Below are positions 1-64,000 of a DNA stretch of 64,000 nt, in pieces. The notes beneath the pieces were generated by a model that saw nothing but the letters and a program-made list of their open reading frames with translations, ran no database searches and was not told where the DNA came from. This stretch comes from Franzmannia pantelleriensis. Lineage in GTDB: Bacteria; Pseudomonadota; Gammaproteobacteria; Pseudomonadales; Halomonadaceae. Each line of letters opens with the position of its first letter. Position 1 is the first letter of the stretch. The stretch is taken from assembly GCF_900102875.1 (NCBI RefSeq), contig NZ_FNGH01000013.1:62001-126000 (forward strand), in the 5' to 3' direction. The position numbers were made by a program, and so were the translations under genes.

Positions 1-1
1 G

Positions 2-448
2 ACCGTGGATGCCTTCGCCTCGATGATCGCCGCACCGCTCGGCACCAGTGCCGCCCAGACCTTCATCGAGTCCGGTGCGGGGGTCGCCCAGGGTGGACGC
101 ACCGGTCTGGTGGCAGTGGTCATCGCGGTGCTGTTCCTGCCGTTCCTGTTCCTCTCGCCGCTGCTGTCGCTGGTGCCGTCGATCGCCACCGCGCCGGCGC
201 TGGTGCTGGTCGGACTGTTCATGCTGGCACCGATCAGCAAGATCGACTGGACCCGCTACGACGAGGCGTTTCCGGCCTTTCTGGCGATCATCCTGATGCC
301 GCTGACCTACTCGATCACTCTGGGGATCGCCTTCGGCTTCCTCAGCTTCGTGATGATCAAGCTGTTCACCGGCCGCATTGAGGCGATCAAGCCGGCAATG
401 TGGGTGTCGGCGGCGCTCAGCGTAGTGATGCTGGTGACCACCCACTGA
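2..448 (+). CDS. NCS2-family purine permease, C-terminal part
   Basis: This is the C-terminal end of an NCS2 (AzgA/GhxP-type) nucleobase permease; the frame is open to the left edge, so the start lies outside the window and the GTG at base 5 is not a real start. About 147 residues are visible, with four to five hydrophobic membrane segments and the typical stretch with 'GLFMLAPI' followed by 'AFLAIILMPLTYSITLGIAFGF', the segment shared by adenine and guanine/hypoxanthine permeases. Such proteins import purine bases by proton symport at the inner membrane. Substrate choice cannot be judged without the N-terminal part. Confidence 0.85.
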   Translation, partial: TVDAFASMIAAPLGTSAAQTFIESGAGVAQGGRTGLVAVVIAVLFLPFLFLSPLLSLVPSIATAPALVLVGLFMLAPISKIDWTRYDEAFPAFLAIILMPLTYSITLGIAFGFLSFVMIKLFTGRIEAIKPAMWVSAALSVVMLVTTH

Positions 449-470
449 GTTATCGCTTTGCCGCAACGAC

Positions 471-498
471 AAAGGGGCTGCCAATGGCAGCCCCTTTT
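471..498 (+). terminator. Rho-independent terminator after the purine permease
   Basis: A perfect stem AAAGGGGCTGCC / GGCAGCCCCTTT with a three-base loop is followed by a T run. It lies 23 bases after the permease stop. The convergent mscS-type gene ends 27 bases beyond it, so it could serve both directions. Confidence 0.85.
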
Positions 499-524
499 GC
501 GTGGGTGGGGAGGTGGTAACGAGT

Positions 525-2885
525 TCAGTCGTCGTCGAAATCGCCCTTGAACTCGGGGTTGGGCTGCGAGCGCGGATCGTCCTGGCCGATGCGACTCTGC
601 TCCCCGGAGCTTGGCTGGCCGCCTGGGCGGCCGTTGATGTCGAACGGCTGACGCATGGTGCGCAGGTTGGCCGGCGGCGCTTCGCCCTCCTTGCCGACAC
701 CGAAGTAGAGGGTGGTGTGCGGGAAGGGGATCTCGATGCCCTTGGCGTCGAAGTGCAGCTTGACCAGACGGTTGAAGGCGCGGCCAGTGGCCCACTGGGT
801 GCCCGGCGTAGTCTTGATGCGCACACGGATGTTGACCGAACTGTCGGCCAGCGCCACGACCCCGGCGACTTCCAGCGGTGCCAGGATATTGGCCTTGTGG
901 GCATCGTCGTTGGCCAGCTCGTCGAAGGCCTCACGCAGCACCACGATCGCCTCGTCGATGCTCTCGCGGTAGGCGATGCCGTATTCGCCGACGTGATAGC
1001 CGAACTCGCGCATGTAGTTGGAGACGGTGTCTACGCTGGAGAAGGGCACGATGTGGTAGGTGCCGTTGAGATCGCGAATGCCTACCGAGCGGATGCTGAG
1101 GCGCTCGGCAGTTCCGGTGATGCCGCCTACGGTGACCACGTCGCCGTTGTTCATGGCGTTCTCGATCTGGATGAACACCCCGGTGATGATGTCCTGCACC
1201 AGCTTCTGGGCACCGAAGCCGATGGCCAGGCCGAGCACACCGGCACCGGCGATCAGCGGACCGATATTGATGCCGATCTCGGCCAGCACGATCATCAGCG
1301 TGATGGTCACCAGGGCAATTGCCAGGGCATTGCGGAACAGCGTCAGCAGCGTCTTGGCGCGGGCATCGGGCTCGCCGGTACCGGTATCGGGATTGAGCTT
1401 GTGCTCGATCAGGCTGGCCAGCGCCAGCCAGGCGCCAATGGCCAGTACCAGGATCACCGCCACGCTGACCGCCTTGCCAATCATTCCGCGGCCGGCCTCG
1501 GAGGCGTACCAGGCAGCGGCGTCGAAGGCGCCCCAGGCATTCAGCACCAGCATGAGCACAGCGATCAGAATCACCGCTCGGATGGCCCGCAGGGCGTTGG
1601 GCACATAGCTGTTGAGGCGCGGTTCGAGCATCGGCAGCTTGCGCCGGAGGTCATCGGATAGGCGGATATGGCGGCCGATGGTCTGGGTCAGCAGTGCCGA
1701 GATCAGCGCCCCCGCGCCGACCACCAGCAGCGTCTGCAGGGTGGCGACCATGACGAACGGCAGCGCGTCCTCGGGGCGGATAAGCGTGACCACCAGCACC
1801 ATCAGGAAGTACAGGATGGCCAACCAGTGCCACAGCCGCGCAAAAAGCTGCAGCGACATGCGGGTGGCGCTCAGTGAGCTGCGCTCGGCCATGCCCTCGA
1901 TGGCTTGGCGCAGCTTGAGACGGTTCTTGAGCACCTTGCCGACGGCGTAGACAAAGGCACCGAGCATGATCAGCGTGCCGATGCTTTCGCCAAGCGCTGG
2001 CGACACATAGAAGTTGAGCAGCGGTACCACCGCTAGGAGGCCGTAACCGACCAAGCCGATCAGTCGTGCAATCCAAGTGTTCCAGTAGGAGGCTTCCTCG
2101 GCGGCGATCGGTAGCAGACGTAGCCCTTCATAGCGAGAAGCGAATAGCATGCGCACGGCCGCCTTGAACAGCTCGATGACCAGGAAGGCGTTGAGGAACA
2201 GCGAGGCGCGGGTCGAGAGTTCACCGGTCTCACCTACCGCGAAGGTGGCAATCAGGTTGCCGCCGACATAGGCCAGGGCCACTACCAGCACATCGATGAC
2301 CGCTGCCACCGCGACCGCAATCACCAGGCGCAGGATGGGCGTCAGGCCGGCGCCTTCGCGGGACCACACGCTGATGTGGGTAAAGGCCGGCTTGGCCAAG
2401 AAGCGAAAGCCAATAAACAGCAAAAAGGTGGCGATGATCACCATGCCAAGATTGATGGCTGCATTCATGAAGGCAGCGCTGTCGAAGCCTGGCTCGCCGG
2501 TGGGCTGGCCGCTGAACAAGCCGCCGATCACGCTGATCAGGTTGTTGAACTGGCTACCGATGTCGCCGGCGACGTTGCTGGTGGCTTCGGCCAGGCGACG
2601 CGGCATCGAAACCTGCTCGGCGGCCTGGCCGCTGGGCGCCGTGGCGGCGATGGCTTCAGCGGAGACTTCACCCTCCAGCCCCAATGGCGCCACCGGATCT
2701 TGCTGCGACAGGCCGCGCAGCTCCTCGATCAGGCGGTTGCGTGATTGCTCGTCTTCGAGCAGGTCGGCCAAGGTATCGTAGGCCGGCGGTGGCGCAGTGG
2801 GGTCAGCCTGCTGGGCATGAGCCGGTGCCAGCAGCAGGGCCATTAGCAGGCCGGCGAGTATCGTGAAGAGACGTGGTGCAAGCAC
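525..2885 (-). CDS. MscS-family mechanosensitive channel, YbiO-like
   Basis: A 786-residue small-conductance-type mechanosensitive channel that would open under membrane tension and release solutes on hypo-osmotic shock, useful to a halophile. It has a cleavable signal peptide (residues 1-24, ending in AHA), a periplasmic region, about eleven membrane helices, and an MscS pore/beta domain near residues 530-720. The pore helix 'AGAGVLGLAIGFGAQKLVQDIITG' and the following 'IENAMNNGDVV' closely resemble E. coli YbiO, as does the overall length (YbiO is about 740 residues). The C-terminal tail is polar and acidic, ending in DFDDD. The gene is single and convergent with the purine permease. Confidence 0.9.
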   Translation of the reverse strand: MLAPRLFTILAGLLMALLLAPAHAQQADPTAPPPAYDTLADLLEDEQSRNRLIEELRGLSQQDPVAPLGLEGEVSAEAIAATAPSGQAAEQVSMPRRLAEATSNVAGDIGSQFNNLISVIGGLFSGQPTGEPGFDSAAFMNAAINLGMVIIATFLLFIGFRFLAKPAFTHISVWSREGAGLTPILRLVIAVAVAAVIDVLVVALAYVGGNLIATFAVGETGELSTRASLFLNAFLVIELFKAAVRMLFASRYEGLRLLPIAAEEASYWNTWIARLIGLVGYGLLAVVPLLNFYVSPALGESIGTLIMLGAFVYAVGKVLKNRLKLRQAIEGMAERSSLSATRMSLQLFARLWHWLAILYFLMVLVVTLIRPEDALPFVMVATLQTLLVVGAGALISALLTQTIGRHIRLSDDLRRKLPMLEPRLNSYVPNALRAIRAVILIAVLMLVLNAWGAFDAAAWYASEAGRGMIGKAVSVAVILVLAIGAWLALASLIEHKLNPDTGTGEPDARAKTLLTLFRNALAIALVTITLMIVLAEIGINIGPLIAGAGVLGLAIGFGAQKLVQDIITGVFIQIENAMNNGDVVTVGGITGTAERLSIRSVGIRDLNGTYHIVPFSSVDTVSNYMREFGYHVGEYGIAYRESIDEAIVVLREAFDELANDDAHKANILAPLEVAGVVALADSSVNIRVRIKTTPGTQWATGRAFNRLVKLHFDAKGIEIPFPHTTLYFGVGKEGEAPPANLRTMRQPFDINGRPGGQPSSGEQSRIGQDDPRSQPNPEFKGDFDDD

Positions 2886-3171
2886 GCTTCTACCTCCGTG
2901 AGTCAGCGTGAAAAGGCGAGTGGCGACATGAATACAGCGCGGCCATGATGCCGCATCTCAACATGTCGGCACCAAGCCAGACAAGTCGATGACCGTCATG
3001 TGCACGTCATGAGACGCGACGAAACTGGCCGTGAACCGATTGTCGGATCATTATACGCAAGATTAATCTATACAGAAATTGTACATTTTGCGAGATATGT
3101 GCCACTGTAATTGTTAACAGCTACTGCCTTGGTGATCAGGGAAGAGCATCACGCATTAGGAGTAACCCTCA

Positions 3172-3384
3172 ATGTTGGAAGTCCCCTTGGAGCTGCGCTG
3201 CAACGTTTGCGGCCACGATCGTTTCATCCTCCCTGCCGTGGATGCCATGGACCAGGGCGTGCGCTGTGGCGAATGCTTAGCCTTTAAGTGTCACGCCGAC
3301 GACCTTGAACAGCATATGCTGGCGGCAGCCTCCAGCCTGCCACCACAACCGGGCAAGAGCCCGCGGCGTCCTAGCGCCATGTAA
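3172..3384 (+). CDS. Small zinc-ribbon protein, function unknown
   Basis: A 70-residue protein with two CxxC pairs (Cys10/Cys13 and Cys32/Cys35, with a further Cys40), which looks like a small zinc ribbon. The start is supported by AGGAG six to ten bases ahead of ATG. A rho-independent terminator follows closely, so it is a single-gene transcript. The C-terminal tail from about residue 52 is Pro/Ser/Arg-rich and probably disordered. I do not recognise a named family; a metal-binding regulatory or RNA-binding role is possible but not shown. Confidence 0.7.
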   Translation: MLEVPLELRCNVCGHDRFILPAVDAMDQGVRCGECLAFKCHADDLEQHMLAAASSLPPQPGKSPRRPSAM

Positions 3385-3415
3385 ACGGAACATTGGCAAG
3401 CATGCGGTAACTTTC

Positions 3416-3441
3416 ACCACCCGTTCGCGGGTGGTTTTTTA
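3416..3441 (+). terminator. Rho-independent terminator after the zinc-ribbon gene
   Basis: Perfect 8-bp stem ACCACCCG / CGGGTGGT with a TTCG tetraloop followed by six T residues, 32 bases after the stop of the zinc-ribbon gene and 40 bases ahead of the first crcB. Confidence 0.95.
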
Positions 3442-3480
3442 TGTCTGCTAATATGGCCGCTGGCGTAAAGGGGGAGTGCC

Positions 3481-3888
3481 GTGTTGGATGTCCATCCGCT
3501 GATATGGGTCGGTGCTGGTGGGGCGCTTGGGGGCGTGCTACGGGTCTTGCTCACTGCCGTTGTCACCGCTCGCTGGGGGGCGGTGTTTCCCTGGGGGACG
3601 CTGGTGGTCAATCTCAGCGGAGCGCTGCTGCTCGGCCTGCTGGCCGGCGTCTGGGGGCTGGATGTGCTGCTGCTGCAGGGGCCAACCGCGAGCTGGTGGC
3701 TGCTCGCCGTCGGCGTGCTGGGCAGCTATACCACTGTCTCCTCCTTTAGCCTGCAGACGCTGACGCTGTTGCGCGGAGCTGCCCCGTGGCGCGGCTATCT
3801 GAACATCGCCGCCTCGCTGCTGGGCTGCCTGATGGCGGTATCGCTGGGCCTGATCGTCGGCCGGCTGGTGGCAGGAGGCTCGCTATGA
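3481..3888 (+). CDS. crcB: CrcB/Fluc fluoride channel subunit 1
   Basis: A 135-residue four-helix membrane protein of the CrcB/Fluc family, which lets fluoride leave the cytoplasm down its gradient. Family hallmarks are visible: GGALGGVLR near the N-terminus, the 'PWGTLVVNLSG' segment with the conserved Asn of the pore, and 'GSYTTVSSFSLQ', the equivalent of GFTTFSTFS with its phenylalanine box. The start is GTG. The gene overlaps the next crcB by ATGA, so the two are translationally coupled and probably form a heterodimer. No fluoride riboswitch was recognised upstream. Confidence 0.9.
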   Translation: MLDVHPLIWVGAGGALGGVLRVLLTAVVTARWGAVFPWGTLVVNLSGALLLGLLAGVWGLDVLLLQGPTASWWLLAVGVLGSYTTVSSFSLQTLTLLRGAAPWRGYLNIAASLLGCLMAVSLGLIVGRLVAGGSL

Positions 3889-4286
3889 AAGCGGCGATCG
3901 CCAACTATGCGGCAGTGGCGGCTGGCAGTGCCCTGGGGGCGATGGCGCGCTATCTGGTCTCGCTGTGGCTGCTGGCAGCGCCAGGCGGACTGCCCTGGGG
4001 CACCCTGAGTGTCAATCTGCTGGGGTCGATCGCCATCGGGCTGATCGCCGCGCTCAGCGCAGGTCGTTGGCCACTATCGTCGCGCATGCAGCTGTTCCTG
4101 ATCGGCGGCATATGCGGTGGCTTCACCACCTTCTCGATCTTCAGCCTGGAGGTGCTGACCCTGGCCGGGACCGGGGCCCTGGGTATGGCACTGCTGTATA
4201 TCGGTCTGTCGGTGAGCCTATGGCTGGCCGGCGCCTGGCTGGGCACGAGCGCTGGCGCTTGGCTCAATCGTCGTCCGGATCGTTAG
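3885..4286 (+). CDS. crcB: CrcB/Fluc fluoride channel subunit 2
   Basis: A second CrcB/Fluc protein, 133 residues, with GSALGAMARY, 'PWGTLSVNLLGS' and 'GGFTTFSIFSLE' motifs and four hydrophobic helices. I start it at the ATG at 3885, which overlaps the stop of the first subunit (ATGA); the frame is open further upstream but that part lies inside the first gene. Tandem unequal crcB copies are known to work as obligate heterodimers in some bacteria. Its 3' end overlaps the convergent retropepsin-like gene by 23 bases. Confidence 0.92.
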   Translation: MKAAIANYAAVAAGSALGAMARYLVSLWLLAAPGGLPWGTLSVNLLGSIAIGLIAALSAGRWPLSSRMQLFLIGGICGGFTTFSIFSLEVLTLAGTGALGMALLYIGLSVSLWLAGAWLGTSAGAWLNRRPDR

Positions 4287-4821
4287 CGACGAACTCGGCG
4301 TCCTCGTCGCAGTCGGCACCATTGATGAAGGTTTTGCGAACGTCGAGCAGGCCCAGGTGTTCGATGGTGCGACGCCCCAGCAGCAGCGGGTAGAACATTT
4401 CGCTTCGATCACGCAGTCCGACCTGTTCTTCGTAGCGGGTGTTGCCCAGACAGAATTCCATCAGTACCACGGCCCGCCTGGCGCTTCCGCCCGCGCCCCG
4501 TACCTTGATGCTACGGTAGATCGGCTTCTCCAGCTCTTCGGTGAGCACTGCGTCGCTGCGCTCGTCCTCCAGCTCGAGGCGGAAGCGTACCCACTCTTCA
4601 CCATCCTTTTCGAAGCGTTCGATATCGCGGGCATCCAGCGATGAGGTCAGGGCGCCGCTGTCGAGCTTAGCCTTGATGGTGGTGCCCCAGGGTTCAACGG
4701 TGGCCATCTCAACCCAGCCGAAAATCTCGTCGTCGGCACTGGTTGAGAGCGAGGTGGCGGCGATTAACAGGGCACCGGCGCCAGCGATGAGTCTGCGGGG
4801 TAGTGCAGCACGGGGTGGCAT
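4264..4821 (-). CDS. Exported RimB/'ATP-dependent zinc protease'-family retropepsin-like protein
   Basis: A 185-residue protein of the family annotated as putative ATP-dependent zinc protease (PF05618), which actually carries a retropepsin-like Asp-Ser-Gly site, here in 'KLDSGALTSSLDA'. The C-terminal 'LLGRRTIEHLGLLDV' is also typical. A signal peptide (about residues 1-27) suggests periplasmic location. I chose the ATG at 4821 because AAGGAGA lies seven bases before it; the frame is open for 31 more codons without a better site. The last residues are very acidic (DPDDD). Its substrate is unknown. Confidence 0.82.
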   Translation of the reverse strand: MPPRAALPRRLIAGAGALLIAATSLSTSADDEIFGWVEMATVEPWGTTIKAKLDSGALTSSLDARDIERFEKDGEEWVRFRLELEDERSDAVLTEELEKPIYRSIKVRGAGGSARRAVVLMEFCLGNTRYEEQVGLRDRSEMFYPLLLGRRTIEHLGLLDVRKTFINGADCDEDAEFVANDPDDD

Positions 4822-4923
4822 GGGATCTCCTTGTCTTATGCAACGCAGGGATAGAGTACCATTGGGGGAAATAATTCCTCTCGCTCGATATGTGTCTGGC
4901 GACGAGTCTCGCAAGGATCCGCG

Positions 4924-5667
4924 ATGCTACCCGAATACTCCTGGCTCGCCTGGGGCCTGATCATCTTCTCCACTTACCTCACCGGTGTCTCCAAGGGCGG
5001 GTTCGCCGGTGGCTTTGGCACGCTCTCGGTGCCGCTGATGGCGCTGGCCATCGGCCCTATCGAGGCGGCCGGCTTGCTGTTGCCGCTGCTGCTGGTGATG
5101 GATGCCTTCACCGTCAAAGCATGGTGGGGGCATCACGACCGCGCCGAGGTGTGGCGTATCCTGCCTGGGCTGGCGCTGGGGGTGGTCATCGGCACGCTGC
5201 TGATTGGCAGCCTCGACGACAACGGTGTGCGCCTGCTACTGGGCCTGCTGTCGCTGCTTTTTGCCCTGTACATGCTGCTACGCCCTGCGGCCGGGCGTCC
5301 GATCTCCACGCGCTGGGCGCCGCTGGCCGGCACCGGCTGTGGTTTCACCAGCTTCCTGGCTCACGCCGGGGCACCACCGATCAACCTCTACCTGATTCCT
5401 CGGCGGCTGGCCAAGCGCACCTTTATCGCTACTTGCGCCATCGTCTTCGCCGCGGTCAACCTGATGAAGCTCGGCCCCTACCTGTGGCTCGGCGAGATCA
5501 ACCTCACCAGCGCCTGGGCCTCGCTGATGCTGGTGCCGGTGGCCTGGGCCGGCGTGCGCAGTGGCCTGTGGTTGCAGCACCGGGTCAACGAGACGCTGTT
5601 CTTCCGCTTGATCATCATCGCCATGGCCATCGTCGGCGTGCAGCTGGTGGTCAAGGCGTTGGGGTGA
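4924..5667 (+). CDS. TauE/SafE-family sulfite exporter-like permease
   Basis: A 247-residue inner-membrane protein with seven to eight hydrophobic segments and the family's repeated N-terminal motif 'GVSKGGFAGGFGTLSVPLM' and internal 'GFTSFLAHAGAPPINLYLIP'. TauE/SafE proteins export sulfite, sulfoacetate or related small organic anions; the substrate here is not indicated by neighbours. It is divergent from the retropepsin-like gene and convergent with the aspartate kinase gene, so it is probably a single transcription unit. A weak AAGGA lies ahead of ATG. Confidence 0.87.
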   Translation: MLPEYSWLAWGLIIFSTYLTGVSKGGFAGGFGTLSVPLMALAIGPIEAAGLLLPLLLVMDAFTVKAWWGHHDRAEVWRILPGLALGVVIGTLLIGSLDDNGVRLLLGLLSLLFALYMLLRPAAGRPISTRWAPLAGTGCGFTSFLAHAGAPPINLYLIPRRLAKRTFIATCAIVFAAVNLMKLGPYLWLGEINLTSAWASLMLVPVAWAGVRSGLWLQHRVNETLFFRLIIIAMAIVGVQLVVKALG

Positions 5668-5686
5668 ATGGCTTTGGTCAGCACGT

Positions 5687-6973
5687 TCAGTCCGGAATAT
5701 GCCACGTCTCCGGGCAGTCGTTACTGTGAAACAGGCGCTGGGCCACTTCCCGGTTGCGCCGTTCGACAAGGTGGGCGCGGCCTTTACTGAGCGAGTCCAG
5801 CAGCGCCTGAGTGGGGTGGCGCACCGAGAGCAAGGTCAGGTCGTCGTGGCGTGTCAGTGCATAGTCGGCGTCAAGCGACTCGACTAGTGGTTCCAGGCGT
5901 TCGGGGTGGGCGTCGAGGCATAGCGAGAGGCGCATGGCACTGCTGTCGATCAGGTTGGCGTGCAGGCCTGCGTCGACCAGGCGACCGAGCGCGTCGAGCT
6001 GTCGCGCTTCGTCCATGAACGAAAAGTCCCTGGGCTGGATCTCCAGCAGTACCTGCTCCTCGGCCAGGATGCAGGCCGGCATGGCGTCGTCGTCGCCTCG
6101 CGCCGAGATAACGCTGTGCGGAGCGTCCAGGGCCTTGAAGGAGCGCACCTTGAGCGGGATCTGCCGCTCGCGCAGCGGGGCCAGGGTCTTGGGGTGAATC
6201 ACCTTGGCGCCCAGCCAGGCCAGCTCGATGGCCTCGTGGTAGCTGATCTGCATCAGCTGCCGGGCATTGTCGAAGCGCCGCGGATCGGCGTTGAACAGCC
6301 CCGGCACGTCCTTCCAGATCACCACCTCGCTGGCGCCCAGGCAGTGGGCGATGATCGCCGCGCTGAAGTCCGAGCCTTCGCGACCGAGAGTGGTCGAATC
6401 GCCATCGGCGGTGCCGCCAATAAAGCCTTGGGTGACCACCAGCGGCTCGCCCTCGAGCGTCTTCAGCCGCTGTGACGTCTTTGCCCAGTCGACGTTGGCG
6501 GCCTGGTGATTGGCATCGGTGACGATCAGCTGGCGAGCGTCGTACCAGTCGTTGTCGACACCGATCTCGTTGAGCCAGGCGCTGACGATGGTGGTGGAAA
6601 GCAGTTCGCCGTAGCAGATCGTCTGGTCATAGTGGTGGGGTCGGTCATCGCCACGATGCTGTCGGTGGCATTCATCCAGTTCCTCCAGCAGTGTCTCGAC
6701 CCGCTCTGCCACGCTGCCCCCTGATGCGCCGAACAGCGACTCCACGGTAGCAAGGTGATCGCGACGCAACGCCTCGAGCTGGTGACGATAGTCGCTTTCG
6801 TCGCCATGTCGAGCCGCGGCCAGCAGGGCCTCCAGCGCATTGGTGGTCTTGCCCATGGCGGAGATCACGATCGTGCGAGGCCGGGTCTCTAGGCGATTCA
6901 GCAGCTCGCCCAGGTGGCGAATGGCCTCGGCGTCCTTGATCGAAGCGCCACCGAACTTGAAGATCGTCGTCAT
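5687..6973 (-). CDS. Aspartate kinase of a divergent clade, linked to polyamine synthesis
   Basis: A 428-residue monofunctional aspartokinase that would phosphorylate L-aspartate to aspartyl phosphate. The amino-acid kinase domain opens with 'IFKFGGASIKDAEAIRHLG', where the usual KFGGTS reads KFGGAS, and includes 'LGREGSDFSAAIIAHCLGA' and 'HPKTLAPL'. The C-terminal third (from about residue 300) is ACT-like. The ATG at 6973 is chosen because AGGGAG lies upstream; the frame is open 24 codons further. It lies downstream of nspC but is separated by a terminator, so it may have its own promoter. The context suggests supply of aspartate semialdehyde for carboxy(nor)spermidine. Confidence 0.88.
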   Translation of the reverse strand: MTTIFKFGGASIKDAEAIRHLGELLNRLETRPRTIVISAMGKTTNALEALLAAARHGDESDYRHQLEALRRDHLATVESLFGASGGSVAERVETLLEELDECHRQHRGDDRPHHYDQTICYGELLSTTIVSAWLNEIGVDNDWYDARQLIVTDANHQAANVDWAKTSQRLKTLEGEPLVVTQGFIGGTADGDSTTLGREGSDFSAAIIAHCLGASEVVIWKDVPGLFNADPRRFDNARQLMQISYHEAIELAWLGAKVIHPKTLAPLRERQIPLKVRSFKALDAPHSVISARGDDDAMPACILAEEQVLLEIQPRDFSFMDEARQLDALGRLVDAGLHANLIDSSAMRLSLCLDAHPERLEPLVESLDADYALTRHDDLTLLSVRHPTQALLDSLSKGRAHLVERRNREVAQRLFHSNDCPETWHIPD

Positions 6974-7081
6974 TACCGTCACTCCCTGGCGGTGGATGTC
7001 AGCTTCGTCACCATGCGTCAAACTCGGGCCTGGCGAAAGAGGCATGAGGCGACTTCCAGCAGCGGTACCAGTATGCGCAGC

Positions 7082-7107
7082 AAAACAAGGCGCCCGCAGG
7101 CGCCTTG
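7082..7107 (-). terminator. Terminator between nspC and the aspartate kinase gene
   Basis: On the minus strand, CAAGGCGCC and GGCGCCTTG pair around a four-base loop and are followed by TTTTG. It sits 20 bases past the nspC stop and would end the decarboxylase-dehydrogenase transcript, at least partly. Confidence 0.85.
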
Positions 7108-7127
7108 TCGAGATTCGGCTTGCGGGC

Positions 7128-8294
7128 TCAGCTCAGGCGCTGCATATAGTCCACGTAGCCGAAGGTCTTGACCGTGCGCACCTCGCGGTTGGCCGCGTCG
7201 ATGCGGCAGATCGATGGCAGGCGGATGCCGTTGAAGGTGGTGGTCTTGACCATGGTGTAGTGGGCCATGTCGGTGAACACCAGGCGGTCGCCGATCTCAA
7301 GCGGCTCGTCAAACGAGTAGTCGCCGATCACGTCGCCGGCGAGACACGTCATGCCCCCCAGGCGGTAGGTGTGGGCCTTCTCGTCGGGCTCGCCGCCGCC
7401 GATGATCTCGGGACGGTAGGGCATCTCCAGTACGTCGGGCATATGCGCGGTGGCGGAGGTGTCGAGAATGGCGATGGGGCCGTCATTCTCGACGATATCC
7501 AGCACCGAGCAGACCAGGTAACCGGTGTTCAGCGCGATCGCCTCGCCCGGCTCCAGGTAGACGGTGAGATGCGGGTGGCGCTCCCGGAAACCGCGAATCA
7601 CCCGCACCAGTCGCTCCACGTCGTAGTCGGCGCGGGTGACATGGTGGCCGCCGCCGAAGTTGACCCATTTCAGGCTGGCCAGGTAGTGGCCGAAGCGCTC
7701 CTCGAAGGCCGCCAGGGTCGACTCCAGGTCGTCGCTGTTCTGCTCGCACAGGGTGTGGAAGTGCAGCCCCTCGAGGCCTTCCATCACCTCCGAGGTGAGG
7801 TCCCGTGCCCGGGTGCCGAGCCGCGAGCCCGGCGCGCAGGGATCGTAGAGCGGTACCGCCCCGGTGGAGTGCTCCGGATTGACCCGCAGCCCGCAGGAGA
7901 CCCGGCGCGGCGCGTTCGCGATGGTCTCGCGGAAGCGCCGCCACTGGCCCGGGGAGTTGAAGCTGAGGTGGTCCGCGTAGCGCAGCACCACCGCCATCTC
8001 CTCCGCGGTGAAGGCCGGCGAGTAGCAGTGCACCTCGCCGCCGAAGGTCTCCGCTCCCAGGCGGGCCTCGTCTTGGCCGCTGGAGGTGGTGCCCACCAGG
8101 TACTGGCGAACCAACGGGAAGGTGTCCCACATGGCAAAGCCCTTCAGCGCCAGCAGGATGCGCGCGCCGCTGCGCTCCTGAACCTGCCCGAGCAGCTCCA
8201 GGTTCTTGCGCAGCAGGGCGTCGTCCACCACATAGGCCGGGGAGGGGCAGGCCTGGACATTAAAGTCCAGGCTCTGCTCACGTGCGTTCGCCAT
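7128..8294 (-). CDS. nspC: Carboxynorspermidine/carboxyspermidine decarboxylase
   Basis: A 388-residue PLP-dependent, alanine-racemase-fold decarboxylase that turns carboxyspermidine or carboxynorspermidine into spermidine or norspermidine. The PLP lysine is seen in 'ILLALKGFAMWDTFPL', followed by the family's 'GTTSSGQDEARLGAE' and 'VHCYSP' motifs, then 'FGGGHHVTR' and 'YLEPGEAIA' of the phosphate- and substrate-binding regions. The length is normal for NspC. It lies three bases downstream of the dehydrogenase gene, a tight two-gene operon. Whether the product is spermidine or norspermidine cannot be told; no diaminobutyrate-forming genes are in the window. Confidence 0.93.
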   Translation of the reverse strand: MANAREQSLDFNVQACPSPAYVVDDALLRKNLELLGQVQERSGARILLALKGFAMWDTFPLVRQYLVGTTSSGQDEARLGAETFGGEVHCYSPAFTAEEMAVVLRYADHLSFNSPGQWRRFRETIANAPRRVSCGLRVNPEHSTGAVPLYDPCAPGSRLGTRARDLTSEVMEGLEGLHFHTLCEQNSDDLESTLAAFEERFGHYLASLKWVNFGGGHHVTRADYDVERLVRVIRGFRERHPHLTVYLEPGEAIALNTGYLVCSVLDIVENDGPIAILDTSATAHMPDVLEMPYRPEIIGGGEPDEKAHTYRLGGMTCLAGDVIGDYSFDEPLEIGDRLVFTDMAHYTMVKTTTFNGIRLPSICRIDAANREVRTVKTFGYVDYMQRLS

Positions 8295-8297
8295 GGC

Positions 8298-9497
8298 TCA
8301 GGCCAGGGGGTCGTGGTCGGGGTCGAGCTCGACCACCTGCCACGGCAGGCCCATCTCGCCGATGCGCGCCATGAAGGGGTCGGGGTCGAGCTGCTCGACG
8401 TTGAACACCCCCGCGCCCTTCCAGATGCCTTCCAGCATCAGCATGGCGCCGGTCACCGCCGGCACGCCGGTGGTGTAGGAGATGGCCTGGGACTGGACCT
8501 CGGCGTAGCACTGCTCGTGGTCGCAGATGTTGTAGATATGCACCTTGCGCCGCTTACCGTCCTTGATGCCGTCGGCGATGATGCCGATGTTGGTCTTGCC
8601 CTTGGTGCGCGGGCCCAGCGAGGCCGGGTCGGGCAGCACCGCCTTGAGGAACTCCAGCGGGGCGATCTCGGCATCGCCCACCTTGATCGGCTCGATGCTG
8701 GTCATGCCGACGTTCTCGAGCACCTTGAGGTGGGTGATGTACTTGTCGGAGAAGGTCATCCAGAAGCGGATGCGCTCCAGGCCTTTGATGTTCTGGCACA
8801 GGGATTCCATCTCCTCGTGGTAGAGGAGGTAGATGTCCTTCTCGCCGATGCCGTCGAAGTCGAACTTGCGCTTCTCGGCCAGCGGCGCGGTCTCCTTCCA
8901 CTCGCCCTTCTCCCAGTAGCGCCCCTTCGCGGTGATCTCGCGAATGTTGATCTCCGGGTTGAAGTTGGTGGCGAACGGGTAGCCGTGATCGCCGCCGTTG
9001 GCATCCAGGATGTCGATGCGGTGGATCTCATCGAACAGGTTCTTCTGGGCGTAGGCACAGTAGATATTGGTCATGCCCGGGTCGAAGCCGCAGCCCAGGG
9101 TGGCCATGTTGCCGGCGTCCTTGTAGCGGTCCTGGAAGGCCCACTGCTCCTTGTACTCGAACTTGGCCTCGTCCGGATGCTCGTAGTTGGCGGTGTCCAG
9201 GTAGGGCACGCCGGTACGCAGACAGGCCTCCATGATGGTCAGGTCCTGATAGGGCAGGGCCACGTGGATCAGCACGTCCGGTTGGAACGACTCGATCAGG
9301 GCGACCAGCGCCTCGACGTCATCGGCATCCACCTGGGCGGTCTGGATCGGCCGATCCAACTGGTCGGCGATCGCCTGGCACTTCGCCTCGTTGCGGCTGG
9401 CCAGCATGATCTCGCCGAAGACTTCGGGATGCTGGGCGCACTTGTGGGTAACGACACCGCCGACGCCGCCGGCGCCAATAATCAGGACTTTGCTCAT
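8298..9497 (-). CDS. Carboxynorspermidine/carboxyspermidine dehydrogenase (saccharopine-dehydrogenase family)
   Basis: A 399-residue NAD(P)-dependent enzyme that reductively condenses aspartate beta-semialdehyde with putrescine or diaminopropane. The N-terminal Rossmann motif is 'VLIIGAGGVGGVV', followed by the family's 'LPYQDLTIMEACL' and 'YLDTANYE', and the mid-protein 'GCGFDPGMTNIYCAYA' that is typical of the carboxynorspermidine-synthase branch rather than lysine-pathway saccharopine dehydrogenases. It is the first gene of the operon with nspC. The 170-base leader upstream has a GC-rich hairpin near 9537-9563 but no regulator site I can name. Confidence 0.92.
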   Translation of the reverse strand: MSKVLIIGAGGVGGVVTHKCAQHPEVFGEIMLASRNEAKCQAIADQLDRPIQTAQVDADDVEALVALIESFQPDVLIHVALPYQDLTIMEACLRTGVPYLDTANYEHPDEAKFEYKEQWAFQDRYKDAGNMATLGCGFDPGMTNIYCAYAQKNLFDEIHRIDILDANGGDHGYPFATNFNPEINIREITAKGRYWEKGEWKETAPLAEKRKFDFDGIGEKDIYLLYHEEMESLCQNIKGLERIRFWMTFSDKYITHLKVLENVGMTSIEPIKVGDAEIAPLEFLKAVLPDPASLGPRTKGKTNIGIIADGIKDGKRRKVHIYNICDHEQCYAEVQSQAISYTTGVPAVTGAMLMLEGIWKGAGVFNVEQLDPDPFMARIGEMGLPWQVVELDPDHDPLA

Positions 9498-9670
9498 GGG
9501 TTCGCATCCAGATCGGGTAATGTTCGGTCGTGGCCTCGCCCAGGGCCCGAAGGGCCGGCGAGAGGGCGCAGATAATGGCTCCCCATGAGGCTGCTCGCAA
9601 GTGGTTTTCGCGTCAAGTCTGAGACCAAGGTCGATCGAGATCTGGTGCGAGGTCTGAAGGCTGCTTCCGC

Positions 9671-10627
9671 CTAGCCAAGTTCACGGATCGGCTCCCCCTG
9701 TTGCCAGGCGTGGATGTCTTCCACCATTTGCTGGTAGAAGAGCCTGAACGTCTGCTCGCTGGTATATCCCAAGTGAGGTGTCAGCAGCAGCCGCCCGCTG
9801 TCAATCAGTTCGTGATCGCGAAGAGGATCATCGTCAGGCAGCGGTTCTTGATCGAATACATCGATTGCTGCCGATCCCAGTGTTTGGCTGCGCAACGCGT
9901 CCACGAGCGCTTGAGAGTCAACAATTTGCCCTCGCGATGTGTTGACAAGGCAGGCCGTAGGTTGCATTAGGCTAAGCGCCTCACGGCCTATAAGCCCCTG
10001 ACTGCGAGGCGAAAGCACCACATGTATCGATACTATATCTGACGCCTTCAATAGATCTTCCAGGGAAGCGGCAAGCTCGACGCCATGTTCATCACAAAGC
10101 GCTTGTGTCAGATTCTGTGACCAAGCCAAGACGCTCATGCCGAAGGCCTTAGCAAGTGCTGAAACCTGCTGGCCAACCTTGCCAAGCCCGACGATGCCGA
10201 GCGTCAGCCCCGCGAGGTCACGCCCCAGTCCCTGCTGCCACTGACCATTGCGCAGGTGATTTGACTCGACGACTATCCGTCGCTGGCTTGCCAGTATGAG
10301 TCCTAATGTCAGCTCGGCGGTGGTGGTTTTCCGCAATTCGGTGCCACATACCGTGATGCCTTGGCGCGCAGCAGTGTCGAGGTCGATCGAGAGGTTGCGC
10401 GAGCCCGAGGTTACGATGAGCTTCAATTTTGGCAGCCTCTCCAGCAGTGAGGCAGGGAGTGGCGTGCGCTCACGCATGACGCACAGCACATCAAACGACG
10501 AAAGGCGTTCCACCAGCGCATCGTGGTCTGTCAGTGTATCGTGGAAAACAGCGATATCATCCAGCCCGCTCCAGTCCGCTAGCCGCAGAGCATCATTACC
10601 ATAATCATCTAGAATGGCGATCTTCAT
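9671..10627 (-). CDS. D-2-hydroxyacid dehydrogenase family protein
   Basis: A 318-residue NAD-dependent 2-hydroxyacid dehydrogenase interconverting a 2-keto acid and its D-hydroxy acid. It has the Rossmann motif 'LGIVGLGKVGQQV', the catalytic arginine region 'LVNTSRGQIVD', and the Glu and His of the triad in 'DVFDQEPLP' and 'LTPHLGYTS'. I place the start at the ATG at 10627, eight bases past AGGAG; the GTG three codons earlier overlaps that ribosome site. It is the last gene of the five-gene minus-strand operon, five bases after an RraA-family gene, so it probably reduces or oxidises a product of that aldolase. Exact substrate unknown. Confidence 0.86.
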   Translation of the reverse strand: MKIAILDDYGNDALRLADWSGLDDIAVFHDTLTDHDALVERLSSFDVLCVMRERTPLPASLLERLPKLKLIVTSGSRNLSIDLDTAARQGITVCGTELRKTTTAELTLGLILASQRRIVVESNHLRNGQWQQGLGRDLAGLTLGIVGLGKVGQQVSALAKAFGMSVLAWSQNLTQALCDEHGVELAASLEDLLKASDIVSIHVVLSPRSQGLIGREALSLMQPTACLVNTSRGQIVDSQALVDALRSQTLGSAAIDVFDQEPLPDDDPLRDHELIDSGRLLLTPHLGYTSEQTFRLFYQQMVEDIHAWQQGEPIRELG

Positions 10628-10632
10628 GCTCT

Positions 10633-11340
10633 TCACTCCTGGTGAAACGGCCAGTCAACGGGGCCATCATCATATCGAAGGCCTTTATCAGCCAATTTAT
10701 CCCGCAAGCCCAGCAGGTCGAGCGTCTTGCCGCCTTGTTTGATCGCGCTGCGCATGGCCTCTTCCTTTTCGATGCGCTTTTGTGAGGCTGCAAGGACCTC
10801 GGCTGCACCTTGCCGTGGCACCAATACAACACCATCATCATCGGCCACGACGACATCGCCAGGAATAACCAGGCGTCCACCACACATGATGGGAACGTTA
10901 ACGGCACCTACCGTCTCCTTGACGGTGCCCTGTGGACTGATAGCGCGTGACCAGACGGGGAACCCTTGCTCTCGCAGGTCTCTTATATCGCGTGCGCCTG
11001 TGTCCAGAACGGCGCCTACACCGCCTCGCTGCGAGACAAACTCGGCCAGCACATCGCCGAAAAAGCCATCGAGGCTGCGTGAAGTAGTTCCCACGACCAA
11101 CACATCTCCCGGTTCCATCAACTCGATGGCGACATGCAACATCCAATTGTCCCCTGGCGCGCACAATACCGTGATGGCTGATCCAGCTATCGCGGCGCCC
11201 GGAACGCCCGCCCGAATCTCTGGCTCCATGGCACCAGTCCGCCCTTGTGCTTCATGTACAGTCGCAACGCCGCATCTACCGAGTTCCTGTATAACATCGG
11301 TGGCTGCGCGCTCGATTGTTCTTACGGCAAGCTTGTTCAT
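10633..11340 (-). CDS. RraA-family aldolase (4-carboxy-4-hydroxy-2-oxoadipate aldolase/oxaloacetate decarboxylase type)
   Basis: A 235-residue RraA-fold protein. The RraA superfamily holds RNase E regulators and class II pyruvate aldolases (HMG/CHA aldolase); the catabolic surroundings favour an aldolase. The metal and substrate residues are suggested by 'GAVLDTGARDIRDL' (the R-D pair of the family) and by 'GDVVVADDDGVVLVP'. Length is slightly more than regulatory RraA (about 160) and matches the aldolases. It lies 36 bases after the TctA gene in the same direction. A second RraA homologue is on the other arm of the divergent cluster. Confidence 0.85.
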   Translation of the reverse strand: MNKLAVRTIERAATDVIQELGRCGVATVHEAQGRTGAMEPEIRAGVPGAAIAGSAITVLCAPGDNWMLHVAIELMEPGDVLVVGTTSRSLDGFFGDVLAEFVSQRGGVGAVLDTGARDIRDLREQGFPVWSRAISPQGTVKETVGAVNVPIMCGGRLVIPGDVVVADDDGVVLVPRQGAAEVLAASQKRIEKEEAMRSAIKQGGKTLDLLGLRDKLADKGLRYDDGPVDWPFHQE

Positions 11341-11376
11341 GCATATATCCTCGTGATGGTAGATAGTAATACTGGT

Positions 11377-12873
11377 TCAAGCTGAGGGCTTAGGCGGTTT
11401 CAAACTTCCCCAGACGACCCATAACAGCAGCAGGACTGCCAGTAACAGGAAGCCGGCACTGACTGGACGCTCAAGGAAGACCATGAAGTCACCTCGGCTT
11501 AGCAGCATGGAGCGTCGTAGGTTTTCTTCGAGCATTGGACCAAGAATAAAACCGAGCAGTAGAGGTGCAGCTTCAAATCCCAGTTTGATCAGCAGATAAC
11601 CTACCCCTGCGAAGCCGGCTACCAGGAGTACATCGATTACTGAACGGTCAAGGCTATAGACGCCCGCGCATATCAGAAGAATGATGATAGGGAAAAGGAG
11701 ACGATAGGGTATTTGCAGTATCTTCACCCACACTTTTATGAGTGGAATGTTGAGCACCAGGAGCATCAGGTTTCCAATCAAGAAGCTTACGATCAACCCC
11801 CAGAAAAGATCTGGATTTTCCGTAACAACTCTGGGGCCAGGCGCAATACCATGAATCATTAGAGCGCCCAGCATTAGTGCCATGATCGCATCGCCGGGTA
11901 TGCCCAGTGTGAGCGTTGGTATGAATGAGGACTGAGCAGCAGCATTGTTAGCTCCCTCGGGGGCAGCAATCCCGGGAACTGCGCCCTTGCCAAAGGTATC
12001 AGGCTTGGAGGAAATGCGTTTTTCTACGGCATAGGCCATGAACGAGGCCATCGAGCCGCCACCTGTTCCTGGCAGAATGCCCACGGCAGTACCTACGCCA
12101 GAACCGCGCAAGATAGGCCAGCCAGACTCGCGCCACTCCTTCCGCGTTGGGAGCAGCGAGCGGAACGTCACGCGGGTACTACTTGCTCCGTCAGCGGCCT
12201 TGCCGATACTTGAAATGACTTCAGAAACACCGAACAGCGCCATGGCAATGACGATGATGCTGATACCGTCAAATAGCTCAGGGATTCCGAAGGTCATGCG
12301 CATGGCGCCACTATTGACGTCGATGCCAACCAAGCCGATCAGCAGCCCCAAGACTACACTCGCTAGCCCAATCAGTGGTCGACCCTGGCTAATGGACCCC
12401 GCTGCCACCAGGCCTAGCACCATCATCGAGAAGTAGTCCGCCGAGTGGAACGATAACGCAAGCTGAGCTAGTGGCGGAGCCATCAGAATCAGCACGATGA
12501 TGGCGAAGCAGCTGCCAATAAAAGATGCAATGGTAGTAATCAACAGCGCTGCACCGGCACGGCCATTTTGTGCCATGGGGTAGCCGTCAAGGCAGATGAC
12601 GGCCGAAGAGGCTGTACCTGGCAAGTTAAGTAGAATCGAGGCGATAGAGCCACCGTACTGGGCGCCATAGTAGATACCTGCCAGCATGACCAGAGCGGCA
12701 GTAGCCGGGACATGAAATGTCAGTGGCATCAGGAGTGATACCGCCGCCAGATGGCCAATACCGGGTAAAACGCCCACGATCATTCCAACGCTCACACCAA
12801 GCAGGCAGTAGAGCAGGTTTTCCATGGTCAACGCGGTGGCTAGACCGAGCTGGAGGCTCTCTAGTAGATCCAT
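11377..12873 (-). CDS. tctA: Tripartite tricarboxylate transporter, large permease TctA
   Basis: A 498-residue inner-membrane protein with about eleven helices, the large permease of a TTT system that imports a carboxylate together with a binding protein. The motif 'VGVLPGIGHLAAVSLLMPLTF' near residue 35 and the repeat 'VGILPGTGGGSMASFMAYAVEK' near residue 250 are diagnostic of TctA. The ATG at 12873 is preceded by TGGAG at a good distance and lies two bases past the stop of TctB; the frame extends 20 codons upstream into that gene. It forms one operon with TctB and TctC. Confidence 0.93.
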   Translation of the reverse strand: MDLLESLQLGLATALTMENLLYCLLGVSVGMIVGVLPGIGHLAAVSLLMPLTFHVPATAALVMLAGIYYGAQYGGSIASILLNLPGTASSAVICLDGYPMAQNGRAGAALLITTIASFIGSCFAIIVLILMAPPLAQLALSFHSADYFSMMVLGLVAAGSISQGRPLIGLASVVLGLLIGLVGIDVNSGAMRMTFGIPELFDGISIIVIAMALFGVSEVISSIGKAADGASSTRVTFRSLLPTRKEWRESGWPILRGSGVGTAVGILPGTGGGSMASFMAYAVEKRISSKPDTFGKGAVPGIAAPEGANNAAAQSSFIPTLTLGIPGDAIMALMLGALMIHGIAPGPRVVTENPDLFWGLIVSFLIGNLMLLVLNIPLIKVWVKILQIPYRLLFPIIILLICAGVYSLDRSVIDVLLVAGFAGVGYLLIKLGFEAAPLLLGFILGPMLEENLRRSMLLSRGDFMVFLERPVSAGFLLLAVLLLLWVVWGSLKPPKPSA

Positions 12874-12875
12874 GG

Positions 12876-13322
12876 TCAACTCCAGGTGACAAACGGGATA
12901 GGCACGCCTAGTACCAAGGCAAATAATCCCCAAACAGCAGGTACGAGCACGCTGGCAAGTAGGGTCAGAGCAAGCTTATTGGCCTTGCGGTCAGCGAGCC
13001 CGGCAAGCAACACTACAGCGAGGCCGGCAGGGGCAAATCCAAATCGTGGCAAGAGCAATGCAAAAGCAACGATTGCGGCGGGAATGACTAGCCATGGGCG
13101 CAGGTTTAGGGCAGCGAGTCTCTCTCTTGTGCGTAGCGAGCTCAGCATGATGCCAACGCCTAGCAGTAACAGCAGCGTGGCGAGGGTTATAGGGAAGAAA
13201 CCCGGACCCATACGCCGCGGGGTGCCGAAGCTATAGTCGGATGCAACGACTAGTACCAGGCCCCCAAGCAGCACGCAGACTATCCCTGCCAAGAAATCCT
13301 TGGAGATAAGTACGTTCATCAT
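12876..13322 (-). CDS. tctB: Tripartite tricarboxylate transporter, small permease TctB
   Basis: A 148-residue membrane protein with four predicted helices, matching the small TctB subunit in length and in the 'PRRMGPGFFPITLA' motif after helix 1. It pairs with TctA in the inner membrane. It lies between the TctC and TctA genes with short spacers, the usual TTT operon order C-B-A. Confidence 0.9.
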   Translation of the reverse strand: MMNVLISKDFLAGIVCVLLGGLVLVVASDYSFGTPRRMGPGFFPITLATLLLLLGVGIMLSSLRTRERLAALNLRPWLVIPAAIVAFALLLPRFGFAPAGLAVVLLAGLADRKANKLALTLLASVLVPAVWGLFALVLGVPIPFVTWS

Positions 13323-13376
13323 GTAACCCCGTATAGAGGTGGCCGAAGCTCATTACGAGAGCCTCGGCCAGTGGTC

Positions 13377-14348
13377 TCAGTCAGCGCTGATGCCGGCTGC
13401 TTCGATGATGGTTGAGAACTGCTCGCGCAGTTCATCCAGCATCTGACTGAACTCATCAGAGGTCATTGGGGACACAATCGCGCCACGATCAGCAAAGGCG
13501 CTCTGGGCCTCCTCGGTTGCCAGATAGGCCGCTACATCCTCGTAGATCTTTTCAATGATTTCGTCACTGACGCCCGATGGAGCGAACAAGCCTGCCCACT
13601 GGCCTGCCGCGACGTTGGGTACGCCGCCTTCAATCAGTGTCGGGAGGTCTGGGTGAGACTCCACGCGCTCCTGGCGTGCGACTCCCAGCAGCTTGATATC
13701 ATCGCTGTCAACGAACGGCCCTACGGACGACAGCGCCAGCACGCCGACTTCGGCTTCGCCAGATGCTACCGCTGTGGCTGCCGGCGCCCCGCCCCGGTAG
13801 GGAATGTGGACGGTATCAATGCCAGTTTCATAGTTGATCCACTCTGGCACGATATGATTCAACGAGCCTATGCCGGCCGAGGCGAAGCTGATGTCTCCGG
13901 GGTTGGCCTCGGCATATGCAATGTACTCCTCTGTCGTGTCGAATGGAGCGCCGCTGTAGGCTGCTAGAACCAGCGGCGTATCACTGATCATGGTGATCGG
14001 GCGGAAGTCCGAGGCGGGATCGTAGGGAATGTCGTCGAATAGATAGGGATTGATGACGTTGACGCCCATGTCGGCGACGAAGAGGGTATGGCCATCTGGG
14101 GTTGAGCGGGCTACGGCAGTGGCAGCAACAAAGCCGGCCCCGCCTGTACGGTTGTCGACGATGACTTCTTGTCCCCAGACCGGCGTCATGGCCTCGGCCA
14201 CAGTGCGAGCGGCAATATCGGCAATCCCGCCCGGGGCATATGGGACGATGATAGTGACGGTTTGTTCAGGCCATGCATGAGCCGATAGGGGAACGGTGGC
14301 GAGTGCGATGGCGCTGATGGCGCTGGCAAGAACCTTTTTGCTGTTCAT
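13377..14348 (-). CDS. tctC: Tripartite tricarboxylate transporter substrate-binding protein (Bug family)
   Basis: A 323-residue periplasmic binding protein of the Bug/TctC family. The signal peptide (residues 1-24, cleaved after SAHA) is followed by 'WPEQTVTIIVPYAPGGIADIAAR', the classic carboxylate-clamp region, and 'NRTGGAGFVAA'. AAGGA eight bases upstream supports ATG at 14348 rather than the longer open frame. It is first in the minus-strand operon and faces the GntR-type regulator across a 231-base intergenic region. Bug proteins bind mono-, di- or tricarboxylates and some aromatic acids; the ligand here is unknown. Confidence 0.93.
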   Translation of the reverse strand: MNSKKVLASAISAIALATVPLSAHAWPEQTVTIIVPYAPGGIADIAARTVAEAMTPVWGQEVIVDNRTGGAGFVAATAVARSTPDGHTLFVADMGVNVINPYLFDDIPYDPASDFRPITMISDTPLVLAAYSGAPFDTTEEYIAYAEANPGDISFASAGIGSLNHIVPEWINYETGIDTVHIPYRGGAPAATAVASGEAEVGVLALSSVGPFVDSDDIKLLGVARQERVESHPDLPTLIEGGVPNVAAGQWAGLFAPSGVSDEIIEKIYEDVAAYLATEEAQSAFADRGAIVSPMTSDEFSQMLDELREQFSTIIEAAGISAD

Positions 14349-14491
14349 GATGCGATCCTTTTTATCGTTATGACGGTGTGCTTGGCGTGTGACTTGAGCC
14401 TCACGAGCGTCGGGGGGCGTATCTCCCTCCTCGGCGCCGGTCGGCAGTCTCGTCGTGCCCTCCAGTGGCCAGTCGAATCCTGCCTCAAGGT

Positions 14492-14546
14492 TTGACCAAT
14501 TTTTGTAATAGGTCAAGAAATGGTTGCCCAATTTTTTCGGGCGACC
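14492..14546. promoter_or_regulatory. Candidate operators for the GntR/FCD regulator
   Basis: The 231-base region between the TctC gene and the divergent regulator holds two inverted repeats: TTGACC-N13-GGTCAA at 14492-14516 and GGTTGCCC-N9-GGGCGACC at 14522-14546 (one mismatch). They lie 34-88 bases ahead of the regulator's start, where an autoregulating FadR-type protein would act on both promoters. The arms do not match the usual short TnGTnnnACnA site, so the assignment is only positional. Confidence 0.4.
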
Positions 14547-14579
14547 TAACATCATAGAGGGTTACTCAGGGGGGAGGTT

Positions 14580-15320
14580 ATGGAAGAGCATCACGCAACA
14601 CTGGTTCAGCTGCGTGCCTATCTGTCGCAAAGCGGCAAGCGGCCCAACGACCGGTTGCCCCCAGAGCGCGAGCTGGCGCAGCAAGTGGGTGTTACCCGGG
14701 GTGAGGTTCGCAAGGCGCTGGCCATACTCGAAAAGGAGGGGTTGGTATGGCGACATGTCGGTAAGGGGACCTTTGTGGGTGATCGATCGCCTCTCAAGTC
14801 GCTCGATCCCACGCACCTTGTCCATCACTGTAGCCCCTCTGATGTAGTTCGAGCGCGCATGACCTTTGAGCCAGCACTGGCTGCTGAAGCCGCGCTACAA
14901 GCGACGCCGAGGGACATCGAGGCGATGCGAGAGGTGGCTAGGCAGAGCCGAGAAGCGAAGACGTGGCGAGAATATGAAGCCTGCGACAATCAGTTTCACA
15001 AGTTGATAGCTGATTCGACACAGAATCTGATTACGTCTTCGATGTTTGACATGCTACTAAGCGTTAGGCGAACCATGGTGTGGTGCCGCCGGCGTACCGA
15101 CACCGTGCGTCCGTTGCCTGATCACCATTCGTTCAACGAGCACGAGTACATCATTGATGCTATCGCTGAGCGTGACGCCGCCTCAGCGTCAGCGCGTATG
15201 CTTGAGCACTTGCTGAGCGTCGAACGGCAGTTGCTGACTCCCCACTCTCCGCTGGCGCTGACCAAGCCCGTCGGGCGTGACGCGGAGCATGATAACCAAT
15301 TAGACCAATACAACCAATAA
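14580..15320 (+). CDS. GntR-family transcription regulator with FCD domain
   Basis: A 246-residue FadR-type regulator. The N-terminal winged helix (residues 8-75) contains 'LPPERELAQQVGVTRGEVRKAL' and 'GKGTFVG', and the C-terminal FCD ligand domain covers about residues 90-225 with the Asp/His metal-binding pattern ('ACDNQFHKLIAD', 'DHHSFNEHEYIIDAI'). A strong GGGGAGG precedes ATG. It is divergent from the TctCBA operon and followed in the same direction by RraA-, FAH- and TauE-family genes, so it most likely senses the imported carboxylate or its product and controls both arms. The last codons hold three ACCAAT repeats. Confidence 0.9.
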   Translation: MEEHHATLVQLRAYLSQSGKRPNDRLPPERELAQQVGVTRGEVRKALAILEKEGLVWRHVGKGTFVGDRSPLKSLDPTHLVHHCSPSDVVRARMTFEPALAAEAALQATPRDIEAMREVARQSREAKTWREYEACDNQFHKLIADSTQNLITSSMFDMLLSVRRTMVWCRRRTDTVRPLPDHHSFNEHEYIIDAIAERDAASASARMLEHLLSVERQLLTPHSPLALTKPVGRDAEHDNQLDQYNQ

Positions 15321-15355
15321 TTCGGCTGTCCCACGTTAAACGCCAGGAGACGCTT

Positions 15356-16030
15356 GTGATGACGACTCAACGATTAGATGCCCAGACGCTAGAGCGCTGC
15401 CGCTCACTGTCCACCTCGAGCCTGAGCGATGCGCTAGACAAGCACGGCCTCCCCGGAGCCGTTGAAGGGCTTCGCCCACTTCTGCCAGAGGCATGCATAG
15501 CTGGTCAGGCTTTTACCCTGGCGTACATGCCTGTCAGCGCGGAAGGGGGCACTGTGGGGGATTTTCTGGATGATCTTGGCGTGGGCGATGTTGTGGTGAT
15601 CGATAATCGCGGACGTACCGACTGTACCGTATGGGGCAACATAATGACCGAAGTCGCCAAGCGCAACGGTGTCGAAGGTACAGTAGTGGATGGCGTCAAT
15701 CGTGATCTTCAGGAGAGCTTGGCGTTGAGCTACCCAATCTGGTCAAGGCAGGGCCACATGCGGACCGGCAAGGATCGAGTAATGCTTCAGGCCGTCAATG
15801 TGCCAGTTTGCCTTGGTACGGTGCGGGTCGAGCCTGGCGACCTCATTTGCGCAGATGGTAATGGCGTTGTAGTGATTCCGCTTGGGCATCATGAAGACGT
15901 ATTGGCTACCGCAGAGGGTATTGAGCACACCGAGGATAAGATTCTGAAAGATATTCGCAGTGGGATGGCTCTTGGTGAAGCGCGCTCTCAGCACGGTTAC
16001 CACGGCCTACAGACTCGAGGTGCTAATTGA
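15356..16030 (+). CDS. RraA-family aldolase or decarboxylase, second copy
   Basis: A 224-residue RraA-fold protein, only distantly similar to the copy on the other arm. It has 'STSSLSDALDKHGLPG' at the N-terminus, 'EGTVVDGVNRDLQE' with the conserved R-D pair, and 'PGDLICADGNGVVVIP'. AGGAG lies six bases before GTG (15356) and nine before ATG (15359), so either may be used. It starts 35 bases after the regulator and would be cotranscribed with it. As part of a catabolic cluster it is more likely a pyruvate-type aldolase or oxaloacetate decarboxylase than an RNase E regulator. Confidence 0.83.
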   Translation: MMTTQRLDAQTLERCRSLSTSSLSDALDKHGLPGAVEGLRPLLPEACIAGQAFTLAYMPVSAEGGTVGDFLDDLGVGDVVVIDNRGRTDCTVWGNIMTEVAKRNGVEGTVVDGVNRDLQESLALSYPIWSRQGHMRTGKDRVMLQAVNVPVCLGTVRVEPGDLICADGNGVVVIPLGHHEDVLATAEGIEHTEDKILKDIRSGMALGEARSQHGYHGLQTRGAN

Positions 16031-16071
16031 AATCCGTCGTTGATAATGCCACTACAACTTGAGGACCTGTC

Positions 16072-16773
16072 ATGAGCTCGGACTCCCTGGTAATACCAGC
16101 CCCTGAGATGGCCACTTTGCCCGTCTTGGGTGGTGAACAGCGCTTTCCTGTCCATCGTATCTATTGTGTTGGTCGTAACTTTGCCGCTCATGCGGTAGAA
16201 ATGGGGCATGACCCAAATAAGGAGCCGCCCTTCTTCTTCCAAAAGAGCAGCACGACGCTGATTACGGATAGCGGAGACTTTGTCTATCCTCCAGCCACTC
16301 AAGACGTTCACCATGAAGTTGAGCTAGTGGTAGCCTTGGCCAAGGGTGGTGAGGATATTCCCGTTGATCAGGCTCTAGCGCATGTGTATGGATATGCCGT
16401 TGGTCTCGATATGACACGACGGGATATTCAAGCCGAGATGAAGAAAATGGGGCGTCCATGGGATACCGCGAAAAGCTTCGAGGGTGCTGCTCCTTGTGGC
16501 ACTCTAGCGCCAGCCGCAAAGATCGGCCATCCCGACTCGGGGGCAATCTGGTTAAATATCAACGGTGAGCTGCGTCAGCAGGGCAATCTTGATCAGATGA
16601 TCTGGAAAGTGCCGGAAGTCATCTCCCAGCTATCTCGATTGTTCCGCTTGCGTGCTGGCGACCTCATCATGACGGGAACGCCCTCTGGCGTTGGTTCTGT
16701 ATCGATTGGGGATATCTTGCAGGGAGGCATAGAAGGTGTTGGTGAGCTGCATACGCGCGTGGTGGCTGGCTAG
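16072..16773 (+). CDS. Fumarylacetoacetate hydrolase (FAH) family enzyme
   Basis: A 233-residue member of the FAH superfamily, closest in shape to fumarylpyruvate hydrolases and acylpyruvases. The N-terminal 'IYCVGRNFAAHAVEMG' and 'PPFFFQKSSTTLI' bind substrate, the metal is held by Glu residues in 'DVHHEVELVVAL' and by the Asp in 'GYAVGLDMTRRDIQ', and the C-terminal 'LIMTGTPSGVGSV' is typical. It would cleave or decarboxylate a 2,4-dioxo or 2-oxo acid. It lies 41 bases after the second RraA gene, consistent with successive steps of one pathway. Confidence 0.9.
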   Translation: MSSDSLVIPAPEMATLPVLGGEQRFPVHRIYCVGRNFAAHAVEMGHDPNKEPPFFFQKSSTTLITDSGDFVYPPATQDVHHEVELVVALAKGGEDIPVDQALAHVYGYAVGLDMTRRDIQAEMKKMGRPWDTAKSFEGAAPCGTLAPAAKIGHPDSGAIWLNINGELRQQGNLDQMIWKVPEVISQLSRLFRLRAGDLIMTGTPSGVGSVSIGDILQGGIEGVGELHTRVVAG

Positions 16774-16839
16774 TAAGTCATTGGGTAGACGGTTTACAGC
16801 ATCGATTCTGGAGATGAGGCTCGAAAGCCCCTTGTCCCG

Positions 16840-17586
16840 ATGCTGATACTGCTGTCAATCTTGACGCTGGTACTGGCGGGGTTCGTCAAAGGCGCGATTG
16901 GTTCTGGCGTGCCTCTGATCGTCGTGCCTATCTTCACGGTGCTCTACGATATCCAGACCGCCATTGTCGTCTTGCTGGTGCCCAACCTGCTGAGCAATAT
17001 GCTGCAAGTCTGGCGCTACCGCCGTCATCTGCTGCCGCTGCGCTTCCTGGCGGGGTTTGCCGCATCGGGTGGAGTGGGCGTGCTGCTGGGCACCTGGGCG
17101 CTGGTGAGTATCAACGAGAAGCTACTGTCGATCACTGTCGCCGTGACCATGCTGGCCTACCTGGGGGTGCGCGTGCTGCGCCGCGATGCCGAATTGGGGC
17201 GTGCGTTAGCCAATAGGCTGGTCATCCCTGCTGGGCTATGCGGAGGCGTGCTGCAAGGCGCGGTGGGGATGTCGGCGCCGGTGTCGGTGGCGTTTCTCAA
17301 CTTCATGCGCCTGGAGCGCCGGGTCTTCATTGGCTCGATTTCGACCTTCTTTGCGGCCATCACAGTGGTCCAGCTTCCAGCACTGCTCTCCGTGGGGCTC
17401 GTCACATGGCCGCTCGCCATGGCCAGCGTGGCGGCATTCCTGGTGATCTGGCTGGCCATGCCGCTGGGCGGGCGGCTGGGGAATTATCTGGACCGGGACG
17501 TCTTTGACAAGGTCATCATGGCGCTGCTGTTTATCATTGCCATGCGCATCTTGCTAGATGCCTTGATCTCTTCGGTCAACGGTTAG
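16840..17586 (+). CDS. TauE/SafE-family permease
   Basis: A 248-residue membrane protein with about eight hydrophobic segments and the TauE/SafE repeats 'GFVKGAIGSGVPLIVVPIF' and 'GGVLQGAVGMSAPVSVAFLNFM'. It follows the FAH gene in the same direction with a 66-base gap, so it may move a small anionic substrate or product of the pathway. It is the last gene before the tmRNA gene, which faces it from the other strand. Confidence 0.85.
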   Translation: MLILLSILTLVLAGFVKGAIGSGVPLIVVPIFTVLYDIQTAIVVLLVPNLLSNMLQVWRYRRHLLPLRFLAGFAASGGVGVLLGTWALVSINEKLLSITVAVTMLAYLGVRVLRRDAELGRALANRLVIPAGLCGGVLQGAVGMSAPVSVAFLNFMRLERRVFIGSISTFFAAITVVQLPALLSVGLVTWPLAMASVAAFLVIWLAMPLGGRLGNYLDRDVFDKVIMALLFIIAMRILLDALISSVNG

Positions 17587-17602
17587 TCGAGGGGCAGAAA
17601 CG

Positions 17603-17624
17603 AAAAAAGCACCCGTAGGTGCTT
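17603..17624 (-). terminator. Terminator of the tmRNA gene
   Basis: On the minus strand AAGCACC and GGTGCTT pair around a four-base loop and run into a TTTTTT tract. It starts 17 bases beyond the CCA end of tmRNA; read on the plus strand it also follows the TauE gene by about 20 bases. Confidence 0.9.
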
Positions 17625-17640
17625 GATTCGTATGCTTAAT

Positions 17641-18020
17641 TGGTGGAGGCGGCGGGAATTGAACCCGCGTCCGCCGGCACTCGCTCTTCGGCTCTACATG
17701 CTTAGGTCCGTCTTTTGATTTAACGCTACTGGCTCCGACGGGCAGGATCCAGCTACGCGATTCCTCTAAGGTTTAGCGATTGATGAGAGGACACCACCAA
17801 CCGCGATCCCATCAGTTTGCGCTCATATCCCCGCCGTGATGAATGGGCACATCACTTTGGGGCCGGACTAGAAGCTAACAGCGTTTAAGCTGCCAGCGCG
17901 CCCTGAGCGTAGTTGTCGTCGTTTGCGACTATTTAATCGTGATGTTGGATTTACGAGATACATCACGCTCTCGGCATGCACCTAGGAGGTTGTCACCGGC
18001 GTCGAAGCCATGTCGCCCCC
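17641..18020 (-). ncRNA. ssrA: Transfer-messenger RNA (ssrA)
   Basis: A one-piece tmRNA of about 380 nt. The 5' end GGGGGCGACATGGCTTCGAC and the 3' end with the T-arm GGTTCAATTCCC and encoded CCA form the alanine tRNA-like part. The tag reading frame is at 17926-17885 on the minus strand, starting GCAAACGACGAC and ending TAA, and encodes ANDDNYAQGALAA. The AATAGTCGC before the resume codon matches other gammaproteobacterial tmRNAs. SmpB, its protein partner, is encoded 60 bases upstream on the same strand. It rescues stalled ribosomes. Confidence 0.97.
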
Positions 18021-18041
18021 GTGGAACCCTTTCATCATATC

Positions 18042-18070
18042 AGGTGGGGGCGGCGCGACGCCAGTTCAAG
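18042..18070 (-). promoter_or_regulatory. Promoter region of ssrA; sigma-32-like match
   Basis: On the minus strand CTTGAA is followed after 15 bases by CCCCACCT, one base off the sigma-32 consensus CCCCATnT. Just downstream (18041-18033) TGATATGAT is an extended -10 for sigma-70. Either could start a precursor a few bases ahead of the mature tmRNA end at 18020. In GC-rich DNA the C-run alone is weak evidence. Confidence 0.35.
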
Positions 18071-18080
18071 CGTGCGCCGC

Positions 18081-18563
18081 TCAATGCTCGCGCATGATCC
18101 GCGCTTTCTGGCGGTTCCAGTCGCGCTCCTTCTCGGTAGCGCGCTTGTCATGCTGCTTCTTGCCGGTCACCAGTGCCAGCTCGCACTTGATCAGATTCTT
18201 CTTCCAGTACAGCTTGAGCGGTACGCAGGTGTGCCCCTTGTCCTGGGTGCGCGAGAAGATCTTGGCGATCTCCTTGCGATGCAGCAGCAGCTTGCGGGTG
18301 CGCGTCGGGTCGGCGATCTCATGGGTGCTGGCGGTATTGAGCGGGGTGATGTGACTGCCCAGCAGCCAGGCCTCGCCGTTCTTGATCAAGATATAGGTGT
18401 CGGTGAGCTGAGCCTTGCCGGCACGCAGGCTCTTGACCTCCCACCCAGCCAGCGCGAGGCCCGCTTCGAAGGTCTCATCGATGTGGTACTCGAAGCGGGC
18501 CTTCTTGTTCTGGGCGATGACGGAACTGAACGGGCCTTTGCCCTTGCCTTTCTTGTTGGCCAT
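18081..18563 (-). CDS. smpB: SsrA-binding protein SmpB
   Basis: A 160-residue SmpB, the protein that delivers tmRNA to stalled ribosomes. The oligonucleotide-binding barrel starts '[32 protein letters not shown]', and the conserved 'LLLHRKEI' and C-terminal basic tail '[21 protein letters not shown]' that enters the mRNA channel are present. GAGG precedes ATG. The gene lies directly upstream of ssrA on the same strand, an arrangement that keeps the two partners together. Confidence 0.97.
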
Positions 18564-18691
18564 GGAACCTCGTGTGTCGATATGCCTTGGCAGCCCCGTT
18601 CGAGATGGGGGGAAGCGTGATAAGATTCAAGGCTTGACGAAATATCCGACCATGATACGCGTACGGCCCAGCAAAGTCAGCGGAGAGGTAA

Positions 18692-19126
18692 ATGCCTACG
18701 GTCAATCGGTCCGCCCTGGTGCGGCACTCCCCCCAGGCGATGTTCGACCTGGTCAACGATTTCGAGCGCTATCCGGAGTTCTTGCCGGGCTGCCGGCGGG
18801 CACGCCTGGTTGAGCGCGACGACGAGCACCTGATCGGCGAGATGACCCTGGGTAGGGCAGGTATCGAGCACAGCATCATGACCCGCAACGATCTGGTTGA
18901 GCCGGAGCGCATCGAGCTGTCGCTGGTGAAGGGGCCTTTCAAGCGCCTGCGCGGCCGCTGGCTGTTCACGCCGATGGGCGAGGATGCCTGCAAGGTGAGC
19001 CTGGAGATGGAATTCGAGTTCGCCAACCGGTTGCTGGGGATGGCCTTCGGCAAGCTGTTCCAGCAGGTCGCTGGCCAACTGGTGGAGTCGTTTACTCGCC
19101 GAGCGGATGATCTCTATGGTCGCTGA
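18692..19126 (+). CDS. ratA: RatA/YfjG-family START-domain protein (coenzyme Q-binding type)
   Basis: A 144-residue single-domain SRPBCC/START protein of the RatA-COQ10 family. 'MFDLVNDFERYPEFLPGCRRARLVE' and the C-terminal 'GKLFQQVAGQLVESFTRRADDLY' are characteristic. E. coli RatA was reported to block 70S ribosome association, while related COQ10 proteins bind ubiquinone; the latter role is at least as likely. It is followed immediately by rnfH, the usual pair next to smpB. AGAGG precedes ATG. Confidence 0.93.
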   Translation: MPTVNRSALVRHSPQAMFDLVNDFERYPEFLPGCRRARLVERDDEHLIGEMTLGRAGIEHSIMTRNDLVEPERIELSLVKGPFKRLRGRWLFTPMGEDACKVSLEMEFEFANRLLGMAFGKLFQQVAGQLVESFTRRADDLYGR

Positions 19127-19159
19127 GTGGCACTCGTTGGCGTGCCAGGTGGTATGCTG

Positions 19160-19462
19160 ATGGTCGATTCGATAGAGGTAGAGGTGGCGTTTGCGCTGCC
19201 TGATCGGCAGAGGCTGGTGGCGCTGACGGTGCCCGCGGGCACTACGGCGCGCCAGGCCGTATGGCAGGCGGGGCTAGTAGAGGACTTTCCCGAGCAGGGA
19301 GAGGCCTTCTTCCGTGACGCGCCGCTGGGTGTTTTTGGCGTGGCGCTCAAGCGCGATGACCAGCCGCTCAACGCGGGTGACCGGGTCGAGGTCTACCGCC
19401 CGCTGCAAATCGACCCCAAGCAGGCGCGCAAACAGCGTGCCTTGCAGGGCAAGACGCGCTGA
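19160..19462 (+). CDS. rnfH: RnfH-family ubiquitin-like protein
   Basis: A 100-residue RnfH/UPF0125 protein with a beta-grasp fold: 'VEVAFALPDRQRLVALTVPAGTTARQAVWQ' and 'VGDRVEVYRPL'-type ending, here 'AGDRVEVYRPLQIDPKQARKQRA'. I choose ATG at 19160 because AGGTGG lies seven bases upstream; a GTG at 19127 directly after the ratA stop and an ATG at 19154 are alternatives. It is cotranscribed with ratA. Its biochemical role is unproven; the basic C-terminal tail is typical. Confidence 0.88.
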   Translation: MVDSIEVEVAFALPDRQRLVALTVPAGTTARQAVWQAGLVEDFPEQGEAFFRDAPLGVFGVALKRDDQPLNAGDRVEVYRPLQIDPKQARKQRALQGKTR

Positions 19463-19487
19463 GTGCTAGTCGTTCGTTGCGCAGCGC

Positions 19488-20027
19488 TTAGAGCGACGGA
19501 TCCTGCTGAATCGGCTCTTGCTCGCTGGGCTCGGGCTGGCTGGGTTCCGGAGCGCGCTCGGCGGGGGCACCGCCGGCCGGCGCAGTGCCGCCGCCCTGCT
19601 GAGGCTCGGGCTGCGGACCTTGTGGAGCCATGCCGTCATCCGGGCCAACGCCTTCCGGGGCCGGGCCGGGCCCATCCTCGGGCATCAGGTCGATGTCGCG
19701 GGACAGGTCGCCGTCGCGATTGATATCCACCAGCCGGTCACCGTCGAAGGTCAGGGTGACGCGGCGCTGATCCACGCCGCCGTAGGCTTCGTCGAGGCGG
19801 AATAGGTAGTCCCACTGGCTGGCATCGAACGGCCCCTCGAGCAGGGGCGTTCCCATCACACCGCGAACTTGGTCGCGGCTCATGCCCGGCTGCAGCTGGC
19901 TGACCATGTCGTGGGTCACCAGGTTGCCCTGGGCCAGGTCGCGCTTATAGACGCCTAAGTAGCTGCAGCCGCTGACCAGCGTGGTGAGGGCAACGGAAAG
20001 GGTGACGGTTTTGATCAGCTTTTGCAT
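19488..20027 (-). CDS. bamE: Outer-membrane assembly lipoprotein BamE with long disordered tail
   Basis: A 179-residue lipoprotein subunit of the BAM complex that folds outer-membrane proteins. The lipobox LVSGC puts the lipidated Cys at residue 21, and the BamE domain (residues 25-100) carries 'GNLVTHDMVSQLQPGMSRDQVRGVMGTPLL' and 'WDYLFRL'. From about residue 118 to the end the protein is Pro/Gly/Glu/Gln-rich low complexity, which E. coli BamE (113 residues) lacks. ATG at 20027 is preferred over an upstream in-frame start because it opens directly on the signal peptide. It is divergent from fur. Confidence 0.93.
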   Translation of the reverse strand: MQKLIKTVTLSVALTTLVSGCSYLGVYKRDLAQGNLVTHDMVSQLQPGMSRDQVRGVMGTPLLEGPFDASQWDYLFRLDEAYGGVDQRRVTLTFDGDRLVDINRDGDLSRDIDLMPEDGPGPAPEGVGPDDGMAPQGPQPEPQQGGGTAPAGGAPAERAPEPSQPEPSEQEPIQQDPSL

Positions 20028-20099
20028 TTGAGCCTGTTCTTCACTATCGTTGAGTCGGTCGATCATACCCGACCCTACACGTTACTGCGAAGAGCAACC

Positions 20100-20546
20100 A
20101 TGGCCGATCAAAACCATGAACTACGCAAGGCGGGTCTGAAGGTGACCCTGCCCCGCGTCAAGATCCTGCAGATCCTGGAGAATGCCCCGGGTCAGCACCA
20201 TTTGAGTGCCGAAGATGTCTACAAGGCGCTACTCGAGGCCGGCGAAGACGTTGGCTTGGCCACTGTCTACCGCGTCCTGACCCAGTTCGAATCCGCCGGT
20301 CTGGTGATCCGTCATAATTTTGATGGTGGCCACGCGCTATTCGAGCTCTCTCAAGACGAGCATCACGATCATATGGTGTGTCTGGAGAGCGGTGAGATCA
20401 TCGAGTTCTTCGATGAGACCATCGAGCGGCGTCAGCAGGAGATCGCCGAGGAGCACGGTTTCGAGCTGGTAGACCATGCCCTGGTACTCTACGTGCGGCC
20501 CAAGGGCTCCAAGGCGACCCGTCAGGAAGGCATTCAGAAAAAATAA
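20100..20546 (+). CDS. fur: Ferric uptake regulator Fur
   Basis: A 148-residue Fur, the Fe(II)-dependent repressor of iron uptake. The winged helix holds 'LKVTLPRVKILQILE' and 'VGLATVYRVLTQFESAGLV', and the dimer domain has 'HALFELSQDEHHDHMVCLESGEIIEF' with the HHDH metal ligands. Only one cysteine remains where E. coli has CxxC, and the C-terminal cysteine pair is absent, as in Pseudomonas Fur, so the structural zinc site is missing. It is divergent from bamE with a 72-base gap. Confidence 0.97.
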   Translation: MADQNHELRKAGLKVTLPRVKILQILENAPGQHHLSAEDVYKALLEAGEDVGLATVYRVLTQFESAGLVIRHNFDGGHALFELSQDEHHDHMVCLESGEIIEFFDETIERRQQEIAEEHGFELVDHALVLYVRPKGSKATRQEGIQKK

Positions 20547-20570
20547 GCGTCACGCTTGCACCCTCTGCGA

Positions 20571-20599
20571 CTCGGCCCCGATCAATGATCGGGGCCGAG
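20571..20599. terminator. Hairpin between convergent fur and recN
   Basis: A perfect 13-bp stem CTCGGCCCCGATC / GATCGGGGCCGAG with a three-base loop lies between the ends of the two genes. No strong T run follows on either strand, so termination may be imperfect, but position and stability suggest a shared terminator. Confidence 0.65.
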
Positions 20600-20626
20600 T
20601 GCGTTAGGAGAGCTGCCAGCTGCGGG

Positions 20627-22300
20627 CTAGTGATGGGCGCGCTGACTGGCGTCGAGCATCTCGCGGGCGTGGGCCAGGGTGCGTTCGGATAGCTTGACCC
20701 CGCCGAGCATGCGCGCCAGCTCGCGAACCCGGCCGGCGCCGTCGAGCAGCACCATCTGGGTAAGGGTGGTATCGGCCTCGGCCTGCTTCTCGATATGCAG
20801 GTGCTGATGGGCCTGGGCGGCAACCTGGGGCAGGTGGGTCACGGTCATCACCTGGCCACCCTCGCCGAGGCGCTTGAGCAACTGGCCGACGATCTCGGCC
20901 GTCGCGCCGGAGATGCCCACGTCAACCTCGTCGAATACCAGGCTGGGTATGGTCGAGTGGCTGGCCGCCACCACCTGGATGGCCAGGCTGATGCGCGACA
21001 ACTCGCCGCCTGAGGCGACCTTGGTCAGCGGGCGTGGAGGCTGCCCCGGGTTGGCACTGATCAAGAAGCGAACCGTGTCCATGCCGTCTGCGGCCGGCGT
21101 CTCGCGGGCCTCGACCTGTACCGCGAAGCTGGCCTTGCCCATGGCCAGAAAACCCAACTGCGACTGTACCTCCTCGGCGAAGCGCGTAGCCGCCCGCTGG
21201 CGAGCCTCGCTGATCGTTCTGGCCTGCTGGCGCCAGCTGTCGCGCAGCTGCTCGACCTCCTGGCGGAGTGCCTCGAGATCGTGCTCGCCGCCGTCGAGTT
21301 CGGCCAGCTCGCCGTGCAGGCGATGGTGCAGCGCGACCAGCTCGTCCGGCAGCACGTGATGCTTGCGGGCGATGCGGTGCACCGCGCTGAGCCGCTCCTC
21401 GACCTCGGCCAGGCGCGCTGGGTCGAGCTCGGTGGTGTCGATGAAGCGCTGTAGTTCGCGGCCGGCTTCTTCGACCTGGATACGTGCCTCCTCGAGCATG
21501 CCGAGGGCCTCGGCGAGGCTGCCGCGGTCGCTGCCGGGCAGCGCGCCGAGACGGCTCACTGCCTGTGCCAACAGTGACTGGGCGCCGCCCTCGTCGTGGT
21601 CGCAGCAATCGGCGGCGGCCTGCGCCTCGCGCAGGGTCTCCTCGGCGTGGGCGAGGCGCGTCTGTTCCTCCTCCAGAGCGTCGAGTTCTCCGTCGCTCAA
21701 CGCCAGTTGGTCGAGCTCCTCGACCTGATAGCGCAGCAGCTGGCGGCGCGCCGCCAATTCGTCGCCATCGTCGGCCAGCCGCTTGAGGCGTCGTCGCGCC
21801 TGCTGCCAGCGGCGATGGGTCTCGCCCAGAGTGGTCACGGCATCGCGCTGGCCGGCGTAGTCGTCGAGCAGCCGCAGGTGGGTGTCCTCGCGTAGCAGCG
21901 CCTGGTGGGCGTGCTGGCCGTGGATCTCGATCAAGTGCTCGCCTAGCGCCTTGAGGTCGGCGATAGTCGCCGGCTGGCCGTTGATCCACGCCTTGGAGCG
22001 CCCGGCGGCGGTGATCACCCGGCGTAGCAGGCAGTCGTCGCCGGGCAGTTCGCGATTCTCTAGCCACTCACGGGCCTCGGGCAGGGCGGCGATATCGAAG
22101 CGCGCCGAGAGGTCGGCACGTTCGGCACCGTGGCGCACGCTGCCGGCGTCGGCGCGCTCGCCAAGGCACAGCCCCAGGGCGCCGAGCAGGATCGACTTGC
22201 CGGCCCCGGTTTCGCCGGTGATAGCGGTCATGCCGCCATGAAGTTCCAGGTCGAGGCTATCGACGATGGCGTAATCACGAATCGCGAGCTGTACCAGCAT
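20627..22300 (-). CDS. recN: DNA repair protein RecN
   Basis: A 557-residue SMC-like ATPase for double-strand break repair. Walker A 'GETGAGKSILLGAL' is near residue 30, long coiled coils (about residues 150-350) surround the hinge, and the signature 'LTKVASGGELSRISLAIQ' with Walker B 'SLVFDEVDVGISG' lies near residues 430-470. The length is that of E. coli RecN (553). AAGGAG lies about ten bases before ATG. A consensus LexA box lies 34 bases upstream, so it belongs to the SOS regulon. Confidence 0.97.
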   Translation of the reverse strand: MLVQLAIRDYAIVDSLDLELHGGMTAITGETGAGKSILLGALGLCLGERADAGSVRHGAERADLSARFDIAALPEAREWLENRELPGDDCLLRRVITAAGRSKAWINGQPATIADLKALGEHLIEIHGQHAHQALLREDTHLRLLDDYAGQRDAVTTLGETHRRWQQARRRLKRLADDGDELAARRQLLRYQVEELDQLALSDGELDALEEEQTRLAHAEETLREAQAAADCCDHDEGGAQSLLAQAVSRLGALPGSDRGSLAEALGMLEEARIQVEEAGRELQRFIDTTELDPARLAEVEERLSAVHRIARKHHVLPDELVALHHRLHGELAELDGGEHDLEALRQEVEQLRDSWRQQARTISEARQRAATRFAEEVQSQLGFLAMGKASFAVQVEARETPAADGMDTVRFLISANPGQPPRPLTKVASGGELSRISLAIQVVAASHSTIPSLVFDEVDVGISGATAEIVGQLLKRLGEGGQVMTVTHLPQVAAQAHQHLHIEKQAEADTTLTQMVLLDGAGRVRELARMLGGVKLSERTLAHAREMLDASQRAHH

Positions 22301-22333
22301 GGCTGCCTATCTCCTTGTAGTCGTTATCGCCCT

Positions 22334-22349
22334 CTGTGCGTTTATACAG
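22334..22349 (-). promoter_or_regulatory. LexA (SOS) box upstream of recN
   Basis: The sequence CTGTATAAACGCACAG on the minus strand fits the LexA operator CTGT-N8-ACAG exactly, with the preferred TA next to the left arm. It sits 34-49 bases ahead of the recN start, where LexA would cover the promoter. recN is an SOS gene in E. coli. Confidence 0.88.
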
Positions 22350-22399
22350 TAGTCGATAGAGGACGACAATGCTCGCGACGTTGCCGTAGTCGCGAATGC

Positions 22400-22427
22400 C
22401 TTGAGATTGTCGTCGGCATCCCCATAT
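22400..22427 (+). promoter_or_regulatory. Sigma-32 (heat-shock) promoter of grpE
   Basis: CTTGAG at 22400-22405 and CCCCATAT at 22420-22427 are separated by 14 bases; the -10 element matches the sigma-32 consensus CCCCATnT fully and the -35 has one mismatch. It lies about 90 bases upstream of grpE and faces away from the recN SOS box. Confidence 0.85.
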
Positions 22428-22520
22428 AGGCTGCAATTCGTTGTACTCAATCTTGCAGATACTGCATGTCGTGAAATGTTCAGGCGGCCGCGTGCCGCCT
22501 TTCGATGTCAGGAGACACTC

Positions 22521-23150
22521 ATGGCCAAACAACCGCAGACGCCGCTGGACGAAGAGCTGGAGCGTGCCGAGGAGGACGCCGAGCCGCAGAAGACGCCGCT
22601 GGATGGCGATCTCGAAGAGGCCATCGAAGCCGCTGCCGACGAGGATGAGTCGACTGAAGAGCCGGTGGCCGGTGATGCCGATGTCGACGCGCTGAATGCG
22701 CGCATCGAGGAGCTCGAGCAGAGCACCGCGGAAGCCAAGGACCAGGCACTGCGCGCCGCCGCCGAGGCCCAGAACGTGCGTCGCCGCGCCGAGCAGGAAG
22801 CCGACAAGGCGCGCAAGTTCGCGCTGGAGAAATTCGTCAAGGAGCTGCTGCCGGTGATCGACAGCCTGGAGAAGGCGCTGGAGGCCATGGAGGATGGCGC
22901 CAGCGAGGCTCACCGCGAGGGCGTGTCGATGACCCTCAAGCTGCAGCTCGATGTGCTCGGCAAGTTCGGCGTCGAGTCGGTGGAGCCCCACGGCGAACCG
23001 TTCGACCCGCAGTATCACGAGGCCATGGCGATGGTGCCCAACCCTGAGCTCGACCCCAACACCGTGATGGAGGTGATGCAGAAGGGGTACCTGCTCAACG
23101 GGCGCCTGGTACGGCCGGCCATGGTGGTGGTCAGCCAGGCGGCCAGCTGA
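22521..23150 (+). CDS. grpE: Nucleotide exchange factor GrpE
   Basis: A 209-residue GrpE, the nucleotide exchange factor of DnaK. It has an acidic N-terminal part (residues 1-60), a long coiled coil with 'ALRAAAEAQNVRRRAEQEADKARKFALEKFVKELLPVIDSLEKAL', and the C-terminal beta domain ending 'LNGRLVRPAMVVVSQ'. AGGAGA lies ahead of the ATG at 22521; the open frame extends upstream but has no better site. It is followed by dnaK and dnaJ in one heat-shock cluster. Confidence 0.97.
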   Translation: MAKQPQTPLDEELERAEEDAEPQKTPLDGDLEEAIEAAADEDESTEEPVAGDADVDALNARIEELEQSTAEAKDQALRAAAEAQNVRRRAEQEADKARKFALEKFVKELLPVIDSLEKALEAMEDGASEAHREGVSMTLKLQLDVLGKFGVESVEPHGEPFDPQYHEAMAMVPNPELDPNTVMEVMQKGYLLNGRLVRPAMVVVSQAAS

Positions 23151-23180
23151 CCTCGCGGCCAGGCGATTGGGGGCAAGGGT

Positions 23181-23208
23181 CTTGAAAAGCGTCAGGCGGC
23201 CCCCAGAT
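23181..23208 (+). promoter_or_regulatory. Sigma-32 promoter of dnaK
   Basis: CTTGAA at 23181-23186 is followed after 14 bases by CCCCAGAT at 23201-23208, one mismatch from the sigma-32 -10 consensus with an ideal -35. The region is between grpE and dnaK, so dnaKJ can be induced independently of the grpE promoter. Confidence 0.8.
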
Positions 23209-23272
23209 AGACGATAACCCCGCGGCGAAGGCCGCGATGTACGAATCAAGAGACAACTTTCGAGGATTTCCT

Positions 23273-25204
23273 ATGGGACGCATCATCGGTATTGACCTGG
23301 GGACAACCAACTCCTGTGTCGCCGTTCTCGACGGCGACAGCGCCAAAGTCATCGAGAACGCCGAAGGTGGCCGCACCACGCCGTCCATCATCGCCTACAC
23401 CGATGATGGCGAGACGCTGGTCGGCCAGGCTGCCAAGCGCCAGGCGGTTACCAACCCCCAGAACACGCTGTATGCCATCAAGCGTCTGATCGGTCGTCGC
23501 TTCAAGGACGACGTGGTGCAGAAGGACATCAAGATGGTGCCCTACGCGATCACCGAGGCCGACAACGGCGATGCCTGGGTGGAGGTGAAGGGCAAGAAGC
23601 TGGCCCCGCCGCAGGTCAGCGCCGAAGTGCTCAAGAAAATGAAGAAGACCGCCGAGGACTACCTGGGCGAAGAAGTGACCGAGGCGGTGATCACCGTGCC
23701 GGCCTACTTCAACGACAGCCAGCGTCAGGCCACCAAGGACGCCGGGCGTATCGCCGGCCTCGAGGTCAAGCGTATCATCAACGAGCCCACCGCGGCGGCG
23801 CTGGCCTACGGCATGGACAAGGCGCGCGGTGACAAGACCATCGCGGTCTATGACCTGGGTGGCGGCACCTTCGATATCTCGATCATCGAGGTGGCCGACG
23901 TCGACGGCGAGACCCAGTTCGAGGTGCTGGCCACCAACGGCGACACCTTCCTGGGTGGCGAAGACTTCGACATGCACCTGATCAACTATCTGGTCGATCA
24001 GTTCAAGTCGGATTCCGGCATCGATCTGTCCGGCGACAACCTGGCCATGCAGCGCCTCAAGGAAGCCGCCGAGAAGGCTAAGATCGAGCTCTCCAGCGCC
24101 CAGCAGACCGACGTGAATCTGCCCTACATCACCGCTGACAACACCGGTCCCAAGCACCTCAACGTCAAGGTGACCCGTGCTAAGCTCGAGTCGCTGGTGG
24201 AAGACCTGGTCAAACGCTCGCTGGGGCCGTGCAAGACCGCGCTGGCCGATGCCGGCTTGTCGGCCTCTGAGATCGATGACGTGATCCTGGTCGGCGGTCA
24301 GACCCGCATGCCGATGGTGCAGAAGAAGGTCGCCGAGTTCTTCGGCAAGGACGCCCGCAAGGACGTCAATCCGGACGAAGCCGTGGCCGTGGGCGCCGCG
24401 ATCCAGGGTGGTGTGCTGGGCGGCGACGTCAAGGACGTGCTGCTGCTCGACGTTACCCCGCTGACCCTGGGCATCGAGACCCTGGGTGGCGTGATGACGC
24501 CGCTGATCGAGAAGAACTCGACCATCCCGACCAAGAAGACCCAGACCTTCTCCACCGCGGATGACAACCAGACCGCCGTGACCATCCACGTGCTGCAGGG
24601 CGAGCGTAAGCAGTCTGGTGGTAACAAGTCACTGGGCCGCTTCGATCTCAGCGATATTCCGCCGGCGCCACGTGGTGTGCCGCAGATCGAGGTCGCCTTC
24701 GACCTGGACGCCAACGGCATCCTGCACGTGTCGGCCAAGGACAAGGCCACCAACAAGGAGCAGTCGATCGTCATCAAGGCCTCCAGCGGTCTGTCCGAGG
24801 AAGAGGTCGAGCAGATGGTGCGCGATGCCGAAGCGCATGCCGACGAGGACAAGAAGTTTGAAGAGCTGGTGGCGCTTCGCAACCAGGCCGACGGCATGAT
24901 CCACGCCACCCGCAAGACCCTCGAAGACGCCGGTGACAAGGCCAGCGACGAGGAGAAGCAGACCATCGAGAGCGCCATTGGCGAGCTCGAGGAGGCGGTC
25001 AAGGGTGACGACAAGGACGCCATCGAGCAGAAGCTCAGCGCCCTCACCGAAGCCTCCGGCAACCTGGCCCAGAAGATGTATGCCGAGCAGGCCGAAGGCG
25101 CTCAGGGTGAGGCCGGCGGTGAGCAGGAAGGCAGCGCTAAGCCGGAAGATGACGTGGTCGACGCCGAGTACGAAGAAGTCAACGACGACCAGAAAAAGCA
25201 GTAA
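23273..25204 (+). CDS. dnaK: Molecular chaperone DnaK (Hsp70)
   Basis: A 643-residue Hsp70. The ATPase domain starts '[19 protein letters not shown]' and includes '[16 protein letters not shown]' and '[13 protein letters not shown]'; the substrate domain starts near residue 390 ('[20 protein letters not shown]'); the C-terminal tail '[18 protein letters not shown]' is the conserved EEVD-like end of bacterial DnaK. It folds and protects proteins in the cytoplasm with GrpE and DnaJ, both adjacent. GAGGA precedes ATG. The length equals that of other gammaproteobacterial DnaK proteins. Confidence 0.98.
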
Positions 25205-25230
25205 CCACGACATCTGAGCTTCGGATGACG

Positions 25231-25259
25231 CCAGCGCGGGGGCCTGACTCCCGCGTTGG
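25231..25259 (+). terminator. Hairpin in the dnaK-dnaJ gap
   Basis: CCAGCGCGGG and CCCGCGTTGG pair (one G-U) around a nine-base loop in the 91-base gap. There is no long T run, so it probably attenuates or processes the message and lowers dnaJ relative to dnaK. Confidence 0.55.
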
Positions 25260-25295
25260 TGTTTCCGCAGTGTCGCTATGGAGGCGGACAGACCC

Positions 25296-26444
25296 ATGTC
25301 CAAACGTGACTATTACGAGGTGCTCGGCGTCGAGCGCGGGGCCGATCAGAAAGAGATCAAGAAGGCCTATCGGCGTCTGGCCCAGAAATTTCATCCGGAC
25401 CGCAATCCGGACGACGACAGCGCGGCGGAGAAATTCCGCGAGGTCTCCGAGGCCTATGAGGTCCTGACCGACAGCGAGAAGCGTGCCGCCTACGACCAGT
25501 TTGGCCATGCCGGCGTCGATGGCCAGGGTGGTGGCTTTGGCGGCGGCGGTTTCGGTGGCGGCGCGGGAGCCGGCGGTTTCAGCGATATCTTCGGCGACGT
25601 GTTCGGCGATATCTTCGGTGGCGGCGGTGGCCGCCGTCACCCCAATGCGCCGCAGCGCGGCAGTGACCTGCGCTACAACCTCGAGCTCGATCTCGAGGAC
25701 GCAGTGTCCGGCACCAGCGTCGATATCCGCGTGCCCCGGCATATCGATTGCGACCGCTGTGATGGCGACGGCGCCGAGCCGGGCTCCACCAAGGAGACCT
25801 GCCCGACCTGTAACGGCATGGGGCAGGTGCGCATGCAGCAGGGCTTCTTCGCCGTGCAGCAGACCTGCCCCACTTGCCACGGCAGCGGAGTGCACATCAA
25901 GGTGCCGTGCCATAAGTGCAACGGCGAAGGCCGCGTGCGCGAGACCCGCACCCTGTCGGTGAAGATTCCCGCGGGGGTCGATACCGGCGATCGCATTCGC
26001 CTCAACGGCGAGGGCGAGAGCGGTATCAACGGTGGCCCGCCCGGCGATCTCTACGTGCAGGTGGCGATCAAGCCGCACCGCATCTTCCAGCGCGATGGCC
26101 GTCATCTGCAGTGCGAGGTGCCGATCAACTTCGTTGACGCCGCCCTGGGTGGTGAACTCGAAGTGCCGACCCTGGATGGTCGGGTCAAACTCAAGATCCC
26201 CGCCGAGACCCAGACCGGCAAGCTGTTCCGGCTCAAGGGCAAGGGCGTCAAGCCGGTGCGTGGCGGCCCCGCCGGCGACCTGCTGTGCAAGGTCGTACTC
26301 GAGACGCCGGTCAAGCTCAGCGAGCACCAGAAGGAGCTGCTGCGTCAGTTCCAGGACAGCCTCGGTGAGAGCAACAGCCACTCGCCCAAGAAGAGCGGCT
26401 TCTTCGATGGCGTGCGCAAGTTCTTCGAGGACATGAAGCCGTAA
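25296..26444 (+). CDS. dnaJ: Chaperone DnaJ (Hsp40)
   Basis: A 382-residue class I Hsp40 that delivers substrates to DnaK and stimulates its ATPase. The J domain has the HPD motif in '[10 protein letters not shown]', then a Gly/Phe-rich segment (residues 75-110), four zinc-finger repeats ([32 protein letters not shown]) and the C-terminal substrate domains. The ATG at 25296 is preferred because it starts '[12 protein letters not shown]', the universal N-terminus. Confidence 0.98.
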
Positions 26445-26472
26445 TCCCTCGGCATCCGTCCTGGCAGCACGG

Positions 26473-26500
26473 GCCCCCGGTATCCTCGGATGCCGGGGGC
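26473..26500 (+). terminator. Hairpin terminator after dnaJ
   Basis: GCCCCCGGTATCC and GGATGCCGGGGGC form a 13-bp stem with one wobble pair and a two-base loop about 30 bases past the dnaJ stop. The T tract is weak. Confidence 0.7.
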
Positions 26501-26589
26501 CTCGTGGTTTGGCAGTCGAGCCTGAGAGGCACGATTGCTGGGCAAATGGGGGAGCTCTTATTAGACTAGGGTGATGGACGGCAGCGCCG

Positions 26590-27558
26590 ATGTCTGCCAA
26601 TGCCTTATGGCAGTGCCGTGACGTGACTGCCGATCCCCTCTCATTGCACCAGGCACAGGCATTCATGGACGAGCTCCCCGATAGGCCGCTGGCCGGCATC
26701 ATCTTGAGACTGCTCTCGGGGATGCTCTTCACTGGGATGATGGTCTGCGTGAAGGCCGCCAGCGAGGCGACGCCTTTGGGACAGATCGTTTTCTTCCGTT
26801 CGCTGTTTGCGCTGCTGCCGGTCGTGCTGTTCCTGGCATGGCGGCGCGAGTTCCCCGCTGGGTTGGCGACCCGCCGGCCTGGTGGGCACCTGCTGCGCTC
26901 CGGCCTGGGCGCGGCGGCGATGTTTGCTTCTTTCGCCGCCCTGGCGCTGCTGCCGGTTGCCGAAGCGACGCTCCTGGCGCAGTTGACCCCGGTGCTGATG
27001 GCTATCGGCGGAGTCTTGTTGCTGCGCGAACGGTTAACGCTACAGCGGACCGCAGCCCTGCTGCTGGCACTGGCGGGGGTGGCCGTGCTGGTACTGCCCA
27101 GTCTGGGGGGCGATGGGGCTTCGCTGGCGGGCTATCTGCTGGCACTGCTGGCGGCCCTGCTTACGGCGGGCGCGCTGTTGACCGTGAGGCGCATCTCGCG
27201 CACCGAGACGCCGGGGGCTATCGCATTCTACTTTATCCTGATGTCAGCGCTGGCGGGGCTGGTTACCTGGCCGCTAGGCTGGGCAGACCTGGATGGGAAG
27301 CAGCTGTGGCTGCTGATGTTTGCCGGGCTGTTCGGTGGTGCGGCGCATATTTGCATGACTCTCGCGCTGCGCTATGCGGAGGTCTCGCGGCTGGCCCCCT
27401 TCGAGTACCTGGCCTTGATCTGGCCCGTGCTGGCCGACCTGGCAATCTTTGGGTTGGCACCTTCGGCCGGCTTTCTGCTGGCCCTGCCCCTGGTGCTCGC
27501 CGGAGCTGGCCTGGCTGCGTTCGAAGGGCGCAGGGTGCGATGGCCACTGCGACGATGA
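26590..27558 (+). CDS. EamA/DMT-superfamily transporter
   Basis: A 322-residue membrane protein with ten hydrophobic helices in two EamA repeats (about residues 30-165 and 175-310), a drug/metabolite transporter. 'AATLLAQLTPVLMAIGG'-type helix 4 and 'FEYLALIWPVLADLAIFG' in the second repeat are typical. The start is uncertain: the ATG at 26665 (MDELPDRPLAG) begins nearer helix 1, but neither has a clear ribosome site. The substrate cannot be inferred; members export amino acids, nucleosides or import S-adenosylmethionine. Confidence 0.83.
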   Translation: MSANALWQCRDVTADPLSLHQAQAFMDELPDRPLAGIILRLLSGMLFTGMMVCVKAASEATPLGQIVFFRSLFALLPVVLFLAWRREFPAGLATRRPGGHLLRSGLGAAAMFASFAALALLPVAEATLLAQLTPVLMAIGGVLLLRERLTLQRTAALLLALAGVAVLVLPSLGGDGASLAGYLLALLAALLTAGALLTVRRISRTETPGAIAFYFILMSALAGLVTWPLGWADLDGKQLWLLMFAGLFGGAAHICMTLALRYAEVSRLAPFEYLALIWPVLADLAIFGLAPSAGFLLALPLVLAGAGLAAFEGRRVRWPLRR

Positions 27559-27690
27559 GGAGCGAACGCCACTTGGGGCTGGTCTCGTCGCATATCGCGA
27601 CATCGCCTGGCGCGTGCGCTTGACGCGGCATTCTTGCTAAGCTGCCGTGATCCAGCATTTGTAGCCCCGGCCGTAAGCAAGGACGACCAC

Positions 27691-28941
27691 ATGACCCGCG
27701 AGACCCTGGTGCTTGGTGCCGGTATGGTGGGCACCTCGATTGCGTACCACCTGGCGCGGCGTGGGCGTTCGGTAACGCTGCTCGATCGCCGCCGGCCGGG
27801 CGAGGAGACCTCCTACGGCAACGCCGGGATCATTCAGCGCGAGGCGGTCAAGCCGTACCCCTTTCCCCGCGACCTGGCGACCCTGCTACGGGTGTTGCCC
27901 AACCGTCAGATCGATATCCGTTATCGCCCCCGCGCCTTGCTGGCCGCCGCCGGTCCGCTGTTGCAGTACTGGCGGCAATCCACGCCGGCGCGCCACGCCG
28001 CGGTGGTGCCGGCCTACGCCTCATTGACGGTGCGCTGCACCGAGGAGCACCAGGCGCTGATCGCCGCCGCCGGCGCCGAGTCGCTGGTATGCAAGCAGGG
28101 CTGGCTGGACGGCTTTCGTGAGCAGGCGTCGCTGGATGCGCAAGTCGCCAACGCCGAGGCCATCGGCGAGGCGTATGGCGTCACCCATGAGGCGCTCGAC
28201 GCCGCGGCGCTCAAGGCCCATGAGCCGCACCTGCGGGGTGACGCCATGCTGGGGGCCGTGCACTGGACCAACGGCTGGACGGTGCGCGACCCCGGGGCAC
28301 TGGTCAAGGCCTATGCCGCGGCGTTCGAGGCGGCTGGTGGGCGTGTCGAGCGCGCCGAGGCGAAGCGCTTGGAGCAGACCGCCCGCGGCTGGCGGCTGCA
28401 TACCGCCGCCGGGGTGCATGAGGCCGAGGAGTTGGTGCTGGCCACAGGCCCCTGGTCGTCGCGCTGGCTGGCCGAGCTTGGCTATCGCGTGCCGCTGTTT
28501 CCCAAGCGCGGATACCATATGCACTATGCCATGCAGGACGGAGCCCGGCTCAACCACTGGCTGCGCGACGCCGATGCCGGCTACCTGCTGGCACCGATGC
28601 AGGCTGGGGTGCGGCTGACCACCGGTGCCGAATTGAATACGCTTGAGGCGCCGCCGCGCCATGCGCAGCTGGATGCCGCCGAGCGTGTGGCTCGCGAGTT
28701 GTTACCGCTCGGCGAGCGCCGCGACGCCGAACCGTGGATGGGCAGCCGCCCCTGTGTCGCCGACATGCTGCCGGTGATTGGCAGTGCGCCGCGGCATGCC
28801 GGGCTGTGGCTGGCCTTCGGTCACGGCCATCAGGGCTTTACGCTGGGGCCGGTCACCGGTCGCGTGCTGGCTGAACAGATGTGTGGTGAGCCGCCGGCGG
28901 TGGATATGTCGCCGTTCCGCCTGACGCGCTTCGCACTGTAA
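27691..28941 (+). CDS. FAD-dependent oxidoreductase, DadA-like amino-acid dehydrogenase
   Basis: A 416-residue flavoprotein of the DAO family, similar to the small subunit of D-amino acid dehydrogenase. The N-terminal dinucleotide-binding motif is 'TLVLGAGMVGTSIAYHLARRG', followed by 'LLDRR' and 'ETSYGNAGIIQ', a DadA signature, and the C-terminal 'AFGHGHQGFTLGPVTGRVLAE'. It would oxidise a D-amino acid or related imine-forming amine and pass electrons to the respiratory chain. AAGGA precedes ATG at 27691. It lies between two EamA transporters that may handle a related substrate. Confidence 0.85.
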   Translation: MTRETLVLGAGMVGTSIAYHLARRGRSVTLLDRRRPGEETSYGNAGIIQREAVKPYPFPRDLATLLRVLPNRQIDIRYRPRALLAAAGPLLQYWRQSTPARHAAVVPAYASLTVRCTEEHQALIAAAGAESLVCKQGWLDGFREQASLDAQVANAEAIGEAYGVTHEALDAAALKAHEPHLRGDAMLGAVHWTNGWTVRDPGALVKAYAAAFEAAGGRVERAEAKRLEQTARGWRLHTAAGVHEAEELVLATGPWSSRWLAELGYRVPLFPKRGYHMHYAMQDGARLNHWLRDADAGYLLAPMQAGVRLTTGAELNTLEAPPRHAQLDAAERVARELLPLGERRDAEPWMGSRPCVADMLPVIGSAPRHAGLWLAFGHGHQGFTLGPVTGRVLAEQMCGEPPAVDMSPFRLTRFAL

Positions 28942-28992
28942 GTGTCTTTACCCTGCGTTGGGTGCTGATGCCCGACGCCCAACGGAGGTCAC

Positions 28993-29267
28993 ATGCCAAT
29001 CTCACGTACTGACGTTGCTACCGCCGACGGCAGCAAGCTGATCAACCGGCTCTGCAAGCACTGGGCTCACAAGCTCGAGGTCGAGCACGACGCGGATCAG
29101 GGCCGGGTGGCGTTCGCCGATGGCACCTGCCTGATGCACGCTACGGCGGATCGCCTGACGGTGGCCATCGAGGCGCTCGATGAGTCGACCCTGGACCAAC
29201 TGGAGGGGGTGGTGAGCAGTCATCTGGAGCGTATGGCCGGCGAGCCGCTCGATATTGTCTGGGAAAA

Positions 29268-29271
<4 letters not shown>
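28993..29271 (+). CDS. DUF2218 domain protein
   Basis: A 92-residue protein of the DUF2218 family, often found beside siderophore or transport genes but without known function. The family pattern 'LINRLCKHWAHKLEVE' and 'CLMHATADRLTVAIEA' is visible. GGAGG precedes ATG. Its stop overlaps the TTG start of the following EamA transporter, so the two are coupled. There is no signal peptide, so it is cytoplasmic. Confidence 0.8.
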
Positions 29272-31027
<1,756 letters not shown>

Positions 31028-31062
31028 GTGCTCAAGTGTCCCGGGTGCGGGGCTAACCCGTC

Positions 31063-31147
31063 GGCAAGCCTACGAGGAGGCGCTGTGAACCCGTCCCTGG
31101 GCGCTACCTTGCGCCATCCATGGCGCAAACCTCCTCTTCGGCTTGCC
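31063..31147. repeat. Composite palindromic intergenic element
   Basis: Two 18-base arms, GGCAAGCCTACGAGGAGG and CCTCCTCTTCGGCTTGCC, match as an inverted repeat at 16 of 18 positions. Between them lies a second perfect palindrome TTGCGCCA-TCCA-TGGCGCAA (31109-31128). Nested arms of this kind are typical of dispersed extragenic palindromes such as BIME or REP elements. No second copy was seen in this window. Confidence 0.5.
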
Positions 31148-31315
31148 CACGGCGCCCCTCGGCCGCGGCGCCAACTGGTCTCAGCATGCGGCCAGAGAAG
31201 ACTAGCCGTTGGTCGCAGATTCCTGTAACATTCCAAAAATTTTGGCCGGGCGCCGGATGCTGCATCCATCATAGCGCTTGTTGAGTCGGCCACGGGCACA
31301 CCGAGCAATGACAAC

Positions 31316-31358
31316 AAGCGGGATGAGACCGGTCTTTCAGGTTTCGTCCCGCTTTTTT
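31316..31358 (+). terminator. Rho-independent terminator ahead of carA
   Basis: AAGCGGGATGAGACC and GGTTTCGTCCCGCTT make a 15-bp stem with wobble pairs, followed by TTTTTT. It may end the dapB message or act as an attenuator in the carAB leader. Confidence 0.9.
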
Positions 31359-31462
31359 ACGGCTCGCCTGCCGCGTGACCCAGCCTGGCGCCCGCCCTTG
31401 ACACATCTGTCGGATGAGCGTGACTCGTCGGCGGTCTCTTAAGAGCATGGGAGGAAGTTGCG

Positions 31463-32608
31463 TTGAACAGACCCGCGATATTGGCCTTGGAAGATGGCAG
31501 CGTATTCCACGGCACCGCGATCGGCGCCGAGGGGCAAACCAGCGGTGAGGTGGTGTTCAATACGGCCATGACCGGCTATCAGGAGATTCTTACCGACCCC
31601 TCCTATACCCGACAGATCGTCACCCTCACCTATCCGCACATCGGCAACACCGGCGTCAACGCCGAGGACGTTGAGTCCGACGCCATCGCCGCCGCCGGGC
31701 TGGTGATCCGCGACCTGCCGCTGCTGGCCAGCAGCTTCCGCTCCGAGCAGACCCTTTCCGACTATCTCAAGGGCCAGAACGTGCTCGGCATCGCCGACAT
31801 CGACACCCGCCGGCTGACCCGCATCCTGCGCGACAAGGGCTCGCAGAACGGCGCGATCCTGGCCGGCGCCGAGGCCGAGGGTGACGACGCCGTGGCGCGT
31901 GCCCTGGCCGCCGCCCGCGCCTTCCCCGGGCTCAAGGGCATGGACCTGGCCAAGGTAGTTTCCTGCCAGACGCCCTATGAATGGAGCGAGGGCGAGTGGG
32001 CGCTGGGTGAGGGCTACGCCGATACCGCGCAGGTCGAGCGGCCCTACCACGTGGTCGCCTACGACTACGGGGTGAAGCGCAATATCCTGCGCATACTCGC
32101 CTCCCGTGGCTGCCGGCTGACCGTGGTGCCGGCCCAGACCCCGGCCAGCGAGGTGCTGGCGATGAACCCGGACGGCGTGTTCCTGGCCAACGGCCCCGGT
32201 GACCCCGAGCCCTGCGACTACGCCATCAAGGCCATCGGCGAGATCCTCGAGACTGAGCTTCCGGTGTTCGGCATCTGCCTCGGCCACCAGCTGCTGGCGC
32301 TGGCCAGCGGTGCCAAGACACTGAAGATGAGCCACGGCCATCACGGTGCCAACCACCCGGTGCAGGACCTCGACAGCGGCCAGGTGATGATCACCAGCCA
32401 GAACCACGGTTTTGCCGCCGATGAGGCGAGCCTGCCAGCGACACTGCGCGCGACGCACCGCTCGCTGTTCGACGGCACTCTGCAGGGGATCGAGCGTACC
32501 GACCGGCCTGCCTTCAGTTTTCAGGGCCACCCCGAGGCGAGCCCCGGGCCGCGCGACGTGTCGCCGCTGTTCGATCGCTTCGTTGAGATGATGAAGGCAC
32601 GCCGCTGA
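31463..32608 (+). CDS. carA: Carbamoyl-phosphate synthase small subunit
   Basis: A 381-residue glutaminase subunit that gives ammonia from glutamine to CarB for arginine and pyrimidine synthesis. The N-terminal domain has '[17 protein letters not shown]', and the class I amidotransferase site is '[15 protein letters not shown]' with the nucleophile Cys and the His-Glu pair in '[11 protein letters not shown]'. The start is TTG at 31463 with GGAGG seven bases upstream; no ATG is near. The carB gene follows after 55 bases. Confidence 0.97.
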
Positions 32609-32663
32609 GCGTCGACCCTCACCACCGAGTCCGTTCTTTCACCGATTTGCCGCGGGAACCGTC

Positions 32664-35890
<3,227 letters not shown>

Positions 35891-35894
<4 letters not shown>

Positions 35895-36367
35895 ACAAGG
35901 TCCCGATGACCGTCGCAGGCGAGCAGCGCCTGCGTGAAGAGCTCGAACAGCTCAAGGGCGTCGAACGGCCCAAGGTGATCAACGCCATCGCCGAGGCGCG
36001 CGAGCATGGTGATCTCAAGGAGAACGCCGAGTATCACGCCGCGCGCGAGCAGCAAGGCTTCATCGAAGGGCGCATCCAGGAGATCGAAGGCAAGCTCTCC
36101 ACCGCCCAGGTGATCGATGTCACCAAGCTGCCCAAGACCGGCAAGGTCATCTTCGGCGTCACCGTGGCGCTGCTCAACCTGGATACCGACGATGAGGTGA
36201 CCTATCGCATCGTCGGCGAGGACGAGGCCGACATCAAGGCGGGGCGGATTTCGGTGACCTCGCCGATCGCCCGCGCGCTGATCGGCAAGGAGGAGGGCGA
36301 CTCGGTGGTGGTTAACACCCCCAGGGGTGAAGTCGAGTACGAGATCCTTAGCGTCGAGCACCTGTAA
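35891..36367 (+). CDS. greA: Transcription elongation factor GreA
   Basis: A 158-residue GreA that rescues backtracked RNA polymerase by stimulating transcript cleavage. The N-terminal coiled coil ('[47 protein letters not shown]') carries the acidic tip Asp and Glu, and the C-terminal FKBP-like domain ends '[11 protein letters not shown]'. It is translationally coupled to carB (ATGA overlap), as in Pseudomonas. A terminator follows. Confidence 0.97.
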
Positions 36368-36395
36368 GTCGGACGTTAGAAGAGCGAAGAAGTAA

Positions 36396-36419
36396 GAGGC
36401 CGCCTGGTCGGGCGGCCTC
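36396..36419 (+). terminator. Terminator after greA
   Basis: GAGGCCGCC and GGCGGCCTC pair around a six-base loop and are followed by GTTCGTT. It closes the carAB-greA transcript and precedes the convergent yhbY gene. Confidence 0.75.
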
Positions 36420-36489
36420 GTTCGTTGGGTAAAGGGGGCTTCTGCTCTCTTATGCCTTCCTTACTTCCCTCTCTGGTCTGCGTCAGTGC

Positions 36490-36816
36490 CTAGTGTCTGC
36501 CGTGATGCTCGGCGAAGCGCTTGACGTTGGAGAGCTTGGCGTTGGCCTTGGGGTTGTGGCGGTAGAGCAGGGCCACCTTGCCGATGGTCTGGATGCGTAC
36601 GGCACCGCTCTGAGTCACCAGCTCCTCGAGCATGGCGGCGCGATCGTCGCGCTCGGGCAGGGCCAGCTTGATCTTGATCAGCTCGTGGTCGTTGAGCGCA
36701 CGCTCTAGCTCGGCGATCACGCCCTCGGAGATGCCGTTCTCGGACACCGTGACCACCGGGTTGAGGTGGTGGCCGATGCTGCGGAATGCTTTCTTTTGTG
36801 CCTGTGACAAGCTCAT
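36490..36816 (-). CDS. yhbY: Ribosome assembly RNA-binding protein YhbY
   Basis: A 108-residue CRM-domain protein that associates with the pre-50S subunit. 'LSQAQKKAFRSIGHHLNPVVTVSENGISEGVIAELERAL' and 'LIKIKL' with 'GKVALLYRHNP' (the GxxxLYR motif) are diagnostic. I use ATG at 36816; a TTG six codons upstream is possible. It is divergent from rlmE, the usual yhbY-rlmE arrangement in gammaproteobacteria. Confidence 0.95.
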   Translation of the reverse strand: MSLSQAQKKAFRSIGHHLNPVVTVSENGISEGVIAELERALNDHELIKIKLALPERDDRAAMLEELVTQSGAVRIQTIGKVALLYRHNPKANAKLSNVKRFAEHHGRH

Positions 36817-36928
36817 GGTATCTTGAGGGTCCAAAGTTGCGCTGAACCCGCCATGTTACGGCGAAAGCGGCGCGTGCGAAAGCCTCCCTCCGCTTCTCTT
36901 CAAACCGACATCAGATCCAGGTGATGCC

Positions 36929-37603
36929 GTGGGCCGCTCTACCCGCTCCAGCAAGTCCTCCTCGCCCGCTACGGCTACGGCTCGTGGCGCCAGCAAGACC
37001 AGCAAGGGCTGGTTGAAGGAGCACTTCGACGATCAATACGTGCAGCGCAGCTGGCAGGACGGTTACCGCTCCAGGGCCAGCTACAAGTTGCTCGAGCTGG
37101 ATGCCAAGGACGCCTTGCTGCGCCCGGGCATGGCGGTGATCGATCTGGGGGCCGCGCCCGGCGGCTGGAGCCAGATCGCTGCCGAGAAGGTGGGCCCGGA
37201 GGGTGCGGTGATCGCTTCGGATATCCTCGAGATGGATGCCCTGGCCGGGGTCGACTTCATCCAGGGCGATTTCACCGAGGAAGCCGTGCTCGATGCCATT
37301 CTCGCCGCACTGGATGGTCGGCCGGTGGACCTTGTGATGTCCGACATGGCCCCCAATATGAGTGGTATGGCTGCTATCGACCAGCCCCAGGCGATGTACC
37401 TCGTCGAGCTGGCGCTGGATTTGGCGCAGCAGACCCTGAGACCGGGCGGCCGCTTCGTGGCCAAGGTCTTCCAGGGCGAAGGATTCGACGACTACCTCAA
37501 GGCGCTGCGCGGCAGCTTCAGCAAGGTGGTCACCCGCAAGCCGGATGCCTCCCGGGCGCGATCCCGCGAAGTCTACCTGCTGGCGGAGCAGTTTCGTGGT
37601 TGA
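36929..37603 (+). CDS. rlmE: 23S rRNA (uridine-2'-O)-methyltransferase RlmE
   Basis: A 224-residue FtsJ/RrmJ-type methyltransferase for U2552 of 23S rRNA, a heat-shock gene in E. coli. The SAM site is '[20 protein letters not shown]', and the K-D-K-E tetrad is represented by '[12 protein letters not shown]', 'SDMAPNMSG' and '[12 protein letters not shown]'. The start is GTG at 36929 with AGGTGA upstream. The N-terminal Ser/Ala/Thr-rich extension (about 25 residues) is longer than in E. coli (209 residues total). Confidence 0.95.
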
Positions 37604-37762
37604 GCGGATAGCCTCAGGCTACCGCCGCAATAGACAGACACCCGCCGGCAACTATGGCAGTGTTGATCGATGTGCATGGATGTGGTTGAACGCCCGCATC
37701 TGCTGTAGTGTCGAAGACCTATGCCCGCTTGGCAGTTCGTTTTCAGCAATGAGGGTACTCCC

Positions 37763-39751
37763 TTGAATGATATGGCGAAGAACCTGATTCTGTGGTTGGT
37801 CATCGCGGCAGTGCTGCTGACGGTGTTCAACAACTTCAGCGTCGATAGCTCACCTCAGGCGATGAACTATTCGCAGTTCGTCCAGCAGGTGCAGAACCAG
37901 CAGATCCGTAGTGTGACCATCGATGGCTACACCATCAGTGGTGAGCGAACCGATGGGTCGCAGTTCCAGACCATCCGCCCGGCGGCGGAAGACCCGCAGC
38001 TGATCAACGACCTGCTCTCCAACGATGTCACCGTGGTGGGTCGGGAGCCCCAGGAGCAGAGTCTGTGGACGCGGCTGTTGATTGCCAGCTTCCCGATTCT
38101 GATCATCCTCGCCATCTTCCTGTTCTTCATGCGTCAGATGCAGGGCGGTGCCGGTGGCAAGGGGGGGCCGATGAGCTTCGGCAAGTCCAAGGCCAAGCTG
38201 CTCTCCCAGGATCAGATCAAGACCACCTTCGCCGATGTGGCGGGCTGTGATGAGGCCAAGGAGGAGGTCGAGGAACTGGTCGACTTCCTGCGCGACCCTT
38301 CCAAGTTCCAGCGCCTGGGCGGCACCATCCCGCGCGGCGTGCTGATGGTGGGCCCGCCGGGTACCGGTAAGACGCTGCTCGCCAAGTCGATCGCCGGCGA
38401 GGCCAAGGTGCCGTTCTTCTCGATCTCGGGTTCCGACTTCGTCGAGATGTTCGTTGGCGTTGGTGCCTCGCGGGTGCGCGACATGTTCGAGCAGGCCAAG
38501 AAACAGGCCCCCTGCATCATCTTCATCGATGAGATCGACGCCGTGGGCCGCTCGCGTGGCGCCGGCATGGGCGGTGGCAACGACGAGCGTGAGCAGACCC
38601 TCAACCAGTTGCTGGTGGAGATGGACGGCTTTGAGGCCAACGAGGGCATTATCGTCATCGCTGCCACCAACCGTCCCGATGTGCTCGACCCGGCGCTGCT
38701 GCGCCCCGGGCGCTTCGACCGCCAGGTCGTGGTTGGCCTGCCCGACATCCGTGGCCGCGAGCACATCCTGGGCGTGCACCTGCGCAAGGTGCCGCTGGCC
38801 GATGACGTCAAGCCGGTGCTGATTGCCCGTGGCACGCCTGGTTTCTCCGGCGCCGATCTGGCTAACCTGGTGAACGAGGCGGCGCTGTTCGCGGCGCGCC
38901 GTAACAAGCGCCTGGTCAGCATGGAGGAACTGGAGCTGGCCAAGGACAAGATCATGATGGGCGCCGAGCGCAAGTCGATGGTCATGACCGACAAGGAGAA
39001 GCTCAACACCGCCTATCACGAGTCGGGCCATGCCATCATCGGCTTGGTGATGCCGGAGCACGACCCGGTCTACAAGGTCACCATCATTCCGCGTGGCCGC
39101 GCCTTGGGTGTGACCATGTTCCTGCCCGAGCAGGACCGCTACAGCCTGTCGCGCCAGCAGATCATCAGTCAGATCTGCTCGCTGTTCGGCGGCCGGATTG
39201 CCGAGGAGATGACGCTCGGCCCCAACGGCGTTACGACCGGTGCATCCAACGATATCAAGCGTGCCACCGAGCTGGCCCACAACATGGTCGCCAAGTGGGG
39301 GCTGTCCGACGAGATGGGCCCGATCATGTACGACGAGGACGAGTCGCACCAGTTCATGGGCGGTCCCGGCCAGGGCGGCAAGCTCAAGTCGGGCGAGACC
39401 ACCACCCGGCTCGACAAGGAAGTGCGCAAGATCATTGATGGCTGCTATGAAGAGGCCAAGCGTATTCTCGAAGAGAATCGCGACAAGCTCGACGCCATGG
39501 CTGAGGCCTTGATGCAGTACGAGACCATTGATGCCACGCAGCTCAAGGACATCATGGAAGGGCGTCCGCCGCGTCCACCCGAGGGTTGGGAAGACCCCAG
39601 CAGCCCCGGCGGTGGCGTGTCCACCGTAGATGCATCGGAGGCCGAGGCCAAGCCCGAGGCCCCATCCGACGAGCTCGACGACGGCGATGAAGAGGACGAC
39701 GAGCCGCGTCGCCGACCCTCGGATCCACTGGGTGGTCCGGCCGGCCACTGA
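37763..39751 (+). CDS. ftsH: ATP-dependent zinc metalloprotease FtsH
   Basis: A 662-residue membrane-bound AAA protease that degrades sigma-32, LpxC and misassembled membrane proteins. Two N-terminal membrane helices flank a periplasmic domain (residues 5-120); the AAA module has Walker A '[17 protein letters not shown]' and '[11 protein letters not shown]'; the protease site is HESGH near residue 417. TTG at 37763 is the likely start, with GAGGG seven bases ahead; ATG at 37772 would be 'MAKNLILWL', the E. coli start. The C-terminal 60 residues are acidic and Pro-rich. Confidence 0.97.
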
Positions 39752-39766
39752 ACGGCTACCCGCCAT

Positions 39767-39796
39767 GCAACGAGGCGCCTGATGGCGCCTCGTTGC
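39767..39796 (+). terminator. Hairpin after ftsH
   Basis: A perfect 13-bp stem GCAACGAGGCGCC / GGCGCCTCGTTGC with a four-base loop lies 16 bases past the ftsH stop. The T run is short, so it may be a weak terminator or an mRNA 3'-end stabiliser. Confidence 0.7.
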
Positions 39797-39893
39797 GTTG
39801 CGGCAGGTGCAGCTTGCGCCGTGCCAGGCGGCTGATTAGAGTGAACGCCTTTGCCTGGCTAGGCCGGGTTATGAACATCATCAGGACCACTTC

Positions 39894-40751
39894 ATGAGCG
39901 ACAGCAGCGCCTTACTGCACTGCGGACGACACCGCCTCGACCTCTCGTATCCCCGCGTGATGGGGATCCTCAACGTGACGCCGGACTCCTTTTCCGACGG
40001 CGGCCGCCACATCGTGGTCGACGATGCGCTGCGCCACGCCGAGCGCATGCTCGCCGAGGGGGCGGCGATCATCGACGTCGGCGGTGAGTCGACTCGCCCC
40101 GGTTCGCAGTCGATCCCCGCTCAGCAGGAGCTGGATCGCGTGGCGCCGGTGGTCGAGCGACTGGTGCGTGAACTCGATGCCCTGGTCTCGGTGGACACCA
40201 GCAGTCCCGAGGTGATGCGCGAGACTGCGGCCTTGGGTGCCGGCATGTTCAACGACGTGCGCGCCCTGCAGTGCGAGGGTGCGCTGCAGGCGGCGGCGCG
40301 CAGCGGCCTGCCGATATGTGTGATGCACATGCAGGGCGAACCCAGCGACATGCAGCAAGCGCCGCACTATGCTGAGCCGATAGAGGAGGCGGTGGTGCGC
40401 TTTCTTGCCGAGCGTATCGCGGCCTGTGAGGCGGCCGGGATCAGGCGTGAGCGGCTGATCCTCGACCCCGGCTTCGGCTTCGGCAAGACAGTCGAGCATA
40501 ACCTGCGCCTGCTGCGGCGTATGCAGCACCTTGAGGCGCTGGGGTTGCCGCTGCTGGTGGGCATGTCGCGCAAGAGCATGATCGGCAAGGTGCTCGAACG
40601 ACCGGTGGAGGAGCGCCTGCCCGGCGGGCTGGCGCTGGCGGCACTGGCCGTCGAGCGCGGCGCGCGCATACTGCGGGTTCACGATGTCGGGCCCAGCGTG
40701 GACGCCGTCAACATGACATGGGCTGTGCTACAGGAAGGCTTGGAACCATGA
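39894..40751 (+). CDS. folP: Dihydropteroate synthase
   Basis: A 285-residue DHPS that joins p-aminobenzoate to the pterin pyrophosphate in folate synthesis, the sulfonamide target. The signatures '[16 protein letters not shown]' and '[16 protein letters not shown]' are at the N-terminus, with '[23 protein letters not shown]' and 'SRKSMIG' further on. It overlaps glmM by ATGA, as in most gammaproteobacteria. Its substrate comes from FolK, encoded in the same window at about 60.4 kb. Confidence 0.97.
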
Positions 40752-42094
40752 GCAAACGCTATTTCGGAACCGACGGGATTCGCGGCACGGTGGGGGAGTA
40801 CCCGATCACTGCCGACTTCATGCTCAAGCTCGGCTGGGCGATGGGGCGGGTGCTGACCGAGGGGGGTAGCGCCAAGGTGCTGATCGGCAAGGATACCCGT
40901 ATTTCGGGCTACATGTTCGAGTCGGCCCTGGAGGCCGGGCTCTCGGCGGCGGGGGTGGATGTCTCGCTGCTGGGGCCGATGCCGACGCCGGGCATCGCCT
41001 ACCTGACGCGCACTTTCCGCGCCGACGCCGGGATCGTCATTTCGGCTTCGCACAACGCCTTTGCCGACAACGGCATCAAGTTCTTCTCCGCCGAAGGCAC
41101 CAAACTGCCGGATGCCGTGGAGTCACGCATCGAGGCAATGCTCGAGGAGCCGCTGACCACAGTGGCGGCCGCCGAGCTCGGCAAGGCGGTGCGCATCAAC
41201 GATGCCCCGGGGCGCTACATCGAGTTTTGCAAGTCGACGATTCCCGATCGGCTTAGCCTGCACGGTCTGAAGATCGTGCTCGACTGTGCCCACGGCGCGA
41301 CCTATCACATCGCGCCCAGCGTGTTCCGCGAGCTGGGCGCCGAGGTCAGCCTGATCGGTGCCAGTCCCGACGGCCTCAATATCAACCAGGAAGTCGGCTC
41401 GACGCACCCGGCGGCGCTGCGCGCGGCAGTGATCCAGCAGGGCGCCGACCTGGGCATCGCCTTCGATGGCGACGGTGACCGCGTCCTGCTGGTCGACGCC
41501 GACGGACGCGAGATCGACGGTGACGATATCCTCTATCTGATCGCCCGCGACCGTCACGGCCGCGGCGAGCTGGGTGGTGGCGTGGTGGGTACGCTGATGT
41601 CCAACTTCGGGCTGGCGGCAGCGCTGGAGTCGATGGGCGTGCCCTTCGAGCGCGCCAAGGTGGGCGATCGCTACGTGATCGAGCGGCTCAGCGCCAACGG
41701 CTGGCAACTGGGCGGCGAGTCCTCCGGCCATATCGTTTGCGGCCATGTGCAGACTACCGGCGACGGAATCGTCTCGGCGCTGCAGGTGGTGGCGATCATG
41801 GTGCGCGAGGGCGTGCCGCTGGCGCGCCTGCTGTCCGGGCTCGAAAAAGCGCCCCAGGCACTGATCAACGTGCGTCTGACCGCGGGCACCGATGCCAAGG
41901 CGGTGATGGCGACCTCGGAACTGCAAGAGGCAGTGAGCGCGGTCGAAGAGGCGCTGGGCGACCAGGGCCGGGTGCTGCTGCGGCCGTCGGGCACCGAGCC
42001 GCTGATCCGGGTCATGGTCGAGGGGCGCCCGCACCTCGACGTGGAGGGGCTGGCGCGCCGCCTTGCCGGTGATGTGGAGGCGCTGCTGGCCTGA
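40748..42094 (+). CDS. glmM: Phosphoglucosamine mutase
   Basis: A 448-residue hexose phosphate mutase that converts glucosamine-6-phosphate to glucosamine-1-phosphate for peptidoglycan and LPS. '[13 protein letters not shown]' opens the protein, the phosphoserine is Ser101 in '[16 protein letters not shown]', the metal loop is '[13 protein letters not shown]', and the C-terminal '[16 protein letters not shown]' binds phosphate. The start overlaps the folP stop, so translation is coupled. Confidence 0.97.
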
Positions 42095-42178
42095 GCGGTG
42101 GCTCGGGTTGTCAAGCCGCGGTTGTCATGCTAGGGCCGCTCCTATACCATTTCGCTCCACCTTGAGGGAGGACTGCAG

Positions 42179-42928
42179 ATGCGTTCGCCACTGATTGCTG
42201 GCAACTGGAAGATGAATGGCTCCACCGAACTGGTCGAGGCGTTTGGCCGAGCCTTCGCCGAGGCGCGGCTGCCGAGCGGCGTCGAGGTGGTGATTCATCC
42301 GCCGTTCCCCTATCTCGAGGCGGCGCGCCGGGCGTTCTCCGAGACGCCGCTGGGGCTGGGTGCACAGACCCTCAACCCGTTTCACAGCGGTGCACGTACT
42401 GGTGAGGTCAGCGGGACGATGCTCAAGGAGTTCGGCGTCGGTTATGCGCTGGTCGGGCACTCCGAGCGGCGCCAGCTATACCGCGAGAGCGACGAAGACG
42501 TCTACGATCGCCTGATCGCTGCGCTCAGCGCCGATATTCGCCCTATCCTGTGCGTCGGCGAAACCCTCGAGGAGCGCGACGCCGGTCGTACCGAGGACGT
42601 GGTGCTGCGCCAGGTTGGGCATGCCATGGCACGTCTCGAACCGGCCCAGCGAGCGCGGGTAGTGATCGCCTACGAGCCGGTCTGGGCGATCGGCACCGGG
42701 CGCACCGCGACCCCGCAGCAGGCGCAAGAGGTCATGGCGGCGATTCGCGAGTATCAGGCCGGCTATGACCGCGATCTCGCCGCGGCTCTTCCGCTGCTCT
42801 ACGGCGGCAGCATGAATGCCAGTAACGCGGCTGAGCTGTTGGCTCAGCCGGACATCGACGGCGGCCTGGTGGGCGGTGCTTCGCTCAAGGTCGACGATTT
42901 TCTAGCCATTTGTCAGTCAGCAGGTTGA
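42179..42928 (+). CDS. tpiA: Triose-phosphate isomerase
   Basis: A 249-residue TIM-barrel enzyme of glycolysis and gluconeogenesis. The catalytic residues are in '[11 protein letters not shown]' (Lys), 'ALVGHSERR' (His) and '[13 protein letters not shown]' (Glu), and the C-terminal phosphate loop is '[14 protein letters not shown]'. GGAGG lies ahead of ATG. secG follows four bases after the stop, so both form one message. Confidence 0.98.
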
Positions 42929-42932
42929 ACCC

Positions 42933-43292
42933 ATGCAAGTTGCCATTCTCATGATTCACGTGGTGATCGCCATCACCTTGGTCGCGCTTATCCTGCTGCA
43001 GCAGGGCAAGGGCGCCGAAGCGGGGGCTGCCTTCGGTGGCGGTGCCTCCCAGACGGTATTCGGCTCGCGCGGTTCAGGCGGCTTCCTGTCCAAGTTCACG
43101 GCGCTGCTCGCCGCGTTGTTCTTCGCGACCTCGATGGCGCTGGCCTATTTTGCCACTCAGGCCAGCCAGGCGCCGGAAGCGGGGATTCCCGATTCGCGCC
43201 TGATCGAACAGCAGCAGGGCGTGCCGACGCTTGACGACGAGGCCGCGGATATGGATAATACCGCGCCAGTGCTAGAGGAAAGCGGCGACTGA
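42933..43292 (+). CDS. secG: Protein translocase subunit SecG
   Basis: A 119-residue SecG of the SecYEG translocon. Two membrane helices flank the conserved cytoplasmic loop '[53 protein letters not shown]'. The acidic C-terminal tail is longer than the minimal protein and resembles Pseudomonas SecG. It lies directly after tpiA and before tRNA-Leu, the typical gammaproteobacterial order. Confidence 0.96.
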
Positions 43293-43319
43293 CGCTGCCG
43301 GAATCGGTACTCCCCTGTT

Positions 43320-43406
43320 GCCGAAGTGGTGGAATTGGTAGACACGCTATCTTGAGGGGGTAGTGACCTAACGGTCGTGCGGGTTCAAGTCCCGCCTTCG
43401 GCACCA
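43320..43406 (+). tRNA. tRNA-Leu (anticodon GAG)
   Basis: An 87-nt class II tRNA with an encoded CCA end. The acceptor arms GCCGAAG and CTTCGGC pair fully, the anticodon loop reads TATCTTGAGGGGG with GAG, and a long variable arm follows; the T loop is GGTTCAAGTCC. It decodes CUC and CUU leucine codons. It starts 28 bases after secG and probably shares its transcript. Confidence 0.97.
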
Positions 43407-43497
43407 ACCTGAAGCACATGCCAGGCATGCGTTTCAGCAGCAAGAGTGGCATCGGCGATAGCGGCCGGCCCGAGGAGCCCTCAAATCACGAGCCTCC

Positions 43498-43526
43498 TTG
43501 ACGCTAATTGGCACGCTAGCTATACT
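43498..43526 (+). promoter_or_regulatory. Sigma-70 promoter of initiator tRNA
   Basis: TTGACG (43498-43503) and TATACT (43521-43526) are separated by exactly 17 bases. The start would fall near 43533, seven bases ahead of the mature tRNA. It probably also drives the rimP-nusA-infB operon. Confidence 0.85.
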
Positions 43527-43539
43527 CGCCGACCTGTGA

Positions 43540-43616
<77 letters not shown>

Positions 43617-43665
43617 TCTTGGTCTGATGTCATCAGGGGCCGAGTTGGTATGAAAGGTTTCTTGT

Positions 43666-43695
43666 AAAAGGCCCCTTCCAGTGAAGGGGCTTTTT
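43666..43695 (+). terminator. Terminator or attenuator after the initiator tRNA
   Basis: GCCCCTTC and GAAGGGGC pair around a four-base loop and are followed by TTTTT. It lies 50 bases after the tRNA and 128 bases before rimP, so it must be partly read through if the tRNA promoter serves the operon. Confidence 0.9.
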
Positions 43696-43823
43696 GTTAG
43701 CAGCTCATCTGTTGACCGTTCATTCGTTAACAGCCCGTGCTGATAGCACGCCAATCAGCCACCTAGCTGTCTCTTCATCTCCTGGCCAGGTGCCTGACGC
43801 AACGGCTGTAGGAGTCTTCGTCT

Positions 43824-44285
43824 GTGGCAATCAAGGACGCCGCGCTACATGCGCTAATCGAGCCGGTGGTGACCGCCATGGGCTTCGAACTCTGGGGAAT
43901 CGACTATCTTTCTCAGGGCAAGCACTCCCGGTTGGTGATCTACATCGACGGCCCTGACGGGGTGACGGTTGACGACTGTGCCGATATCAGTCGGCAAGTC
44001 AGCGCCGTATTTGACGTCGAGGACCCGATCGCCGGCGAATATCGCCTCGAGGTGTCATCGCCCGGCATGGATCGGCCGCTGTTCTCCCTCGACCATTTCG
44101 AGCGCTATGCCGGGCACGTCGTGGCGCTCAAACTGCGCGCTCCCTATGAAGGGCGGCGCAAGTATCAGGGCTTGCTGGCCGGCATCGAAGGCGATGACGT
44201 GCTGCTGCAGCTCGACGGTGAAGAGTACTGCTTTCCCATCGACGGCATCGATCAGGCGCGCGTCGTGCCTCAGTTCGAGGATTGA
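43824..44285 (+). CDS. rimP: Ribosome maturation factor RimP
   Basis: A 153-residue RimP that assists 30S subunit maturation. 'LIEPVVTAMGFELWGIDYLSQGKHSRLVIYIDGPDGVTVDDCADISRQVSAVFDVEDPI' and 'YRLEVSSPGMDRPLF' are the conserved N-terminal domain, followed by an SH3-like C-terminal domain. The start is GTG with AGGAG nine bases upstream. It is first gene of the rimP-nusA-infB-rbfA-truB operon. Confidence 0.97.
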   Translation: MAIKDAALHALIEPVVTAMGFELWGIDYLSQGKHSRLVIYIDGPDGVTVDDCADISRQVSAVFDVEDPIAGEYRLEVSSPGMDRPLFSLDHFERYAGHVVALKLRAPYEGRRKYQGLLAGIEGDDVLLQLDGEEYCFPIDGIDQARVVPQFED

Positions 44286-44331
44286 GGCCGGTGACGATGA
44301 ATAAGGACAGGTTTTCTGGCGAGGCAAAGGC

Positions 44332-45825
44332 ATGAGCAAAGAGATTCTGACGGTCGTAGACGCGATCTCGAACGAAAAGGGCGTGCCCCGTGACGTGATC
44401 TTCGAAGCGGTGGAAGCGGCCCTGGCCAGCGCGTCGCGCAAGCGCTTCGAGCAGGAAGAGGCCACGGTGCGGGTCAAGATCGACCGCGCCACCGGGGACT
44501 ATGAGACATTTCGCTTCTGGACCGTGGTTGAGGACGATGAGTTCGAGACGCCGGATCACGAGATCAAGCAGAGCATCGCTGAGCAGCGCGATCCGCCGCT
44601 AGCGCTGGGCGATGTGGTCGAAGAGAGGATCGAAAATGCCTCCTTCGGTCGCATTGCGGCACAGACCGCCAAGCAGGTCATCGTGCAGAAGGTGCGCGAG
44701 GCCGAGCGGGCCGAGGTGGTGCGCCAGTATGCGGATCGCGAAGGCGAACTGGTCGCCGGTATCGTCAAGAAGACCACCCGCGATGGCCTGATCATCGACC
44801 TGGGTGACAACGCCGAGGCGTTCCTACCGCGCAGCGAGATGATCCCCGGCGAGCGCTACCGCATGAACGAGCGGGTGCGCGCGCTGCTGGTAAAAGTCGA
44901 TCCGGAGGCGCGCGGCTCGCAGCTGATCCTGTCGCGTACCTGCCCGGAGCTGATCATCGAGCTGTTCAAGATCGAGGTGCCGGAGATCGCCGAGCAGCTG
45001 ATCGAGATCAAGGGAGCGGCGCGTGACCCAGGCTCGCGAGCCAAGATCGCGGTCAAGACCAACGACCGGCGCATCGACCCGGTGGGTGCCTGCGTCGGCA
45101 TGCGTGGTTCGCGGGTGCAGGCGGTGTCCACCGAACTGCAGAACGAACGGGTCGACATCATCCTGTGGGACGACAACCCGGCGCAGTTGGTGATCAACGC
45201 CATGGCCCCCGCTGATGTCGGCTCGATCCTGGTCGACGAGGACAGTCACGCGATGGATGTCGCGGTGGCCGAAGACAACCTCGCTCAGGCCATCGGCCGC
45301 AGCGGTCAGAACGTGCGGCTGGCGTCCGAGTTGACCGGCTGGCGGCTCAACGTGATGACCGAAGATGAAGCCGAGGGCAAGCGCGAGCAGGAGATCGACA
45401 GCCTGGTCGAGCACTTTATCAATCACCTCGAGATCGACGACGAGCTGGCACGCATTCTGGTCGAGGAGGGCTTCACCTCGCTTGAGGAGATTGCCTATGT
45501 GCCGCTCGAGGAAATGCTCGAGATCGAGGAGTTCGACGAGGATCTCGTCGAAGAGCTGCGCGCACGCGCCAAGGACGAGCTGTTGAACCTGGCCATTGCC
45601 TCTGAAGAAGAACTCGACGGCGCTCAGCCGGCCGAGGATCTCCTCGAGATGGACGGCATGGAGCGTCATCTGGCCTTTATCCTGGCCAGCCGGGGCATCG
45701 TCACGATGGAGGACCTTGCCGAGCAAGCCGTCGATGATCTCAAGGATATCGAGGGTGTGGACGAGGAGCGCGCCGCGGCACTGATCATGACTGCCCGTGC
45801 GCCTTGGTTCGAGAGCGAACAGTAA
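44332..45825 (+). CDS. nusA: Transcription termination/antitermination factor NusA
   Basis: A 497-residue NusA. The RNA-polymerase-binding N-terminal domain (1-125), an S1 domain (about 135-200), two KH domains ('[32 protein letters not shown]' in KH1 and '[21 protein letters not shown]' in KH2) and two C-terminal acidic helix-hairpin-helix repeats (about 360-495) are in the normal order. The length equals that of E. coli NusA (495). It lies between rimP and infB. Confidence 0.98.
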
Positions 45826-45852
45826 TCAGGTCACGGGCTCAGGAGGGTCGTA

Positions 45853-48387
<2,535 letters not shown>

Positions 48388-48404
48388 CGGCGCGAGGAGT
48401 CAGC

Positions 48405-48797
48405 ATGAGCGAGTTCAAGCGCACCGACCGGGTCGCTGACCAGCTGCAGCAGGAGCTGGCGGTATTGATCCAGCGCGAGGTCAAGGATCCGCGCCTGGGC
48501 ATGGTGACCGTCAGCGGGGTCACGGTCAGCCGTGACCTCGGCTACGCCGACGTCTACATCACCCTGCTGGGCGACAACGACGCCGAGCGGATCAAGGAGA
48601 ACCTCAAGGTGCTCAAGCGCGCTGCGGGGTTCCTGCGTAGCCAGATTGCGCGACGCATCAAGCTGCGCCACGTGCCGGAACTGCGCTTTCACTACGATGA
48701 AAGCGTGGTGCGCGGCCAGCGGCTTTCGTCGTTGATCGACGAAGCCGTGGCCAGTGACCGCTCACGCAGCGGCGATGATGACGAGGGCCAGCGCTGA
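48405..48797 (+). CDS. rbfA: 30S ribosome-binding factor RbfA
   Basis: A 130-residue RbfA for late 16S rRNA 5'-end maturation and cold adaptation. The KH-like fold is shown by 'RVADQLQQELAVLIQREVKDPRLGMVTVSGVTVSRDLGYADVYITLLG' and 'LRSQIARRIKLRHVPELRFHYDES'. GAGGAG precedes ATG at 48405. Its stop overlaps the truB start (TGATG). Confidence 0.97.
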   Translation: MSEFKRTDRVADQLQQELAVLIQREVKDPRLGMVTVSGVTVSRDLGYADVYITLLGDNDAERIKENLKVLKRAAGFLRSQIARRIKLRHVPELRFHYDESVVRGQRLSSLIDEAVASDRSRSGDDDEGQR

Positions 48798-49732
48798 TGG
48801 CGCGACGCCGTCGCGGCCTGCCGGTGGATGGAGTGCTGCTGTTCGACAAGCCCCAGGGCGCCTCGAGCAACCAGATCCTGCAGCGGGTCAGGCGGCTGTT
48901 TCAGGCCCAGAAGGCCGGGCATACCGGTACTCTGGATCCGATGGCCACCGGCCTGTTGCCGATCTGCTTCGGCGAGGCGACCAAGTTCTCTTCGCACCTG
49001 CTCGACGCCGACAAGGTTTACCGCACCCGGGTGAAGCTCGGCGAGGTGACCGACAGCGGCGATGCCGAGGGCGAGGTGATCGAGCGCCATGCGGTGCCGG
49101 TACTGGATGAAGCCCAGCTCGAGGCAGTGCTGGCCCGCTTTCACGGCGAGATCGACCAGCTGCCGCCGATGTACTCGGCGCTCAAGCACCAGGGGCGCAA
49201 GCTCTACGAGTTGGCCCGCGAGGGCAAGACGGTGGAGCGTGCAGTGCGCCGCGTGACAGTGTATGATGCGCGCCTCCTGGCTCACGATGCCGAGGGCTTC
49301 GAGCTCGAGGTACGCGTCAGCAAGGGCACCTATATTCGCACCCTGGCGGAAGACATTGGCAGGGCGCTGGGCTGCGGGGCCCATATCACGGCGCTGCGGC
49401 GGCTCAAGACCGGCCCGTTCAGCGGTGAGGCGATGCTCGATCTGCCTACGCTGGAAGCGTTGGAGGACCAGCCCGCCCGTGAAGCGAAGCTGATGCCGGT
49501 GGACGTGCTGGTGGAACATCTGCCGGCACTTGGCGTCGATGCCGAGCAGGCCGGACGTCTGCTGCACGGCCAGCCGATTCGCGCTGAGCGGCGCGACCTG
49601 GCCACTGGCAGTCTGGCAAGACTCTACTGTGACGAGACCTTCCTGGGTCTCGGCACGGTGAAGGCGGCGGGGGAAATCGCTCCCCGACGCCTGTTGAATA
49701 CCTCGGCCGTCGCTGGCGACGGCCGTGTGTAA
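48797..49732 (+). CDS. truB: tRNA pseudouridine(55) synthase TruB
   Basis: A 311-residue TruB that makes pseudouridine at position 55 of tRNA T loops. 'VDGVLLFDKPQGASSNQILQRVRRLF' and 'KAGHTGTLDPMATGLLPICFGEATK' with the catalytic Asp are clear, as is 'VSKGTYIRTLAEDIG'. A C-terminal PUA-like domain ends the protein. It is translationally coupled to rbfA. Confidence 0.97.
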   Translation: MARRRRGLPVDGVLLFDKPQGASSNQILQRVRRLFQAQKAGHTGTLDPMATGLLPICFGEATKFSSHLLDADKVYRTRVKLGEVTDSGDAEGEVIERHAVPVLDEAQLEAVLARFHGEIDQLPPMYSALKHQGRKLYELAREGKTVERAVRRVTVYDARLLAHDAEGFELEVRVSKGTYIRTLAEDIGRALGCGAHITALRRLKTGPFSGEAMLDLPTLEALEDQPAREAKLMPVDVLVEHLPALGVDAEQAGRLLHGQPIRAERRDLATGSLARLYCDETFLGLGTVKAAGEIAPRRLLNTSAVAGDGRV

Positions 49733-49840
49733 GCAACCCGCGGAACGCTGCACGAAGCAGCGTTCGGCAGGCGTGGAGACTGCAAATATGCGTGGTCTCC
49801 GACATTCATCATTCAGGCATATTGCTTACTGGAGAGACAG

Positions 49841-50110
49841 ATGGCACTGACCGCTGACAAGAAGGCCGAGATCGTCAAGGAATTCGGCCGTGGCGACAAC
49901 GACACCGGTTCCCCCGAGGTTCAGGTGGCCCTGCTGAGCGCTAACATCGATGGCCTGCAGGATCACTTCAAGACCAACAAGCAGGATCACCACTCGCGTC
50001 GTGGCCTGATCCGCATGGTCAACCAGCGCCGCAAGCTGCTGGATTACCTGAAGCGCAAGGATTTCGAGCGCTATCAGTCGCTGATTCAGCGTCTGGGTCT
50101 GCGTCGCTAA
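49841..50110 (+). CDS. rpsO: 30S ribosomal protein S15
   Basis: An 89-residue S15 that binds 16S rRNA and self-regulates in E. coli. '[60 protein letters not shown]' is the conserved core. A strong hairpin (GAACGCTGC/GCAGCGTTC, 49743-49765) separates it from truB, and a terminator follows it; the pnp gene comes next, as in E. coli. Confidence 0.98.
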
Positions 50111-50132
50111 GCGACGCCCCAGCAGCGCGACA

Positions 50133-50166
50133 CGAAACGGGCAGCCCCTCGGGGCTGCCCGTTTCG
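50133..50166 (+). terminator. Terminator/processing hairpin between rpsO and pnp
   Basis: A 15-bp stem, CGAAACGGGCAGCCC pairing with GGGCTGCCCGTTTCG, is closed by a small loop. There is almost no T run. In E. coli this interval holds the rpsO terminator and an RNase III site for pnp autoregulation; the long stem fits either role. Confidence 0.7.
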
Positions 50167-50278
50167 CGTTGATAGGCGGGAAATGTCGCCAACCGGTGGC
50201 CCCGGCGCGCGCCAACCACTAAAATGGTCGCCGAGTCAAAACGACCTAAACGACACAGACAAGTTGAAGGATGCTACC

Positions 50279-52411
50279 GTGAATCCGGTAAAGAAAACAT
50301 TCCAGTACGGGCGCAGCACCGTCACTCTCGAGACGGGCCGCATCGCGCGTCAGGCCACCGGCGCCGTGCAGGTGACCATGGACGATACCGTGGTGCTATG
50401 CACCGTGGTGGCGAAGAAAGACGCCAATCCCGCCCAGCCCTTCTTTCCGCTGGGCGTGTTCTATCAGGAAAAGACCTACGCCGTAGGCAAGATCCCGGGG
50501 GGCTTTTTCAAGCGTGAAGGCCGCCCCACTGAGAAAGAGACCCTCACGTCGCGGTTGATCGACCGTCCGATCCGTCCGCTGTTCCCCAAGGGGTTCATGA
50601 ACGAGGTTCAGGTGGTGTGTACCGTGCTGTCCACCGATCGGAACCACGACCCGGACATCGCTGCGATGTTGGGTACCTCGGCGGCGCTATGCATTTCCGG
50701 TGTGCCGTTCAGTGGCCCGATTGCTGCCGCACGCGTGGGCTTCGATGACGACAAGGGCTACTTCCTGAATCCCACCGTGGAAGAGCTGGCCAGTTCGGAG
50801 CTGGACATGGTCGTCGCCGGCACTGACAAGGCCGTGCTGATGGTCGAGTCCGAAGCTAAGGAGCTGCTCGAGGACGAGATGCTGGGCGGGGTGCTGTTTG
50901 CCCACCAGGAAATGCAGGTGGCGATCGCCGCCATCAACGAGCTGGTGGCGGAAGCCGGCAAGCCCAAGTGGGACTGGCAGCCGCCGGTCGAGAATACGCC
51001 TCTCAAGGATGCCGTCAAGGCCGGCTTCGAGGCCAAGATTGGCGACGCCTATCGCATCACCGACAAGATGGCGCGCCAGGACGCTCTGGCCGCGGCCAAG
51101 GCCGAGGCGGTCGAGCAACTGGCCGGTGAGGAAGAGGGCAAATTCGATGCTGACGAGGTCAAGGGCGCCTTCGCCAGCCTCGAGAAGCAGGTCGTGCGCG
51201 CCCGCGTCACCAGCGGCGAGCCGCGCATCGACGGCCGTGATCACAAGACCGTGCGGCCGCTGAACATCGAGGTTGGTAACCTGCCCAAGACCCACGGCTC
51301 GGCGCTGTTCACCCGTGGCGAGACCCAGGCGATCGTCATCGCAACCCTGGGCACCCTGCGCGACGCCCAGTTGATCGAGTCGCTGGAGGGTGAGCGCAAG
51401 GATCGTTTCCTGCTGCACTACAACTTCCCTCCTTACTGCGTGGGTGAGACCGGCTTCATGGGTGGCCCCAAGCGCCGCGAGATCGGCCACGGACGCCTGG
51501 CGCGGCGCGGCGTGCAGGCCATGCTGCCCAACGAGGATGACTTCCCCTACACCATCCGCGTGGTCTCCGAGATCACCGAGTCCAACGGCTCGAGCTCGAT
51601 GGCCTCGGTATGCGGTACCTCGCTGGCGCTGATGGATGCCGGCGTGCCGCTCAAGGCGCCGGTAGCGGGCATCGCCATGGGCCTGGTCAAGGACGACGAC
51701 AAGTTCGCGGTACTGACCGACATCCTCGGTGACGAAGACCACCTCGGCGACATGGACTTCAAGGTTGCCGGGTCCGCCGCTGGCGTGACGGCGCTGCAGA
51801 TGGACATCAAGATCGAGGGCATCAACGAAGAGATCATGGAGCAGGCGCTGCAGCAGGCCCATGAAGCGCGTCTCAACATCCTCGAGCAGATGAACGACGT
51901 GATCGGCCAGAGCCGCAGCGAAGTTTCCGAAAATGCGCCGTCCATGGCCACCATCAAGATCGATCCGGACAAGATCCGCGACGTGATCGGCAAGGGCGGC
52001 GCCACCATTCGCAAGATCTGCGATGATACCGGTGCCTCCATCGATCTCGACGACGACGGTACTGTGCGCATCTATGCCGAGGACAAGAAGGCCGCCAAGG
52101 CAGCCATCGATATCGTGCTGGGCATCACCGCCGAAGCCGAGATTGGCAAGCTCTACAAGGGCAAGGTGGTACGCATCGCCGACTTCGGCGCTTTCGTCAA
52201 CATCATGCCGGGTACCGATGGTCTGGTGCATATCTCGCAGATCGTCCCCGAGCGGGTCAACGACGTGCGTGACTTCCTCAACGAAGGCGACGAGGTGACC
52301 GTCAAGGTGCTCGACATCGATAACCGCAACCGCGTTAAGCTGTCGATCAAGGAGATCACCGAGGAAGAGAAGGCCGCATTCGAAGCCGAGGTGGCCGAAA
52401 CCGAGATCTAA
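50279..52411 (+). CDS. pnp: Polyribonucleotide nucleotidyltransferase (PNPase)
   Basis: A 710-residue phosphorolytic 3'-5' exoribonuclease of the degradosome. Two RNase PH domains (about residues 1-230 and 310-550), a KH domain ('[35 protein letters not shown]') and an S1 domain ('[31 protein letters not shown]') are in order. The catalytic region '[31 protein letters not shown]' is intact. GTG at 50279 is chosen because AAGGA lies eight bases before it and the protein then begins 'MNPVKKTF'. A cold-shock and mRNA decay enzyme. Confidence 0.97.
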
Positions 52412-52442
52412 CGTCTTAGCGACAAGGATCGAGGTGCAAGAC

Positions 52443-52478
52443 ACATCGCCCCCGCAGCGTGAGCTGCGGGGGCGATGT
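52443..52478 (+). terminator. Hairpin after pnp
   Basis: A perfect 16-bp stem ACATCGCCCCCGCAGC / GCTGCGGGGGCGATGT with a GTGA loop lies 31 bases past the pnp stop. No T run follows, but the structure would stop RNA polymerase or protect the 3' end. Confidence 0.75.
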
Positions 52479-52594
52479 CGTATGGCGCACACAGTATGCA
52501 TGGCTATTGATTTCAACATTCTCCATGACAACATTACCTTTGAGCGGGAGTTCGGATAAAGTAAGAGTGATGCTTGGCTTCTAGGTGACATAAG

Positions 52595-53542
52595 ATGACT
52601 GACTTAACTGTTTTCAGAGATTTCCTAGTCCTATGCCAAACTAAGAGCTTTAGTCGTGCTGCTGAGCGCCGCCATGTGTCCGTATCTGGGTTGAGCCGCC
52701 GTATCCAAGGGCTGGAAGAGTGGGTAGGCACTCCACTGTTTGAGCGAGGCAAGGGAGGACTGACGTTGACTGAGGCAGGACGTGACCTGCATGAGGTGGT
52801 ACTGGACATTCTCCATAGGCTCGATGGCCTCAGGGAATCGATTGCAGAGAGTGTCCATGACCGGCAGCAACGGATACGTTTTTGTTCGCCACACATTCTG
52901 TCTAGGATTTTTTTTCCTCGCTGGATCCCGCGGTTGCAGGACCAACTCTCGGAGGTGCGGCTGAGTATTTTCTCTAACACACTGCCTGAGTGTTTAACTG
53001 CACTTGATGAGCGGGAGGCCGATTATGCAGTTGCACTATTGGATGAAAAGAATGTGGTTGCTGAGCGCCTGTCGTTAGTGGGCGAGGGCAATAAGTATTC
53101 TCTAATGGATCTGGATACTGAATGTCTTATTCCTGTCAGCGCACCGAATGCTGCTGGGCAGCCTATCTACAATTTACATGTCGCTAGTGATTCACCTACC
53201 TCATTTTTAGAGTACCAGGAGGAGTGTCATCTTGGCTGGGGATTAAGAACTGCGTTGGAGAACCGAGGGCTGAATTTACAGCGCCATCACGATGCTAGCT
53301 TAGCGGAAAGTCTTCATCTTATGGCATTATCAGGGCTAGGTGTTACATGGTTACCCCAATCGCTAGTACGGGAAGACCTTGAGGCGAAGAGGTTAGTAAG
53401 GGCTGGAGATTCTAGCTTTGATATATTTCTTAAGGTAAGTTTGATACGGCAGTTCACGCCATTGACATTCGAAGCTCAGTGTTTGTGGGAATACTTATCT
53501 ACACTTGCGCCGGGAAGTGTCGGGGCGAGTAGCAAGCTATAG
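52595..53542 (+). CDS. LysR-family transcription regulator
   Basis: A 315-residue LysR-type regulator. The N-terminal helix-turn-helix (residues 1-62) has 'FLVLCQTKSFSRAAERRHVSVSGLSRRIQGLEEWVGTPLFERGK', and the rest is a periplasmic-binding-protein-like effector domain. Its base composition is clearly lower in GC than that of pnp and of the MFS gene, and codon use includes many AT-ending codons. It precedes the BKACE-like gene in the same direction with a 271-base gap and probably activates it; the inducer is unknown. Confidence 0.9.
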   Translation: MTDLTVFRDFLVLCQTKSFSRAAERRHVSVSGLSRRIQGLEEWVGTPLFERGKGGLTLTEAGRDLHEVVLDILHRLDGLRESIAESVHDRQQRIRFCSPHILSRIFFPRWIPRLQDQLSEVRLSIFSNTLPECLTALDEREADYAVALLDEKNVVAERLSLVGEGNKYSLMDLDTECLIPVSAPNAAGQPIYNLHVASDSPTSFLEYQEECHLGWGLRTALENRGLNLQRHHDASLAESLHLMALSGLGVTWLPQSLVREDLEAKRLVRAGDSSFDIFLKVSLIRQFTPLTFEAQCLWEYLSTLAPGSVGASSKL

Positions 53543-53640
53543 AAGCGCGTTTACTACACTTTGCGAGATATGCAATAAGAGGGTGGCTTTTTTGCTGTTA
53601 ATTAAAAAGAGTGAAAAAGGGTGAGGGCCTTTCCTTACGC

Positions 53641-53654
53641 GCAACAGTTGTTGC
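53641..53654. promoter_or_regulatory. Possible LysR-type operator
   Basis: GCAACA-GT-TGTTGC is a perfect 6-bp inverted repeat lying just before TATATT and about 160 bases ahead of the BKACE-like gene. The surrounding region (53543-53813) is AT-rich and otherwise shows no gene. Confidence 0.35.
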
Positions 53655-53813
53655 TATATTAGATTTGTGCGCTTAAGTGATGTGTACGATGCTGTCTGCT
53701 CATGGAACACCAAGCGCGAATGGCAGCGTGAGCGATGATTGGTGTTGTGGTGCGATCTCTTATAGCTGATTGATATAAGCCAGGGGCGGAATCATGAGGC
53801 AGGGGGTATCTCT

Positions 53814-55115
53814 ATGACAGGGCACGTAGGGCTGAAGAAGTCTTTGATTCTAGGGTGTGCAGTGACAGGCGCAAAGTTTACCCCGCGGAATCACTATGAT
53901 ACTGGAGATGACATAACCGATAGAATATGTTCCGGGGAGTCTATCCTTGTCACTGATAAGGATCTGGGGGAAGAGGCGATTCTGCTATATGAGCTTGGAT
54001 GTAGGTACTATCATTATCATGCTAGAAATCCTGTCACGAGAGAGCAAACAACAAATAATGAGATATACCAAAAAGTGAGTTATGAAGTTCAAAGGAACTG
54101 CAGAGATATGATCATAAGTTTCGGTGCTAGCCGAAATGGTTGTGAAGTGCAAGATGCCATTCGAACTTACGGTGAGTGGGAAAGAGTGAGTCAGTGTGCT
54201 ATTCCTCTTCACTTGGGAGGGGCACACTATGTTACGATACAGGCGGCTATTGAACTACAAATAGTTTGTGACTTAGAAAGAAAGATCAATGGCATGAGTC
54301 TAGAGTTTAGCTGTGGCGAAAGCTTCCTAGCAGCGGTTTATGACTATACTCCCTCGTCTACGAGAAGAACGGTGCCTCTACAGATAAACTCAACGGATAA
54401 AGGCGGGGATTATGGGGAAACCTCCCCTCTCGTTCAATTCTTGATTTATAGGAATGCTCTCAAAGCACGTCGTCAGCTAGGGCTCCTCCATGAGGTTGAG
54501 TGGGTGCAGCTGGTTCGCAGCTATGCTATGACTAGATTGGCCGTAGAACATCCGCTAATGCGCCTTGGCGACTCTGGACAGATCAATATTATACTACTGT
54601 TTGGTTTTTCTCCCCGGCTGCCTTTTCCCGATAGCTATGATGAATTTCTTCGTATAGTAAAAGTTGCTAAGAGTTTAGAGTGCGACATTTCAGGGGGACG
54701 TATACGCAGGAGAAAGATTACTATTACTGTAGGGGCTGCTGTGATGCCGCAGGATGCAGAGAAAAATTATAAGCCAGTGGATGTTGGTCCCAAAAAAGGA
54801 GCCCCTATGTGTGCCTTGAGGCGGTTGGCGACTTATGCCGCTCAGCCGGGAAGCGAGGTGGATGTAGTGAGGGCAGGCATGGAAGATACTCCCTATGTGG
54901 TTAATGAACATGGATGTGTAACAATTGCTGATAACTATCAGCTAATGCAGATGGTAATCGAAGAGTTAAGAGCTAATGGGGTTGCAATAGAAACAGATCA
55001 TGAAAGTATTTCGCAGCGGATGGGGATAGCTAAAATAAGGGACGCATTGCTGGGCGAGCAGCGTCAGCGGCCTCTTGGAGAGTTTGGCTTTCCCTTGACA
55101 GAAGTGGCGCTATAG
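53814..55115 (+). CDS. Divergent BKACE-family (beta-keto acid cleavage enzyme-like) protein
   Basis: A 433-residue protein that I assign to the BKACE family (3-keto-5-aminohexanoate cleavage enzymes, PF05853), which condense a beta-keto acid with acetyl-CoA. N-terminal 'LGCAVTGAKFTP', the metal-binding HxH in 'CRYYHYHARNP' (His67, His69) and C-terminal 'VRAGMEDTPYV' with the metal Glu357 match the family pattern. It is about 120-150 residues longer than usual members (near 270-310), with extra sequence mainly between residues 190 and 340. Codon use is AT-rich, unlike the window average, indicating transfer. GGGGGT precedes ATG. Substrate unknown. Confidence 0.7.
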   Translation: MTGHVGLKKSLILGCAVTGAKFTPRNHYDTGDDITDRICSGESILVTDKDLGEEAILLYELGCRYYHYHARNPVTREQTTNNEIYQKVSYEVQRNCRDMIISFGASRNGCEVQDAIRTYGEWERVSQCAIPLHLGGAHYVTIQAAIELQIVCDLERKINGMSLEFSCGESFLAAVYDYTPSSTRRTVPLQINSTDKGGDYGETSPLVQFLIYRNALKARRQLGLLHEVEWVQLVRSYAMTRLAVEHPLMRLGDSGQINIILLFGFSPRLPFPDSYDEFLRIVKVAKSLECDISGGRIRRRKITITVGAAVMPQDAEKNYKPVDVGPKKGAPMCALRRLATYAAQPGSEVDVVRAGMEDTPYVVNEHGCVTIADNYQLMQMVIEELRANGVAIETDHESISQRMGIAKIRDALLGEQRQRPLGEFGFPLTEVAL

Positions 55116-55116
55116 A

Positions 55117-56316
55117 ATGCATGCCTTCGAGTCGTTTACTCACTCTGCCAGATACCGCTGGATCATTCTGCTAATTGCGACCCTGGCGCAGACGGCGGCC
55201 TGTTTCTTCGTCCAGGGAATCGGGGCGATTGCCGTCTATATCCAGGCGGATATGGGCCTTTCCGCACTGCAGATCGGGGCACTGGTCTCGGCGGCGCAGC
55301 TGGTGCCCTTGGTGGGGCTGCTGATTGCGGGAGAACTGCTGGACCGCTTCAGTGAGCGCCTGGTGGTGGGGTTTGGCACCCTGGTGGTGGGCATTGCGCT
55401 GAGTGTCGCCATGCTGGCCGAGAGCTACTGGGCGATGCTATCGATCTTGATTGTCGTCGGGGCGGGCTACAGTACCGCTCAACCTGGTGGAAGCAAATCC
55501 GTCGCTGCGTGGTTCGACAGGTCCCAACGCGGGTTTGCCATGGGGATCCGCCAGGCGGGTTTGCCGCTGGGTGGAGCCTTGGCGGCGGTGACGTTGCCGC
55601 TGGTGGCGGTCACCTGGGGGTGGCGTGCCTCCTTTCTGGTCGGTGGCATGGTGGCGATCTTCGGCGCACTGGTATTCATGCTCCTCTATCGTGCCCCTGC
55701 CGGGCCGGTAACCAGGCCATCCGCTGGGCGCCTGGGAGGCGTGCTGTCGTCACGACTGGCGATGATACGCGAGCCTGCCATGAAGCAGATCATGGCCTCG
55801 GGGATCAGCTTGATTTCGGTCCAGTACGGCATCCTGGTCTTTACCGTGCTCTATCTGCACAGCCGTTTGCAAATGGACGTACTGCAGGCGGCGACGCTGC
55901 TGTTCGTGGCGCAGGCCGCAGGCGTGACTGGGCGTATCGCGTTGGCTGCCTGGAGCGATCGTTGCCGCTCGCGCTATTTTCCGGTGATGGTGTGCATGCT
56001 GGCCGCGAGTGTCGGGTTGATGGTGCTGATCTGGTTGCCGTTTGGCTCACCCTTCATGTTGGGCTGCTTGATGGCCTGGTTGGGATTCTTCGGCTTTGGC
56101 TGGTATGGCCCTTGGGTGGCCTATGTGGCGGAGTCGGCACCGCCGGATAAGACCGGCTTTGCGCTGGGGCTGGCGATGGCCATCAACCAGGTCGCCATCG
56201 TCAGCGTGCCGCCCCTGCTGGGCTGGATGCTGGATCTCAGTGGAAGCTTTCTGCCTGGCTGGAGCCTGCTAATTGGCTTGACGCTACTGGGGTTGGTTTT
56301 GACTAGGCAGTCATGA
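55117..56316 (+). CDS. MFS transporter
   Basis: A 399-residue major facilitator with twelve hydrophobic helices. The cytoplasmic loop motif between helices 2 and 3 reads 'GELLDRFSERLVVGFG' and the duplicate between helices 8 and 9 'LAAWSDRCRSRYFPVM'. It begins one base after the BKACE-like stop and is GC-rich, unlike that gene, so the operon appears assembled from different sources. It probably imports the substrate of the BKACE-like enzyme. Confidence 0.88.
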   Translation: MHAFESFTHSARYRWIILLIATLAQTAACFFVQGIGAIAVYIQADMGLSALQIGALVSAAQLVPLVGLLIAGELLDRFSERLVVGFGTLVVGIALSVAMLAESYWAMLSILIVVGAGYSTAQPGGSKSVAAWFDRSQRGFAMGIRQAGLPLGGALAAVTLPLVAVTWGWRASFLVGGMVAIFGALVFMLLYRAPAGPVTRPSAGRLGGVLSSRLAMIREPAMKQIMASGISLISVQYGILVFTVLYLHSRLQMDVLQAATLLFVAQAAGVTGRIALAAWSDRCRSRYFPVMVCMLAASVGLMVLIWLPFGSPFMLGCLMAWLGFFGFGWYGPWVAYVAESAPPDKTGFALGLAMAINQVAIVSVPPLLGWMLDLSGSFLPGWSLLIGLTLLGLVLTRQS

Positions 56317-56323
56317 GGAGGGA

Positions 56324-57028
56324 GTGATGAAGGCGATCGTGTTTGATGTGTTCGGCACCATTGTCGACTGGCGTTCCAGCCTGATCGAGCAGTTTCGTCA
56401 GCTAGCCATGGAACTGGGTATCGACATTCCCGGGGAGACATTGGCGGATCAATGGCGTGGGCACTATGGGCCCTCGATGGATCGGGTGCGCAAGGGAGAG
56501 TTGCCCTGGACGGGGCTGGATGATCTCCATCGCGAGAGCCTGGTCGAGTTGCTCGGCCAGCACGGACTGACGTTCGACGCCGCCACCATCGAGCGCATCA
56601 ATCTATTCTGGCATCGCCTGACGCCTTGGCCGGATGCAGTGCCGGGCCTACAGTGGCTCAAGCAGCAGTACATCATCGCTACGCTTACCAATGGCAACTT
56701 GTCACTGATGGTGGATGTCGCTCGCCATGCCCAGCTGCCATGGGACATGGTGTTTTGCGCCGAGCTGTTTCAGCACTACAAGCCCGATCCGGAGGTCTAC
56801 CTAGGCGCCTGCCGCTTGCTGCGACTGCCGCCAGAAGAGGTGATGCTGTGCGCAGCGCACAACTATGATCTGCACGCTGCGCGAGCGCTGGGCATGAAAA
56901 CTGCGTTCATCCCACGTCCGACCGAGTATGGTCCCCGGCAGGACAAGGACCTGCAGGCGGAAGGAGACTGGGATCTGGTGGCCGAAGATCTCGTGGCATT
57001 GAGCGGTCGGCTGGTGAGCGATCAATAA
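56324..57028 (+). CDS. Haloacid dehalogenase, type II (HAD superfamily)
   Basis: A 234-residue HAD hydrolase of the L-2-haloacid dehalogenase subgroup. The nucleophile Asp7 is in 'AIVFDVFGTIVDWR', motif II in 'IATLTNGNLSLM', the conserved Lys in 'YKPDPEVYLGACRLL' and the C-terminal acidic residues in 'CAAHNYDLHAARALGMKTAFI', where the AAH-x-x-D form is typical of type II dehalogenases. It would hydrolyse a 2-halo or possibly phospho substrate. It lies seven bases after the MFS gene, forming one operon with it and the BKACE-like gene. Confidence 0.87.
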   Translation: MMKAIVFDVFGTIVDWRSSLIEQFRQLAMELGIDIPGETLADQWRGHYGPSMDRVRKGELPWTGLDDLHRESLVELLGQHGLTFDAATIERINLFWHRLTPWPDAVPGLQWLKQQYIIATLTNGNLSLMVDVARHAQLPWDMVFCAELFQHYKPDPEVYLGACRLLRLPPEEVMLCAAHNYDLHAARALGMKTAFIPRPTEYGPRQDKDLQAEGDWDLVAEDLVALSGRLVSDQ

Positions 57029-57029
57029 A

Positions 57030-57065
57030 CCAAGTGCCCACCTGACGCGGCAGGTGGGCACTTGG
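57030..57065. terminator. Bidirectional hairpin between the dehalogenase and thiolase genes
   Basis: A perfect 15-bp stem CCAAGTGCCCACCTG / CAGGTGGGCACTTGG with a six-base loop lies in the 66-base gap between the two convergent genes, so it can serve both. Confidence 0.8.
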
Positions 57066-57094
57066 TGTTCATCCTTATCACCCGAGCTCGCGCC

Positions 57095-58273
57095 TTACCG
57101 CTCGATGGCCAGCGCCACGCCCTGGCCACCACCGATACACAGCGTGGCCAGCCCCTTCTTGGCGTCGCGGGCAATCATCTCATGCACCAGCGTCACCAGG
57201 ATGCGGCAGCCGGAGGCGCCGATGGGGTGGCCGATGGCGATGGCGCCACCGTTGACGTTGACCTTGGCGGCATCCCAGCCGAGCTCCTTGTTGACCGACA
57301 GCGCCTGGGCGGCGAAGGCCTCGTTGGCTTCGACCAGGTCCAGATCATCCAGTGACCAGCCGGCCTTCTCCAGGCAGCGGCGGGTGGCCGGTGCCGGGCC
57401 GATGCCCATGATGCTGGGGTCGACGCCGGCATTGCTGTAGGCCTTGATGCGCGCCAGCGGTTCGAGGCCGAGCTGCTTGGCTTTTTCGGCAGAGCACAGC
57501 ATGACCACGGCGGCGCCGTCGTTGATCGACGAGGCGTTGCCGGCGGTGATGGTGCCGTCCTTCTTGAACGCGGGGCGCATGGCGCCGAGTTTCTCGGCGG
57601 TGGTGCCGCCGCGTGGCCCTTCGTCGGTGTCGAAGACGATCGGGTCGCCCTTGCGCTGGGGAATCTCCACCGGCACGATCTGGCCCTTGAACTTGCCGGC
57701 ATCGATGGCGGCGGCAGCCTTCTGCTGGGAAGCCGCGGCGAACTCGTCCATCTGCTCGCGGGTAATGCCGTACTTCTCGGCCAGGTTCTCGGCGGTGATC
57801 CCCATGTGATAGTCGTTGAAGGCGTCCCACAGGCCGTCGTGGACCATCGAGTCGATGGCCTTCCAGTCACCCATGCGCTGGCCGTTGCGCGAGTTGGGCA
57901 ACAGGTGCGGTGAGGCCGACATGTTCTCCTGGCCGCCGGCGATGATCAGCTCGGCGTCGCCGCAGCGGATCGCCTGGGTGGCGAGATGCAGGGTCTTGAG
58001 GCCGGAACCGCACACCTTGTTGATGGTCATGGCGGGGACCGCGTCGGGTAGGCCAGCCTTGATGGCGGCCTGGCGGGCCGGGTTCTGGCCGGTGCCGGCG
58101 GTCAATACCTGGCCCAACAGGACTTCATCGACCTGGTCGCCGGCGACACCGGTCTGGGCGAGGATGTCCTTGATTACCAGGGCACCGAGGTCGCTGGCAG
58201 AAATGCCGGCCAGCGCACCACCAAAGGTGCCGACGGCGGTGCGGCGTGCTGCGACGATCACCACATCTTGCAT
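57095..58273 (-). CDS. Acetyl-CoA C-acetyltransferase (thiolase)
   Basis: A 392-residue biosynthetic-type thiolase that condenses two acetyl-CoA to acetoacetyl-CoA, feeding polyhydroxybutyrate or ketone metabolism. The acyl-cysteine is in '[16 protein letters not shown]', the second Cys in '[15 protein letters not shown]', and the His in '[22 protein letters not shown]'. AAGGAG precedes ATG. No phaB or phaC is adjacent, so it may supply general acetoacetyl-CoA; it could also be the partner thiolase of the BKACE pathway across the hairpin. Confidence 0.95.
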
Positions 58274-58343
58274 GTGAAACTCCTTGGACTTGTGAGGGCT
58301 ACACTCTCAGCATAGGGGAGGCTTGTGCGCTGCGGCAATCACC

Positions 58344-58375
58344 AAAAAGGGCATACCGATAATTCGGCATGCCCT
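58344..58375 (-). terminator. Terminator of the panBC transcript
   Basis: On the minus strand AGGGCATGCCGA and TCGGTATGCCCT pair with one wobble position and are followed by TTTTTGG, 40 bases past the panC stop. Confidence 0.88.
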
Positions 58376-58415
58376 GATTCAGTGCAAGGTGGCTGGGACG
58401 CCGCAGGATGGGCGA

Positions 58416-59264
58416 CTACTGTGGCAGCGTCAGGGTCAGGTTGTCGATCAGGCGGGCCGGGCCGAGCTGGGCAGCGGCGAGGATCACCGCTTGGCGGCTA
58501 TCGGATCTCAGCGGGCTGAGGTCAGGGGCGCGTACTTCGAGATAGTCGGGACTGAAGCCGCGCTCAGCGAGGCGCAGCAGGGCGGCGTCGATGGCGGCGG
58601 CGCGTGGCTCGCCGGCCAGCAGTGCATCGCGCAGTTCGCACAGGGTACGGTAGAGGCCCGGCGCCTGGGCGCGCTGCGCGGCGCTAAGGTAGCCGTTGCG
58701 CGAGGAGAGTGCCAGACCGTCGTCGGCGCGCACGATGGGCACCCCGACGATCTCGATCGGCAGGTGCAGGTCATTGACCAACCGGCGAATCACCGCCAGC
58801 TGCTGATAGTCCTTTTCGCCGAAGCAGGCCACATCGGGCTGTACCAGATGGAACAGGATACTGACCACGGTGGCCACGCCATCGAAGTGGCCCGGGCGCG
58901 AACCGCCGCACAGCCCTTCGCTGACTTCCGGCACGCGGATCCGGGTGTGGGTTTCGAGGCCACGGGGGTAGAGGCTGGCGGTATCCGGCGTGAACAGCAG
59001 GTCGCAGCCAGCACGCGCCAGCCCGGCCTGGTCATCGGCCAGGGTACGCGGATAAGCGTCGAGATCCTCGCCGGGGCCGAACTGCATGGGATTGACGAAG
59101 ATCGTCGCCACCACCAGGTCGGCGCGCTGACGCGCTGCCTCGACCAGTGCCAAGTGGCCAGCGTGGAGATTGCCCATGGTGGGCACCAGAGCGATACGCT
59201 GGCCCTGGCGACGCGGTGCATCCAGGGCTGCGCGCAGGGCGTCGATGTCTGACAGAGTGTTCAT
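58416..59264 (-). CDS. panC: Pantothenate synthetase
   Basis: A 282-residue enzyme that joins pantoate and beta-alanine with ATP in vitamin B5 synthesis. '[22 protein letters not shown]' carries the HxGH-type motif and '[15 protein letters not shown]' the KMSKS-equivalent. The start overlaps the panB stop by one base (TGATG), so the two are translationally coupled. It needs beta-alanine from aspartate decarboxylase, not in this window. Confidence 0.97.
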
Positions 59265-60055
59265 CAGAAGCTGTGCTCGTCGGCCGGAAAGCGGCGCGCC
59301 TTGACGTCCTCGTGATAGCGGCGAAAGGCGCCTTGGATGTCGTCGGCCTCGGTCATGAAGTTCTTGACGAAGCGCGGCGTGCGGCCGTGGGTGACGCCGA
59401 GGACGTCATGCATCACCAGAATCTGGCCGTCAACGTCGACACCGGCGCCGATGCCGATGACCGGCACCTCTACTGCCTCGCGCACCGCGCGTCCCAGACT
59501 TGCTGGTACGCACTCGAGCAAGATCACCGAGGCCCCGGCATCGACCAGCACACGTGCGTCGTCGACGATCTGTTCGGCCCGCTGGCTGTCGCGGCCCTGC
59601 ACCTTGTAACCGCCCAGTTGATAGACGGTCTGCGGTGTCAGGCCCAGGTGGGCGCAGACTGGCACGCCGCGGCGGGTCAGCTCGCGTATGCCGTCGGCCA
59701 TCCAGGCCTCGCCCTCGAGCTTGACCAGCTCGGCGCCGGCACGCATCAAGGCGCCAGCGTCCTGCAGCAGCCGCTCGAGGCTGGTGTTGCTCATGAACGG
59801 CAGGTCGACCATCAGCAGGCTGGCGCCTTTGCCACGGGCCGCACAGCGGGTGTGGTAGCAGATATCGTCGAGGGTTACCGGCAGGGTACTGGCATGCCCC
59901 TGTAGCACCATGCCCAGCGAGTCGCCGACCAGCAGTACTTCGATGCCCGCCTCGGAGGCGGCACGGGCGAAGGAGGCATCATAGGCGGTCAGGCAGCTGA
60001 ACGTTTCGCCGGCACGCTTGTAGGCTTGCAGCGTGCTCAAGGTGATCGTTTTCAT
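59264..60055 (-). CDS. panB: 3-methyl-2-oxobutanoate hydroxymethyltransferase
   Basis: A 263-residue PanB that makes ketopantoate. '[60 protein letters not shown]' is the conserved N-terminus with the Asp and Glu magnesium ligands. The ATG at 60055 is preferred over two further upstream ATGs in an unsupported leader. It heads the panBC pair. A cluster of GTTAC-type half-sites lies in the intergenic region upstream. Confidence 0.96.
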
Positions 60056-60127
60056 GGCATCCGATCTCATCATTATCGTACCGACGGCGCTGACACCGAC
60101 CGTCGTGCTGGCGTGGTTCGGCTCGGG

Positions 60128-60218
60128 TGTTACCCACCTGTTACCGCCGAGCCGGGCGTGCGTTCAAACAGGGGTGAAACAGTAACGTTCGTGCGGCAAC
60201 TCTACCTTTGGGGTAACA
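60128..60218. promoter_or_regulatory. Cluster of TGTTACC/GGTAACA half-sites upstream of panB
   Basis: TGTTACC occurs at 60128-60134 and again 11 bases later at 60139-60145; GTAAC occurs at 60182-60186 and GGTAACA at 60212-60218, inside the end of folK. The same 7-base arms flank the crcZ promoter region upstream of pcnB. The binding protein is unknown; CbrB is a candidate by association. Confidence 0.4.
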
Positions 60219-60699
60219 GTACGCGCAAGCCATCGCCAGCGTGCTCTGCGGCCAGTTCGGCAACCCGGCGGCCGTCTGGCAGGCACTGTGCAGGGGCGAT
60301 ATCGGCCAAGGGTAGCAGTACGAAGCCTCGGCTGGCCATGTGCGGATGCGGCAGTGTGAGCCGCGGCGTGGCCAGGCAGATATCGTCGTAGAGCAGTAGA
60401 TCGAGATCGAGGGTGCGCGGCCCCCAGTGGCGCAGGCGGCGGCGGCGCTGGCGCTGTTCCAGTGCCTGCAGCAGGTCGAGCAGCGCCAACGGTGAGAGGC
60501 GGGTGTCGAGGGCGGCCACGGCGTTGACGAAGTCAGGTTGATCCTGAGGCCCTACTGGGCGACTGGTGTAGCAGGGCGAGGCTGCCACGCGCTGGGTCAG
60601 CGGCAGGCGATCAAGGGCGGCGAGGGCGCGCTGCACCTGGGCCAGCGGATCATCGAGATTGCTGCCCAGGCCGATATAGGCGCGGTGTGTGTCAGCCAT
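60202..60699 (-). CDS. folK: 2-amino-4-hydroxy-6-hydroxymethyldihydropteridine diphosphokinase
   Basis: A 165-residue HPPK that pyrophosphorylates the pterin for FolP. 'AYIGLGSNLDDPLAQVQRALAALDRLP' and 'GPQDQPDFVNAVAALDTRL' are present, and 'RHWGPRTLDLDLLLYDDICLATPRLTLPHP' holds the catalytic loop and magnesium Asp pair. The ATG at 60699 is supported by CAGGG upstream; the frame continues into pcnB. It overlaps the pcnB end by eight bases, coupled as in E. coli and Pseudomonas. Confidence 0.96.
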   Translation of the reverse strand: MADTHRAYIGLGSNLDDPLAQVQRALAALDRLPLTQRVAASPCYTSRPVGPQDQPDFVNAVAALDTRLSPLALLDLLQALEQRQRRRRLRHWGPRTLDLDLLLYDDICLATPRLTLPHPHMASRGFVLLPLADIAPAQCLPDGRRVAELAAEHAGDGLRVLLPQR

Positions 60700-62098
60700 C
60701 TTGCCCTGAGGGCGACGAGGCGCGCCGCCGACGCTTGCGCGGCCGGCGCTTGCGTGGCCCAGGCGTGCCAGCGGGGTCGGCATCTACCTTGCCCAGCAGG
60801 CGCCGTTGCTCGTGTTCGTCGGCTTCCTGGAAGGCGGTCCACCAGGCGCCGAGGCCGGGATCGAGCTCGCCAGCTTCCTCGCGCAGCAGCAGGAAGTCAT
60901 AGGCTGCGCGAAAGCGCGGATGCTCACGGGTCTGGAAGGCGCGCTTGCCACGGCGCTTGGGCAGTCGCTGCTGCAGGTCCCAGATGTCGCGCATCGGCAG
61001 ACTAAAGCGCTTGGGGATCGAGATATGCTGCAGCTGGCGCGATACTGCCTGCTGCGATGCGGCCTGCAGCGCGGGAATCGGCGGCATGCCGTCGTCGGCG
61101 AGGCGCGCCATGCGCTGGGTGACGCCGGGCCATAGCAGTGCCGCAAACAGGAATGCCGGCGTGACGGGGCGGCCCTCCTGAATACGCGCGTCGGTGTTGG
61201 CCAGGGCGCGCTCGATCAGCGGCTCGGCCCAGGGTAGTTCGGCGATGCTCTCGTCGGCCTCGGGGAACAGCATGGCAAACAGGCCGTACTCGCGCAGCAG
61301 GCGGAAGGTGGCCAGCGCCTGCCCGGCCAGCATCAGCTTGAGTACCTCGTCGAACAGCCGCGCCGGCGGAATCTGCAGCAGTAGCGGGGCCAGTTCGCGG
61401 ATCGGTGCCTCAGTGGCCTCGGCGATGGCGAAGTCGAGTTTGGCAGCGAAGCGGATGGCGCGCAGCATGCGCACCGGGTCTTCGCGATAGCGGGTTTCGG
61501 GGTCGCCGATCAAGCGCAGCGTGCGCGACTCGATATCGCGGATCCCGTCGGCCCAGTCGTGGATCGAGAAGTCGGCGATATTGTAGTAGAGGGCGTTGAC
61601 CGTGAAGTCACGACGCAGGGCGTCCTCTTCGACGTTGCCCCAGACGTTATCGCGCAGCAGAAGACCGTCCTCGGACTGCTGCGACTGCTGGGTGCCGTGA
61701 TCGTCGCCGGGGCGACCGCGGAAGGTGGTGACCTCGATTACCTCGCGGCCGAAGCGCACATGCACGATGCGAAAGCGCCGCCCGATGATGCGCGAATTAC
61801 GAAACAGGTCGCGCAGCTGCTCGGGGGTGGCGTCGGTGGCGACGTCGAAGTCCTTGGGCGTCTGGCCGAGCAGTGAATCGCGGATGCAGCCGCCCACCAA
61901 GTAGGCCTCGAAGCCGGCATTATGCAGGCGATACAACACCTTGAGCGCCGGTTCGCTGAACTGGCGGCGGGAGACCGGGTGTTGGTCGCGCGGAATGATC
62001 TGGAGCCCATGGCTGACAGCGGGGCCGTCCTGGCTTCCGAAAAGACTCTTCAAACGTTCACCGGGGCGTTGGAGAAAGCGGGTAAATCCTTTGAACAT
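60692..62098 (-). CDS. pcnB: Poly(A) polymerase I
   Basis: A 468-residue PcnB that adds 3' poly(A) tails and so marks RNA for decay, including small RNAs. The nucleotidyltransferase site 'YLVGGCIRDSLLGQTPKDFDVATDATPEQLRDLF' with the DxD pair and 'RRDFTVNALYYNI' is intact, and the C-terminal tail is very basic ('KRRPRKRRRRASS'). The start is taken at ATG 62098 (MFKGFTRF); the frame runs 38 codons further upstream but those codons fall near the end of the crcZ-like RNA. It would follow crcZ as in Pseudomonas. Confidence 0.95.
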   Translation of the reverse strand: MFKGFTRFLQRPGERLKSLFGSQDGPAVSHGLQIIPRDQHPVSRRQFSEPALKVLYRLHNAGFEAYLVGGCIRDSLLGQTPKDFDVATDATPEQLRDLFRNSRIIGRRFRIVHVRFGREVIEVTTFRGRPGDDHGTQQSQQSEDGLLLRDNVWGNVEEDALRRDFTVNALYYNIADFSIHDWADGIRDIESRTLRLIGDPETRYREDPVRMLRAIRFAAKLDFAIAEATEAPIRELAPLLLQIPPARLFDEVLKLMLAGQALATFRLLREYGLFAMLFPEADESIAELPWAEPLIERALANTDARIQEGRPVTPAFLFAALLWPGVTQRMARLADDGMPPIPALQAASQQAVSRQLQHISIPKRFSLPMRDIWDLQQRLPKRRGKRAFQTREHPRFRAAYDFLLLREEAGELDPGLGAWWTAFQEADEHEQRRLLGKVDADPAGTPGPRKRRPRKRRRRASSPSGQDG

Positions 62099-62212
62099 GC
62101 AGCGATATCGACTCGCTATGGGCGAAAACTCCAGTGTAGCCGACCGCCGACACCTTGGAAACCATCGTGTGTGGTCACGCAAGGCGAAGCGCATGCGCTG
62201 ACCCGGCGACAA

Positions 62213-62727
62213 ACGCAGAAGGGGGAGACCCTAAGGTCTCCCCCGAAGCATGCGTTCAGCGGTCCGTGCTGATAATTTTTCTTCGTGATGGCGCATCGCC
62301 TTGAATACGCACCACAGTCACCCAAGGGATCATCAGGCAAGCAACGCTTCTTATTGTTGTTGACCTCTTCCTGGTGGCGACCGTCTCGTATTCAAAACAA
62401 TAATCCAACCACGACGGTAGCAAGCTACCTTCCTTCGGCCTGTTGTTATTGTTGCCGAAGGTGCACCTCTGAGCCGCTTGTTCTTTTTGTTGCGGCTGCG
62501 CGATGCGTCGCGTCCTGGTTCATTTTCCGGACTCTCGACCCTATTGTGCTTGTTATGGTCGAGTCGCGGCAGCGGTGTGTTGTTGTTGTTGGGCTCGTGG
62601 AGCCTACCGATTGCTCGCGTGTCATAGCCCGACGCAGGATTGTTGTTGTTGAGCGTCGGGTCGCGCTGTCGCCACCTTGTTGTTGTTACGTGGCAGGGAA
62701 CAGCGTCCGGATGTTGTTTTTCTTGCC
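62213..62727 (-). ncRNA. crcZ: CrcZ-type small RNA, Hfq/Crc decoy with seven CA motifs
   Basis: About 515 nt on the minus strand between cbrB and pcnB, exactly where Pseudomonas has crcZ. The plus-strand reading shows seven TTnTTnTT tracts, which are AAnAAnAA catabolite-activity motifs in the RNA, at 62714-62724, 62677-62687, 62640-62650, 62580-62590, 62478-62491, 62443-62453 and 62348-62361, plus a degenerate one in 62541-62556. Several sit in loops of perfect hairpins, for example stem 62628-62635/62653-62660 and stem 62432-62439/62454-62461. A sigma-54 promoter lies just upstream and a terminal hairpin at the end. The 5' end is inferred from the promoter. It would bind Hfq/Crc and lift catabolite repression. 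Confidence 0.85.
62221..62244 (-). terminator. Terminator of the CrcZ-type RNA
   Basis: GGGGGAGACC and GGTCTCCCCC form a perfect 10-bp stem with a four-base loop; on the minus strand CTTCTGCGTTT follows. Some read-through into pcnB is likely, as reported for Pseudomonas. Confidence 0.75.
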
Positions 62728-62736
62728 CTAAGGTAT

Positions 62737-62752
62737 AGCAGTGACCGTGCCA
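62737..62752 (-). promoter_or_regulatory. Sigma-54 promoter of crcZ
   Basis: On the minus strand TGGCACGGTCACTGCT matches the -24/-12 consensus TGGCACG-N4-TTGCW at all but one conserved base, with the required ten bases between GG and GC. Transcription would start near 62727. CbrB, the adjacent gene, is a sigma-54 activator. Confidence 0.85.
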
Positions 62753-62826
62753 CGATCTATAAAGTTCTTTTATTTCATGGTTTTACTATCTGTTGCATAA
62801 GTTCCCGCTGATGCCGGCGGCGGCTG

Positions 62827-62877
62827 TGTTACCTCCAGGGGACCATGCTGGGGCAATTCCTGTGTGGGATGGTAACA
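62827..62877. promoter_or_regulatory. Candidate CbrB enhancer upstream of crcZ
   Basis: TGTTACC at 62827-62833 and GGTAACA at 62871-62877 form a perfect 7-bp inverted repeat spaced by 37 bases. They lie about 75 and 120 bases upstream of the sigma-54 -24 element, a normal distance for an enhancer-binding protein. GTTAC/GTAAC arms agree with what I recall of CbrB targets in Pseudomonas. Confidence 0.5.
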
Positions 62878-62968
62878 ACTGGTGCATGCGAGGCCGGGTC
62901 GTCCACAAAAACGCCCTCGCTCACGGAGGGCGAAGGCGCTTAGACCATGGTCGGATTGTGCTGGGCGG

Positions 62969-64000
<1,032 letters not shown>

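Follow-up and report, generated by a model that had tools for sequence, protein, structure and literature searches.

A noncoding stretch of about 515 bases between cbrB and pcnB of Franzmannia pantelleriensis very probably encodes a CrcZ-type RNA, that is, a trans-acting decoy that would be activated by CbrB and would titrate Hfq/Crc. Under carbon limitation, CbrA and CbrB would activate RNA polymerase with sigma-54 from TGTTAC/GTAACA sites, and an RNA of about 510 nt would be made whose hairpins display A-rich (AAN)n loops. These loops would bind the distal face of Hfq, together with Crc, and draw Hfq/Crc away from transcripts for the catabolism and transport of second-choice substrates; the RNA probably relieves the repression of second-choice food genes. 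Transcription of the RNA, its dependence on CbrB and RpoN, Hfq/Crc binding and de-repression are what we infer from the sequence. Comparison across the family Halomonadaceae indicates that the RNA outlives its activators, and its promoter may have passed to another regulator in several lineages.

The cbrB–pcnB locus and its promoter

The window, i.e. the whole 64,000-nucleotide stretch of DNA analysed here, ends inside cbrB. Read along the minus strand, the gene order is gluQ, cbrA, cbrB, an 870-base noncoding stretch and pcnB (Table 1). We take as marks of a CrcZ-type locus a noncoding region between cbrB and pcnB on the same strand, a sigma-54 promoter box, TGTTAC/GTAACA subsites upstream of it and AANAANAA repeated on the RNA strand much more often than expected by chance, and each of them is found here. 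An earlier sequence-only reading had placed the RNA at 62213–62727, between cbrB and pcnB, and this placement is correct.

Table 1. Features of the cbrB–pcnB region (positions in the window unless marked L007; offsets are relative to the sigma-54 box)
Feature	Position	Strand	Remarks
cbrB, 3' part	62969..64000	-	runs beyond window end; PF00158 and PF00072
cbrB, full	L007:6969-8357		462 aa
cbrA, after cbrB	L007:8335-11301		
Terminator-like hairpin with T run, 3' of cbrB	62912..62932	-	
GCACCA element	62880..62885	-	
CbrB subsite F, TGTTAC	62872..62877	-	putative; -125; site definition from the available part of PMC6296734
Weak NtrC-like dyad GCCCC-AGCAT-GGTCC	62840..62854	-	between both CbrB subsites; score 6.7
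CbrB subsite R, GTAACA	62827..62832	-	putative; -80; centre 45 bp from F
Sigma-54 promoter box TGGCACGGTCACTGCT	62737..62752	-	predicted
CrcZ-type RNA	62213..62726	-	predicted start 62726 (12 nt after box GC); end near terminal hairpin
Eight AANAANAA loops	62276..62724	-	predicted loops
AANAANAA loops 1-4	62724-62717, 62687-62680, 62650-62643, 62590-62583	-	
AANAANAA loops 5-8	62491-62484, 62453-62446, 62361-62354, 62283-62276	-	
Family-specific 3' domain	62280..62420	-	long hairpin, strongly conserved sequence around one CA loop
Terminal GC hairpin GGGGGAGACC-UUAG-GGUCUCCCCC and short T tract	62221..62244	-	
pcnB (poly(A) polymerase), downstream neighbour	60692..62098	-	NCBIfam pcnB 547 bits, cut-off 305.65

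The sigma-54 promoter that the same reading had placed upstream of the motifs is recovered as the box TGGCACGGTCACTGCT, which has one mismatch to the sigma-54 promoter consensus TGGCACG-N4-TTGCW and whose position sets the predicted start of the RNA. The gene rpoN itself we presume from the sigma-54 activators found in the genomes. Both CbrB subsites are present in all 55 CbrB-type promoters of the family, with a spacing of 45 bp in 46 of them and of 35–55 bp in all. The GCACCA element occurs in 39/55 CbrB-type and 30/31 CbrB-less promoters, mostly at an offset to the sigma-54 box of about -132 to -146. A clear middle R1 subsite was not found in the window's promoter; the P. putida set, in the available part of its description, is F1-R1-R2 (PMC6296734).

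Motifs, coding potential and predicted fold

The minus strand of 62213–62727 carries 17 overlapping matches to AANAANAA, eight of them non-overlapping, and the plus strand one, while dinucleotide shuffles of the same bases (n=1000) gave a mean of 0.56 overlapping matches and a maximum of 5. Most minus-strand matches of the whole window (17/26) fall inside the RNA stretch. The sequence-only reading had counted seven AAnAAnAA motifs: the excess on the minus strand holds, and the count becomes eight. Tandem Repeats Finder found no array.

An antisense frame runs open for about 150 codons in 5/5 same-genus sequences (145–151 codons) and for 101–113 codons in four other genera. A protein-coding reading was nevertheless rejected because the four same-genus relatives each carry 2–5 indels in the RNA stretch whose length is not divisible by three, and because substitutions in this frame show no third-position excess in the same-genus comparison. 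The earlier statement that these bases hold no credible gene is therefore upheld.

The 515-nt RNA has a predicted folding energy of -204.4 kcal/mol (z -7.35). In an alignment of 22 sequences (the window's RNA and 21 relatives, picked from 30 loci), the consensus fold comprises 85 pairs, 26 of them with compensatory changes; several hairpins of the 5' half are missing from it because that half aligns poorly. When 84 pairs were tested (one isolated pair being dropped), 97.5% of the cells were paired, 25 pairs had changes on both sides, none of 500 shuffles reached the observed value and slid versions paired at 38–53%, figures to be read with the caveat that the structure came from the very alignment tested and that the sequences are related. 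Alignment-free predictions place the motifs in loops: in 17 chosen CbrB-type RNAs the mean probability of being unpaired is 0.89 for AANAANAA bases versus 0.35 for other bases, in 12 chosen CbrB-less RNAs it is 0.90 versus 0.38, and for other A bases it is 0.58.

The RNA had been described as ended by a strong hairpin. The hairpin is indeed strong, with a 10-bp GC stem, but as an intrinsic terminator it is weak, since the T run behind it (TTCTGCGT) is poor; it was not among the terminators listed by a scan of the window.

The 3' domain and alternative readings

The 3' domain, of about 140 nt, contains two conserved blocks, UUGGAUUAUUGUUUUGAAUACGAG and GUGGUGCGUAUUCAAGGCGAUGCGCCAUCACGAAGAA, and its predicted fold has a z of -4.5. 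Counts were made in 31 CbrB-less loci and in a CbrB set of 57 loci, the latter made up of the 55 CbrB-type loci, L084 (a second stretch, in G057) and L102 (a second stretch, in the CbrB-less G018). With at most one mismatch, the first block is found in 45/57 and 12/31 loci, respectively; with at most six, it is found in all loci except L102, L053 and L060. At the latter tolerance, the second block is found in 46/57 and 23/31 loci and has diverged in the remainder. In 60 loci from elsewhere in the order the first block has at least 9 mismatches of 24, i.e. the domain was not found there. Within a GU-rich stem, the domain hairpin also includes UUAUUGUUUU, which is complementary to a CA-type motif.

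Since sequence, and not pairing alone, is conserved in near relatives, the 3' domain probably has its own job. The stretch might encode an Hfq-binding, base-pairing small RNA acting mainly via this domain, with the CA loops as a tether for Hfq. The first block does keep its primary sequence across much of the family, CbrB-less genomes included, a conservation that decoy function alone would not need. However, the outer stem of the domain (helix 8) has 24 of 25 pairs invariant among the 22 aligned sequences, so that this sequence should be paired and not free, and the second block is diverged in part of the family; we regard this possibility as unlikely.

Less likely still is that the stretch belongs to pcnB as a long 5' leader or a cis-regulatory region, whose loops would control that gene without any free RNA. 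It lies directly 5' of pcnB and points the same way, and read-through into pcnB is plausible because the T run is poor and pcnB follows directly. Against this, eight loops seem excessive for the control of a single gene, the promoter has CbrB sites and the terminal hairpin (helix 12) is conserved, three of its pairs having changed on both sides among the 22 sequences. The idea of a non-functional A-rich intergenic relic can hardly be sustained against the covariation, the motif excess and an RNA signature (sigma-54 box with at least 9 of 12 positions, and at least five motifs within 560 bases) that stands before pcnB in 86 of the 87 genomes of the family whose pcnB regions were examined. We thus retain the CrcZ-type decoy.

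Relay genes and candidate targets

CbrA, CbrB, Hfq and Crc are all encoded in the genome, in line with the CbrAB-CrcZ-Hfq/Crc relay that had been supposed to exist here. CbrA has the architecture SLC5-STAC-kinase: it carries HisKA and HATPase domains, and its residues 3–597 match the Pseudomonas CbrA SLC5-STAC structure PDB 10ED (E 6e-184), deposited as CbrXA SLC5-STAC according to the available part of a preprint (PMC13022988). No Pfam SLC5 model matched CbrA at E 0.001. CbrB combines a receiver domain (PF00072) with a sigma-54 activator domain (PF00158), and Hfq is encoded by one gene (142.8 bits with NCBIfam, above cut-offs).

Crc is one of four PF03372 proteins of the genome. It matches the catabolite repression control protein of PDB 4jg3 (E 5e-75) and, slightly better, 2myi, which is labelled exodeoxyribonuclease III (6.5e-77); NCBIfam likewise labels it xth (exodeoxyribonuclease III) above cut-off, and no Crc model was among its NCBIfam matches. 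The ExoIII of the same genome (L008) has QETK, GDFN and SDHAP, which we take to hold the catalytic residues, where Crc has QNLK, GTWH and SEFAP. The protein thus has the ExoIII fold with the catalytic residues lost, as is proper to Crc and not to ExoIII.

The pattern AACAACAACAA occurs six times in the genome, three times in the RNA and three times outside. Two of the outside sites lie just 5' of the Shine-Dalgarno region of genes for transporter substrate-binding proteins, one polyamine-type and one TRAP-type (names assigned by eye), and the third lies near acs, on the wrong strand or ambiguous. The two transporter genes are at C18:208810 and C21:209529 of G000. Among the 15 other AANAANAA sites of the window, two lie within 45 nt of a start codon that opens a frame of 100 codons, and neither of these is convincing.

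Comparison with known decoy RNAs

We file the RNA as CrcZ-type at the corresponding locus, and not as a member of Rfam family RF01675 as curated. At the gathering threshold (95 bits) Rfam returned no CrcZ. The sequence-only reading had proposed an Infernal search with this model, and CrcZ did come out as the best of three sub-threshold matches to the stretch, at 21.7 bits (E 0.0016), far under the threshold, with a partial match of 17.3 bits.

The cbrB-RNA-pcnB position, the sigma-54 box, the TGTTAC/GTAACA subsites, the multiple A-rich stretches and the terminal hairpin are shared with Pseudomonas CrcZ. The available part of PMC4063720 describes P. aeruginosa CrcZ as an RNA of 407 nt with six A-rich stretches, which binds Hfq at its distal face and titrates the protein away from catabolic mRNAs. 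In comparison, the RNA predicted here is longer (about 515 nt) and has eight motifs rather than six A-rich stretches. It also differs from Pseudomonas CrcZ in having the extra 3' domain, of which the 60 order-level loci showed no trace, and one clear F and one clear R subsite, 45 bp apart.

Pseudomonas and Azotobacter genomes carry additional CrcZ-type copies elsewhere. CrcY and CrcX of Pseudomonas, and CrcZ and CrcY of Azotobacter, are CbrB-activated decoys of Hfq/Crc in the portion available of PMC8871633; the RNA described here is predicted to be of the same decoy type. A search of the present genome with the pattern AACAACAACAA gave, outside the RNA, the three sites described above.

RsmY, RsmZ and CsrB also titrate a protein by repeated hairpin loops under the control of a two-component system, as is predicted here. 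Their motifs are GGA and are bound by CsrA/RsmA, in contrast to the AAN motifs and Hfq of the present case. Our literature survey covered open-access papers, subscription journals being outside its scope, and among the papers listed we found no report of such a locus beyond Pseudomonas and Azotobacter and nothing pairing CrcZ with Marinobacter. In the available text of PMC9049629 Halomonas appears in the references only, and that of PMC13101641 (Halomonas, small RNA/Hfq) contains no CbrA, CbrB or NtrC.

Distribution across the order

CbrAB is said to be exclusive or unique to Pseudomonadaceae in the available parts of two papers (PMC8871633; PMC6296734). Judged by homology, CbrAB is not confined to that family and is widespread in the GTDB order: in a sample of 105 genomes, PcnB was found in 104 and the tail of CbrB in 97, which cover 72 of 78 genera. 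The Rfam CrcZ threshold was passed in 6/105 genomes, none of them among the four Halomonadaceae, and E 0.001 was reached in 20, in a search whose stricter filters lose weak matches.

The region before pcnB was taken from 60 of these genomes, spanning 39 families other than Halomonadaceae. The 45 genomes left out include the four Halomonadaceae, three with a cbrB–pcnB gap below about 150 bases and some with cbrB far off or on another contig; among the 60, G138 and G144 are without CbrB, and G121 and G127 have it on another contig. Requiring at least four AANAANAA on the RNA strand and a shuffle p of at most 0.01, we found a motif-rich region before pcnB in 44/60 loci (28/39 families), and for this reason the locus looks ancestral in the order. 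At least four AANAANAA on the opposite strand were found in 0/60. The 16 loci that fail the test include both CbrB-less ones.

Five loci of other families (L125, L126, L128, L145 and L165) seem to have two motif clusters before pcnB, several of them with a second GTAACA set, as if the RNA had been duplicated in place.

Loss of CbrA and CbrB within Halomonadaceae

In 121 genomes of the family, PcnB and Crc (62–100% identity) are universal, CbrB (tail) is found in 89 and CbrA (E <= 1e-100) in 67. Every genome with CbrA also has CbrB, 22 have CbrB only and 32 have neither. This distribution indicates that the relay decays from the top within the family, CbrA and CbrB being lost repeatedly and Crc kept. 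Among named Halomonadaceae loci, of which the best 80 of 221 were taken, all 80 carried the RNA signature and 78 both CbrB subsites. The single exception among the 87 genomes examined, G024 (g24; L083, L062), has CbrAB and Crc and may have moved or lost the RNA: no sigma-54 box with a motif cluster was found at pcnB, and no cluster within 3 kb after cbrB, where there are just three scattered motifs.

The CbrB-only group includes all 10 sampled Chromohalobacter (g2) genomes. Eleven named loci have cbrB without a good adjacent cbrA match, and weak cbrA matches beside cbrB at L261, L266 and L271 may be remnants. All 11 orphan loci keep both CbrB subsites, 45 bp apart. The residues E8, D9, D51, T75 and K97, which we take to be the canonical receiver residues of CbrB, are intact in all 68 CbrB proteins with an adjacent cbrA (the window's own and 67 named), as opposed to the orphan proteins, where at least one is changed in 12/12 readable sequences (the 11 named and L084); these are not 12 independent events, as seven are from Chromohalobacter. 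Three more g7 sequences were left out, the stretch fetched being without the receiver. One orphan has the conservative change of E8 to D alone, and in two D51 has become E. According to the available part of PMC6296734, CbrB barely depends on phosphorylation, a property that would permit its decoupling from CbrA.

The two orphans with E at the phospho-acceptor position D51 are those of L266 (Halomonas salinarum) and L271 (Onishia niordana), a possible permanently-on mimic.

CbrB-less genomes and possible control by NtrC

The 32 CbrB-less genomes comprise 31 in seven genera (g4, g8, g10, g15, g16, g17 and g18) and Halomonas cupida (G104, L298). All 31 loci fetched, and L298 as well, carry the RNA signature between gluQ and pcnB. 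Two of them, in G017 (g17) and G018 (g18), barely pass, with divergent RNAs of five motifs and no recognizable 3' domain. In no CbrB-less locus do the 200 bases preceding the box contain both CbrB subsites; L047 and L095 have TGTTAC alone. No CbrA orthologue was detected at E 1e-100 in any of the 32 genomes. A looser search of 16 of them found only proteins of 1317–1359 aa matching the transporter part of CbrA, which could be other transporter-linked sensors.

Which activator could serve these promoters? We surveyed PF00158 activators in eight CbrB-less genomes, setting aside matches with E > 1e-10, which were assumed to be general AAA ATPases. With NCBIfam models above cut-off, G106 has GlrR and NtrC, and G018 has NtrC and NorR. 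NtrC is the sole activator common to both and was recognized by eye in 8/8 surveyed genomes. GCAC-N7-GTGC dyads lie before glnA or ntrB in 9/9 genomes, the window's included, and a matrix was built from 16 of the 18 listed dyads (two were dropped by eye), its own sites scoring 14.9–22.7.

The best NtrC score averages 10.5 in CbrB-less RNA promoters, with 16/31 scoring at least 9 (shuffles 2.1%), versus 2.8 in CbrB-type promoters (n=55), with 6/55 at this level (shuffles 1.6%); the Mann-Whitney p of 1.4e-8 ignores kinship. The signal comes from the 18 promoters outside g4 (mean 13.3), the mean best score of g4 being 6.6, and H. cupida (7.2) and L304 (4.7) are both weak. On these scores, many but not all CbrB-less promoters have NtrC-like sites in place of CbrB sites. 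The resemblance between the two promoter classes may partly predate the loss of CbrB, since a weak dyad (6.7) also lies in the window's promoter and GCACCA is common to both. A handover of the RNA promoter to NtrC in part of the lineages is a supported prediction.

Between gluQ and the RNA, L298 and L304 share a block of about 70 bases that is near-identical by eye; these CbrAB-less loci are otherwise diverged.

We lean, with some reserve, towards a scenario in which several lineages of Halomonadaceae lost CbrA and then CbrB and kept the RNA and Crc, the promoter passing to NtrC so that the RNA would now report nitrogen limitation. Chromohalobacter and others would represent an intermediate state, with an orphan CbrB devoid of normal receiver phosphorylation. 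With kinase and activator lost step by step and the RNA kept, the family would offer a natural experiment on a regulatory RNA that survives a change of master, and one in which a carbon role of the decoy can be tested against a nitrogen role. Given the wide spread of the locus, Hfq/Crc carbon repression would also become testable in Halomonas, an industrial chassis.
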